64,000 bases of DNA from Arthrinium phaeospermum (Eukaryota > Ascomycota > Sordariomycetes > Amphisphaeriales > Apiosporaceae), in assembly GCA_006503535.1 (NCBI GenBank), contig QYRS01000004.1:1426001-1490000 (forward strand), in the 5' to 3' direction. The translations under genes were made by a program, and so were the position numbers. Shown piece by piece: positions 1-64,000 of the stretch. Each line of letters starts with the position of its first letter. Within the stretch, counting starts at the first letter, position 1. Under the pieces are notes generated by a model. That model did no database searches. It worked only from the letters and a program-made list of their open reading frames with translations, and was not told the DNA's origin.

Positions 1-1578
1 AATTGGGGGCAAAGGGAGAAGAGAGAGGGGAAAAAGCAATTATGAACGATCACGGGTTACTCGACCGCTGGATATAACACGCCGTCCACCATGTGCCACT
101 CCGGTTGTGGCTAACAAATGGTCGCAGAGAGGTCGGCGCCTGGGGGCTCACAGGGCGTTTGGGAATTTTGCTCGTGGCCCCCAATGAATTCATGCAGGAG
201 CAGTTGGCAGGTTGCGGTCTCTGGCCACCCCAGCATGCGGCCGGGGTCGCTTTGTTGCAGATCCACGGTTCTCAAACGGGCGTGGCAGGGATGCTCTCGC
301 TTGTCTAATTGGCGGCAACATCGGTCGGCATTTTGCTGCCGCCGCCAGTACAGCAAAAATCAGAGCCTGAACGGGAGCTAGGCCAGGAGAGCAGAGCCAA
401 CAAGCTGTGGTGCGTGTGGTTGTTGCGAGCGCGCGGTAAATGCCATTCACTATCCATTGTCCAGCGATCGATGACATAATCTACACAACCAAACTGGTTG
501 CGATGCGCGCGGCCTTTCTGAAAGATCGGGAGATGTTGAATCGGGAGATGTTGAGTAATTCATGAAGATGCAGGAACGACGTATTGGGAAGTTCAGATGG
601 ATGGTCACTTCGGATCGATGAAGATAGCTTTGCGTCAATGCTGCCATCGCAAAGCTAAGTTGACTTGCCGACTGTCACAAGTCGTGTCGGTTCGGGCCTT
701 GGCGAAGTATCGATCAACACCGAAAAGTCGTGGATGCCAGATATATGATCAAATCAAACTTTCCGAGAATAAACCAATCGTTCATGCTGCCAATGTATTG
801 ACAAATACAACAGACTCGTGACTCAGTTTGTAGTGTATAAATTGATTGAAGTGATCGTCTTTCGCCTTCTGAACAGCCGTTACTTTTCGGTGGTAATACA
901 ATATTCGGAGGCTTGTACGGATATCAAGAGTCATGTACGTTCGAGAGGATATCCCACATCAGACGAAGGTACAACGATATAAGTTCCCGCAAGCTCTCTT
1001 CCATCAGAGGGGTGTTGTCGTGAGGCTGTTTGTTACAAGAGATGCTCTCCTCACAACATCAGCGCGTCCATGCTGGATGCTGAGCATACGCAATATCTGT
1101 TCCCTTTCTCCAACTGGAGGCAAGCAGAAGTCCCGATTACGATGCGAATTAAGGAGGGCAGATGTCGCCTTTGATCCTGGATCTCATCGTGTTTCTCGCC
1201 CGATGGGAAGACGATTGGTGGCTTGAACTCTGGTCTTACGATGCAGGCTTCCATCGTACGATGGAGATGATCCTCAACTGAACGCAGCCTCTATACTCTA
1301 AATCATGCGACTGTTTAGGAAACCGCCGGAGTTAAGTATAGTGACATGATTTGGCGTCTTGGTGTTCCAAATACACGCAACTTATATACCGATGCGGTTC
1401 CCAGGCCTGGGCCTAGCTCAAGGTTCTGTGAATATAAGCCATAATCAAGACCATTACCGTCCATCTCCGTAACGAACAACAAGCGAGACAAACCGCCCCG
1501 GAAAGCCAAGAGGAAGCGAAAGAACGACGCATAGCCCATAGCAGCAGCAAATCAGCATACCCATAACCAACGACGACA
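1..1578. other. Gene-free stretch with one 15-bp tandem duplication
   Basis: I see no reading frame here with coding character; the open frames are short, overlap on both strands and lack recognisable motifs. The only clear structure is an exact two-copy tandem repeat of a 15-base unit at 525-539 and 540-554. The last 150 bases before 1579 probably hold the promoter and leader of the small gene that follows. Confidence 0.6.
525..554. repeat. 15-bp direct tandem duplication
   Basis: The unit ATCGGGAGATGTTGA occurs twice head to tail without a mismatch. It lies in non-coding sequence and looks like a replication-slippage duplication; no function is suggested. Confidence 0.85.
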
Positions 1579-1944
1579 ATGAGCGCAGTGAAGAACACCC
1601 AGGCCCATGCCATCTCGGACCCGACATGCCGGCGCCGGCCGTCGACGCTGGCGGGACCCGAGGGGCCGACGGCGCGCCCGCGCCGCATCCACATCCACAA
1701 GTCGCTGGCCAGGACGGTCGACTGGGAGCTCTACGACAGGAAGGCGGAGCGCGAGGCCCGCCGGTACACCGACGAGGAGGTCCTGGTGTCGCTGAGCACG
1801 CGCGACGCCCTCGCCCTGCACGGCACCCTGACGTCGCCGCTGCTGTCGCCGGCCTCGTCCACGGCGTCTGATTCCTCCTCGTCCTCGTCCTCGAGATCGT
1901 CGACGTCGACGACGGCGACGACGCCGGGTCTGTCCAAGGCCTAG
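1579..1944 (+). CDS. Small hypothetical protein, Ser/Thr-rich C-terminus
   Basis: I do not recognise this 121-residue protein. It begins at an ATG with A at -3. The frame is much richer in G+C than the flanking DNA, with G or C at most third positions, which is the main reason to believe it is translated. The N-terminal half is basic and charged (RPRRIHIHKSLARTVDW, then a Lys/Arg/Glu-rich helix-like stretch around residues 50-70). The C-terminal third is a Ser/Thr run with about ten consecutive serines around residues 97-106. There is no signal peptide, membrane segment or cysteine framework. It could be a short regulatory or intrinsically disordered protein. The alternative is a chance frame in a GC-rich island, since frames are also open on the other strand here. 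Confidence 0.5.
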   Translation: MSAVKNTQAHAISDPTCRRRPSTLAGPEGPTARPRRIHIHKSLARTVDWELYDRKAEREARRYTDEEVLVSLSTRDALALHGTLTSPLLSPASSTASDSSSSSSSRSSTSTTATTPGLSKA

Positions 1945-4900
1945 GGGGGAGAAGAAGAAAGATGCGGTTGGTCAGCCAGAGGGACGTCTCAGATTCGAGT
2001 GGAGGGGGGTGGTAACAGGTGGAAAGCAGGTGGAGGTTCGTCGTAGAAGGGGACGGGTGGAGTCGCCGCGCTTCACGGGCGTTCGGAGCCCAGAGGATGC
2101 GATGCCGGGAGTGTTGACCCGAAAGTGGTCGGACGGCCCTGGCTTGGGAAATCTTCGACGTATAAAGGCAAAGTGGTGTGTTCTTCTTGATGGGATCCTG
2201 GTTTCACCTGTTTTTTCTCTTTCCTTCATCCATCACCCCTGTGTCTGAGGGCACTTGGCATAGGAGATCGAAGACTCCTTTCGAACTACGACGATCATGC
2301 AACCGGAGGGTACGACGCGACGACTGGTCGTTTGATCGAGGTCATTGACTCTGGGGGAGGCTTTCTATCATGCGGATCGGTACGACGTTCGACTTACTCG
2401 GGGAGGCAAACGGGGATGGCGCAGTTTCGGACACGGCGGTCCCTTATGACTGGAGCGATACACTTTTGATATGAAGCGGAAACGACCCGCTCGGTCAGCG
2501 ATGGCAAGGACCCCAGGCACCACGAACAAAAAGCGCATGTACGATGTATACGATGCCCGCTTCGCGTATCTTCTGGCACAACGACCATCCTTTCACTAGA
2601 GATGTTTCCCAGACGAACATGGTCGGAAGCACGATCAGGATGCGGCGGTAGTTCGACACCTTGGCAGGAAAGGGGCTTAGATCGAATTCAAGGATGCCAT
2701 GGTGCCCCAATACCAGATATCAGGGAGCCACGAAGCTGATGGATATCATCGATCTCGAATCAACAATGCATCCAGGCAGATGAAGAAGCTTACGTGGTAT
2801 GCACATGGCTATTGAAAGTGCTCATCATCGCTTGGATATTTTGGCTCTTGGTTCTCGTCGAGATTATGGGGATTCCCCGAGTGGAGGGCAACGGGTCACA
2901 GAATCACTGATTGTTGGATACGCAACACTGGTATCTGCCCTGCCCAGTACAACGTCTGGCGGGTTCGAATAGGATTCAACGAGCCTCACTGCCGGTCACT
3001 CACATCAATAGATAGTACGCATCTGGCCAAGACTATCTCTTTACATCGATGCCATCAGGGCTATCTTAGAGAGTAAGAGGCTTGAGTGTTAGGAATACCC
3101 CCAATAGACCAAGCCTTGTCCGAACATTGAGCGCAGATCTGGATAAACGTGAATAGAGAGACCGACAATGTACGACCGATTGAATCGGCCGTAAAACAGG
3201 CTACTTGTGGCTGCACCTAGTAAACTTACATGTGTTGATGTGTTTAGTTCAGGGGACGGACGTAATGGGACGAACACCTACTACTACCTGGCTTTCAGGG
3301 GCTCTGGGCCATCTCACCTCCCGCGAAAGACTAACAGCATAAACCGAGTAGACGGGAATTCTTAGGAAAAAGATAAGAGGAAGATAGCAAAAGGAACAAG
3401 AAGGTGTTGTTCTGATCCTCTTCCACTCACCTGTCAATTTCATTTCGAAAAGGAACAAGTGTCAATCCCGTCAGCAAATGGGGGATTATCAGATGGGAGA
3501 CACCTCCATGCTCTAGGAAGGCAGGAACCTGCAGCTGCATATGCAATCTCAGGTCAGCACCTTATTTCATTGCCTGCTCTTTTCGTGATTCGGTCCGAAG
3601 TACAGATAGAGTGTGGCTCTATGCACCTTGGTGGTAGATTAGCCTTCGCCTGGGAGTCAAAACCGAGCAAATCAATGTACTATTTCATTTAGAACAATGC
3701 AAATAACGAGCAACAATCCAGGGTGGTTGTATTCCCAGAAGGATTGCGTTCCGCACAGATCCCGCGTCGATTTGAGGCAATATCTCTTCGTGACTTTGCA
3801 ACGGCCGGACGACTTCATCCTGTGTGTATGATGTTCGCCCAGTACCGCCGGCTAGCTACATCACGATCTATAGCTTCGGCGTCTACTCGTGGTGGAAGAG
3901 CCTAGGCACGATACTATACTGATGGCGCCGATGGGATTCCTCTACGTGTCTGTATATTGTTGCGCATCTGGCTCTTAGCACCGACAACGCGACGCATCAC
4001 AGCTCGTCCGTTCAGAATCTGTATCACCGAACAGTATGCTGACATTGGGACCTTATTGCTTTTATTGTAATCAATTTCTTCTTTTTGGATCCGTCTCCCC
4101 GAGTATGACAGACAATGGGCTATGTAGCCGATTTCGACATTGTTGCCGAGAGGATCTGACTTGTAATCACAATCGTCAGCTTCTTAGCTCCCTGCCGACA
4201 TCCCCGGCTCCACAGTGGGGTGCGGGCAGCACAAGCCCAGAATCTAGGGCGATCATCAGCCGGGACTAGGCATTGATGCTAATGTTGTCCAAAGAGACAT
4301 GTACCAATCAGACCGCACGTAACTAATTGCCCCATGTACGAGCTGTGCTCGGGATCATGTACCTTCCTTGTAAGTGCTGAAGAAGAAGCAACACAGGAAT
4401 CATGTTCATCTTATGACGATCCCATCTTCACCAGACACATTGCAATTCAGATGGATTCCACCCTTCAAACTGCAACGATCCTGACGTCAGGAATGAGACA
4501 ATCCAGGCTGCTGGGTCTGGAGCTTCTCGAACGATCAGCACCGCGCCGAAGGAAGCCATCCACATCAGCGACTGGCCTGTGTCGCCTCAGAAACGCCTCG
4601 CGCCCTTTTTGTTTTTTGGCGCCTTCGAAAAAAAGCAAGCAAACGAAGCCGGGCCAGACTGACGACTTAATGCCCTCAAGCGAGCCGCCACTACTGTGCT
4701 ACAATTTCGGCTGGGCACTGGGGAGGAGGGAGGACACCCCAGTAGGGCAAAAGAACATGGAAGGGAATTAAGATTTCCCTAGACATCCGAGCAAAATTCG
4801 GTGGCCAGGCAGACTTGCTCACAATCCCTCCTCTGGGTGGACGTAATGACGGGGTTTGCCAAACCTCCATTCAAGCAACAGCCAATAAACCAGATAATAT

Positions 4901-7031
4901 TTGCACCGGACCGCTTCTTGTGCACCGCATCAGGAGCTGATCCCACCCACCACAACCAGATAATAGTAATGGCGTCGTTGTCATCGGCCTGCAGATGTGT
5001 GACAGGACGAACCACATCGTAAGATGGCTGAGGTTCTTCTGCCCCCCAAAAAGCGCTACTGCGCTGCTGGGGCCGATAGTGTGCTGGCTGGCCCCCTGTC
5101 ATTGTGCGAACCACCGCTTGCTTCCCTTTGGCCCAGATCAGCCCCCAGAGACCCAATAAGTAGAGTCACATTGGCGGGGTTTGACAGCTCGTCTCTCGGT
5201 GGCTCCCCGCCTCTCTCTCGGATCATCATTGAGTCTACCTTGGTATGTAAAAGGGCAAGAGAGCTAGTGCTCCAAGTCCGCCATATACGCATGCCCAAGC
5301 CCGCACAGTTTGGATCCAGCTCGGTCTAATCGTGTCAATTCCAGTCATCAGCGGTGCGGCTTTGGTCGACCAAAATCCCCTAGCTCTGAGCTATTTCTCG
5401 GGATCTAGGCTAAGTGGCCTGATAGGTGGTTGGCTATTCCTCACCGGACACCCCTACCTGGGGACGGTCCATCTTTAGGGACGTACTCTTCTGCCATATG
5501 GACCCCTGAGATTTGAAATACCTAGCTCGATAGGGAAACCTTAAAAGGGTTGGTGACATGTCGGAACATCTGAACTGGACTGAGCGTCTGGTCACAATCA
5601 CACCCTATTGGCATTAACCTTGGGTTGTTTGTTGTGTGTGTTACGCTTGCTACTGTGCCGTTGGAGAGACTTTCTGCTGTGCAGCAGAACAACACCTAGG
5701 GAGCTGCATCCTGCCTTGAACTAAGAAGGCTACTCGCAGCGATATTGCCCGCGGGTCACCTCTGCTTGTGCGCGTTGGCAGAAAATAAATCTCCGCGAGT
5801 GCTGGAAGGTCGGGGGCGCTGAAGGAGTACAAGACACTGAAGACCGATCCGCTTACCTACCTATCTTCTCTATCCCAAATCCTACCTGCCTGTACCGACG
5901 CCAAGCTCTAACTCTAACTGATGTACCACTCCTCTGGGCACCGCTGAGAACTGGGAGAAAGAAAAAGAGAAAGAGAGAGAGAGAGAGTTGAAGACAGGCA
6001 GACTATTCGAGTAGTAGTATGTAGTACTGGTGGTAGTAGCAGTGGTTCTCTCTCCCTCTCTCTCTCCACATGAGGTTGTCTTTCGCTTCTTCCCACCCGC
6101 CTTTTTCAGCCCTCCACTCGCACACCCACACCCACACCTACGCTTTCGATCTCGCCCACTACCTACCACTAATACATCAATATTCGGCTTCACTTACACG
6201 GGCCCAAGCCCTTAGGTATAAGTCCAATCCAACCCAAGCCAAGTCCCAGCCCTGCAAATCTAGGGCGTGTGCTGGACACCACCGATTGTTGCCTCGATAC
6301 CTACTGTGCTGTTGTGCTTGTCAACCATACCGTCTACGCAACAGACCTACTAGGCCAGACACGGCCAGGTTGAGAAAAAGGGCAACGCAGCCCATCCACT
6401 TCCTCGGTCACTCGGTGACGACACGCCAGCTAGGGAAGAGAGGACGAACGGGAGACGACGGGAGTTTTTTCAGATTGGATTTCGTTTCCCATTGATCGCC
6501 TGCCAGGTTCATCTCCCACCCTCTTCCCATCTTTCTCCACTCTCCACCTTGGAAATCTCCACCATCAAGTCAATCAATCCATTCGCTCCCGCCCGCCTGC
6601 GCCAGGCATCGGGCGTATAGTTGCCGTCGTATGTACTGGGGCTATCCTGTATAGTGCCGCTGCCGCCCAAAGTACAGCACAGCACCGCAACTCGACACCA
6701 CTGGACGGACTCTGGACTGGGTGTCGCATAACATTATCATTGAAAGCCCCCCACTCTCGCTGTTGACCGCATTCCGCATCGCAAAGCCGCCCAACCGATC
6801 GGTAAACCTGCCTAACCTGTGCCTGTGCCATTGTGCCATCCATCTATTCGACACACGCCCTCTCGCTGTCTCTCTCTCTCTCCGCCTCGGTCTCTCGACC
6901 CTTTCCCACCCCAACAGTGATGCATGGTTGAATCAATCTTTAATAGTCTTTCCCATGACTCGGCCGTCTTTGTTGTCGACGAATTCGACGTCTTGCACCT
7001 CCTTCGTCCTGCCTCTCGATGCGAGCGCGAC
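1945..7031. other. Gene-free stretch, long upstream region of the RBR ligase gene
   Basis: About 5 kb without a convincing gene. Open frames are short and show no domain. From about 5.9 kb on, the DNA becomes pyrimidine-rich, as in fungal promoters and leaders, with a GA tract and a CT tract (listed separately). An ATG at 6924 is in frame with the ligase but has T at -3. It could give a 36-residue N-terminal extension. Confidence 0.5.
5955..6067. repeat. GA tract and CT tract in inverted arrangement
   Basis: A purine run of GA/GAAA units at 5955-5987 is followed, after a spacer of about 58 bases, by a CT run at 6046-6067. The two can pair with each other. They lie about 1 kb upstream of the RBR ligase start, where fungal promoters often carry such tracts. 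Confidence 0.7.
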
Positions 7032-9244
7032 ATGGCCCTACCCGCTGTCTCCAAGCCCGCACTGGCCGAGACACCCCATTCTAGTCCCGCCGACGGCACC
7101 GCCCCCCCAGAGCTGTCCGACGCCGATTTCTTTAGCCAGGTACTGCAAACAAGGGCCGACAACATTGAAAGATGGCTTGATGATTTGATCAACAAGGCGG
7201 CCTCTTTGGGCATTTCAATCTCCCGACCCTCGACTGCGCTGTCTGCGGCGGCGGAGCCCAGTAACTTCAGGACTGCCGAGTCCAGCGTCACGCTAGAAAC
7301 GAGCCACACTCGGACGGCCTCGACTGGGTCAAATGTATCGTCTAGTACCGCCATGACCTCCGACGATGATAATCACCAGCATCCCCCACCGCAGAAACCT
7401 AATATCAACAATAACAACAACAGCATCTTGACGCGCCGGCGGTCGCGAACCCTCACCTTCGCCCAGTATGACAAGTACCTGGCCCAGATAAATCCCAACA
7501 TGAACCAGCCCAAGTTCCTTTCAATACCACCACCTCCCCCAGAAAGGACTTCGGCCCCCAGTCTGTTCAGTGTCAGTACCAGGAAGAGCTACAATGGCTT
7601 GAGGAATGGCTTCTTAAAAATCCGTCGCAAGCGGAAACCAAACAGCTTCCCCGAAAACTTGGCCATGTAAGTCCCCCTCTCACCCTCTTATACCCCCGGT
7701 CACTCGGTCACGATGGCTAAGATATCATCAGTGTTACCTGCAGCGCGTGTCGCGAAGACTTCAAGCCTGACGAGCCGCTCGAGAGGCTCCCTTGTGGGCA
7801 CACCTATTGCACCAAATGTCTGTGTATTATGGTAAATCAGTCTTGTAATGACGAGAGCAAAATGCCGCCACGTTGTTGCACCCAACCAATCCCTGGGCCC
7901 ATCGTCAAGTCAGTCTTGAATCGGGAAGACCAGATACTATTTTTGAAAGCCGTGGTTCAGTACAGCACGCCATGGCAGTCTCGGATATTCTGCTGCAATC
8001 CAATGTGTGGCGAGTTTATCCCACCAAGGAACAAGGTAGAACCGAAGCACCCATTCCAAGTCATCTGTCGGAAATGTCGAACAAGGGTGTGCGTCATGTG
8101 TAAAAAGGGGGCGCATCCCTTAGGACAAGACTGCCCATACGACTGGGAATTGGATGCTGTCTTGAAGATGGGTGAGAAATCCGGCTGGCGCCGCTGTTAC
8201 AAGTGCAGAAACCTGGTCGAACTCAATCAAGGGTGCACTCACATCACGTGTCGATGCAAAGCTCAGTTCTGTTACATATGTGGAGCGGTCTGGGATCCGG
8301 TCGTCGGTTGTCCCAATTTTTGCAATGGTGACGAGGAACTCGAGCGGCGGCAACAAGAGGAAGAGGCCCGGGTTGCGGCGCTGGAAGCCGAGCAGGCCTT
8401 GAAAGAGGAGGAAGCCGCAAAGGAGTTGGTCGAGAGGGAATTGGCAATGCAGCGCAGCAGGGAGGCGCCCGAGTTCGAAACATTGCGCCAGGAACAATGT
8501 GCCGAAATGGACCGCTTTCTGTTATTCGAAAGGAGACAGAAGTGGCTTATGTGGACGCGACACGCGCGGCAGAAGGTCGCCCTGGTCGAGAAGCACTCGG
8601 CCGCGCTTGAGAAGATGCAGGAAAGGCATACCAAGACCGCGGCCAATCTCGAAGACAGGCAAGTCGCTGCCGAGTACGAGTTACGATCATCACTGGAAAC
8701 GGAACAGAGAAATATACGCATCCGACTCCGGCACATGGAGGCCTACTGCGATGGACTCGGCAAGAAACCCAGTTCTGATATGCCATCGCGGGTAGTCACC
8801 GAGCGGGATTTGCGAGAACTCGGTCAGGCATACAATGTCGAGAAGAACATGAAGCAGCTCCACCAAGCCAAGATCAACGTCATGCGGGATCGGCAAGCCA
8901 AAGCACTGGAGGATCTCTTGGAGCGCCAGGATGCTGAGCTCGAGCGCCTCACTGAGAAAGACCAGCAGGAAGTTGAGAGTCTCGAGTCGAATCTGACTGA
9001 CGAGGAAGATCTACTCGCTGCGACGTTCCGGCGCCGCAGGACCGCTATCGAGAAGCGATGGGAGCTCGCAGTCGAGGTTGTGCGGAACGAGCTCGAGACT
9101 TCGAAAGGGGTCAGGTACGCGGCCATCCCGCTGTCGGAGTGGCCCCAGGAGAAGGACGACGACGAATTTGGGCCCCTTTCCTACGCCGATGAGTTTGTTG
9201 ATGTGGGGGATATCGAAAAAGCACTGATAACGTTGGTTGCATGA
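7032..9244 (+). CDS. RBR (RING-IBR-RING) E3 ubiquitin ligase
   Basis: Predicted RBR ubiquitin ligase of 715 residues, exons 7032-7666 and 7732-9244. The 65-nt intron joins AT to T, so the reading runs straight into RING1. RING1 lies at about 215-261 (C215-x2-C218, CGH 233-235, C238-x2-C241, CC 260-261). The IBR domain is at about 280-345. RING2 starts C-x2-C and carries the catalytic cysteine in NQGCTH at about residue 380. By family knowledge, RBR ligases take ubiquitin from an E2 onto this cysteine before passing it to the substrate. The N-terminal 210 residues are low-complexity with an Asn run. From about 412 to 650 the chain is a Glu/Arg/Gln-rich coiled coil, likely for oligomers or substrate contact. 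I chose the ATG at 7032 because it has G at -3 and G at +4; an in-frame ATG at 6924 would add 36 residues. Substrate unknown. Confidence 0.9.
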
Positions 9245-10879
9245 TTATTGAGGGAGCACTTTACTTACGAACACTTTTTTTTTCATTTGTCATCCATCAG
9301 CCTTGCATACTCGTCAAAGGCAGCACGCATCCGTTATGATTTTACGCGTTTGGGATTTCAAGTTGCAAAGATACCACACAAGAAGGAGTTAACCCGGTTC
9401 ATTTTTATCTACCGCTATTTACACTACACATATGGTTTGATTTTGGTTTTCTTTTCGGGAGATATCGAGTTGTTTTCCTGCTCACTCTGACGTTGCATGG
9501 ACCGAGCCATCGCTCGGGTCATGCTTGGAGCACACAGGACGGAAGATTTGCTATACCCTTCATCTTGTTTATTTATATCGAGGTGGGCGGACGGATAGAC
9601 CGTGAATCTTTCCTTGGGGGGCAGAGAAATAGAGGGTCTTGGGGCGGGCTGTGTCGGGCCCAGAGAGGCGTGGACGAGCAAACTAATCTAAACATCCCCC
9701 CACTGCGTATGCATCATCCATAGCAGTACGGGCTGGATCGAACACATGTACTCGGCGTGAAAGCTGCCTCTTCATGGTTCTTAATATACAAATACCTCAC
9801 TTCATATACAGGGCCCTCAGTTGGTTTCGTAGTAGTCATCTGAATGTCCAGTTTTAGTATCCTGATGAGAGTTGAGACGGAGGCACCGTATCAAAAAGTA
9901 GCTAAGCGTCCAAGTCTGCATTGTTTTAAGGGTGTATATGTATGTATGGTCCAATGCCCCAGGAACTGTGCCAATAGAGCAAAAGGAGCGAACTGGAAGT
10001 GGTGAGTCTTACGCACGTGGGAGGAAATCTTGACCTGGGCTCTCAATGGGTCATCTTTCCAAAGGGATTGGTCAAGAATCCGGATATGATACCAATGGAA
10101 TAAAGATTATTCTGCTTGGAAAAGGCGGCTGTCTGCCTATCACGCGGAGGAAACCCGTAATAATTTATGGCTAGAGAGATTTGATGCAATGCGTGCGAGT
10201 TTCCCTGATCCGTCAGTAAACATTCACATTTTTGAATACTGTGGTCTTCTCGGAAGTCTACCTGAACATGACGGGATGGTAATCGCGATGCAACTCAACG
10301 CGGCCACCGTATTTCGCGGATGTTTTTCTCAAAAGGGGTGGTGAGCTGAGGTCTTGAGAAGAGAGAGTATGGAAAGCTTTCCACGTTTGGGCATGGGGAC
10401 CGACCGGTGGATACACTTATTCATCAGCGACCTAAATTTGGCATCTGACGAAGCCGTTTCGCGCCCGAGTGTATTATGCCTGTGCCTGGGAAGTGCTTGA
10501 AGACTGGTCGTCTTTGAGATGACGCTGTCTATGGGACCGATTTCGGTCAAATATGGACATCGACGGTGTGTCATGACACGCCGTGTGAGAATCATGTTCA
10601 GGGAGTGTAGCTGTGATCGGCCATCTACTCCTCACGTCCGGACTCGTCATCGGGGCCAACATGCATCAAGCATGTCCTAGTGCCGAAAGCTGGGAACCTA
10701 TGACATGAGCCACCCGAGTCTCGAAACAAGAACGACAGTCAATCTAGAGCAGCCATTGACATAGCCAGGACCCCTGTGGATACACCTGGAGAGACGGAAG
10801 AGCCCGGGATTGCGACGGCTATGGGAGGAAGGGAGCACTCCCCAGATGGGCCAGCCGTGTTTTATCACCGCGCCGAATC

Positions 10880-10888
10880 TTATCAGAT
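10880..10888 (-). promoter_or_regulatory. ATCTGATAA, iron GATA-factor type site
   Basis: Exact match, on the minus strand, to ATCWGATAA. This is the extended GATA motif bound by the fungal iron repressors SreA/SRE/Urbs1/Fep1. It is the most distal of the four sites, about 1.75 kb upstream of the siderophore transporter start. Confidence 0.45.
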
Positions 10889-11412
10889 CCGATGACTGCC
10901 AACTGCATGCAGGCCGACCCTGTCGACTGGCTGGAGGGAAAGAGGAACCTGGTGGGAGCGGGCTAATTTGACCCCTATCCACCTTCCATCATACATGTGT
11001 CAGAAACGAGGTAGCGTGCAGATGGATTTAGCACTTGCATACGACGGACCCAAAGACTACTGTACTGCTGTTGGCTGTCCCGGCCGAGTGGTCTGGCTCC
11101 TTTCGAGAACTCCTCTTTGGCTAGATGTCTACTGTACTCGAATCCTCGGGCCAAGGGTCGGCCGGGCATCAACACTAGCTAGCATACGGCGGCAAAGCGG
11201 TTGCTGGCAGAATATTGAGCTGAGAGCGGCAACCCATCGTACCGCAACGCAAGTCAAGCACAAAACTTGCTTGCTGTGCGCAAGTTAAACCCAAGTCCAC
11301 TCCGCCCTCGGAGTTCCACAGCTCTGCGGGCAGTTGAATTGGAGGTGTACATAAGCATGCCGATCAGGATGGTGGCTGGCGTCCATGGTCGCCAATAGGA
11401 TCATGTCCAACC

Positions 11413-11421
11413 ATCTGATAA
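11413..11421 (+). promoter_or_regulatory. ATCTGATAA, iron GATA-factor type site
   Basis: Exact ATCWGATAA match, about 1.2 kb upstream of the siderophore transporter start codon. It belongs to the cluster described in the findings. Confidence 0.55.
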
Positions 11422-11622
11422 AACCAACCCCTTCACTGTGAGCAAGGGGTGCCGTCAACTATTCCGCCAAGTACATACATATACAAATTATATCTTTCAG
11501 TGCTCCTGTGCCTCATCGACTACATCGAACGTGTGAAAATGGGAATAGTTGTCATCTGAAAAGAGTCAAAGAAGCCTTACTGTACAGTATCTCTAGACTT
11601 TGCTTAGCTCCAAAATGGGCCG

Positions 11623-11651
11623 ATCTGATAAAAATTTTATCAATCAGATAA
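11623..11651 (+). promoter_or_regulatory. Paired ATCTGATAA and ATCAGATAA sites
   Basis: Two exact ATCWGATAA motifs in the same orientation at 11623-11631 and 11643-11651, their starts 20 bases apart (about two helical turns). Between them an opposite-strand TGATAA is formed by TTATCA, so the block holds three GATA cores. Such close pairs suit the two-zinc-finger iron repressors of fungi. About 1 kb upstream of the transporter start. Confidence 0.65.
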
Positions 11652-12365
11652 CGACCATCAGCCCCACTCCGCATGGAACTAGCTGGGATCATTTCCGAGG
11701 TCCAAGCAGTAGTCCAAGGAAGGATCAAAGGTTTTCGGGATATCCTGCATCTGCCAGGGCGGCCAATGTCTCGTAAGCTTACCTGCAGATTGCCGACATA
11801 TGGCGCTGTTGTACGACCCAAAGCTGAATTGGCTCCCGGTTAAGATGAAAGTCGTCTTCAAAGGCAACAGCATAATCAGACCGAGTAATGACGGCGAGTA
11901 AGCGGTCTTGTATGAATGATGTCGCCACAAAATAGAAAGGAAGAAGAAAAAAACCTCTCACCAACGACAGCCTCCGGCCTGTCCCTAGCCTCCTTCCCTC
12001 AATAGAAGTGGGACACCCCCCCATTCGACACGCACTTGGCACCATGGCATGGAGACTCTGCAATGCCCGTGTGGTGGTAGTTCACCCGCCGACGACCCCC
12101 ACAGAAACACGACCGGTGCTAATGAATGTGGCCTGCAACGACCTTGTTAGGTCTAGGATGCCAGGATGCGTTCGCAGTCGAATCGAATGATCCATGATGA
12201 TCAGAGGCTAACCTATTCGAACTGGGGCCGACGTGCTGGTTTAGGTTTTGCTGTCAGGTTTGGGTCCCAAGCAAGTCCTTGTGTCTGTCCCCTTTCGCCT
12301 TTTCGCCCTGCCTTGCATATGCGCGCGAGACCGGGAACGGGAAACTTTCAGCTCAAACTATAACC

Positions 12366-12370
12366 TATAA
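12366..12370 (+). promoter_or_regulatory. TATA-like element of the siderophore transporter gene
   Basis: TATAA 272 bases upstream of the start codon, followed by a pyrimidine-rich stretch as in fungal leaders. Assignment rests only on position and sequence. Confidence 0.35.
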
Positions 12371-12641
12371 GTGGCCAAGATCCCGCACCTGAGCCTCTTG
12401 GCTCGTTGCTTTACCTTCTCACATAACCCTCCCCATCTGATCCCGCCTAGCAGGTCGCGTGCGTTTTCTAACTTGCTCCATCTTGCTGCGCGGCCGAGGC
12501 TTTCCGAGTGAGACGTTATCATCCGCTAATACGTCTTGGCCTTTCTGTCGATTTGTTTTTCCATCTCTTTTTTCTCCCCCGGAAGGAGGCAAGTAGGAAA
12601 ACCAAGAGGAAGAAGAAAAATAGGAAAGACAACTGCAGACA

Positions 12642-14510
12642 ATGAGGTTCTTTTCCAAGCGGCGCGGGCCTGTCGAGGCTCCGGTCGTCGAGGAGGCGCC
12701 GCGGACCGACGCGGCCGAACCCGAGGCCGCCATCGGCACTGGCTCCGGCGAGAAATCCCAGCAACTCAACACCACCGACGGCAATATCTCCGACAGCGAT
12801 GCCATCTCGACCGGTGCTCAGGAAGGTGTCAAGGACATTGAGGCCATGACCAAGGTCTGGCCCAAGTCTCACCTGATTCTTGCCTATGTTCTGATCTGGA
12901 TCATTTACTTCATGAACGCGCTGCAACAAGGAACGGTTTCCCTGCTGTCGGTCTATGTGACCAGTTGGTTCGGACAGACGTCGTTGACGGCCGCCACCTC
13001 GGTCATGTCTAGTCTGATCGGTGGTCTGTTCAAGCTGGCACTGGCCAAGATCATTGACCTGTGGGGTCGGCCTCAGGGCTATGCCTTGATGGTTCTGTTC
13101 ATGACCATCGGTTTGATCATGGAGGCCGCTTGCCAAAATCTCGAGACTTACGCAGCTGCTCAAGTCTTCTACTGGGTTGGGTAAGTTGTTGCTGAATCGA
13201 CTCCTCTGTTTGAGATGTTACTAATACATTTGTTTTATCCGTGTAGATACAATGGTCTCGACTATGTGATTAGTGTTTTCGTCTCGGACACTTCGTCCTT
13301 GAAAAACCGAGGCTTGATGTTTGCGTTTGCCTCGTCGCCTTTCATTATCACTGCCTGGCTTACCGGTTACCTTGCGGATGCCTTCAATGAAGGCCCTGGC
13401 ATTCGATGGTGCTTCGGCGCGTTTGCAATCATCATGCCTTTTATACTCATGACTCTATGGGTGCTTCTCATCATTAACTATCGCCGAGCTAAGAAGATGG
13501 GGGTCATGCCTGTGAGAGCTGCCAGTGGTCGCACCAAATGGCAGTCTTTCATCCATTATGCGGAGGAATTCGACATTATGGGCGTATTAATCCTCGTGGC
13601 TGGACTGGCCCTGTTCCTGCTGGCCTTCAACATCTATTCTTACCAGACCGAGGGGTGGAAGTCGCCCATGATCATCTGCTTCATCATCTTCGGCGGCCTG
13701 CTCATCGCCGGATTCGTCGTCTGGGAGAAGTACTTCGCCCGTGTCACTTTCATCCCCTTCCATCTGCTGATGGACCGTACCTGCATGGGCGCCTTCATTG
13801 TCTCCGGCAGCGTGTTCATCAGCTTCTATCTCTGGGACAGCTACTTCCAACCCTTCCTGATCATCGTCAATGGTCTTAACACTGTCCACACGGGCTACGT
13901 GCTCAACATCTACACCATCGGCTCTTGCCTCTGGTCTTTCGTTGTTGGGTGGGCAATCCGCTTCACTGGCCGCTTCAAGTGGATTGCTGTCTACTTTGCC
14001 ATTCCCTTCACTATCCTGGGGGCTGGTCTGATGATCAACTTCCGAGAGCCTGACGTCAACATTGGCTACATTATCATGTGCCAGATCTTCATCGCTGTCG
14101 CCGGCGGTGGCATTGTCATCACGGAGCAAGTCGCGGCCCTGGCCGCCGCATCCCACCAGCACATTGCCGCTGTCCTGGCCATCGAGGGTATGTTCTCCAG
14201 CGTCGGCGGGGCCATTGGCACCACGGTTGCGACCGCCATCTGGACCGGCATCTTCCCCGGCAAGCTTGAGGCGTATCTGCCCGAGGAGGAGAAGGCCAAT
14301 TACATGACCATCTACGGCGACCTGTCAGTCCAGCAGGGTTTCCCCATCGGCAGCCCTGCCCGTGATGCCCTTGCCCGCGCTTATGGCGAGACCCAGAAGC
14401 TCATGCTCATCGCTGCCACCGTAGTCCTGATCATCCCTTGGATTGCCGCCATGTGCTGGAGGGACATTGACGTCAAGAAGTTCAAGCAGGTCAAGGGCAC
14501 GGTGGCGTAA
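12642..14510 (+). CDS. Siderophore-iron transporter (MFS, SIT family)
   Basis: Predicted proton-coupled uptake transporter for ferric siderophores, 600 residues. Exons are 12642-13180 and 13247-14510; the 66-nt intron starts GTAAGT, has a CTAAT branch-like site and splits a Gly codon. Family marks are the cytosolic N-terminus ending GVKDIEAMTKVW, the stretch LAKIIDLWGRPQG after the first helices, ETYAAAQVFYWVGYNG, and DTSSLKNRGLMFAF. These match the fungal Sit1/MirA-MirC group of 14-helix major facilitator proteins rather than sugar or drug carriers. The start ATG has A at -3. It converges with the small peptide genes on the other strand (441 bases between stop codons). The four iron-GATA motifs upstream suggest repression when iron is ample. 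Which siderophore it carries cannot be read from sequence. Confidence 0.92.
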
Positions 14511-14950
14511 AGACCTGTTCCCTACTATGAGGGATATGTCGTCGTCCCTATTCAAGTTTCTTGTATATATAATATGCACATATACCCTGTGTTTTGACGA
14601 AGTGTACATGCCAGGTGGCCGGAAGTGTGCATTTGGTTCATCTTCCTCTATACGAGCGATACGATAGATCTGCTGATAAATATACCCCTAATGTTGTTAT
14701 AACCCAACTCTGAACAAATGAATGAAAATGTGCATCGCCATTATCCTCCTGGGCAGCCTCCACAGCTGAATTTCCTGTGCATCTCTTCGGGCAGCCCACC
14801 CTTTTATCTTTTCAGCAACGATCGTAGCGGTCAAGTTGTTCATAACTTGCATTTACAGTCTATGAGAAACTGGGGGAGGGAAAGGTCAGCCTGCATGATT
14901 TCAGATAAAAGTGGATGGCTTGCAACACGCACCTTGATACTTTCGTACTC
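14511..14950. other. Convergent 3' intergenic region
   Basis: Shared 3' region between the transporter on the plus strand and the first small peptide gene on the minus strand. It is AT-richer, with TATATATAA and AATGAAT stretches suited to polyadenylation. No gene seen. Confidence 0.5.
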
Positions 14951-15207
14951 TCAGCAACAGCCCCAACAACCACAACACTTCTTGCCGCTGTTGCAACAGC
15001 TGGTTACAGGAGAAGAAATCAGTTAGTCAATATGTGTGGGTTTTGAGCATGTAGCCATTCGAGTATCAGGATAACTAACGAGGGCATAATCATGCAATGA
15101 GGCCCCTTAAAGACCGGACTCCTCTCGTCGATAGTGGTGAGGGGACTGGCCTGTACCAGGGCGGCAGCCATGATAATGGCCATGGAAGTGAAGGTGATGA
15201 TTTGCAT
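14951..15207 (-). CDS. Small secreted cysteine-rich peptide, paralog 1
   Basis: Unrecognised family. The spliced gene encodes 58 residues: exon 1 15080-15207, intron 15000-15079 (GTTAGT ... CTAAC branch ... CAG), exon 2 14951-14999. Residues 1-20 form a signal peptide (MQIITFTSMA start, VQA-S cleavage site). A short pro-like segment contains ERSP. The C-terminus holds all eight cysteines as C-x5-CC-NSG-KK-CC-G-C-WG-CC, ending at the stop. The second exon is only 49 nt and carries seven of the eight cysteines. The neighbouring gene upstream has the same design, which is what makes the splice model credible. The dense cysteine pairs could be a disulfide-knotted extracellular peptide or a thiolate metal binder. 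The location beside a siderophore transporter and CFEM genes fits metal handling, but that is inference. Confidence 0.75.
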
Positions 15208-15586
15208 GGTGTTTGTCTTGTTTCTCGGTAGACTCAGGGTGTGCAAACCAATATTGAGAACTGTACGGATGCTAGGGTCAAAAACTGATGGACGGTCGGC
15301 CTTCAAACGGGAAGTCTTCTTGATATGGGGTTTGAGCCTGTTTCTATGCTACCTACTCCTTTCCCCCCTGAAAAGCTACAGGTTCAACATTCGGCCCAAC
15401 TGCCCCAGCGACACTCGGTGATTGACTCTAAACCATGCCAGTAAAGAACAGGAAGCGACCAATAACGGCGGCGGCGGCGGCGATTACCAATAGCTTCCGC
15501 AGTGGAAGCCAGCCGCTTGCTTACATGTTGCTGTCCCAAACCTTCTCCCAAGCCATAGTTAAGTGGTCGTGTAGTTGAGGTCTTGC
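15208..15586. other. Spacer between the twin peptide genes
   Basis: 379 bases separating paralog 2's stop from paralog 1's start; it must hold the promoter of paralog 1. I see no exact ATCWGATAA motif here. A GCC/GGC-repeat segment lies at about 15468-15482. Confidence 0.6.
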
Positions 15587-15881
15587 CTAGCAGCAACCCC
15601 AGCAGCCGCAGCACGTCGTGCCGCTGTTACAGCAGCTATGAGCACGAACGAAAAGGGGTCAGTTCAAAAGTTGTCCTATTTCGAGGAATTGGGGGAGGGG
15701 AGTTATTTGGCAATCAAACATACTCCGGAATCGCCTGGCACTTTGGGTCGCGGGCAGTGAGGAGGAGCGAGCCCGCGCCGTCAGCGGCGGCGGCGTCGGT
15801 GGCGCCAGAGATGGGACCGGCGTGCACGAAGGCGGCCGTGGCTACCACAACGAACATGGAGGCGAAGCTGGTGAATTGCAT
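15587..15881 (-). CDS. Small secreted cysteine-rich peptide, paralog 2
   Basis: Tandem paralog of the preceding gene, 68 residues: exon 1 15724-15881, intron 15636-15723 (GTATGT ... CTGAC branch ... TAG), exon 2 15587-15635. The signal peptide spans residues 1-21 (MQFTSFASMF start, VHA-G cleavage site). A pro-like Ala/Gly/Asp segment with ARDP follows, then C-x5-CC-NSG-TT-CC-G-C-WG-CC to the stop. Intron phase (2), exon-2 length (49 nt), cysteine spacing and terminal residues equal those of paralog 1, while signal and pro regions have diverged. Selection therefore appears to hold the cysteine module. A TATA element lies 178 bases upstream of the ATG. Function unknown; a processed extracellular peptide or metal-binding peptide are the main options. 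Confidence 0.78.
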
Positions 15882-17613
15882 TTTGCGTGGCGTTGGGGCA
15901 AATTGTATTACTTGTAGGGTCTCGATTTGGATTGGACTTGGTAGAGTATATCCTATGAGCAGATGAAGGCAAATGAAGGTAGCTGGATATTACTTCTCAA
16001 GTTTGTAAAAAAAGGAGTTGGAGAGAGAAAAATAAAAACCTGGCGAGGCAGGGGGGCCTTTATACACACAGAGATGACCCTCTGCAGTGGCTTTGCATCG
16101 TCTTTTTCTCATATCCATCAGAATCAACCGTGACGAGGAGGCCTGGGGTCACCTACCGGCCGTTCATTCATAGATACCAGAGCGTATGACCAACGACCAA
16201 CAGCCAACGCGACAACTACATCCGATTGTCGCGAAAAGGGGGAACAAGCCACCGTGTTGCACGCCTTGCCCATCCCTAGATAGTTCGCCTAAGAGGCCAA
16301 TCTTCTTTCACCCATCAACCCCCTGACATAAGCCTTATGCAGTTGTGTCCCAGCGGGGTCTCTGCTGTTGGCTGTTGGGTCCGGGGAGGACCGAATTTCC
16401 TCCCGGCAGTCCGGCTCCAAACTCAATCGGTTTGTTTGCTCGAGGACAAGCATTCTGCTTCATGTAAGTCAGAAAAAACCCTTGCCTGCCTGTTCTACCA
16501 CGCGCCCCACCATCACCACCCCTTGCTCAATCACGTCGTATCACACACTGTTGGTCCGTCCTCGTTTTGTCCAGGCAAACAAATAAGAAAAGCCAATCGC
16601 CTTTCTCGGGTTTCGGTGCTTGAACGGCAGTTAAAACGATATAAGAAAGCATACGAGTGACATAAGATGCCGGCGCCGAGATTTGCCTCAGGCATATGCG
16701 ACTACATGATATGTGCAGACCAACAGTACGATCCAAGATGCAAGCTCAGTGGTTGGGGGCGAGAAGAGGCAATTCGCGTCTCGCGCAATAAGGTCTGATC
16801 TAGCGAACATCCATCCACATTGCAACCATCATCGAAATAGTAATCAAGCACAGAAGCTCTAGCTGCTGTGACCAACCGACAGCAAGGAGGTATCCAATAG
16901 GAGTAACCGGATGGTGCACTTTTGCCAGTGGACATACGTGCGTAATGATAAGTCCATGTGGGAGAAGTGAGCTGTGAATCGAGTAGAAATGCAAGGAGAG
17001 GACGTACACGAAGTTCCAATTAATGGTTGCCGGAGAGGAGGTATGCGAGGATTGTGTAAGTACCTAGCATGGGGAGAAGATTGCGGCTAGATGATACCAC
17101 GCTTCGGGGCCGACAAGGACGTTCTGACGCGCCGAGGCCGGGCTGTGGCCGGCATGCATGCACTTTGCCGCCCCGTGCCGTAGCTGCATAGTTGCCGTGG
17201 TCCCCGTCGCCTGGACTAGTCTCCGAGGAATGTAGGCCTTCGCACCTAATGGATACTTGATCTTCTCGAGAGACCGGACGAGGGAATACTGTTGAGGAGC
17301 CGTGATCTCGCAAGTGAGTTCTGCTGAAACAACTGGTTTAGAAGCATCATATTGCAGAAGACCAACCAGGCGCGGTCACGCAATGGAGTTGCTGTCGTAC
17401 ACGCTAATCATTTATTAAATTATCAAAAGCTATCTGGACTTTCAAGTCTTCAGATAGCCATTGGAATCGAAAGCTATTATTGCTACAATCATTGCCCATT
17501 ACTGTTTCATTGCGCCACATCTTGTGCGTATGTGTGTATATGTCTGACCAGGACTGAGGTCCTTTCAGATTAGGTCCCTGCCATGTGGTAGACCGTGAAC
17601 TTTGTCTTACAAA
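15882..17613. other. Gene-free stretch upstream of peptide paralog 2
   Basis: 1.7 kb without a supportable gene. The first 200 bases are the promoter and leader of the peptide gene; the rest holds the 3' flank of the CFEM gene. No repeats or motifs stand out. Confidence 0.55.
16059..16064 (-). promoter_or_regulatory. TATA box of peptide paralog 2
   Basis: TATAAA on the minus strand, 178 bases upstream of the start codon at 15881 and followed by GG. A strong TATA suits a highly or conditionally expressed small secreted protein. Confidence 0.5.
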
Positions 17614-18379
17614 CTACAATGCAACAACAATTCCGACCATACCAGCCAAAACTCCACCAACCACCTTCGCGACGCCCTGGGTAGCCGCAGCATTGGCGGG
17701 CGGGCTGGTCGAAGAGGCCGCGGCGGTGGAGGAAGCCCCGCTGCCACCGCTCCCCGTGGGCGTCGGGACCGAGGCGCTCTGGGTAATGGACATGGACGTG
17801 GGCACGGACATGGACGCCGTCGCGTTGGAGGGGATCGAGGTCTGGATGCTCAGCAGGGGCTGGGTGAGCGGGGTGGTGGCGGCGGTGCCGGACGACGGCG
17901 TCGTCATCAGGCTCATGGAGCCGGTGACGGCGGCGGTGCTCGGCATGGGCGAGGCGCTGAAGGTCAGCTTGCCGGCCGCGAAGCTCGAGCAGATGTCGTT
18001 GCCGGCCTGCAGGGCCTGGCCCAGCTCTTTGGAGGAGCACTTGCTCGTCAGGCACGGCGCCACGATGGGCGCCAGGGCCGACTGGGTGGCCGGGCTGCAC
18101 TGGCACGATATATCGCCCGCAGCGCAGCCGACCTTGCTGATGGCGTCGGTGAGGCAGGGGATCTGTATTTGGCGGGAAGAGAGATAGAGGGTCAGTTTAA
18201 GCTCTTATGGTGCTTCCGTTGTTTATGTGCCGCGAAACGAAACGAAACGAAACAAGACCCGAGTCATGGATATCGCCAGATGGTTGGGGTCAACGACTTA
18301 CAGCGCAGTCAGGCTCGCCAACAAAGTATCCCTGGGCAGCAGCAAGGGCCGCAGAGGCGATAATAACAACAGCCTTCAT
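17614..18379 (-). CDS. CFEM-domain protein with GPI-anchor signal
   Basis: Predicted cell-surface haem/iron-binding-type CFEM protein, 208 residues. Exons are 18302-18379 and 17614-18162, with a 139-nt phase-0 intron beginning GTAAGT right after codon 26. Signal peptide at about 1-16. The CFEM domain has the full set of eight cysteines at 25, 29, 39, 46, 48, 63, 68 and 84. Asp43 sits three residues before C46, the position that supplies the iron ligand in structurally known CFEM haem carriers. Then follows a long Ser/Thr/Pro-rich stalk (about 90-180) and a hydrophobic C-terminal tail (VVGGVLAGMVGIVVAL), as expected for GPI attachment. In yeasts such proteins relay haem; in filamentous fungi other CFEM proteins act in adhesion or virulence, so the ligand is not certain. 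Its upstream neighbour is a diverged copy. Confidence 0.88.
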
Positions 18380-19254
18380 GGTTTCTGGATACGGGTAGTT
18401 TGTTGAGTAAGTAATCCAAGGGCAGTATAAGGTAAACCTAGGATAAACGAGCGCAATTGACTAAAAAATGTCGATGGGGTTGCGGGGAATGGCAAGCGAG
18501 GGAAAGAAACGCTGCAAGGGAGGAAGAGAGTTGAGATCAGGTTAATATAGCATGACCTCGGGCGAGAATGAGGGCGGGCCAATATTTAGTACTGGCCGAC
18601 TGGCATGGAAGGCCGCGCAGGCACTCGGTCATCGACGTCGTTCCATTGCTTGATTGGAGACGTCAATGGCATCTCAGCCAGCCCATGGGCGACGGACAGC
18701 ACAAGGGGGCTTCCAATTGGCTGCCGAACCGGTCGATCAGCTGCAGCCAAGTTATGAAGCTCTCGACTTGTATCCGATCCGGGGGCGTCTGCTAGTCCAA
18801 GCCAGGTACGACTACGCTCACTACAGGCAGGCACGCAGGCAAGGAGGGTACTAGTTGGAGTGCAGCTGCAGCCTGCAGGGAAGGTGCATGTTTGGTCGAT
18901 ACGAGCTCGGAGCTAGAGGCGGGGGTTAGCGAAGTACTCGAGGCCATCGTATGTCGGAGCTGGCGCCGGCAAGTACAGCCCTATCAGAACACCCCCGCAT
19001 CAATATTCCCATTGAGTTTGGGACGTTCCACCAGCGCCCCCGTCCGGTTTGGGCAGTCGATACAAACAAGGATCCTCTATTCCAGTAAGTAGTAATCTTG
19101 TCTTGGAAGTTCCGTCCTAACTTCATCTCCTTTAAACTTTACAAAGGGCTAGGATACTACGTTGAACAACCATGTCACAATATCGATCCAATCAATACTT
19201 CCTCTTATTCTCTTCCTGGTTGCCTGACCAACTCACAACATACTCAAACTAAGG
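18380..19254. other. Upstream region of the CFEM gene
   Basis: 875 bases between the CFEM gene and its diverged copy. A TATATTAA element lies at 18542-18549. I see no coding frame with support. Confidence 0.55.
18542..18549 (-). promoter_or_regulatory. TATA-like element of the CFEM gene
   Basis: TATATTAA on the minus strand, 163-170 bases upstream of the CFEM start codon at 18379. Confidence 0.4.
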
Positions 19255-20230
19255 TCATGAGTCCACCGTCATACGCTGGCCTTCCCTTTTCCTTGCCGAT
19301 TGACACCCACGGCAATGCTCGCATTGACAATCACAATCGTGCCTTTTGCGAAAACGTCGGAGTATTCGCCAGTTGACAAAAATCAGTATTGGCAACCCGA
19401 CACCCATTCCCACTCCTAACCCAATAGCAAGCTTGTGGTAATCTGGTCTCTGCGCCGGACAGTTGGCAGCCGTAGTCGTTGGCGCCGATGGTAATGCCTG
19501 AGTGGTCGTGGACGCTGTGAAACTAACTGAAGCTGGAGCTGTGACCGTCGTTGTCGTCATCATCAGGAGCGTCGTCCACGTAGAAGGTACCGTGGAGTTG
19601 CAGGCTGTGACGACTGCGACGGAACTTCCCGTGAGCCAGAGACGGGATGTTGCTTGGGAAAACCTTGACGAGCTGCACGGAAGAGCCGCTGACGTGGCGT
19701 CCGTCGTTGTCCAGGACGTGGCCTCGGTGGTGTTGAAAGAAGAAGGAACAGACGAGAAAGAAGTACCGGTGAAACCGTGGCTGCTTGATCCGTCCGATGT
19801 AGCGCTGGCGTTTCCCGGGTGGCTTGCCGAATACGACCGGCCAGCGCGGAAAACCTCACAAGACCTGGAAAAGGCATCCAAGGCGCTCAGCTCTATGTGG
19901 TCCGTCGACGATGCCTCCGACCGGCACAAGCGACGGACAAGACTCGCCGCCAGCGACGTGATCCGGCGCTGCTCGCTCCCGCACTGGCAGTCAAGAGTCC
20001 ATACGTAGCAGTCGTGGATAGACGATATCGCGGCTGCAACGGCGTGGCGCTGTTTATTGAGGCAGCAAAGGTCAGCTCTACCTATATGTCTCGTCTCACT
20101 CCTTCCAGCTAGTAGGGGGTATATCAGGGGGAAAGGGGGTTGTCCCTACAGCGCATTGCGGCTCTCCATCATAGAACTGTGCTGCACAAACGCCAAACAG
20201 CAGCATCACGGTGCCTATAGGGCCTTTCAT
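19255..20230 (-). CDS. Diverged CFEM-like single-pass membrane protein
   Basis: Predicted type I membrane protein of 291 residues, exons 20150-20230 and 19255-20049. The 100-nt phase-0 intron has an atypical GTAGGG donor, a good GCTGACC branch site and a CAG acceptor. Exon 1 ends GEPQCA exactly where the neighbouring CFEM gene ends GEPDCA, with the intron at the same place, so the two are probably tandem duplicates. The domain keeps C26, C41, C48, C50, C69 and C91 but lacks cysteines two and seven. The position of the iron-ligand Asp is Thr, although Asp47 lies next to C48. A Ser/Thr-rich mucin-like stalk follows, then a transmembrane helix at about 233-254. The basic cytosolic tail carries five cysteines (C-D-C-Q-C-E-H-C-R-G-C, 266-276). 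It may sense or anchor at the wall rather than bind haem. The exon 1 model rests on homology to its neighbour. Confidence 0.7.
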
Positions 20231-20881
20231 ACCGGATTCGGTGTATCACGAGTACACAGAACTTGATCTCAGGTGCATCAACTTGTTATGCATGTGGATG
20301 AATGCCATTATGGATCAAAACATGCGGGCCTCAGGAGCCTGGCTGGTCTTTCTTATACCGACAAGTCGCCAAGTCATGATCCAGAACCTGGTAGTTTGGA
20401 GAATATACCGGCATGACAATAGAAAGTGTTCGTATCGCCCCGGCATTCTGCTCTTTCAGTTGTGGTTCATGTCGCACTGAGACTGATTCAGATAATTAAA
20501 GAGCAAGACAGTAAACGGTTCCTCTCCAAATAAGCGGCACTCTGTATTAACTTCGAGAACTACAAGACCTGAAATTCAAATATGAAGATGGTAATGGTAA
20601 GAGCCAAGCATTGCCGGGAATAGACGGGGTCGTTGATTAGTGAAGTAATATTTCGAGCATTCAAATTGCCTACGCTAGCTAGTTTGTCCAACGCCAGTCA
20701 GCCTCCTATGTGCTATGCAAGATCGTGAAAACATTCCGTAAACCAGACACCCCATTGCCAATCAAAACATCAGCCAGCAAGCACTGTTTTGCTGCTCAAT
20801 CACTTCTTTCTCATAATAAATATATGTATCAATAAATGTAATATCCTATTTCGATAAGATCTGCCATCCACTTCTTTCAAT
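20231..20881. other. Intergenic region between CFEM-like and lysophospholipase genes
   Basis: 651 bases. It holds the promoter of the CFEM-like gene (a TTCAGATAA near-match to the iron motif lies near 20487) and AT-rich 3' sequence of the lysophospholipase gene near 20820. No gene seen. Confidence 0.5.
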
Positions 20882-22845
20882 TTAAATCGCGAGGACCAGG
20901 CCCGACGCGGCCACCGCCGACATCAAGGCCAAGACCTTGGTGAAGTCGCCGGCGCGGCCGCCGGCCGCGCTGTTCTCCTCGATGCCGATGACGGCCTGGG
21001 CTGGAAGCCGCCCGCGATGGGGCGGGTGTCGGTGGTGCCGTCCCAGCAGTGGGACTTGAAGCAGTCCTGGCAGGCGGCGGGGATGGTGGCGTTGGTCTTG
21101 AGCATGCTGCGCTGCAGCACGGCGCAGCCGATGCAGGTGCGCCACTTGGAGGACATGTCGCCCGTCGTGCCGTTGCCCATGGTGGCAGCGTTGTAGCCGT
21201 TCTGGATGATGGCGTTGCGCTCGGCGTCCTCGTAGCTCATGGTGAAGGTCGAGACGTTGCCCCAGGCCGTGTAGGCCGTGAGGGGGACGTAGACGATCAG
21301 GGGCGGCATGGGCCCGTCGGCCCGGCCGCCCGTGGTGTAGTTCTTGGGGTCGCAGCCGAAGAAGGTCGGGCGCTGGTTCAGGCCCTTGTTGATGAAGGTC
21401 TCGGCGTCGGGCACGACGGGGAAGCGGGTCCCGTTGCTGATGGGCTCCGCCGTGCGGTCGTAGGTGGCGCGCAGGGCCGTGCCGTTGGGGAAGTTGTTGT
21501 CCGTGTCGGCCGAAGAGTCAACGGCGAAGATGACGTCGAGGCCGCGCTCAGGCTGGATCAGGGGGTGGATGGGCATGTTTTGCAGATCCTCGCCGCCGTC
21601 CACGAGCGTCAGGGTGGTCTCGTCCGCGGACGGGTTGGTCCTACCGTTGTACTTGTAGAAAGGGTTGGGAGAATAGACGGCGATGTCGTCGTTGGCTCTG
21701 CCAATGCGATCCAAGAGACTCTCGACCGCGTTGGTAACGAAGTCGGGAATCTTTTCCGACGAGATGTTTCGCATGGCAATTTGGTTGAACAGGGAACTGC
21801 TGGTGCCCATGACGTATCCGTAGTTATCGAATCCGCTCATGCACTTCTCCTTGTCGGGAATCGCACCGTTCGAGAAGTTGGATCCGAGATACTGCAGAGG
21901 CACGAATCCGAAAACGCTGGGGTCGAACGAGCCCATCTCCCACGGGTTGAATTCATACACGGTGGAGTTGAGCGCGACAACCTTCTCGTTCGGCAAACGC
22001 CCGTCCGCCACCAGGATCGGCAGAGGCTGGTTGGCGTCATTGAACCCAGGGGAGCGCGAGATGGACGAAAAGGTGTAGGAAGGACCGCCATCCTTCGCAT
22101 TGATCAGCTGATACGAGAGCGTGCGGCCCCAGTAGTCGGTGATGGAAGCTTCGTAGCCGGCATCTCGCTTCGCGTTGACGGCGTCATGCACGTCGTCCCA
22201 GTAGGAAGCAGTGTTGAGGATCGAAATGCCACTATCCTTGGGACCCTTCAGGATGGACCGGCTGAATTGCCACAGGTCGGAGCCCTTGCTGCCGTCCCGG
22301 AGCTGGGTGATAGTCGAGAAGTTGTTGGCGTAGATGGAGCCCACCAACCAGCCACCGCCCGATAGACCAGCTATGTAAGTTGCCGACTGCAGGAGCCCTC
22401 CAATGCCGTGTTGGTCGGTGGAGCCGGCGACGCGGCTGTCAGCGGCGGCCACGAAGCCCGCCCCGTTCATCAGGGCCCTGTAGCCTCCGCCGGACAGCGC
22501 GATACCCACATTGGGCAATTCCGTCAGATTCTGTCGGTGCCTGTTGATGTAGGCCTGCGCATCGAAATCGGGGATGTTAGCTCCCCGCAGGAAATCGATC
22601 ATGGGCTGCACGGTGTTGCCGCGTCGCGTTTTCAGCCAGTCGGCTTCCTGCTGTGAAACATTCTGGGCGCTGCGAACTGTGGGCCGGGTCGAAGGGCACT
22701 TGACCTCGGCCGGCGCATAGCCTCCAGAGGGCGAGTCCGGCAGCGCCCTTCGGACGACCTCTCCGACTTCAGCTGAGACGGAGACGAGGCTCGGTGATGC
22801 CAGGGCCAGCGAGGCCAGCGATAGGAGGGTAAAACTCGTATACAT
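20882..22845 (-). CDS. Lysophospholipase (phospholipase B), C-terminal frameshift
   Basis: Secreted fungal lysophospholipase that removes acyl chains from glycerophospholipids. It has no introns and a signal peptide at about 1-16. The catalytic patatin/cPLA2-like domain shows the SGGGYRA loop (118-124), nucleophile Ser162 in GLSGGGW and the DGGEDLQNMP motif carrying the catalytic Asp. Many Asn-linked sites and a cysteine-rich end (CQDCFKSHCWDG) are typical. In the first frame the protein runs to a stop at 20923 (640 residues) with an odd Arg/Pro/Ser tail. The frame shifted by one base from about 21000 encodes an acidic segment and a hydrophobic tail (MSAVAASGLVLAI) ending at 20882, a clear GPI signal. 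One base therefore seems missing near TTCCAGCCCAG, either through sequence error or a true mutation giving an unanchored, fully secreted enzyme. Confidence 0.9.
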
Positions 22846-25206
22846 CGGGCCGTGCAGGTGTGTTCGTCACACCAGGGATGCGATGCGTTGGGCCACGCGA
22901 AAGAAGATAATCGTATACGGATGGCAGATCGGAAAGGAAAAAACGGAAAGGGAATACTGAGAAATGATCAAAGCAGAGCAAAAGCGAGAGCAAGCAAGCA
23001 AGCAAGCTCGAATCTATATTAATGAAGGAACGAGTCGACTCGAATGCGTCACGCAGCAACAGCAACACAGGGTGCACTGCCCCAGCCTGGCAGCCCACCG
23101 CGGCTCACACACGACGTAGGATGAAAAGTATGGAGTATTGGTTTCGCTGGTCAGCTATTCCCGGGAGTGCCGGCAAGGGTGTTACGATGGGGCTTTGTCG
23201 GTAAATAGCCAGTGAATTGACGCGCGCATGCGGCGTAGAGGTAGGCTGTGAGCAATAAGCAGGAGGACGCGAAGATGATTGGCCGTTTGTCCAAATGTAA
23301 GAAAGTTACGGATAATAAGATGTCGTATGAGTTGGGCTTGCAGAAATGCTGTCAATGTTCTATCCAACGTTTATGTGTTGATCGAAAAATCGGCTCTTGG
23401 TGTTATGTTACCGCCAGGCCAAGGCTCAGTGGAGTAGGCAATGACCCTTGATGATTTACACCTGATCATGCATATCTTGGTTAGCAGTTGCTATTAGCAG
23501 TGTTTTTATTTCGATGTCCATGGATCACGGTCCCGCGGGTAGAACCGTCAAGGAACATTGATTGTCGATGGCTAGCGATGGGCAGCATCGCATCCCGGGT
23601 GCTGGGGCTCGAAAGCTCTTACTTGAGGGCCTCTAGTCAGCTAGCTGGGTGCTAGGGCGGCTGCTAGCTGTACGTCTGCTCGTGTAGGGGAAAAAAATAA
23701 AAAAAATAAGGGCCGGCTCTTGTTGTTTGTCGACTGTACAGCAATTTGCGGCTTTGCATGCCAAGTCAATCATCTCCGCCGCATCCTAGTCATGTCAGCT
23801 TCGGGTTGGCGAAGTTCTTATTTAGTACGGTCCACCCAGCAGCGTGGCCAGTAAGCAATGATGCAATCACAATTGGCTTTTTGCTCTTCGCATTCATGAA
23901 ACGGTGGGCTTGCCGTCCCAGAGCTCCTAGAGGCTAGAGGTCCCAGAGAGCAAACTCCGTAACAAAAGATGACAGCATATGTTTCATATTGCAGCCTTTT
24001 GCCGAGAACATACCACCACTCTGGCACTGTCGTCCGACGGGTTGCTCTCGCTTCGTGCGTCCCTCGTCCCTTGCAGGAGGAGCTAGTCTTCCAATAGTCT
24101 AGGGGGTTTTGTCGTCTGTCGGTCGGGAACTGACTTCTGAAGCGCGGCTCGCGGACTTTAAGGGGTCCTAAGGTTGCACTCTCCGGGGAAGACGCAGATC
24201 GCAGTTGCCGCGTTTCCGTGCCTGTCGCTGCTAGTCCCGCATCAGGACACAACTGGCGCCAAGCATGCCGCAGCCCCTTTCTGACCGCGCCTGACAGCCA
24301 ACCGTCAAATCACCTTGCGCCCCTTTTGTTCGCGTGTCATGTCAGCCCAACTCAACTCCTCCGAGGCTCATTTCATTCGCACATCGCCACCTCACCCATA
24401 TAAATCCTACATGACCGCCGCGTGGTGCTGACAGGATTGCCTGGATACGGACATTGCCTCTTTTTTTGCGTAACCCTTTCATAATCCTCCCCCGTTAGCC
24501 ATTCACTCGAAAGCAGGAGGACGAGGGAAGGCCTCCGTGTGCTTGCGACCGCCACCATCATCAGCCAGAAGACGCAAAAGCTAATTGACTCGGGCGATGA
24601 ACTTTCGAGGCTGGATCGATGACTCTCTTGGTTTCGCCTTGGCAGCCACATAATTGTGGCACAGGCCATACTTCTTCGAGTGCACACTCTACAACGCAAT
24701 GCTCATGTTTCCTGACACGCTCCGGTTTCTGAGAACGAACGCGAACGCCTATGCAGTAACCAGATGTGCTCTTTCTTTCCATTTCCGGGTATCGTAACAA
24801 TGCACGCAGATCTATGCGATAACCTAGTACACGGACAGCTCCTGTCTCCTTCGTCGCTGGATCGGGGAAATAGCAAAAAGTATGGGGGTATTATGTGGGC
24901 ACAAAATCGTACAATCCATCCTCCAAGCCGGAGCCAACTCCTTCTCATGTTCGCCAGGGCAGCCATTCATCATTCGGTGAGACGTGAAATAAAGAAAATG
25001 TGAAAAAACCCCCAAGGTCGGTCGCCAAGTCCACATCGGATCGGATACCGCCGTCTCTCTGTCTTTCTTCCCCTCTCTTGCGCGCCCGTCCTCTCTCTTT
25101 CTCTTTCTCTCTCTCTCGCTCTCGCTTCCTCCTCTTCATCGGGTTCGTGGCTCATAAAGTCGTCCTATATCTAGGAGAAAAACGTAACTGGTTCAAGCGG
25201 TGTATA
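22846..25206. other. Gene-free stretch
   Basis: 2.3 kb with no supportable gene. The lysophospholipase promoter lies at its left end, with a (CAAG)4 microsatellite at 22991-23007. CT-rich sequence at about 25080-25130 lies just past the 3' end of the caspase-like gene. A TATAAAT at about 24399 has no gene after it. Confidence 0.5.
22991..23007. repeat. (CAAG)4 microsatellite
   Basis: Four uninterrupted CAAG units plus one base, 146-162 bases upstream of the lysophospholipase start codon, so probably in its leader or promoter. Confidence 0.8.
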
Positions 25207-27166
25207 TCACCTAAACGTATGATATGGGCCCTCGACTTTCACATCCTTGATGCCTTCCGGCAGCATGCGAAGCCAATTGGCCCAGCTCTCAATGTTGAGA
25301 GATTCGTCGGTTAGTCGAATCGACAGGTTCAGTTGAGGCCCTCCATTGGTTTCGGGACTGAACAAAGGAGGCTTAGGTTGGGTGAATTGCAGCGGGGCTA
25401 ACGTGATTGAGGGAAGCCGCCAGTTCCCGGACATTTGCAGATGTAAAGGTGACGGTGTCCTGGTAACAGCGTCGAGTCCATGATGCCTTTCGTGGACAAT
25501 TCGGGGATAGAGTGCTAGAAGTTTCGAGTGGAACTCGGCGGCCGAAAGTGCATCCAGTGGCCTCTGGTTAAGGCGCGAACGCAACTGTTCGGTCAGTGCT
25601 CGAGTAAAGCTGTTCCTGCCGATCAAGTTGTATTGTTCCTGCGACGTAGATGCGGCGATGATCTCGAGGACCCCCTTTTGGCGAACCATCTTGAAAGATG
25701 GGTAGAACGGGGCATCGATAAGAACTAATGTGTCCGAACAAGCTTCTTCGAGGATCTGCTGAAGGCCGTTCCATCGGATTGATGACGCCCTTTCCATGTC
25801 CTCCACGCTGCGAGGAGTCAGATTTGTCATCGTACAGATGGAACCCTAGCGATGCTCACCTTGCCAAGATCATGTCCCTATTTTCGTCCAAAAAGCTGCC
25901 TCCATTATAATACACGACCTTCAAGACATCTCGCGTATCACTGTGGTCAATGAAGTCATTGATCGTGCGGGAGAGCCACCTCGAAGAATTCTTGCAGCCA
26001 TCGGACGACGAAGGCGGGATCCGGATGACTTCGATCGTGTAGTGATACATTTTGTCAAGTACCTCGGCCAACTCATCCACCGTCGCTGCAACGTTGGAGT
26101 CCATGTCATCCTGCCAACAGACGAGAAGGACCATGATCATGCTGTACCGTCCCCTATGGGGCCCAGATAAAATCCGAGAAGCGGTTCTTTCTAGCTCGGA
26201 CTTGATCGAGTCGATATTGGGCAGAGCTGTGTAGGAGGGTGGGCCAGCTGCGAGTGAAGGCATTGTCATGGCCTTGTCTAGCCTGGGGCCAGATGGTAAA
26301 GGGGTTCGGATGCGGGAGTCACTTAACGTCGCGCGGCTGGGGGTGGTCTGGTGGGCAGGGGGAGTTGGTGTCGAGTCAACGTCCATGTCCTGGGGATCTT
26401 GTGTGTATGAATGCCGCATGGCAACGTTGCTCGATGCCGGGCTGATAGGTCGACCTGCAAGCGGCACCAGTTCCTGCATCGGGCTGTGAGATCGATACTT
26501 TCTCATGGCGTCTTCCCAAGTCATATTGTGGTGATTGGGATGGCACTATAGAACATGTCAGTGGCCGGCCCTCCCTCCGCAGTACTTCTTGAACGGTAAC
26601 GGCAAGCGAAATGCTAGGGAAATCCAGCTTACAGCAACCCGGCGTCGGCGGCAGTCCTGGCAGGCTCCCAGTTTGCGTATCAACGCGGCCTTTTCCCTTT
26701 GCTGGGCCGAAAGGGGCCCGGTACGCCGGCGGCTGGCGCGGCGACTGTTGGAGATCTCCGCGCCATCTTTGACCGAGAAGATCGACTGTGACGATTCCAC
26801 GCTGTAGATTGTGGCGTTGGTGTCAGACGAGGCGTTGGTCACCGCTGTAGCGTCCGTCACATTTGTAGACGTGGACGAAGCCGTGTCTTTCCTGGTGGGT
26901 TGGGGTGATTGATCAGGGGAAGCCGGCATGTGATTCTCAGGTTGATGGTGGGGTAACGGCGGCTGCTGTTGATGTTGGCGTTGCACGCTGTGATCTTCAG
27001 TCTGCATCTGGCCTTGATGTTGGTCCTGCTGCTGGGATTGCGACTGTGACTGATGCTGTTGCTGCTGCTGCTGCGAAGGCGGCGGCGGCGGCGGCGGCGG
27101 TGGCGGCGGCGCTCTGGGATCTTCCGACTTGGGAAATGCCTCTACCAAGCTCGGGGCGGGATGCAT
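25207..27166 (-). CDS. Caspase-fold pseudoprotease-like protein
   Basis: Protein of 606 residues with exons 26633-27166, 25860-26545 and 25207-25807; introns are 87 and 52 nt. The N-terminal third is disordered, with a run of eleven prolines followed by Gln-rich sequence. A cysteine motif, ACQDCRRRRVACHPNHHN, spans the first splice junction. The C-terminal half follows the fungal caspase-like (C14) domain: a beta strand LKVVYYNGGS (about 387-395), FLDENRDMILAS, LVLIDAPFY (about 434-442), GVLEIIAAS, the FTRALTEQLR helix and the closing LNIESWANWL. Active relatives read YYxGHG and DCC here. In this protein His is Gly394 and the catalytic Cys position reads Ala439-Pro440, so protease activity is not expected. 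A further 46-nt intron after TTTAG at 25211 would change the last codons. Start: ATG at 27166 has G at -3. Role unknown. Confidence 0.75.
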
Positions 27167-30100
27167 TGCGCGCGAGAACGGAGAGCCGACTACATCATAG
27201 GGAATGTGTAGCAAAGTCACTCGCCTAAGAGCGTGTGCTCCACCACGGAGATATGTAATTTTGTTTAGCAACCAAAAGACGGAGCGGTCGTGATGCCAGC
27301 GGTAACAGTCGGCCCAGACAGAAATGAAGGGTTTGTTGTTCTTCCCAGCTGCAAGGCTTGCCGGTAGGGGAGGAAAGGGGGGAGAATCCTTTTGGGCACA
27401 ACTTTGGACGGAAGTGAATATGCTGCAGATACCCCTCTCTCAAAGGCGCGTGGTGCGTGGAGAGGAAAATGTGCTTCCTCGGTGGAAAAGCCGGGCCACA
27501 ACCAAAAGAGAAAAGGTCTGGGACGGATAGGGTAGTTCAGGTACCCGCAATGCCGGTTCGTGGAGATGGCGATAGGCTGTCTGAGGAAGCACAAGTAGGT
27601 ATGTCAGTAGCAGTTGGTATTATTCAATATGAGCAGACCGTAGACCGTAGACCTCTCGCTCTCGTTATTTTTCAAGGTCTTTCAGGTGTAAAAGTAACCT
27701 AAATACATTTGATAGCATGGAGAGGCACCTGTGAAGGTTTCGTTCGCTCGTTTGCCGGGCGGGCGGCAGGAGCCGAATAGGTCCCCCGCGCTAAAAATAC
27801 AATAAAATAATTGAAGTGCAGGGAAACGGGGAAATGGGGACAGCTCGACGCTCGCTATCAGACCACTGCAACCCGAAAATCGCACTGCTCTGAGAAGGTC
27901 GAGAAATAAAATAATAATTAAAAACAGCAAATTGTGCACCGGAGCAATCTCTGCACCTTTGGAATGGAATAGAGGAAAGCTATGTATAGGAATCGACGAG
28001 AAGGAAGGCAGACTTCGAACAACCAGAAATATACCTTACCTACGGGTATCGAGAGGTACGTATATTCGGGAGGTTTCTTCAAGACTAGCTCGAATATGTC
28101 AAGTCGAGGCGCGACAACATTCGAGCAATGCCACCTTTAACCTCGGTCAACAAGTGGGCAAGAAGGGGCTTTTGACAACGACGAGAACGACGAGGAAACT
28201 CTAGACGAAGGTGGTGAAGGGCCCCCAAGGATTTGTATTCACCTAGATTCCAGGTTGAGGCCCAGTCATGGCGACCTGTTTAAGATGGGTGTATGTGTGC
28301 GACTTTGCTTGGAAACCCTCTTTACCTTCAACTGGCTACTAGTTCCCGTCGAGGATAAATCAATACTTCCTTATGTACATGCTTATCAAGTGCAGTCGCA
28401 CCTCATCTCGTCGGAGGAGGAGAGGTACCCGTCGGCAGGTCTGCTACTAGCTACATCATACCTACATACTCTACTTAGTTCCCAGCCTGGGGCAAGTGAT
28501 GCAAAGACGGTTGATGCCGTCCCCCTCGACTTTCGCATCAACTCACAGATCAATAGGCAGGTAATGAATGGTAGGTGGTTGTTTTTCTGCCTTTGTGCCC
28601 AAGGCTGTTGCAGGAAGCACCAGCCACGTGGGTGTCCTATAGTCGTCCTCCCGCAATCCACGGAATCTGACTGCTCAGGTATTTTGGGTATCTATTTTCT
28701 TTTCTTTCTTTGGAACGAACCCCTCGCGGGCGCTCGATTTGTTGTCAAGCCCGTCCGGCCAATCAAATTACCAGCCAATCAGGCGCTTTGTCCGACCGCT
28801 GGCTTCGGTGAGTGGACAGGATTCTCGGGTGCTTCCCACTCCACCCCCAGCAAGGTCAGTCCGGAACTCCAAATCTGGTAAAAAGGTGGTCAAACATCAC
28901 CCCTACCTCTCTACCTACCCTGCCACCCCTACCACCCCTCTCCTCCCCCATCGTTGCTTTTCCTGGTCTTTTTACCGGGCGAGAAGGAGAAAAAAGAAGA
29001 AAAGAAAAAGAAAAGAAAAAATCTTCAACGACAAGATCTGGTGACATCTTCCTGTGGGGAAGGGGGGGAAAAGATGCCACACCTTAGCCTTAGGCACGAT
29101 ACCAAGTCCTCCCCGTCTACTCCGTACCTGCCCCTACATACCTGGCCCTACCTTACTGTACTAGTCTCCTCTTCCACCTGTGACAGACGGCCACACGGAC
29201 TTGGATCTTACACGACGGCCACCAATCTAATCGGCCACGGCTCGACAGATCTGTTGTTTCCGGCGTGACAGTCGATGCATTTTCCCGCTTCATCACACCG
29301 TGCTGCATTGACACTTTCCCAGACAAAGAATCTGCATCGCACCATCTGTCCCTGACAGTCCCCGGACTTCATTTCCCCCAACCATCTTTCTCCCCCCTCG
29401 CTCCTTTCCTGTGCCTGTGAGAGGAGGAGGAGGAGGATGGCTGGCCTGCTGGCTGACTGCTGGCTATTGTTTATCATTGTTGATGCTGCTACTGCTGCTG
29501 CCTCCTGCATACTGTAGGTATGTATGTACTGCTGCCTGCACGATACCCTTCCAGGAATAGAAAACCACCTGCCGTTTCCGTTGCACACACTCCTCTCGAT
29601 GGGCGCGTATTGCGCTCGGCAAAGATCGGGACGAGCTGCACCACAATATTTCCCAGTGAACCTCTGCGAGGCTGGCGGGACTCGTCTCTCTCGTTTTTTT
29701 ATTTGGTGGAAACCGCGGCAGCGCCGAATGGCTCTCCGTCATGCAACGTAGTGCCGAGCTGGCCTTTTTTGTTCCCACTGCCTCGCCTATCAGCGTCCGC
29801 TGGGCATCCATCTGGCTCCCTTCCTCTCCCTCTGCACTCTGGTCGTCTTTCTGGCGGGCGGGTTTGCGTTACGAATTGGTATCAGGTCATGGCAGATCGG
29901 CCCGGCAATATGCTTTGCTATCCACTACTTCAGAACACGATGGCTCTCCCTCACTGCCTCTGTCTCTCTTGCCATTAACCGGTGAGAGAATAGATGCTTG
30001 GTTCTCCGTCGTTGTTGTCTCAAACAGAAAAGGCTATAGGCGAATCCATAGTCGTGCTCATCCCTTCCCGTGCGTTGTTGCTACACCTGCCCAGTCGTGC

Positions 30101-30932
30101 ATACGCTTCGTAGTCTGATCTGCAAGCCCCGAGATTACCTTTCGGTTTCCCTTTGCTCTAGGCCTAGGACTGGGCCACATGGATGACGGTGACCCAAGTA
30201 CTGTGTGTCGTAATGCTTTGTCTCCTGACCTGGGGGAGGGGGGCACTCACACTTTCGTGGACATCGCAGCCACGGTGGTCTGCCTCCCTGAGACCTGCCT
30301 ATTCTTCCCCTCGAGCGCCATAGCCGATATCCGTCTCTGCCTCAGTCTCTCCCTCTGATGCTTTCTTGGATGACAGGTGACTATGCCCCGGGCTTATACC
30401 AGGGTAGCAATCGGCAATGGACCGGAAATCACTATTGCTCATCGAATAGAAAAGGTGGTAAATCATTACCTAGACGGCGGACTATAGAAAAGCAAGCGAG
30501 ATCGACTCTTGGCCAGCATGCCAACCCTTGTGGGGGCCCGACCGATTTCGCCATCCTGTGTCCATCAGCTACTGATCCTCGCCCTTCCTACCCATTAGGA
30601 ATACTGGCCCAGTGATCCTATACCCCTGAAGCGGTATTCATCCCCTCAGAGAGAGGGCAGGCTGGCTCTGGCTGACCGGTTTGCACGAAGCCCCTGAACT
30701 CCCGAAATCAGAACATGACAGACTGAGAATGACCGTTATTTTCAAACCCCTTCCGCCATAGCTGACCGTCGACTCCCCAAAACCCAGAGTCTAGTTGCCC
30801 TTTCCCGAAATACAAGAAAGATACCCCGACGACCAAAAGCACGATAGCAAAGATCGACTCGTCACTTTCGTCGCCACCGGCCCCGCTGCGACTGCATGCC
30901 TGGCAGCAGACGACGCCCCACCGGCCACTCGT

Positions 30933-31163
30933 CTACCGTGACATGTCGGCCCTCCAGAAGTGCCAGAAGCTTCGATGGCTTCTGGCAGCGGCGGCAGGCC
31001 TGCCGGTCTCTTCCGGGACCTTCGGTGGCTTGCTGTGCTTGTCCTCAAGAGTAGCTGAGTCCTCGGAGGTGGTCAGCCGCTGCTGCTCCCGGTGGTGAAG
31101 GGGCTGTAGCTGCTGGGCCGAGAAGTGCTCGTACAAGCATTCCATGGAGCGGGAGTCGATCAT
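30933..31163 (-). CDS. Possible small hypothetical protein, 76 residues
   Basis: An ATG-started frame of 76 residues (MIDSRSMECLYEHFSAQQ start, FWHFWRADMSR end), GC-rich compared with flanks, charged and Gln/His-rich, without signal peptide or membrane segment. I do not recognise it. A TATAATTA lies about 150 bases upstream (31311-31318), and a palindromic TTATCTGATAA iron-GATA motif lies between it and the ATG. Length is short and a second frame is also open, so it may be spurious. Confidence 0.3.
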   Translation of the reverse strand: MIDSRSMECLYEHFSAQQLQPLHHREQQRLTTSEDSATLEDKHSKPPKVPEETGRPAAAARSHRSFWHFWRADMSR

Positions 31164-31265
31164 CTTGAAGGCTGTGTCTGTGTAGTTGTGCTTGGCCGGC
31201 GGGTGCTCTCTACGGCTATTGGGTTGGTGAGTCGCTAGTAGAAGGGGGCAAGTGATGTTGTCGTC

Positions 31266-31276
31266 TTATCTGATAA
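31266..31276. promoter_or_regulatory. Palindromic TTATCTGATAA, ATCWGATAA on both strands
   Basis: TTATCTGATAA contains ATCTGATAA on the plus strand and ATCAGATAA on the minus strand, so it is a double match to the fungal iron GATA-factor motif. It lies 103 bases upstream of the possible small gene at 31163. Confidence 0.4.
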
Positions 31277-32214
31277 GAAATGATATCTTGATAGACCAGG
31301 TCAAGAGGTGTAATTATAGACGACTATTAAAGTGACGATTGATGTATGTTACTAGTAGTGTACAGGGAGCATTTGGTTTGGGTCACCTATCTTGGGCACG
31401 AGAGGCTCGTCTGTTTATAAAACATATGTCCTAACTATACTACACACCAAATATGTTCCCAGAAAGCTGTGTTGGGTCTAAAGAAAGAATTGTCTTCATA
31501 CACACAACAGCTGTTGGTTCAACACGGATGGATGCTCTACAAACCAACAATGCCATTCATTGGCAGCGTCGTGGTGAACATAACACACCACTTCCACGCG
31601 AGAATTTCCCAAAACGGATTCCAGCACTTCGTGGACCATGAAAACGTCCATCCAACGGCATACGGAGAGGATGGAAGCTACTGCTGTTGTGATCGATCTT
31701 ACGGCACAATCGGTACCTTTGCAAAAAGCTCAGCCTCCTTTCCGGTGATATCAGCGAGTATAATTGCTTCTTGCGTGCGCAGCCTACCACTCAGCCCCCA
31801 AAATCCCATCAGCCCTACCCGGCGCCCACTGACAATGTAGCTGGCATGCGGTAAGAAGGTATTGTTTCTGCAACAGATACCTGTGATCAAGTCAGAAGCC
31901 CCCATGTCCTCTGGCCACCTACCCACCCACAGTATGCACACGCACACACTCTCCCTGTCATTTCATCACAGACCCCAAATCTTTGGTTTTCAAAATCAGG
32001 GTATCTAGAATATTGACGCCGACAGCTGAAGTTGTGTAGTATCGAAACCGGCGTTGGTCATGTAGCCCACCAATGGGGAGAGCTCCACTGCCCCAATACG
32101 ACTTTGTGATAACAGCAAACAAACAAGATACCATACACCTGGATGATCGTTATTGCACCTACATTCCTATACCTAGCTCACCCCCAACAGTCAATATTGA
32201 AAGCAAGGGGACTC

Positions 32215-32240
32215 TTACCTACCTACTTACCTACCTAGGT
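32215..32240. repeat. TACC/TTACC microsatellite
   Basis: Imperfect repeat of TACC units (TTACCTACCTAC then TTACCTACCTAGG). Similar TACCTACC clusters recur at 37.7 kb, so the motif is a common low-complexity element of this genome. Confidence 0.7.
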
Positions 32241-33175
32241 TCTCATTGATGGCCGAGACTCGACCGAGCAAGAGTGAGTGGAGGAACGAACCCCGCCGGA
32301 CTGTCTCAGTATTCTCAGTTCTCCCAACCCATGTGTCACGCCTGCAGCAAGCGGGCGATCGTCGAATAGGTCCAAGCCCATGGCGAAACAAGCCAAACCA
32401 TGGAAATCGCAAATTTGACCACACCACACAATACTACTTTACTACGTGCATCCTACTTGGACATATCAATATACCGTTGCCTCGTCCAATGGGCCGTTTC
32501 TCCTTCTCGTTTGCTAATCAGGCGATGTGATGATGTTTGACAGCGCTATTTCAACCCCCAACCCAACGACGGACGAACATATCCAATCCCATTTTAGCCG
32601 CGTTTCTCCGGGATCGACATGGGACATGCCGCTGATGGACGGTGCGAACCACCCGTCGCGCGAGCATCAGTCTGTGCAGTTCATGTGCTTATTTCGCTGC
32701 TTCTATTAGCCCAACTGCCAGCGGTTACATGGGACGGGCATGTTAGTACATCATATAGGGTGTTGTCGCTTCTGCTGTTGGTACATAAACTTCTCCTCGA
32801 GTCCATACATGTAGGCACAAGGACGAGACCACATTATGGAATGACATCAAAAAATCAGTGTAAGTGTGGCATGTGAGGCATCTATAATTGACTGAGACCT
32901 CATCAAATAAGTCCGTACATGAACGATTACAAGCATTGGTATCGAACGATAACCTGAACGCCAACCTCCACGTCATCATCGCTTTTGAAGCGTGCGTGGT
33001 ATTCCGATATCCTGACCGCCAGCCGTCTTTGCGAGCCAGCCCTGGCATGGTCAAAGCGAATGTGATGTATGCCTCCAGTCATGCTTTGTAGACAAATACA
33101 GACTCAAACAACCCCAAAACTCCTCCAGATAAACAATCGAATCCCTTCCTTCATTCATGCTTCATGTAGTAAAAT

Positions 33176-36100
33176 CTAGTTCTTCCAAGCCTTACTCAAA
33201 GGACTGGCAATCTTGGGCGCAAACTGCAGACTCTTGCGCCTTGCGGCCATCAGTCTCATCATGACACCCTGGTCCTTCTTCTGGCTCAGCAGACCCTGGC
33301 CAAGTTCGGCGTAAAGGCTGGGCTTGGGCGGTGCAGTCCGCATGAGCATCGCATCCTGCTCAGGAGAATCTTCGTCGTCTTCGGCGTCCGTCTGAGCAGC
33401 CGGTGTCTCGGGGGCCACGTCCATGGCAAAACGAGCAATGGTCTCCGGCGCGGGCGTCTTGGGGACCGGGGTGAGCATGCCAATGGCATCCCAGTCCTCT
33501 TCGCCGGCTGCGTCCATCTCCTCGTCCTCATCACGGTCGGACGGTGTTCGCATCCAGGCGGTGCTGTCACGGCGACTGACGTGGTTGTTGGGCACGGTTT
33601 GGCAATCACGGGGTGCCGAAGTTTGCTTCATGGGCGTCACGAGTGTGCCGTTGTTGTTGGCCAGAGCCTTGGGTTCCATGCTCTTGCGGCGGCGTTGGCC
33701 ACCACGGGGCACAAGACTGGTGTCGACGTAGTAAGGGGCCTCGTCAACCCACTCGTTCTCACGCTCACAGCTGTTACGCTAGTTAGTTTTGACTTCAGAA
33801 AGGGTGTTTGGAATTGTTGGACTCACTCTAATACCCAGCCAACTCCAACACACTGCACGACTCCGCCAGACTCGCGGACCTTCTCCATTGTGCGTTTGCC
33901 TCCATCCTTGAAGACGACGTGTGTGATTCCGATTTTCGATTGCGAGGACTCGTCGCTGTTGGGACTGCTGGGGTTCCAGGTCCAGTTCTTGACGCAGCGA
34001 CCGCCCATTGAAGTCAGAAGATCAACAAAGACGGCACTCGCGTCGGCACCCTCAGTAGTGTGGACATCCACGAAGCAAACCGCACCACGTAGTAGGGCAG
34101 GGTTGATATCTTTACGAGGTGTACGTGCTGGTGTACCCATCGCCGACCAAAGTTCGGACTTGGAAGGGGTAACGGGCGGCTGCTCATTGTCATCATCATC
34201 CAGATCCATCTCATCATCCTCGTTGTCCTTGGTCGGGGAGTATGAGATGACAGTCGCGTTTCTAGAGAGACCTCCGGGGCGTGTGACTTGAGCACGAGAT
34301 GCGCTAGCGCTGCGTCGCTTTGCGCTTCTAGGGGTATCATCGTCAGCCGGCTTGAGGGGGACCTTGGTTGTAGTGTTGAAGGTACGCATGGTAGAAGTGC
34401 GCTTCGGGGTGACGGGAGGGACACTGGACATTGTCACCCGGGACCGGCCAGTAGCGCCACCGAGTAGAGCTGGATCGATGGGAACAGCATTCTCGTCCCC
34501 GTACTCCTGGCTAGCTTCAGACATGGAGTCGTCGTGGCGTTGGTGCTCCCCAGCCTCCTCGGCTTGGTCAGGCTCGACGAGGGACATTTCATGGGCCTCG
34601 GCAGCGAGCTCCATGTCTTCCTCGGTAACAGGGATGTCGTCAAAGACGGGGTCATCGTAGTTTGCACCGATATCAGCCTCCAAGGCGGCCAGCATCTCGG
34701 CATCCGCATCGAAGCTGATTTCGGACTCATCGGCTTCCATCTCTGCTCTCACTCTCATCTCATCCTCAAAGTACGAACTCTTGGCCGGCGACGCACGATT
34801 CGATTTGGGTGTGTTGACTTCAACCAAAGAAAGGTCCTCTTCGCCAACATCATCAGCCGGCGTACTCGATTGGCTACTGCCGAGCTTCAGAGGACTGCCT
34901 GCTCTCCAATCGTTGAGTTGCCTAGCAAGAGGGGTGAATCCGAGCTTCGAGCCTCGCGAAACGGATCGGATGGCTCGGTCAGCAGCCTTGATAGCGCTCG
35001 TGGGCAGACCGTTTCTGAGCGTCTTGGTGGCGCCCGGGGTAGGGGTAGCGGGGACGGCGCTCAATGTGAGCGTTGCTTCCTCCTGGGGCTTTCGTCCACT
35101 GGAAGCAAGCTCATCCTCAGACTCGTCAGAGTCGTAAGGTACCATATCTTTCTGTCGCAATCCGAACATGGGGTTAGACGGCTTGATTGCAGAACGGGGA
35201 GGAGAAGACTCCGGGCTAATGTCGTGAGCTCTGTCCTCCTCAGCATCCGACATGTCAACATCCATGGAGTCCTCATCTTGGTGTGCCTCCTCAGGTGCTG
35301 TAGGCGCTGGCTCAGGCTGAGCTTCAAGCTCGGCTTCATCGGCCGCGATGGTTTGTTCTGGTTCGGGAGCTGCATCAGCAGTTGCTGAGCGCTTCTCCTG
35401 CAGAGCAGGATCCGCGTAGCGTGGCAGCACAGCAGACAGTCGGCCTGGGAACTCAAGTTGCTGGGGTGAATCGAACCGGATCTCAGCTTGCTCAACCTCG
35501 GCAACCTCGGGCTGCTCAACCGCGGCCTCAGTCTCGACTACGGCGCTGTCCACGATATCATTATCCGCCACGTGAATTTCTGACTGAGCTTCGGATACCT
35601 CCGATATTCCGGATACTTCGTGGGCCTCGTCAGCCACATTATCTTCTGCCCCAGAGGCGCCCTCCGCGGAGGGGGCCGAATCCTCGGTCTTGGTCACTGC
35701 AGAACGGATAGGCGAGCCCAGAAGTTTCAGTGGAGATGCGGGACGTTTGGCGGGAGACCCCATCAGAGACATTTTCAATGGCGACTTGGTCCGATCACTC
35801 TCTCCATCTGTCGGGGGTTGAAATCGTGCTATCGGAACCTGGGGTCTCTTGGCAGGGGACTGAAGCAAGGATGCCTTGGTGGGCGACTGGGTCAAATCCG
35901 AAGCATCCTTGGATGGGAAGAGTAACGCCGGGACTCCTTCGACTCTCTTGGCGGGCGACTTCATCGCATCTTTGAAAGGAGAGGATGCGGGCCTCCGGGC
36001 TGGGCTAGTAAGGACCGTGGCACCGGGAGCGTCTTCGGGTTGGTGTTCGGCTGCTTCCTCAGTCTCGTCCTCCTTCTCGGCGGTAGGGAAACCATGATCG

Positions 36101-37095
36101 ATCATCTTGAAAGCGCTAGGTGGCTTGACTGGGCTCTTCATCATGGGTTTGAGAGGCGTTTTCTCGTAAGTGGCCAACTCGTCATCCGAATCCGAGTCTC
36201 GGGATAAAGACCGGTTCAAAGTATCCTTCTTAGGGCTCAGAGGAGCCGGCTTTTCCTTCTTGTCATCGTCACTGGTGGTTGTCCGTGTACTGGCACGCGT
36301 GGCTCTGGCAGCAGTGCCCGCAGCCTTTCGGACCGGCTTGGCCCGCATGCCTGTTGCTGTCTCGGCCTTCTTCTCTTTGGCCTTGGATGTCGTTGCTGTC
36401 GTTGTAGCAGCAGGTACGACGTTTTCCTTCTCCGGCTCCTGGAAGGAGACCGACTTCTTAACGTTGACGACCTTGGCAGTGGGCCGCGAGACGGCTGACT
36501 TGAGACCGGGAGTGGGATTCGTAGTGGCCGAAGTGCAGACTGTGCCCGGCGCCTTCTTTGTCACGGCAGTTGCACGAGTTCGAGCTGACTTCTTGGGAGG
36601 TTCGGATGGCGTATCGGCCTTATCTTCTTCCGGCTGCGCAACCTTGCGGGTGGTGCGGGTTCGTGTCGCCTTGACAGGCTCGGGCTTCGAGGGCCCAGTG
36701 GTGGTTTTCTTCGCCCTCCCACGAGTTGCCCGGGTTGGAGCAGTGCTGGAAGATGAATCGTTGCTCTGCTCTGGCTGGTCTGGCTGCTGTTGAAGGGCAG
36801 GCTCAACGATCTTCTTGGGCCTGCCGCGCGCTCTAGGGGGCTTATTCATGGTGTCTGCTGATGTGGGCGCCAGCTCATCTGCCGTGTCGTGGGTTTCCTC
36901 ATCGTTTTCCTCGTCAGCTCTCGTTTTTCGCTTGGTCGAAGGAGCGGTTCTAACGGCGGCAGCTGCCTTCGATGCGGTGGCTTTTGATGCGGCAGCTGCC
37001 TTGGTGGTGGTAGATTTTGGAGCGCTGCTGCTGCCGCCGGTGGCAGCAGCGGCGCGGGCTCTCGTGACCCGTTTCGGCGGGCTCTGAACATCCAT
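33176..37095 (-). CDS. BRCT-domain protein with many SP-x-K sites
   Basis: Nuclear protein of 1287 residues, exons 33827-37095 and 33176-33770, separated by a 56-nt intron that splits an Asp codon inside the BRCT domain. The first 300 residues are Lys/Arg/Ala/Thr-rich with AT-hook-like and nuclear-localisation stretches (RARGRPKK). Between about 310 and 475 there are at least seven SP-[ATVL]-K motifs (KSPVKPP, KSPAKRV, QSPTKAS, QSPAKRP, KSPLKMS, GSPAKRP, ASPLKLL), with more later; these are minimal CDK-site contexts. An acidic middle follows. The single BRCT domain lies at about 1005-1115, with GGRCVKNW, THVVFKDG and the closing GWVLDCERENEWVDE (conserved Trp and Cys). BRCT domains bind phosphopeptides in DNA-damage and cell-cycle control. 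I cannot assign a yeast ortholog. It is divergent to the zinc transporter gene. Confidence 0.85.
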
Positions 37096-38839
37096 GTTGG
37101 GCTTTTGAGACGTTGTTGTGGTGTCTGTACCTTACCTTTAGATGCAGAGGTGGAAAAAAAAAAATCAAAAAGGCATGCAAAAATGAACGGTAGATTGTTG
37201 ACCGCGCGGAGCTTCACCGTCAACATCAAAACCCGTTCAAGTGGAGTGTCGCTGCAGCAACCTGGACTTTTCTGATTGGCTGGAATAAAATCGGCAAGAC
37301 GCGTTGAGAAAATAGATCTAATGAAGTCAAGGCGATAGGAGTATTATCCATACCTAGTACATGGGTGCGACCTTGCGAGACTGAGCAAGGAGGCTAAACC
37401 AATAAGAGGCTGCCTGCGAGAGGCGGAACGTCTAAAACGCAGCGGTCATCACACTAAACCATCCCTGATCCGTACGATACGTTATCTTTTGTGGGAAAGC
37501 AGCGTTGTGGCATTCAAGTGGTACAAACTCCTGCGAGAATGAACAGGTCAAGTCCCCAGGAAGAAGAAGTTCTACGGAATATTATTACAGTAGTCAGGTA
37601 GTCATCGTTTATTTCACTGTAAAGACCTGGAATAAGTGGAATAATCAAGACGGTTTGTTCCTACTACCTTTATGTACACTTACTTAGGTACGTTTTAAAC
37701 TGGATGGTGTTTACGGCTACCTACCTAAACTGCTGCTGGTATGTACCTACCTCCCTCCATTGGCAGCTACCTAACCCCATTCCCGTGACTAACTGCAGTT
37801 GCTCAGAATGTGTTTAGAAACACTACCTATCGTTGGGGCTCGCTGTATCTGCCCTCATGCCTGGCATGATTTATGTTCCTGCCGGAATAAGCAGGTGAGG
37901 GAGTCTCAATACTGAGTTTGTGAGGTGCATGCATTTCGCGAGTCACTTTTGCTCGGTCGTCATGGTTGGAGCTTTTGACGTACCTAATGGTACGATTCGG
38001 CACTCGTGGAGCCGTGACTTGATGTTATCGGCCTCCCGAGTTGTGTAGCGAATCCCGGCTAACTTGACCCGGCCTTTTATAATGAACATAACACGAGACA
38101 CCTTGATGCCGGGCCTCTCCCTCGTCGCGATGCGTTCTTTACGAATTAAAGTTCCATCTACCATTAGCACGGGTGTTCCCAGCTAGCTTACGACCTTGAT
38201 ATGTAGAAGGCATGGATGCTACATGTTTGTTTGAGGCCCGGTAGTTCCTAACATCAGTGTCGTATCGCTTTCGAGTGGCAAATGCTCCGGGGGCCGGAAT
38301 TCAAATTCCAAGCGGCAGGCGGCCGCAGGAATAAACCGCATTTTTCTCCATTGTCACACCTGTCTTGCTTTTATTCCACTTACTCCAGGTTACAACAGTG
38401 GAATAAACGAATACTACTCTGATAATTTTTCGCCATACCTTCCTCCCATCGCCTGAGCTATTTTCGGGTGGTGCAGGTGGATTGACAGGTAAGGCGCGAC
38501 ACTCCGCCGACAGTTCGGTCGCGCCAACTGACTCTATCGAACTCTTTTACTTTCGACCGACCGGCTTGGGAAAGCTGTCTCGCTTGATCTTGCATCAATC
38601 CCCCGCTCCTCCGTCAAGACACTCCATATCAGCAGCATCTCTGACGCCTCATTCTTCGTGAAACAGGCTTATCACCTTCTATACAACCCTCCTGACGATC
38701 ACAGCAACGCTCCACCTGTACCATCCGAGCACTGTCGACACGGCCTGGTACAAAAACCGACGCACGCGGTGTCGCTTGCCAGGAAACACCACAACATACA
38801 CATTCTGCAAGACGCAACAGCTGCTGTGCAAACAACAAG
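37096..38839. other. Divergent promoter region
   Basis: 1.7 kb between the divergently transcribed BRCT and zinc transporter genes. TACCTACC microsatellite-like sequence lies at 37680-37770, and GGAATAA words recur several times. No coding frame is supported. Confidence 0.55.
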
Positions 38840-40691
38840 ATGGCGTGGTCAAAGTCGACGCGTATTGGCATTATGCTGGCCATAGACGTGGTCTTTTTCC
38901 TCCTCGAATTGATATCAGGATTCATCGTCGGCTCGCTGGCTCTGCAGGCGGATGCTTTCCACATGCTGAATGATATCATCTCTCTGCTTGTTGGTCTCTG
39001 GGCAGTCACAGTAGCCAAGAGACAGACAACAGACAAATACTCGTTCGGTGTAAGTGATCTCTCTTCTTCTATATGTCCTGGATGCGAAAGAGCACAGCCA
39101 ACTTGCTCGTACAAGGCAGCTGACATTTCGTTTCTTGTAGTGGCTGCGCGCCGAGATTCTCGGTGCATTCTTCAACGCCGTCTTTCTCATTGCACTCTGC
39201 GTGTCTATCATTCTCGAAGCCGTTACCCGATTAATCGATCCTCCTTCCATTGAGCAACCCAAATTGATCCTGATTGTTGGGTGTACGGGCCTGGCTTCAA
39301 ACCTGATTGGGTTTTTCGTACTTGGGGGGCATGGGCATTCCCATGGTCCTGGGGATCATTCACACGGAGACGGCCATGACCATGGCCATGAACATACCCA
39401 TGAACATACCCATGACCACGACAACGCCCATGCCGCTGAGGAAGGCAGGGTCCACCCAAATGTTGCTGATGAAGAAGCTCCAGCTATGGATGCCCTGCCC
39501 CATGTCGCACTTGCCAGAGCTACCAATGGGAAAGACTCAAAGTCGTCGGAGACAGTCCGTCGCCTCAATCTTGCGGAAGACGCTTCTGAGCGAAGTGACG
39601 GTCGACGTCGCGCAGGTAGCCTTAAGCACACTCGCTTGCAAAGCATTGACGACCTCAATCTGTATCCCTCAAGCTTCCGGCAGAACATCATCGATCGTAA
39701 CAGGACGAATATGGCAGAATCGGAGGGAAGCTCAGTTAACGACGGTTCCTCCACCGTAAACGAAGAGTCACAGGCCGATGAGAACTCGCCTTTGGTTTTC
39801 AAGAATGCCCCTCACAACTCATACGGAGCTGGCGAGAATGGTCAGCATAAGGGGCACTCATCATCCCGGCAGCCAAGAGGCAGACGTGACTCTCTGGAGC
39901 ATCATGAACACAACCACAACAAGCCACGAAAACCGGGCAAGAAGGGGCACGGACACAGCCACGATGATATGGGCATGAACGCCATGGTACTGCACGTCAT
40001 TGGAGATGCCCTTGGTAACGTTGGTGTCATTGTTACTGCCTTGATCATTTGGCTCACCGAGTGGCCCGGAAAGAACTACGCGGATCCCGCGGTCTCTCTG
40101 TTCATCACGTTCATCATTCTACGATCTGCGCTCCCCCTTACCTTTGCCACGTCTAACATCTTACTGCAAGCCACTCCGGACCAAATTGACATTCAAGACA
40201 TCAAGGAGGATATCCAAGCTCTTCCGGGAGTTATTAGCTGCCACCATGTCCATATCTGGCAGCTGTCAGACACCAAGATTGTCGCGTCAATGCATATCCA
40301 AGTTGCCTTCCCTATCACGGAAGAAGGTGGCGAGAAATACATGGCACTCGCCAAGTCGGCGCGCAAGTGCCTCCATGCATATGGCATCCACAGCGCCACC
40401 ATCCAGCCGGAGTTTTGCCTTGACCAGGCATGCAACCATCTTGATGCATCGATGATGACGGACGGTACTTTGGATGGTCAAGCAATGGCCAACTGTGCCA
40501 ATGGCGAGAGTCCCCCATGTCTTCTTGAGTGCGTGGATGACTGTGTGGGACAAAAATGCTGCGCTGTACCACCATCATCAAATGGCGATGCTGCTAGCCA
40601 CAAGTCTGGCCATTCAGGTCACAGTCACAGCAACGGCCACGACCATGACCACGATCACGGCCACGAACATGGCCACGACCATAGACATTAG
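38840..40691 (+). CDS. Zinc/cation diffusion facilitator (Zrc1/Cot1 type)
   Basis: Predicted CDF transporter of 586 residues that exchanges protons for Zn2+ and, by family, moves zinc into the vacuole or ER. Exons are 38840-39049 and 39141-40691, with a 91-nt phase-0 intron after YSFG. The zinc-site pairs are visible: HMLND in helix 2 (H41, D45) and HVIGD in helix 5, the H-x3-D patterns expected for zinc specificity. Between them a cytosolic loop carries a His-rich block at about 134-167 (repeats of HGHEHTHEH type) and a long polar insertion with a second His stretch (KKGHGHSHDD). The C-terminal domain has the usual small fold, then a Cys-containing segment and a third His/Asp block at the very end. 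Three histidine clusters are more than in most relatives. The start ATG follows AAG. Confidence 0.93.
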
Positions 40692-42539
40692 TTTTGTCTA
40701 CCTTGGTTCATGTGATTTTCTATGGGCAGATGGGAACATTCCTAGAGATATTTCCGTGGGGAAAGCTCTCACTTGTTACTACCAGCGAATGGAGGGCTGT
40801 TTTTCATCGGTGCTTTCTGATACTGAGCGGGCTTGGGCCATGGTATGCATTGGGAGGTTGCGTTTGGCTTTCATTTGTTAAACTGTACTATATACGGGGA
40901 GGGACTGCACACGCCTCGAGTGAGGTTTGGTTCGTGGGCTAGACACTGGGAGGGACTGCACACGCCTCGAGTGAGGTTTGGTTCGTGGGCTAGACACTGG
41001 GAGGGACTACCGCTCGAAGCGAAACGGTTGGTTCGTGGGCTAGACACCGGCTGCAAAGGCGCTATTCATCCGAAGTCACTACATGCCATCTGATAGAGAT
41101 AATAATTTTTGAGACAACATGATACATCACAAGAAAGTGTGTTCTCGGACGAAATCCGTGCGCATTCTAGCCTACTTCTGTCCGATCTCAGACCCTACCT
41201 TTCTTTCCCTGTGCTGTCATTCGTCAATCCCGGTGCCCAAATGTGACGCGGATGCCCACTACGCCGGATCGTGCCGACTGATGAAGTACCTACTACTACT
41301 TGGTTGCCCTTGTCGCGCCTGTTCCGAACCTCTGCTATAAGTTCTGATCCAGCTTTGAGGTGCTTACTGTCTTTGAGGTGTGGGTTAATGCGGGACAACG
41401 CTGCTGGCGTGTGCAATATTATATGTACATGCGTACCCTGTCTTGCAATTAACTGTAGACAGCTCGAAGTAACGGCACGCGGTAAGACCGTAGCAGGCAT
41501 ACACAATTGACACGATGCCGTGAATGGAGGAACTGGCCAGCAGCATCTACCAGTACCCGATAATACTGCAAGACGAAGTACATAGACATGGTATTGGATT
41601 TAAGCGTATCATCTCGAATGCAAGATACAGGTTCATTTCCGGGATGGAGTTTGGCTACTATTGCCTCTATACCAATTTGGCCAGTTTGCTTTGATTCTGA
41701 TTCGACTTTTCTTCTTGCCTTATATGAACCTCGCACAAAGTGCCAAAACAATGATGATGCTCTAGAAGATATTGACCTTCGCCTTCCTGAGTAGGAACGT
41801 CTCTAGTGAGTGGCAATCAATTAGATTGCCACCTGTCTGCCTCATTCCAACCAGAACGTATAGTTTGATCTAAGTTAGACAATCCTCATATTGGCTGCGT
41901 GATTGATCTGATATCACGAGCCGTGGGGCGGAACAACCCCGGATCCCGAAGGAAAGTGCAGGAAGATTCGCCACACTCTGAACCGTTTTGGGACGGGCTG
42001 GATATTTATACAAGAGCAGACTTGCTGGGTCGTAGGTGTGGTGGTCGGGTACTCTCTCATCGCAACCTCGGTTGACATTGGGGTGTCAAGTCGTTTGAGA
42101 ACAACGGGACGACTCCTGTGGAAGTAGAATGCAACCCCTCTGCTGCCGTGCGGCAAATGCTCCCCCCAGTCGCTTAGCGAGCTATATACCGACTCTGGTA
42201 TTCTCTGGGGAAGGTAGTACTTCGGCATTCTAGCGAAAGTGCGTACGCAGGCCGTGTTGATCTTTGGGGGTTGGTTCTTGTAACAGGCGGTAGATTGTGG
42301 ATGTCATTCCGGATAATCCAGGTAACTGCGGAGAAGGCCGCACGTCGCCTGTACCACCTGACGCGTCTAATTGTATTAGTATACCAGAGCGGGACGAACA
42401 CCTAATAATCCGATATTGGGCATACGTTGCTGCATCATTCATATCCGCGTCATGTATCTGCGGTCATATACAAGGCGATGAAAGCAACAAGGAGCTTGTC
42501 ATTTCATCACGGGGGTTACAGTTAGCTGTTCTTATCCCC
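40692..42539. other. Gene-free stretch with 51-bp tandem repeat
   Basis: 1.8 kb. It starts with the 3' region of the zinc transporter gene and contains the tandem repeat at 40897-41048. No coding frame is supported. Confidence 0.55.
40897..41048. repeat. Tandem repeat, two exact 51-bp units plus a diverged third
   Basis: Unit starting GGGAGGGACTGCACACG and ending GGGCTAGACACT. Copies at 40897-40947 and 40948-40998 look identical. The third at 40999-41048 keeps the first ten and last twenty bases but differs in the middle (ACCGCTCGAAGCG). It lies about 200 bases after the zinc transporter stop, so it is probably in or near its 3' untranslated region. Confidence 0.9.
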
Positions 42540-43607
42540 CTATAATTCTGCCTTCGTGGGGCTTTCGAAGATGAGACTCACAACGAATATGATAATTGCA
42601 GGCGATATCACTTTTATTCCGCCGACTAGGGATTGGCCGCGCACGAGGGCCTGTTGAAAGCGTATGAACCGACAGGTGCCGCAAAGTAGTATCCATATGG
42701 CACATGAGTAGCAGGCTATAGCCAATGACATCCCGTATTCGTACCGCGGGAGAGCCTTATCGGGCTGTTGCAACATGTGCAGCTGCGCTATCATGACTCC
42801 TGTGAGTGCTAATATCGAAGAGGTCCTCAGATAAGATAGAAAGGTTCGCTCTAGAGCTGCGGTTGGACGAGAATTAATGTTAGTCGGTCTCTGGCGTGAC
42901 TGAGATAACTTCGAAGGGGCATCCTCAAGGCTCCTTTGAGCCCGGACCAAATGCCCGTATCCTATAATGTTGGCCACAACGCTGACCAGTTTGTTTAGGG
43001 TGTGGGACACTGCAGGCAGATAACCAATGAAGGAGTTTGTAGTTATGGGAGGTTTGTGCATGTCATTGGATTGCTGTCCCTCGTCTATGCAAGGAGCAGC
43101 TGGAATTGGCAAGGCGGCTTTCACGTAGGGTGGCCTTTAGGGAATAGCCTGAAGAAGGAACTGCCAAGGTTGCTATGTTGATCATCGGGTAACCTGGCCA
43201 CCTCGTCGCGGACAACTCATGAATGATAGGGTCAATATGTTGGAGACAGGGGTCATAGAGTGAATGCAGGGCTGCGGAGTTTCTTCCTGGGCTGATCTGG
43301 CCAATGGTACCGCCAACTGAGCGGTGAGCTATGAGACGGGGAAGATGATGCGAGAGGGCGATATTGAGATTGGCTCACCGAAATGGTCGCGGCATGTGTC
43401 GTGATCTACAGCCAGCTTGATATAAGTTGACCACATGTGTGGTAGGTGTTTCTTAGATTGGAGGGAGCCCGGCCGAGACGACGGCACGACGGCGCCGGAA
43501 GCTAGGTCGATCAGTTCCAAAGCTGGCTCTGGCGACTCTACAGATTGTTGATTCTGTGGGTGCTGTGATGGACTTCTTTGCAGATGAGGCTCCTGCGCGG
43601 GCGCCAT
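42540..43607 (-). CDS. DUF202-family small membrane protein
   Basis: 181-residue inner-membrane-type protein, exons 43379-43607 and 42540-42856. The splice joins DHF to A-LERTFLSYLRTS, rebuilding the DHxAxERTFLAxLRTS signature of DUF202 (YidH-like) proteins. Three hydrophobic helices follow: LALTGVMIAQLHML, SLAIACYSCAIWILLCGTC and ISPAIIIFVVSLIF. The RFIRFQQALVRG loop with GG lies before helix 3, as in the family. In yeast, DUF202 proteins are linked to vacuolar and polyphosphate (VTC-type) membranes; the role here is unknown. The N-terminal 75 residues are polar. The intron is 522 nt, unusually long for this window. I chose the second ATG (43607, CCATGGC context); one four codons upstream is possible. 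Confidence 0.75.
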
Positions 43608-46398
43608 GGCAACGTGCATGCATGAGCGTGGTGTCTCCCTGGCTTCTTTTCTAACCTGAACCTTCAGCTATCAGCTCGGTACTTCAAGACACCCTTGCCA
43701 AGCACCAGGTGGGCATTCAAGAGGCAGATGTACAAGCGAGAGCCTCTTTGTATAAGGGCGGGTGCTGATACTACGAGCATACCTAAGGTAGGAGTTCATG
43801 TGTTTATTGCGTTCAATGTAGAGTTTAGTGGAGTGTGCCGACAAGGTTTCCAGCTTGGGTTGAAGGCATTTGATCTTTTTCCCGTCTCAAAAGACGTCTC
43901 GTCTTAATGGGTCGCTCCCAGAAGGATCACGTGTGGTCAATGGTCTCAGGATGGCAACTTCCCCATGGCCAGGCATCTAGCAAATACTCCAACGTGACTG
44001 CCTGTTCGAAATGGATGGGCCAGCCTAGATCTAGCAACCCGCACTTTCCAAGTCAGAATGATTACTAACTTGTATATCATGCCTCCACAAGCTCCCGAAA
44101 TGCGGAGAAAGTACGATGCACTTGGGCTGATCTTCCGACAACCCAGATATAGAGGCGCATCATCGCTCGGCTTATGTATGCAACAACACCACCACAGTAC
44201 AGTAGCACAGTATTCCTATCGCATCGACAGCCCCGACACCCCTGCCGCCTACACTGCAACGCCCGAGGCTTCAAGCGCATGGGATACCCGAATCGGGTAA
44301 CCAAGTGCTACTACTTTCAGGTCCACCAGCATAGGGTAGAGACATGCTTCCGGCATCGTCAGTCCTGCTTCAAGCCACCGAGCCCCAAATCCAAATGTGA
44401 CAGCGAATTCTGAACTGCACCAGCCTCATACTATTGAGACCATGCCCAAAGCTCTGATTCATGGAAGTTCATGGGCTTCAAATACCACCGCTACTTTTGT
44501 AGCGAGGGCGCATTGCATCTGGGGCCTTTGGGGTCGAAAAGCTATCTCCGCTGCACGAATTGATAGTTTCGCATCCCACCGATATCAATATCGCATGCAA
44601 CAGCCCACGGAATTCCCGTTGCCTTGTTGAAAACACCGTATTTACGGGCATGAGAGCAGCAACGTCGTGCAGGATGCCGTATCGCCCCCTTCCAGCTTAC
44701 TTACATTAACACGAGGCCCAGTTTTGATGAAGCCTGCGGCCCGTCGTGCCGGCTCGGTAACCGGATCCCTACGATCAACCACAAAACGTACAGCCTACAG
44801 GGGCTTTGGCGAACCAGCTGTTTGGTACGCCAGTATGCATTGGGACCTGTGGCCGATGCCCACCAACTGATGGTGGTGGCACACGTATCGCCCTGATGTA
44901 CATCTCCTGCAGTACTCGCCCGTCGATAATGCAACAAGGCCTTCTTTTGACGGTTCAAGACGAGATCTCGTCTACCATGGTGATGCCACTCTCTTATAGA
45001 GCTCGGCCAAATTGCCTGCCTAGCTGCACTGAACCCTAGCTCCCGTTTAAGTAGCAGCAAGCTGGCAACAATACCGACATACTTTCTTTTGCTTCAGAGA
45101 CGGGCAGGGGCTCCGAAATCTAGTCTTGATACCACGCAGCCAAGCCCCGCTGGACAGGGGTCTAGTCATCCTCTCCGGGATTCTGGTCAAGCTCGCCCGT
45201 AACGGGGCCGGGTAACGTCCCACCACCATTCTACTGACAATGGCTACATTGCAATATCGAAGCATGACCAGATTTGGCTCAGATCGCCCTCCAGGAAGCC
45301 CAGAGCAAGTCATTCATTTAGTCGATCATGCCATTCATACAGCAAACCAATCACCGGCTTCTATTGCCACCAGTTCGGCTTCGTGTAGTCTTGACGCAAG
45401 ATAAGTCAGAGTCCAAGACGGGATCCGGATGCGTTCAATGAAATCTCGAAACTTGCATGGCTGCTCTGCAGCCTTCAGTTCGTCAAGGACGAGCTGTTCG
45501 CCCTGGCTCGTGTATCCTTGTGTCATTCGCCAGTAAGGTGCTGCCACAGATACAGCACACCCCACTGAATGTTATTGATGCAATATGCAAAACGGCTCCT
45601 GGGTAGCGTGCCTGTGCAAGTACGCTTGCGTGAATGAAAATCGCTCTACGGACCGCTCCTACCGATGGGGCTGTTTCGTTGGATAATGGACGTGTAGGTA
45701 ATATAGTGCCCTTTCTCTGGGATCAGGTCAAGTGACACTGTACAACCATCAGGACATGTCCAGGTAAGCATCCAATATCGAGGACACACCGATATCCACA
45801 ACATACGCTTCAGTGGCTTCATGGGATACCTTCATGATTATGAACCATAGTTCCGGCGGTGTACCGGTAAGCTGTACTCTGGTGCTGGTGTGCTGGTTCG
45901 GAGGCCTGGTAAGATGATGAAGGTACTATCATTCTCGTTTCGCTCATCTCCCCATCATGTCATCTTGGACTCGCTTGACTTACACAAGCTACTGCCAACA
46001 TTGAGTTGTGTTGCTTTCTCTGTCTATTGGTCGTTCGTTCCCAGAGCTTGTTTGTCACTTCCGCCCATGCCTAGCCACACATATTGAATGGTTCGATAGA
46101 AGCCGATGGTCACGCCTTGGGTCGAAGCTCTACAGTGGATATAAGAAGTTCGACCTGTGCCCGAGAACAAGGGAGATTCTGCTTCGAGTTATCCCTTACT
46201 CACAGGCCCACCCAAGCACCTTCCAACCCTCCTATAATATACTTGGCTCTTTTTGGATACCCAGACGTGTCACACGCTGCGTCTTTGCTTTGGAATATAT
46301 GATCAAGCCCTCAACAAAAGTTGCAGTATCTCGTATATTCACCAAACCGAACTTAGGTGTTTGACGTCACAGGAAGGCAACGAGAAACGATCTTCAAC
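43608..46398. other. Gene-free stretch
   Basis: 2.8 kb without a supportable gene. A 64-codon minus-strand frame ending at 45335 looks like a winged helix, but it stands alone (see rejected items). The right end is the promoter of the beta-glucosidase gene. Confidence 0.5.
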
Positions 46399-49391
46399 AT
46401 GGAAGATACCGAAGGACAACAACTCATCATTGATGGGTTTGACCCCAATCCATCACCGTTCTCGAGCATCGAAAGCACAACCACGCCAGATACCGTATTT
46501 TCCCCTTTAGAGAGTCCCATTCAGAAGACCCTCGGATTCAAGGACGCAAGATCGGTTGCCCGCCACAAGCTTAGCCTCCTATCCCTGGAGGAAAAGGTAC
46601 GGTCACACTTCGAGTGCAAACTAAAACAGAAGCTCATGCTTGTAGGTATCACTGCTCACGGCAGCGGATTTCTGGCGGACCAAGTCTATTCCGGACAAGG
46701 CGGTTCCAGCGATTAAGACCAGCGATGGGCCCAACGGCGCTCGAGGCGGTATTTTCGTCGGCGGAACAAAGGTTAGCCCACTTGTCATTTACCACACATT
46801 GAAGTACACAGCTGATCCGGGCCTACCTCAGGCTGCCCTGTTCCCGTGTGGTATCTCTCTAGCAGCCACATGGAACAAGAATCTCATATATGAGGTTGGC
46901 CAGCATCTTGCCGACGAGGTCAAGGCAAGATCTGCTCATGTACTCCTCGCACCTACCGTGTGCATGCATCGACACCCGCTCGGTGGCCGGAATTTCGAGT
47001 CATTCTCTGAGGACCCTCTTCTCACGGGCAAATTAGCATCTCAGTACATCCAAGGCCTGCAGTCCAAGGGCGTGGCAGCGACTATCAAGCGTCGGTGAAA
47101 CCTGGACCACTCTCAGCTATTCCAACTGACTGGATATGCAGATTTCGTAACCAACGAACAAGAGACTCACAGGTTGACGATCGATTCCGTGTTGATGGAA
47201 CGGCCTCTGAGGGAACTATACCTCCGACCCTTCGAGATCGCAGTCCGAGAAGCAAATCCCTGGGCTGTGATGACATCATACAATCTCATCAATGGAGTGC
47301 ATGCCGATATGAACGATCATACACTAAAGGATATCCTGCGGGGTGAATGGAGATACGACGGGTAAGTCCATTGCAGCCCGATTTACGTATAATTGTAGCT
47401 GAAGAGTCTTTCCAGGACGGTGGTTTCTGATTGGGGTGGTGTGAATTCAACCGTCGAAGCAATAAAGGCCGGCTGCGACATAGAGTTCCCCTATTCGGCC
47501 AAATGGCGGTTTGACAAGGTTATCAAGGCAATCGAAGATGGCACTCTCTCGCAAGACGACGTCGATCGGGCCGCAGAGAACGTCCTCACCCTAGTCGAAC
47601 GCACCAGGGGCGATGATATGTCTCAAGAAGCAGAAGAGCGAGAGGATAACCGGCAAGAGACTCGAGACCTGATTCGCGAGGCAGGCGCACAAGGCATCAC
47701 TCTGTTGAAGAACAACAATTGTTTGTTACCCATCGACCCCAAAACGGCAAAGGTTGCCGTCATTGGACCCAACGCCAACCGTGCCATTGCGGGTGGTGGC
47801 GGCAGTGCCAGCTTGAACCCCTATTATAACACTCTACCGCTCGACAGCATCCGAGCAGCGGCCGAACAGGAGGTAGTATATGCCCAGGGATGTCACATCC
47901 ATAAGTGGCTCCCTGTCGCATCGCCATTCTGCACTGACAAAGAAGGCAACTCTGGAGTGACGCTTGAATGGTTCAGCGGTGACAGGTTCCAGGGAGATGT
48001 CATCGTCCAGCAAAGGAGGACGAACACCGACCTCTTTCTATGGGACTCGGCGCCGCTGGCTCAGCTGGGACCTGAATGGTCGGCCATTGCAACAATGTAC
48101 TTGACCCCGACAGAAACTGGCAAGCACACTATCAGCTACATGAGTGTTGGGCCTGGGAAGTTGTTCGTTGATGGGGAGCTCGCCCTGGATCTCTGGAACT
48201 GGACGGAAGAGGGCGAGGCTATGTTCGATGGGTCGGTTGACTACATGGTCGACGTGGAAATGCAAGCTGGCAAAGCCGTGGAGCTACGCGTCGAGATGAC
48301 CAACGAACTACGGCCCATTGCGAAACAGAAGCAGTTCAACATGACTCACAAGTACGGCGGGTGCCGCATTGGTTTCAAGCAAGCGGACGCGGTCGACTAC
48401 CTCCAGCAGGCCGTCGATGCTGCCACGGAGGCCGATGTGGCAGTGGTAATCGTCGGACTCGATGCCGAATGGGAGTCGGAAGGATACGATAGGAAAACCA
48501 TGGACCTTCCATCTGACGGCAGCCAAGATCGCCTTGTTGACGCTGTTGTCAAGGCCAACCCCCGTACTATTGTCGTCAACCAATCCGGCTCCCCGGTTAC
48601 CATGCCGTGGGCCGACCGAGTTCCAGCCATCGTCCAGGCGTGGTATCAAGGCCAAGAGGCAGGGAATGCGCTCGCGGATGTACTTTTTGGACTAAAGAAC
48701 CCCAGTGGAAAACTTCCAGTAAGTTGCCGTGCAACACGATCCCTTGGATGTATACTGATGGCTGATTTCCATACAGACCACCTTCCCGAAAAGGATCGAG
48801 GACACTCCCGCATACCACAACTGGCCCGGCGAGAACCTGCGAGTTGTGTATGGCGAAGGAATGTACATGGGGTACCGACACTATGACCGGACGAAGGTCG
48901 CGCCGCTCTTCTCCTTCGGTCACGGCCTCTCCTATACCTCGTTCGAGTACGGCCGCGTATCGCTCAGCCAAAAGCAGCTGACGCCCGACGCGCCGATCCA
49001 CCTGGTCATGGCCGTCACCAACGTCGGTCCGGTCGCCGGGTTCGAGACGGTGCAGATCTACGTCCGCGACGAGAAGTCGGCGCTGCCGCGGCCCGAGAAG
49101 GAGCTCGTCGCCTTCGAGAAGGTCTTCCTCGAGCCGCAGGAGACGAAACACGTCACGGTGCCGTTGGACAAGTACGCGGTGGGCTACTACGACGACTCTA
49201 TTCCTGCCTGGATTGCCGAGGAGGGCAGGTTTGATGTGCTGGTGGGAGCTTCGTCGGTCGACATCAGGTATGTTTTCCCTTTGCCCGCCTCTCACCTGAT
49301 TTGTTATTTCGTCGTGATGCTGACGATGTTTTCTCGCCATAGGCAGCAAGCTTCTTTCGTCGTGCGCGAGTCTTTTACGTGGATCTTCTGA
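46399..49391 (+). CDS. GH3 beta-glucosidase with PA14 domain
   Basis: Predicted beta-glucosidase, 881 residues, hydrolysing terminal beta-glucosides. Seven exons: 46399-46596, 46646-46771, 46832-47090, 47142-47361, 47416-48718, 48777-49267 and 49343-49391; the introns are 49-75 nt. The reading frame holds across all six junctions and restores family motifs at each (LLTAADFW, KTSDGPNGARG, ALFPCG, ATIKHFVTNEQETHR, YDGTVVSDWGG). The catalytic nucleophile is Asp273 in VVSDW. A PA14 domain (about 425-560, GVTLEWFSGD ... GKLFVDGELALDLWNW) is inserted in the second GH3 half. A fibronectin-III-like domain with YGEGMYMGYRHYD and the FSFGHGLSYTSFEY motif follows. There is no signal peptide. The first 40 residues are polar and Ser/Thr/Pro-rich, so the enzyme is probably cytosolic, as in the BglI/J-type clade. 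The third intron has an unusual GTCGGT donor. Confidence 0.9.
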
Positions 49392-51592
49392 GATCCAGGG
49401 GTTTGATGGTTAACCCCTTTCTTTGGTCGCTATATACGCCCTATAATCTCGCTGTCACAGCGAATGAGCATCGGTAATTATGCTGCGTGTTCAGGGAACG
49501 CGACGGGGGACTTTGGGGTCTTATTTGCGAATAGGCCATAATGTAATGGACCCGGTACAATCATCGGCGTTCACATAGTACTACAGCATACGGTGATGCG
49601 GATAAACATGGGCGGAGATACACCAGTCATTTTGTGTTTTCCTGCGGGTAGTTACGTCTGTCTTTCTCTTGTTGGGTCTCTGGAAATACTGCTACCAGAT
49701 TGGCATCTCTCACACGCCTGAAACCAAGGCAAACCAATAATCAATGCAGCTTCCATTATCATTATCGCTCTTGGTTTGGTGCCGTCATGTGCGACATACC
49801 CCTTATCGACATGAGCTCCAGAGTATTGATATGCAGCAGGTTGTTGCCTGCTGGTCGGGAGAGGTCGGCGAGAAGTTGTTGTGCGTAACCTAATAGCAAA
49901 CCACGGGAATTGCGGAAGGAAAACGACGGGTTATGGCAGGGCAGGGGGAGGGTGCCACGCAAGAGAAAGCAGTACTCGATTGCGACCAATAGTAGCCTGG
50001 CTCGCTTATGTTTCTTCATTCAGTTCGATCAGATAGGAAGGAATAGAGCTTCCGTGATTCCCGTTTCGGGCTACTCAGGCTACTCGGGGTCAGGGGCTTG
50101 GGGGATGCCCACCCCCACGATCACAACTGGCAGAATATATGAGGAAGTAGAGGATGAGGCGGTCAATTAGTCAATACCGTGGGGGAGGGATAAGTAAATG
50201 GTGCTTCGCTCCGCTACCACTGGTTTATGAATAGCTTGGATGGTGGTGCAACTTGTATGTATGCGTGTAGGCGCGCTGCCAGTATCCGTGGTACGGGAAG
50301 CCCTCCTTTACCGCCGAGGACGATCGCTTCTGACAAGACACGTATACGATGCTGTTCGGTTGAATATTCCGAACTACCTAACCAGTGCAGTCCCACTTAC
50401 AGACTTAGACGTCCACAGTCGTGCTTGTCAGATTCCCTGTAATCCCCGAGGCCGAGGAAGCCACATATCGAGATCATCTTCTGCATACATACTCATACCC
50501 AAGTATATATATATACACTTAGGAGGCATGTGCAGTGGCTTATCACATCAGGAACATACGACGACTCCGGCGAAGAGCCCAAAGAAAAGACTGGACTGTC
50601 TGCCGAGCCCATTGTCATTTTGCACAGGGTGGTATCCGGAATGCGGCACCACTTGTCTTCTCACGAGGATGTAGGCCTGCTTCTTAACGCCACTTACAGA
50701 CATCTGCCAGTACATACGACCATATGCACCTGATAGCTAGGGATCCCGTCCGCTCTCCCATATATAAGCAGGTGACAGCCGGATTAGTAGTTGCGTCGGT
50801 GACGAGCAGCGAATCCCTGGTGTTGTATGTTTTTGTTATCTTTTGCTTTTTGTTTGGTTTTGACGTTTCGTCCGAACCTTTGACATGTCTTGTCGTCTTG
50901 AAATTGGGTTCCCGGTTGAGAATGCGCATGGCTACATCTTAAGCACCTGCTATGGTTCTCTGGTTTCGGGACCTGTAGGAACAAGAGGTCCTAAGGTCCT
51001 ATCATACAGAATTACTTAGAACAATATCGATGATGTAGTTAGCAGTGGCATATCCTGCCATGTTTGCATCATTGAAGTGATATATTCAGTGGTGATCGCT
51101 ACTGACGAAGGGGAAGATGCCATACTGAATCGCTAGGTTGTAGAGTTTAAGGGGAGCTTTCCACTGCTGCATGAGCTGCTACGAGCTGGAGTTTAGGGGA
51201 ACTTTTAGCGTTGGAGCTCCCCACAGACAGCCCCTGGTCCCTGAGCTATGGTGGATTCATCATGCACCTAGGGCACTTAGGGCACCCGCCTAGGATCAGC
51301 CTCGCCAGTGACCAACTAAGTCCAGCACTTGGGAGTAGTGGTCCATTACTTATTACTATTGCTTACGTATCGTCGCTCGTAGCTCCAGTCACCAGTCAGT
51401 CGCAGGTGGTGTCCGTCCGTCCGTTCTTGCATTCATTTTCCAGTAGTCCGACCATCAATTCTTCCCTACCTTGCTGTCTTTGCCTAATTTTTAGACTTTA
51501 TCGCGTCAATGGGCTTATGAGTCGGACTTAAGACCATGAGGCTTCTCTAGCCGCGCCGTCGGAACTTTATATAAATCTCCAAATTCCCAACA
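49392..51592. other. Gene-free stretch
   Basis: 2.2 kb; nothing supportable. A short TATATATATA run lies near 50505. The last few hundred bases, with CT-rich sequence and TTTATATAAAT just before 51593, are the promoter and leader of the phosphoesterase gene. Confidence 0.5.
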
Positions 51593-53848
51593 ATGGCGCC
51601 TCCGTACGACAGCAACAAGAACGGAGGCTATGGCCTTCCGCCGCAGCAACCACCACGACAGCAGCCCGGCGAGCCCAACCTACAAGCCCTCCTCGAAGAT
51701 ATTGTCGCCAAGGCCCAAATCACGGCGCGGCGAATACGGACTTTCTGGAATAGTCCCAACGGCGTCCGACTGCGCAATGTCACCATGAAGATCGCCAAGC
51801 AAATCCAGCTCAACCTGGCTGCGCGCCGCCTCCTGAGCTTCCCGCATTTGCTCGTCGCCCTCTGGGTGCTGCTTCTGATGTGGGGGGAGATGGATCTTTG
51901 CCACCAAAGTCAGGAGTTGCGATTGGGATCACTGGGAGAAATGGGTAAGTAGCAATCACCGGTTGGGCCACCTCCCATGCGCCAAGTCGCCCGTACAGGC
52001 CACGGCGAGGTTGAGTCCCTGCCCACGACAGCGCAGAGCTTCTACATGACTGCAACTAACAAGCGACTCTTCCTGTAGCCCAAAGGAGCAACACCGCATC
52101 GGCTCGTTTTTGTCGCGGATCCTCAGATCATCGACCCGAAATCGTACCCCGGCCGGCCGTGGCCGGCAAACCCCCTGACGATGAGAATCACGGATAATTA
52201 CATGCAGAGGTCGTTTACACAGCTACAAAAGGTGTTGCAACCAGACACCGTGATCTTCCTGGGCGATTTGTTTGACGGTGGGCGAGAGTGGAAGACGGCA
52301 CGAGGGGACTTTAGCGATCCGGAGTGGGCCACCAGTCACCCGGCCGGCGAGCGCCAATACGTCAAGCAGTGGAACAAATGGTACGGCCAGGACTACTGGC
52401 TTCGGGAGTATGGCCGGTTCGGCGACATATTCTACAACTCCTGGCCTGCCGGTGGCTTCGAGCCGGGCCCTTGGCAGCGAGGCAGGAAGGTCATATCAAG
52501 CTTACCCGGTAACCACGACTTGGGGTTTGGAGCAGAAGTCAAGGTGCCAGTAAGGGATCGGTTTGGGGCCTTTTTTGGAGAACCGAACAGAGTCGACGTG
52601 GTGGGAAACCATACGTTCGTCTCGGTTGACACGGTCTCTCTGTCCGCCGATACGTCATCGATGAAGGACAAAGTGGATTTGAGCCCCATTCACGGCCCAG
52701 TCAACGAATTTCTGGATGGGGTCAAGGCGGCAAAGCGAAGAGCGGCAGCCAAAGAGTTGCGATTCTGGCGTGGTGAAGTTGAAGAAGTACCGTTTGCGCA
52801 CAAAGTCGAGGAGCTCAAGGACGCCGATGTCAAGAACCTGCCAACCCTCGACCACGGGGAGGATGGACCGGATTTCCCGACTATTCTTCTCACCCACGTC
52901 CCGCTATACCGAGACCCAGGGACGCCTTGTGGGCCGATGCGCGAACACTGGCCTCCGCAAAAACCACCCAAGGGACAGACGACACCAGTGGTACCGGATC
53001 ATCGGAACGCCATCAGCGTGTCACACGGCTACCAATATCAGAACGTGCTGAACGAGGAGGACTCGGTCAAGCTGGTCAAAAGCGTTGGCAACGTGGTCCA
53101 AGTATTCTCGGGAGACGATCACGACTATTGCGAGCTGGTCCACTCGGATCAAAAGGACAATGTCCGTGAGATCACGGTCAAGAGCATAAGCATGGCTATG
53201 GGCGTACCCACCCCGGCTTTCCAGATGTTGTCACTGTGGAATCCTATTGACGACAAGGGTCGCCCCTTGCCTGGAGCCGGAAAGGCCACGCTCCAGACGC
53301 ACATGTGCTTGCTACCCAAGCAGATCTCTACCTATACTACATATTCTGCCCTAGGCATCCTGACCATAGTGATCCTTGTGGTGCGTGCCGCCCTTGTTCC
53401 GATCCTGGGCCTGCAGCAGTTTGCACTCAGCCCTGCTCAACACGCCAACGGTGCGGTCCTGCCGCTTTTTAAGGACAAAGTCGAGGCCGACCAAGAACGT
53501 GGGCTCGATCATCACAACCCCCAGTCGTCCGGGACGCCTACCTCAAAACTCCTTTCTTCCAGGACGCGTGGTCGCATTCCCTCCATTTCGTCACCAAACG
53601 GCATCGCGCGCAGCAACTCGCGGTCCAAGGCGGCCCAATGGCCGCGGATCGAGATCCGCCGCGACCCCTCCAACGACGGCAAGACGGGAGGACCGGGCGG
53701 GGGCTACTGGAGAGCGGCGCCGCGCCAAAGGTGGCAGTCCACCATCCAGTCCCGCGCGTCGCTCGTCTGGCGGGAGGCGTGGACGACTTGTTGGCGGGTC
53801 ATCTGGATGGCGGTTGGGTTCTACGCTTACTTGATGTACAAGGGCTGA
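51593..53848 (+). CDS. Ted1/Cdc1-type metallophosphoesterase, apparent frameshift
   Basis: Predicted ER membrane phosphoesterase that, in yeast relatives, removes ethanolamine-phosphate from GPI-anchor mannose during export. Exons are 51593-51944 and 52079-53848. The metal site is complete: FVADPQ, GDLFDGGREW, LPGNHDLGFG, LLTHVPLYRD and FSGDDHDYCE. Membrane helices are LLVALWVLLLMWG near residue 85-100, one at SALGILTIVILVVRAALVP and one at the end (CWRVIWMAVGFYAYLMY). In exon 1 the open frame continues past WG into unrelated sequence. The frame shifted by one base reads GRWIFATKVRSCDWDHWEKW, which fits the family and splices in frame to PKGATPHRL. Exon 1 is therefore one base too long (or two short) at the six-G run 51882-51887, giving about 706 residues if corrected. 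Homopolymer sequence error is the simplest explanation; a true lesion would kill the enzyme. Confidence 0.85.
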
Positions 53849-55693
53849 TTAGGGAAGAAGGGGGAGGGGGTAATCCTTGGATTATTACTGGTATTGCTAC
53901 CACTACTTAGACTATGCTATCATCTATATTACAACCTGGGTCTTTGTTTCTGGTCTCTTTCCTGTTTTGGTGTTGGGGACGGGCTCGGCTGTTTTGCATA
54001 AGAAAAACACGGAGGACGAGTGATTCAGGGTCATGCTTCTCTGGGATAGAAAGGAAGAACTGGCCGCCTAACAACGCATATATGGGGGGGAGAGGATAAC
54101 TTCGGGTCGTCCACTCTGATGTGGTCTACTTCACTACCGAGTATGAGTTGCTATCCCGTTTTGGTGGATGGGGTGGTACGGGCAACCGAACCGACGGGTA
54201 GTAGTACGGCAGGGAAACGAATGGCTGGCTGGCATCATGCGGGCCGGGGTAGCAAGCAGCAAAAGCAAAAGCCCTGCATTTCGAACACCGGTTCGTGTTT
54301 TTGTATCTGAAGAAGAAACTGCATAAAGCTGCAGTCTCAACAACTCTAAAAGCTTAGCAAGGCGCAACGGAAATCGTTACTGGTAACAACATGTGTCATG
54401 CGTATTTCGTCTTCCTCTTTCGAATTGAAGGCAGCGGAGGTCGCTGCTTGAAGCCATAACATCATCTACCTAGTTGACAGTCCGCTAGCGACAAGTTATA
54501 TCTATCACCATACCGGCGGATGTGAGTTCTAAGTATGTAACTATGCAAGGGAATGAGCATCCGATTGATACACCAGAGTATTGCAGTTATCCGACTCTCG
54601 GGTCACCGCTTCCCCTCGTTTCCTCTCTCAGGTCATCCGGGAACTAGAAAACAGGAAGGTGACACGGCAAAGGGAGTAGACAGGCAGGTAAGCGAATCTC
54701 TGAGCGAGTCAGCCAAGTAGGGCAAAAGAGCATCCCTTTCGCTAAAGAAGTAAAGTAAGGGAGACAAAGCAAGGGGTAAGTAAGTAGTGCGCGACAGACG
54801 TTGCACTGGTTAATCGATATGCATATATATACGTATATGCTAGCAATTGTATTCGACATTGGATGCAGACCACAGAAGCACGTCGCGCAGTCACGAAGAT
54901 TTGGAAGGCTCACAAAGAGCAAGCGTCACTCGATAGTGAAGGGGTATATGGTATTGGTCCCAAGCAGAAATGTTCGTTCCGATACTCTGGCAAGAACATA
55001 TGCAAGGTTCTTCTCCTAAACAAATCGAAAGAAAAAAAGTAGACACTTGATATATATGGATATCTAGTGGCGTAAGATTGCGTGTCCGTGTCTGAATGCA
55101 TACCACCATCATCATCATCCTAATCAATCGTGATTCGGGACAGGACAAGCATCCGAAGCTGACCGAGTGAGCGCCTCAACAGTCTCCGTAATCATGGAGA
55201 ACCAACCAAATTAGTAATACGATGAATATTTGGTTATAGCTGGTCCCCCTGATGTTGGAAAAACCAAAACTCCAGGTATCCTTTCCCGTGTTGGCCCCCA
55301 GGGGATATAATATAGTATAAATGTTAGCAAAGCCTTCTCCGTTGGTATTTCCCATTGGACATGGCTTCTTTTTGAAGCTTTCCCATAAGCCCGTGAAATC
55401 TGATTTGTTGTGCTCCCCGTGTGTGTAGTAAATAAAGTCAATCAATCAATCATCCAAGTTTCCCAATGTAACCTGAACTCCGTACGTCAAACTCCAACGC
55501 TGGTAACAACCCGGCCCGTAATCGCCGTGTCGGTCGGTCTACGTAGCAGCGCCCACCCAATCCCTGGAGCGATCCATAATCCGTTGAGCAAAAGCGATGG
55601 TATAATAAAAAATCAATCCTGCCAGCAGCCTCATCCTGTCATGCGGGGCATCAGGGCGCAAAAGTGTATGTGTGGGAAGGCGTATCGAGCCTT
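53849..55693. other. Convergent 3' intergenic region
   Basis: 1.8 kb between the phosphoesterase and the sugar transporter, which converge. AT-rich TATATATA stretches occur near 54824 and 55050. No gene is supported. Confidence 0.55.
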
Positions 55694-57579
55694 TCAGTAG
55701 CTGAAGTCGACATTCCCTAGTCCCATCTGTTGTATTGCCTTGTCTTGTTGTGTCATGTTTACGTTGTTTGTCGAGGCCGTCTCATTCGTTTGCTCCGTCG
55801 ATATGCTGTCAGCAGCACTCGATCCCGTCATGGAGGGTTGGAGCTCGTGCTCCGTCGGTGGTATCCCGCTGTCCGCAAAGCCTTCGTCGCGAAGCTGCTG
55901 GAAGCTCCAGCTGGGCTCAAAGCCTTTACTGTTCCAGGCATGGGCCACGCGCTCATACATTTCGTCAATCTGTTCGAGACTGATCTTGCTGGTCTCGTAG
56001 ACCATGCAGTAGACAAAGAGGCCGGCAAGGACACAAAACGCGCCCCAAACGTAGAAAACCTTAGGCCCCAAGTCGGCATAACCAGCACCCGACCCGATGA
56101 TATACGGGGTGCCGTATGCGATGCCGAAATTCAACAGCCAGTTGGATGCTGTCGTGATGGACATTGCCTTGGCTCGGACCTTCAAAGGGTAGATCTCGGC
56201 AGTTACGACCCAGCATACAGGCCCCCACGATGCGGCGTAGAAGAAGACGAAGAACATGACAAAGACAATAAGGATCTTGCTGGACGATGTGGAGACTTCG
56301 TTGGTACTGGGGCTGCCGACGGCTGTAGAGTAGATGGCGATGGTCATTTGACATAACGACATGCCAATCGCACCGATCAAGAGTAAGTTGCGCCTTCCCC
56401 AGGTCTCGACTACGAACAGCCCCGGAATGGTCGAGACGACGTTGACGACGTTGGTGATGAGGGCGATGAGGAAAGGGCTGTCTATGCCGGCACCATGGAA
56501 GAAGCTTGTCCCATAGTACATGATGAAATTGATGCCCGTCAACTGCTGTAGCATCTGCAGGCCACAACCCGTGAGCGTCCTGCGGCCGAGGTGAGGGGCG
56601 CCGAATATGATGTCGCGGTACGAGTCAGGGCCAAGTGTGAGTTCGTAGTCGTGGTTTGCTTGTATCTCGGCGAGTTCTTCGACGAGAGCAGGGTGTGTGA
56701 TGTCGAGCCGTCGCAACCGGCTGAGCGATAATGCAGCGGCTTCGTTCTTGCCGCATTTGATGAGGTACCGGGGCGTCTCCGGTAGAACCATGATACCAAC
56801 TACCAACACACAGGCCCAGGTCAATTGCAGGCCCATCGGAATTCGATATGCCGCAGCTCCGCCGAGGTTTTGGGTCCCAATGTTGACGATCGAAGCGCCC
56901 AGAAGACCGAGCGTAATGGACAGTTGGTAGGCACACACCAGAGTGCCTCGTATCCATTTGGGCGCCATTTCAGATTGATACAACGGCACGAGGAGCGACA
57001 CGGCTCCAACACCGACTCCAGCAAAAATCCTATTGCGTATTGTCAATATCATACCGCCGTGTTCAAAACAATGCATTCCGAACGTACCGGCCCACCAGCA
57101 GCATCGGAATCGCATCGGCGCAGACTTGAAATATGACGCCGAAGCAGAAGACCCCCACAGCAATGAGAAGCGATATGCGACGTCCTATTTTGTCGGCGGC
57201 AGGGGCGGCAAGTAACGACCCGATAAAAGTCCCTATGCTCAGTATTGCAACAATTATGGCGATGTTCGGTGGCGATATGGCGGGAAGGTTGTCGTGGTTG
57301 GCATCGAGGTAGCCGTTATTGAACTGTTTTACGAATGAGTTCATGACCAGGATCCCGTTTATCGTTCTACGATGAGGAAGGCAGGCCAAAGATTAGTACT
57401 GCAAGACTGTCTCCGACCGTGAAATCGCGTCGTGCGACGGTTGTTGTGGTTGAGGAGGCTCACCCAGTATCGTATCCAAACAGGAGACCACCCGTGGCGA
57501 CGAACAGGCCGATCATGATGGCCGGGGCCGAAGAACCGGCGACATTGTCGGGTTTCTGCCAGCCCATGGCTATCGCCAT
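55694..57579 (-). CDS. MFS hexose-type sugar transporter
   Basis: Predicted 12-helix monosaccharide/proton symporter, 576 residues. Exons are 57464-57579, 57088-57366 and 55694-57029, with introns of 97 and 58 nt. Splicing gives the family sequence without a gap: GGLLFGYDTGTINGI, ADKIGRR, LLVGRIFAGVGVG, YQSEMAPKWIRG, PETPRYL, QQLTGINFIMYYG, VETWGRR, and the closing YETSKISLEQIDEMY. The order SAPAIMIGLFVATGG at the N-terminus resembles the fungal Rco3/high-affinity glucose transporter group. The C-terminal tail (about 100 residues) is polar and Thr/Ser/Gln-rich, longer than in simple carriers but much shorter than in Snf3-type sensors. The start ATG lies in ACCATGG. Substrate cannot be fixed by eye; glucose or another hexose is most likely. 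Confidence 0.92.
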
Positions 57580-60500
57580 GGTGAAGGGATTTGCGACGTC
57601 AGGCCAGCGTGGCTGATTGTATCTCGAGGTCGACAGCGAAAGAGGTGTTGCGTGGAAATGGGAAGGTTGACGTTGAATTTTGCGGGTTCCTCATGAACCG
57701 GCACCGATAGAGGATAGAGATGTGATTGATAGATACAGTAACGTAGGGAGTGGGTAATAATAGAAAGAGTTCCGGAGTGGAGAAATGGACAGGGCGATAT
57801 CGAACGAGGAAAAAGGCGGGAGAACTTGGGAAAAGAAGGGCAGAGATCAGCGCGCTGCTGGGCTGGGGGTGGGAATCAATTACCACGGAGAACACCCTCA
57901 GCACCGCTTCTGCCAAGTGCCAAGGGATGAGGCCGTCCTATTGGCCTGGCCGGCCGCTGGGCACGCTTAAGCGAGTGCAGCCACCAGGCGTGAGCGATGC
58001 CATGTTTGGAGAGGATAGAGGCCACCGGAGCCACTAGTAGGTAGCCTACTGGCCTGCTGGCGAGCCATCCATCCCTAGCCGGGCTCGACTGTCTCTGTAG
58101 TCAGCCAGCCGTTCTACCGTTCTGCTGTCTGGGCAGGAGAAAAAGGACGGGGAAAAACTGCTGGCATGACCCTTAGCCCAACTGCTAGAAAGCATCAGTC
58201 AGTCAGTCAGTCAGGGGAGTAAGGTAAAGATCATCATGCCATCTCAACGTTTGATGCAACAGAGTCCCAGTGAATGCCCCGACCGACTACGGAGAGGTGC
58301 TGTGAATGTGTAGGTTACGACTACGGTTACCCTTGGTGGCCGTATTGGGGGCTGGCCGAATTCTCACGGTTTACTGGAGTTCAAGCATCTAAAAGGGTAG
58401 CAGGGCAGGTATGTTTGCTGTGTGGCCCTGTCCGTCCGAGTCGTCGTTTTGCAGATAGAAACAGACCAAACCCCCCTTCTTTGGAGAGGTTTGATTCAAC
58501 GTCAATCTACCCATTAGCACAGCATTGCGTTGCATTGCCAGGTACGTTGAGATGTTCGTTCGGTTCTCTCCATCGGGGACATATCTCTGCATCCGCAAAT
58601 GCCTCTTCCAGTAGGCGACCGGCCCCCAGTGCCTCGGGCATGCCATCCAAACCAACTTCCCCAGACGTCTTGGGGGAGGGGGATTGGAAGGATTCAGATC
58701 CATGTACGTGCCCTGTTCCCGTGTGCTTCTAGGTTAGGTTCTTCGTCCTACCCGAGATGGGCAAGCACGGCACCACTGGCTGTGGGCGCGCGTTGTTCCT
58801 AGGTAAAGTAAGTTGATGGGTGTTTCTCAACTCGGTTCCCCAGGGAAAGGAAGGCTGGCACTGGCATGCGAAAACTGGAATTGCATTTCGCCTGTCATCG
58901 GGTAGTACTAGAGAGTAGTACGCTGGCCCTAGCCTTAGCTCGTCAAGAGGAGCCGGGGGCTTGGGTAGACTGAGACTATCCATTCATTGGCATAGTCTAG
59001 TTGGGGGTCGGCTCTCTCCTTTGCCCCCTCTCTCTCTTGGGATGTATGCATGCGCGTAAGACAAGCTAAAAGTGGCAATGGACGAACATCGACACATCAG
59101 CCGCTCAGCTGAAGCGCAATCTAATGTGCGGTTGTGTGTGCTCCCTTTCGTTTCTTTTTCGTTCCATCTCATCCATCTTGTCTCTCTGCCTTACGAGATG
59201 ACAGAAAAGTGTTTGTTCACATTTGGGCTAGGCAGGTAATAGTGGAGTATGCAGTTCAACGAGTTTGAGTAAACTTGCTACAGTAACCTACCGAGTTGGT
59301 ATTAGGTATCATGAATTCAAGGCTCGTTTATTCAACTGGAATCGCTTAAAACTTTAATCACATGGCGATATGCGGGGAAGTTTGTGTGGAGAAGGCCCGA
59401 GGAGGGTTCCTCGAAGCGACGAGGGCGAGGAAGAGCCAGGTTTTTCTCGATACTCTTCTTCAACTGACTGTCTGGCTTGTATGTGTGTAACCCAAAATTG
59501 AGTTTGATTGATTTGATAGGTTCCAGGTTGAGGTGGTGGTCACCCGTCATGACACCGTCAGTCAATCAGGGCTTACTGCGTGCATCCTTGTTGGCCTATT
59601 GATCTCCCTATCCGCCAGCACACAGTATGCAATTGTGCCATCGCGGGTATCGATCTGTCGCGACCGCCGGAAGCTCCGGGCAGACTAAGACGTGGCTTGA
59701 GGCGTCGGGCTGTCGAAGTGAATAACCTAGGTCAACCTAAGTAATATTCCCAACACCTTGCATATGCATCCACATCCACATGCGGTGATAGGGAACCAAC
59801 CACAAGGGGGCTGGATAAGCCCCCCTGAACTTTTGTTCACACAAAGGCACCCCTAGAAGCAACCCCTAAGACCACCACCAAGACCCTGACCGCGGAGCAG
59901 GGCGTTGCCGAACATCACATCCTACGACTACCTAGTAGATGATGTCTAGGTTGGGGGGACTCGGCATCCTACGGTACCATGATTGGACCCTTCCTCGAAA
60001 CAGCCAGGGAGAGACTCACCGTACTCGGCATCCCGCAGTGCTACCTACCCGGGCTACCAATTGGGTCCAGCCTATACTCGGGTCCCTCTCGGTTGGCAAT
60101 GCAATTTGAAGTCGCCTATTACCTACGTGCATAAATCAACAGCGCATTCACGTTCTAGCTAGGACTATGCCAAGGGGGAACTGGTCTTGTCGTGACTAAA
60201 AGTCAGCTGTGCTGCGTTCCTCTGGGAAAATTGAGAGCGGGAAGGCACTGGTGGTGGTAGTAAGCGCCCAAGGCGCTCCTTAGTGCAACAACAGCATGCA
60301 ACGACTCACAGGATTCCCGTCCCGTCCGTCCAGTCTGAGCCCCCACGGCCGGCGAAGGAGTTTGTATGTGTAGCGCGGACCAAGCTGCAACAAAAATATG
60401 ATGACCATCTTCAACGGCCAAACAGACGCCGACGAGGGGGGATTGTGTGTGAGGGCGCTTCGTACGTAGTCTGGCCCCTATCGAAAACCATAGACAGAAT

Positions 60501-61788
60501 TTGTGTGAGAGATAGGAAACGAGCGACCAAGCAGTACTCCGTACATACCGAGCCCAACCCGAGGCAGCTGTGCCACCTTCCCACTCAAGAGATAAAATTT
60601 GGTTGGTCTCTCACAGAACGCCTCCATTGGCCTGTTCCGTAGACATAGTGCGTAAGCCATATGTGACATCTCGTCATCATTGTGCTCGTTCTCTGCAGAT
60701 AGTCACGCATCACAAAGAGGCACTTGCGGCTGACCTTGCCGCTGAACGAACGAAACACACACGCACTATGTACGAATAAATCTGTTGCCTGTCAGCACTA
60801 TGGCGAACGTTGTTTCTAGGCTTCTCCCACTCCCGTCAAGGAAGCCCGCGGAGATTTAAGAACGAATCCCTCAAAGTTAGTGTATACTCTGACAGCGGAA
60901 AGATATAGTTCGATAGGTAGGTATGAGGAAGCGAAACTCAGGGAAGGCTCACTACGCCACTTGACGCCACCTTGATAGAAGACCGCGAAAAGGTAAGACA
61001 AGAGACACTCTGGGAAAGGGTCATTTCAGGGGGGTATAAATGGAGAGGGCAGCTTTCTATTGCCCGCATATTCCAGGGGGGCGACAAACATGCCACTTTC
61101 TACTCCTCTTGGCACTCAAAATTCCAGACGTGGACTGGATTGCTGAGTGGAATTTCCAGGTAAAGGGCAGCGCATCATTACCATTAAGAATATACATATT
61201 AAGACCACAGTAGGCAAATGGCAAGTGATACGACTTGTCGTCCAGTAACAACGGAGACGGTGGTGAAGGATGCAGTGCCCGGGCTGACTTGTTCTGTCTT
61301 TGATAACAGGCAAGGCTAGCTACTTTATCAAACATAAGACCGGATATATCACCAATTCGTTCGACTCCTCAAAGGCCTATCAGACTCCGAGAATGCAAAG
61401 AAATAAAGAAGTAGAATGATTTAATGAGCAAGGAGAAACATTGATAGAGTTGCCTGGCCATCATTTAGTCTTACATTTTGCTGGCCAGAACGGCGAACGG
61501 GATGGCACCCGGGGTCTTAAGAAATAGGGGCCTTAGGATGTAGGTAGGCGGTTACAGTGACAGTGGGTTGGAGTAGGAATGAATGTGTTATTGTCATAAT
61601 GCATTGAACATACGTATGCTATTATAAAATACAATTTGCTTCGAACAAAGCCCAAGTACGCCAGGTATGTCGTTGGAGTAAAGACTCATACTAGTCCTCT
61701 CCATGGACTACAACGTTAGGGTGCGCCAGAAAACACCGAGTAAAATCCTACACGTCCTTGACGACAGTAGCGCAAAATGAGTGGGTAT
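57580..61788. other. Gene-free stretch
   Basis: 4.2 kb with no supportable gene. It contains the sugar transporter promoter, a (TCAG)5 microsatellite at 58195-58214, and at about 59960-60090 two loosely similar segments beginning ACTCGGCATCC. The 3' region of the fumarate reductase gene is at the right end. Confidence 0.5.
58195..58214. repeat. (TCAG)5 microsatellite
   Basis: Five uninterrupted TCAG units in non-coding sequence, about 620 bases upstream of the sugar transporter start. Confidence 0.85.
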
Positions 61789-64000
61789 CTAGATCTCAAG
61801 GGTAGGCTCCTGACCCTTGACACGCCCTATCACTTGCTGAGGTGCATACTTGGGGATCACCTCATCGTCGTGCAGCATTTCAAACTCTTCGGTGGCATCA
61901 CGGCCCATGAAGTTCATGATGGCCTGAGGGCCACCTGGGTGCTCGTCGAGCCAGTTCGAGAGGTCCATTACGACACCCTTGACGACGACCCAAAGGTCCT
62001 CCTTCTTGTTGTGCTTGGCAACCTCCTCCATGGTAAACTCCTTCTGCGGGATCTCGAACTTCTTGGGGCTCTGAGCCTTCGAGGCGTTCTGGGAGGACTT
62101 GCCGGCATCAGCCTTGGGAGTAGGGCCAGCAGCACTTGTCGTCTGGCCGAGAGTGGGTGTAGAAGCCGAAGCATCGCCGCCCCACTGTACACTGAGACGG
62201 CCGGGCTGCGAAGGATCAATGTGCAATGAAATTTGTCCAAGACGCTCAGCAGCACCTCCAGCATTACCGGAGAGGGCCTGTTGGAACAGGTAGTTGCTGG
62301 CAGTGTCACCAGCAACACGGCCGTAGACGACGCAGCCCAGAAGGGAAGAACCACCAAGTCTGTTGGCACCGTGGACGCCACCAGCAAGCTCACCACAAGC
62401 GTACAGGCCTTCGAAGGGCTGCTGCTGCTGGTTCAGAACCTGCGCCTTGTCGTTGATTTCAATACCACCCATGGTGAAGTGAAGAACGGGCTCCATGACG
62501 GAGACGTGGAAATCATCGTTGACGTCCAAAGGTCCATTGTGGAAGAACTTCTTGCCCCAAGGGTCCTTATGCTTGCCATCGGCGATAGCATTGTATGTGG
62601 TGAAGGTCTTCTGAAGATGGTCGGGCGTGCAGCCAATCTCCTTGGCAAGCTCCTTTCCAGTCATCTTCTTCATCAACCCGCGACCGGAGTAGTGGCGAGT
62701 GTGGAAGTCAAGAACGTTGGAGGCCTTGGAGTTCAGAATAAGTCGGATGGGGAACTTGTTCTTCTCCTTCTCCTTCCACATCATGCCGGAAACATAGTCG
62801 CGGTGGCCGAGCTCATCGCAGAACCGATCGCCGTCGGCATTGAGCAAAAGACCGCCCTCACCACGCAGAGCCTCAGCGGCCAGGAACTTCCACTTTGAGC
62901 CAGGGTCCTTGGGATCGACCAGACCGGTAGGGTGGACCTGAACCTTGTCCATATCAATGCCGTTACCGCCAATGGCCATGACCATCTTCTGGCCATCACC
63001 GGTTGCGTGGGTGCCGTTGGTGGTCGCAAGACCATAAGTATCGGGGCGGTGCTTCTTGAGCAACGAGGTTTCACTGAAATCAGCAGCGTAGCCACCGGTG
63101 GCCAAGATGACGGGGCCGTCTACTGTAGCACTCTCGCCGTCGTGTTCGTATGTGACACCGGTAATCTTGTTGCCCTCCTTGTTCAAGCCCGTCACACGTG
63201 CCTTCTTGATGATCTGGACGCGCTCGGGCTCGTTCTCGGCGAGCTCTTCTAGGCGCTGCATGAGAGCATAGGTGATGGCCATACCGGGGAATTTGGCGTC
63301 ATGTCCTCGGTGGGTTCGGGGCTGAGAGTGGCCACTATTCAAAACTAGTTAGCAAAGCCAAGAACTGGGGTTGATGAGCATTGTCGCATAACCCACCCAA
63401 GCCGTGAAACCAGGGTCAGATCTAGGTTGAAGACGTCTTGCAGCCACTCTACAGCAGCAGCAGATTTGTAGGTCAGAACCTTGATCAGGTCGGGTCTAGC
63501 CTTGTCACGGGCTGACTTGAGGGTGTCGTCGTAGAACTGCTTCACGCTGTCGGCGATCTTGTTGTCGACCTGCGTCCGGGTCAACGCGCCGTTGATACCG
63601 GAGGTTGCCTGCGAAGAGTTAGCAAAGGTATTGCAATTGTAATCAATAGAACGGGACCTTTGTGCTGTTACCGCCGAAAAAGCCTGGACGTTTGCAAAGG
63701 GTCAGTAATGGTCGAAGGCAGCCAGCAAACGTTGTGATGTGGTGATGTTGTGGTGATGTCGGTCAAGGGCGGCAAGTGAGCCTGGGTTTTGAGGGGGGGT
63801 AGTGATGAGCGCGTACCTTGCTTGTCCAGAACCACTACATTACCACCGGCTAAGTAGATTGTGTGCGCAGCACTGAGGCCGGACACTGTGATGTTGTCAG
63901 CTTCATCTCGTTATCGTATGATTCTGCTCACGGCCAGCGACAGAGTCGTGGAGCGGACAGCGTCAGAGAGAACCTACAGCCACCACCTACAACCACGCAT
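61789..64000 (-). CDS. Fumarate reductase flavoprotein fused to cytochrome b5, 5' end missing
   Basis: Soluble fumarate reductase (Osm1/Frd1 type) with a C-terminal cytochrome b5 domain; it reduces fumarate to succinate and so re-oxidises flavin/NADH pools under low oxygen. The visible exons are 63978-64000 (cut by the window end), 63817-63885, 63658-63683, 63397-63608 and 61789-63334, encoding 624 residues. FAD-binding motif VVVGGGLSGLSAAH spans the first visible splice. Further flavoprotein motifs are FFGGNSTKATSGING, SRLGGHSQPRTHR, ILATGGY, VQVHPTG, RGEGG and LYACGELAGGVHGANRLGG. After a Ser/Ala/Lys linker the b5 domain shows both haem ligands, the HPGG histidine and the histidine in EMLHDDEV. 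The 26-nt exon 63658-63683 uses a GTCCCG donor, which is weak but preserves the frame. The initiation codon and any targeting sequence lie beyond 64000. Confidence 0.9.

Follow-up and report, generated by a model that had tools for sequence, protein, structure and literature searches.

Narrowly distributed, secreted cysteine-rich peptides without an assigned role are common in fungi, and one report gives 1,235 to 1,619 predicted effectors per genome for seven Apiospora/Arthrinium genomes (PMC12202052). Fungal small secreted cysteine-rich proteins (SSCPs) of this effector-like kind are shorter than 200 amino acids (aa), with a hydrophobic N-terminal signal. Metallothioneins, in which cysteine can make up about one third of the residues in fungi, are cytosolic, rich in C-x-C repeats and, to our knowledge, devoid of aromatic residues. 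Hydrophobins and CFEM proteins are secreted and contain eight cysteines, in much longer chains and in another cysteine order. Precursors of ustiloxin-type (dikaritin) RiPPs combine a signal peptide with a C-terminal core. Hepcidin, a vertebrate iron hormone and antimicrobial peptide of 25 residues and eight cysteines made as a prepro-peptide, is presented in PMC9779829 both as a disulfide peptide and as an octathiol ligand of Zn or Cd.

The two tandem genes described here, A and B, encode what appears to be a variant of the small secreted cysteine-rich fungal peptides. They lie in the 64-kb stretch of DNA that was analysed (the window), which is part of a 4.08-Mb contig in a 48.4-Mb genome of 19 contigs. 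An earlier note on this DNA had proposed coordinates and splice junctions for both genes as well as a shared design, and our gene models match these proposals throughout. Each gene consists of a signal-peptide-like exon and a 49-nt exon separated by a phase-2 intron, both introns have GT-AG ends with CTGAC (B) or CTAAC (A) located 5' of the acceptor, and both products have eight identically spaced cysteines. The observation that the A/B pair represents real genes is thus confirmed, with splicing predicted from sequence and conservation. The features of the pair are the following, with putative cleavage points.

15881-15587, minus strand: gene B, two exons, 68 aa, eight cysteines
15724..15881, minus strand: gene B exon 1, encoding a predicted signal peptide (residues 1-21), a pro-segment (residues 22-44, ending LLLTAR) and the start of the presumed mature peptide, DPKCQAIP(D)
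15636..15723, minus strand: gene B intron, 88 nt, phase 2, donor GTATGT, acceptor CATAG
15658-15662: branch-site-like CTGAC in the 88-nt intron of gene B
15587..15635, minus strand: gene B exon 2, 49 nt, CCNSGTTCCGCWGCC, then stop TAG
15207-14951, minus strand: gene A, two exons, 58 aa, eight cysteines
15080..15207, minus strand: gene A exon 1, encoding a predicted signal peptide (residues 1-20), a short pro-segment (residues 21-29, ending IDER) and the start of the presumed mature peptide, SPVFKGPHCMIMP(S)
15000..15079, minus strand: gene A intron, 80 nt, phase 2, donor GTTAGT, acceptor CCAG
15022-15026: branch-site-like CTAAC in the 80-nt intron of gene A
14951..14999, minus strand: gene A exon 2, 49 nt, CCNSGKKCCGCWGCC, then stop TGA
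16058..16064, minus strand: TATA-box-like TATAAAG upstream of gene B, followed by a pyrimidine-rich tract; found by eye, putative function

With hyphens at the predicted signal and pro cuts, the B protein reads MQFTSFASMFVVVATAAFVHA-GPISGATDAAAADGAGSLLLTAR-DPKCQAIPDCCNSGTTCCGCWGCC (68 aa) and the A protein MQIITFTSMAIIMAAALVQA-SPLTTIDER-SPVFKGPHCMIMPSCCNSGKKCCGCWGCC (58 aa). Kyte-Doolittle analysis places a hydrophobic stretch at the N-terminus of both, both end in C-x5-CCNSGxxCCGCWGCC-stop, and in A and B alike the eight cysteines of the presumed mature part are spaced 5,0,5,0,1,2,0.

The two precursors resemble SSCPs in being short (68 and 58 aa), in having many cysteines (eight each) and a pro-site with a single arginine, and in their narrow distribution; their hydrophobic N-terminus would serve as the secretion signal. 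They differ from them in being far denser, with eight cysteines in 24-29 presumed mature residues, in carrying the module on its own 49-nt exon, and in having no match to any model searched. Pfam returned no family at E ≤ 10 for A, B or their database relative P0002, which includes the CFEM (PF05730) and hydrophobin models, and NCBIfam, PHROGs and PDB sequences gave no match to the A/B peptides. Literature searches with the string CCGCWGCC and the order C-CC-CC-C-CC gave no papers, and the results listed by further searches contained nothing on the A/B family. The family is therefore undescribed within the libraries and literature searched, as the earlier note had supposed. AlphaFold2, run on P0002 alone, gave a mean pLDDT of 47.2, too low for the model to be informative. 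A and B depart from metallothioneins in their signal-peptide-like N-terminus and in a tryptophan that is conserved, being found in P0002 as well as in the A and B modules; each module contains one C-x-C.

In layout, hepcidin is the closest functional analogue, sharing the order C-CC-CC-C-CC and the prepro-peptide (PMC9779829), whereas its loops of 2,1,4,2 contrast with 5,5,1,2 in A/B. In local alignments to hepcidin, 445 of 1000 shuffled B queries and 261 of 1000 shuffled A queries scored as high as the genuine ones. Homology by descent is thus rejected, the alignment being no better than composition, and hepcidin serves as an analogy that provides a precedent for both a disulfide and a metal-binding reading and evidence for neither.

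Protein searches covering 5.8 billion clustered proteins identified six relatives, P0002-P0007, three of which are Apiospora records (P0004, P0006 and P0007); the fungus itself is therefore probably an Apiospora or a near relative. A B-type exon 1 was seen in five of them (P0002, P0003, P0004, P0006 and P0007), with identities to the window B exon 1 of 45/53, 46/53, 38/45, 49/53 and 46/49, and an A-type exon 1 in three (P0005, P0006 and P0007), with identities to window A of 36/43, 37/43 and 35/43. The first cysteine is kept in all ten exon-1 copies, window included (six B-type, four A-type), and so is the arginine-proline step before the module, which had been proposed as R-[DS]-P and is retained in the wider form R-[DES]-P in 10/10. 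A relative of B was also looked for in viral contigs, and none was found there.

The whole module is visible in one of the six relatives, P0002, in which the intron happens to be open and the C-terminus, CCDSGTTCCGCWGCC, presents the module with an N to D change. P0006 (Apiospora sp. TS-2023a) and P0007 (A. saccharicola) are each annotated as a single protein in which B exon 1 runs into the A gene, the fusion passing through A's 5' leader. As B+A annotation fusions, they show that B lies next to A in these genomes too, in an unchanged order, and the tandem B-A order is, judging from these records, conserved among relatives. P0003 and P0005 come from source contigs of 10,476 bases each and probably share one contig. 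In P0004 (A. marii), exon 2 is annotated in another, leucine-rich frame, RHDVLRLLGLLL..., and RHDVLRLLGLLL is also the translation of window B in that same frame; an intact exon 2 translated in the wrong frame would fit this, the match in itself being no proof of the cysteines. Exon 2 does not appear at all in the records of P0003, P0005 and P0006. The expectation that so small an exon would be hidden from gene finders is borne out by P0004, P0006 and P0007, each of which misses or mis-joins it. The sequences recovered indicate conservation of the peptide family in, at a minimum, several genomes related to Apiospora. Database entries of the family are unreliable as they stand, P0006 and P0007 being fused and P0004 out of frame in exon 2.

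Homologs with stops or lost cysteines in the module had been set beforehand as a refuting sign, which P0007 possibly bears. The A-type part of P0007 ends CCKSGEK, and its A-type exon 1 has two proline-to-serine changes adjoining the first cysteine, so that the A-type module of A. saccharicola may be truncated or its gene model wrong. These changes, together with the appearance of the family in the protein search only in Apiospora records and three further contigs, could be read as signs of a formerly functional family that is now decaying, at least in the A copy. We consider such decay improbable, given that A and B both remain intact in the window, that their splice sites are conserved and the module strongly so, and that P0007 is a mis-joined gene model, for which reason its end may be an artefact.

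A degenerate codon pattern of the module (allowing ≤2 mismatches) matched twice in the 64 kb, each time with 0 mismatches, and matched in 0 of 100 shuffles of the window, which rules out a chance origin of the module pair. The A and B modules differ at 10 nucleotides in 45 sense bases, of which eight are codon-position-3 changes, all synonymous, and two are at position 2, exchanging K and T both times. When 10 random changes were simulated under neutrality, two or fewer nonsynonymous changes arose in 0 of 40,000 runs at kappa 1, 2 and 4, and in 4 of 40,000 at kappa 8. Over 42 nt each, the alternative frames gave 1 synonymous and 9 nonsynonymous changes (third frame) and 6 and 4 (leucine frame). 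A blastn comparison of locus A with locus B, setting aside a 321-nt stretch common to both cut pieces as trivial overlap, produced a sole above-noise match of 49 nt (79.6%, E 4.5e-8) that starts at the exon 2 acceptor AG and ends one base into the stop codon; five other matches of 15-17 nt (E 0.15-0.52) are noise. Taken together, the synonymous excess, the simulations, the frame comparison and the restriction of the A/B alignment to exon 2 identify the cysteine frame as the constrained one and the duplication as old. Since 10 of 45 module bases differ and just noise aligns outside exon 2, a recent duplicate or repeat is ruled out. A and B are old, diverged tandem copies whose exons 1 agree at 14 of 43 residues, and the earlier suspicions that the copies are not recent and that the peptide end is selected both hold: selection on the module in the cysteine frame is supported.

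The same comparison bears on whether the genes are in truth expressed from another frame or without splicing, with exon 1 ending in the intron (in B, ...IPEYV) or exon 2 read in the leucine-rich A. marii frame. The latter is used in the P0004 annotation, and C/T changes in TGY codons are often silent in it too, as its 6 to 4 ratio over 42 nt illustrates. The cysteine frame, at 8 to 2 over 45 nt, is nevertheless more conservative and stops directly after CC in A, B and P0002, whereas the leucine frame meets a stop inside B exon 2 and yields C-terminal tails that are unlike in A, B and A. marii. The other-frame or unspliced reading is accordingly disfavoured and, in our estimate, the least likely of all those considered.

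Searching the 48.4-Mb genome with A, with B and with a codon pattern did not reveal a third member, at limited sensitivity: the B query recovered only its own exon 1, which shows how far its sensitivity is limited, and the A query recovered its own exon 1 as well as exon 2 of both genes; a single chance hit, L005 on C1, lies antisense in another frame. The CCGCWGCC codon pattern (24 places, Gly as GGY only) occurs genome-wide with 0 mismatches at two places, both of them the A/B pair, and with ≤3 mismatches at least 594 times on the forward and at least 403 times on the reverse strand, compared with 124 and 103 for a reversed-pattern control. Among the matches listed, 20 near-misses were inspected, namely all three with one mismatch and 17 with two; the 20 comprise 12 picked by eye and L008-L015. 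Ten were examined on both strands, nine lying opposite glutamine- or proline/glutamine-rich frames and L015 in low-complexity sequence; the other ten, viewed on one strand only, looked like low-complexity cysteine/glycine or unrelated short frames.

We consider it probable that A and B are protease-released, disulfide-dense extracellular peptides with a paired role in defence or in interaction with a host or competitors; secretion, cleavage and disulfides are deduced from the precursors, and the role is a guess by analogy with what is generally known of fungal small cysteine-rich secreted proteins. Both small secretory precursors would lose their signal peptide in the ER, and a kexin-like or other protease would then cut on the C-terminal side of the conserved arginine in R-[DES]-P, a single-R cleavage being less certain than one at KR or RR. 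The released peptides, of 24 residues in B and 29 in A, would each close their eight cysteines into up to four disulfides, giving a fixed scaffold, C-x5-CC-x5-CC-x-C-x2-CC plus G, W and G, on which a short loop could vary (KK in A, TT in B). The KK/TT pair is the only residue difference between the A and B modules, P0002 has N/D and P0007 KSGEK, and from this variation we infer that the x5 between the first two CC doublets is the variable loop. The N-terminal tails differ in length and charge (+3/-0 in A, +1/-2 in B), and a cationic A might act beside a near-neutral B as an extracellular pair.

The surroundings of the pair had been taken to favour metal handling, and contain the following features.

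12642..14510, plus strand: MFS transporter (PF07690), convergent with gene A, intron 13182-13247 by manual join
17614..18378, minus strand: small secreted CFEM protein (PF05730), two exons, domain in the downstream exon
19255-20232, minus strand: two-exon gene whose product begins like a signal peptide, has cysteines that look CFEM-like by eye and carries a hydrophobic stretch close to its end
10880..11651, strand unassigned: four SreA-type ATCWGATAA motifs (10880, 11413, 11623, 11643), 1.0-1.8 kb upstream of the MFS start at 12642
3486: single ATCWGATAA
31266-31276: two ATCWGATAA overlapping as a palindrome

The MFS transporter is presumably of the siderophore-transporter type, an identity for which PDB sequences and NCBIfam gave no confirmation. 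PF05730 matched 17614-18204 with E 1.6e-8, while Pfam gave no CFEM call for the gene at 19255-20232, beyond which, on the same side as the CFEM protein, lies a lysophospholipase (PF01735). In Aspergillus fumigatus, iron genes under SreA control have ATCWGATAA over-represented as an extended motif in their upstream regions (PMC2610380). The window contains seven such motifs against 0.83 expected, a number reached in 0 of 100 shuffles, and the four upstream of the transporter suggest that it is an iron-regulated siderophore transporter. The motif is absent between 11652 and 31265 and hence from the promoters of the peptide and CFEM genes, and the ORFs scanned near the palindrome gave no convincing Pfam match. 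With 142 occurrences in the window against 137 expected, the shorter HGATAR stays at background level. Given these two results, the iron link is one of address only; of the neighbours behind the original claim, the MFS transporter and one Pfam-confirmed CFEM protein stand, and metal handling by the A/B peptides is weakly supported.

This evidence bears on the possibility that A and B are extracellular or secretory-pathway metal-thiolate peptides whose eight thiols coordinate Cu, Zn, Cd or Fe, much as a secreted metallothionein or metallophore would, with a tie to the adjoining iron genes. Cysteine makes up one third of presumed mature B (8/24), the motif-bearing MFS transporter and the CFEM protein flank the pair, and reduced hepcidin, an octathiol of similar size, binds two Zn or Cd ions according to PMC9779829. 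Against the motif distribution above, and with 24 exon-level CFEM matches in the genome that render one nearby CFEM weak evidence, we regard this reading as unlikely. An ER-targeted peptide so rich in cysteines would be expected to oxidise, the secretory signal thus favouring disulfides over metal thiolates, and the conserved tryptophan is unlike classical metallothioneins as we know them. In our ranking, the disulfide peptide for extracellular interaction is favoured and the metal thiolate placed second. A fungal hepcidin analogue, arisen by convergence and not by descent, in which an extracellular octathiol pair, flanked by a siderophore transporter and a CFEM protein, would handle or signal metal status, is very unlikely; such peptides might sequester Cu, Zn or Fe or act on metal transporters of the fungus, competitors or host.

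The leader-core layout, invariant core and genus-level distribution would also fit a RiPP, with signal and pro-segment as leader and the C-terminal module as a core tailored by adjoining enzymes. In contrast to dikaritin precursors, A and B lack core repeats and have no UstYa enzyme nearby: PF11807 (24 exon-level matches at E ≤ 0.001 in the search) has no match in the window, its nearest one on the contig being ~295 kb away. Among the part of the window ORFs scanned, the nearest identified genes are the transporter, the CFEM protein and the lysophospholipase, and we judge this origin highly improbable, even slightly more so than the hepcidin analogue.

The peptides A and B, predicted to be disulfide-dense, represent a conserved, apparently secreted family missed by annotation, its 49-nt exon being skipped, frameshifted or fused in P0004, P0006 and P0007, and the family has probably been missed in further genomes. 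Should peptides with such micro-exons turn out to be frequent, the number of secreted peptides in fungi has been underestimated. A scaffold with up to four disulfides in 24 residues is unusual, and its small size puts synthesis, and with it direct tests of structure and activity, within reach.

Elsewhere in the window, a minus-strand ORF of 1090 aa (33823-37095) is without a Pfam match. No tRNA was found in the window, and the only RNA family match there is a 5S rRNA gene on the plus strand at 50712-50831 (Rfam).
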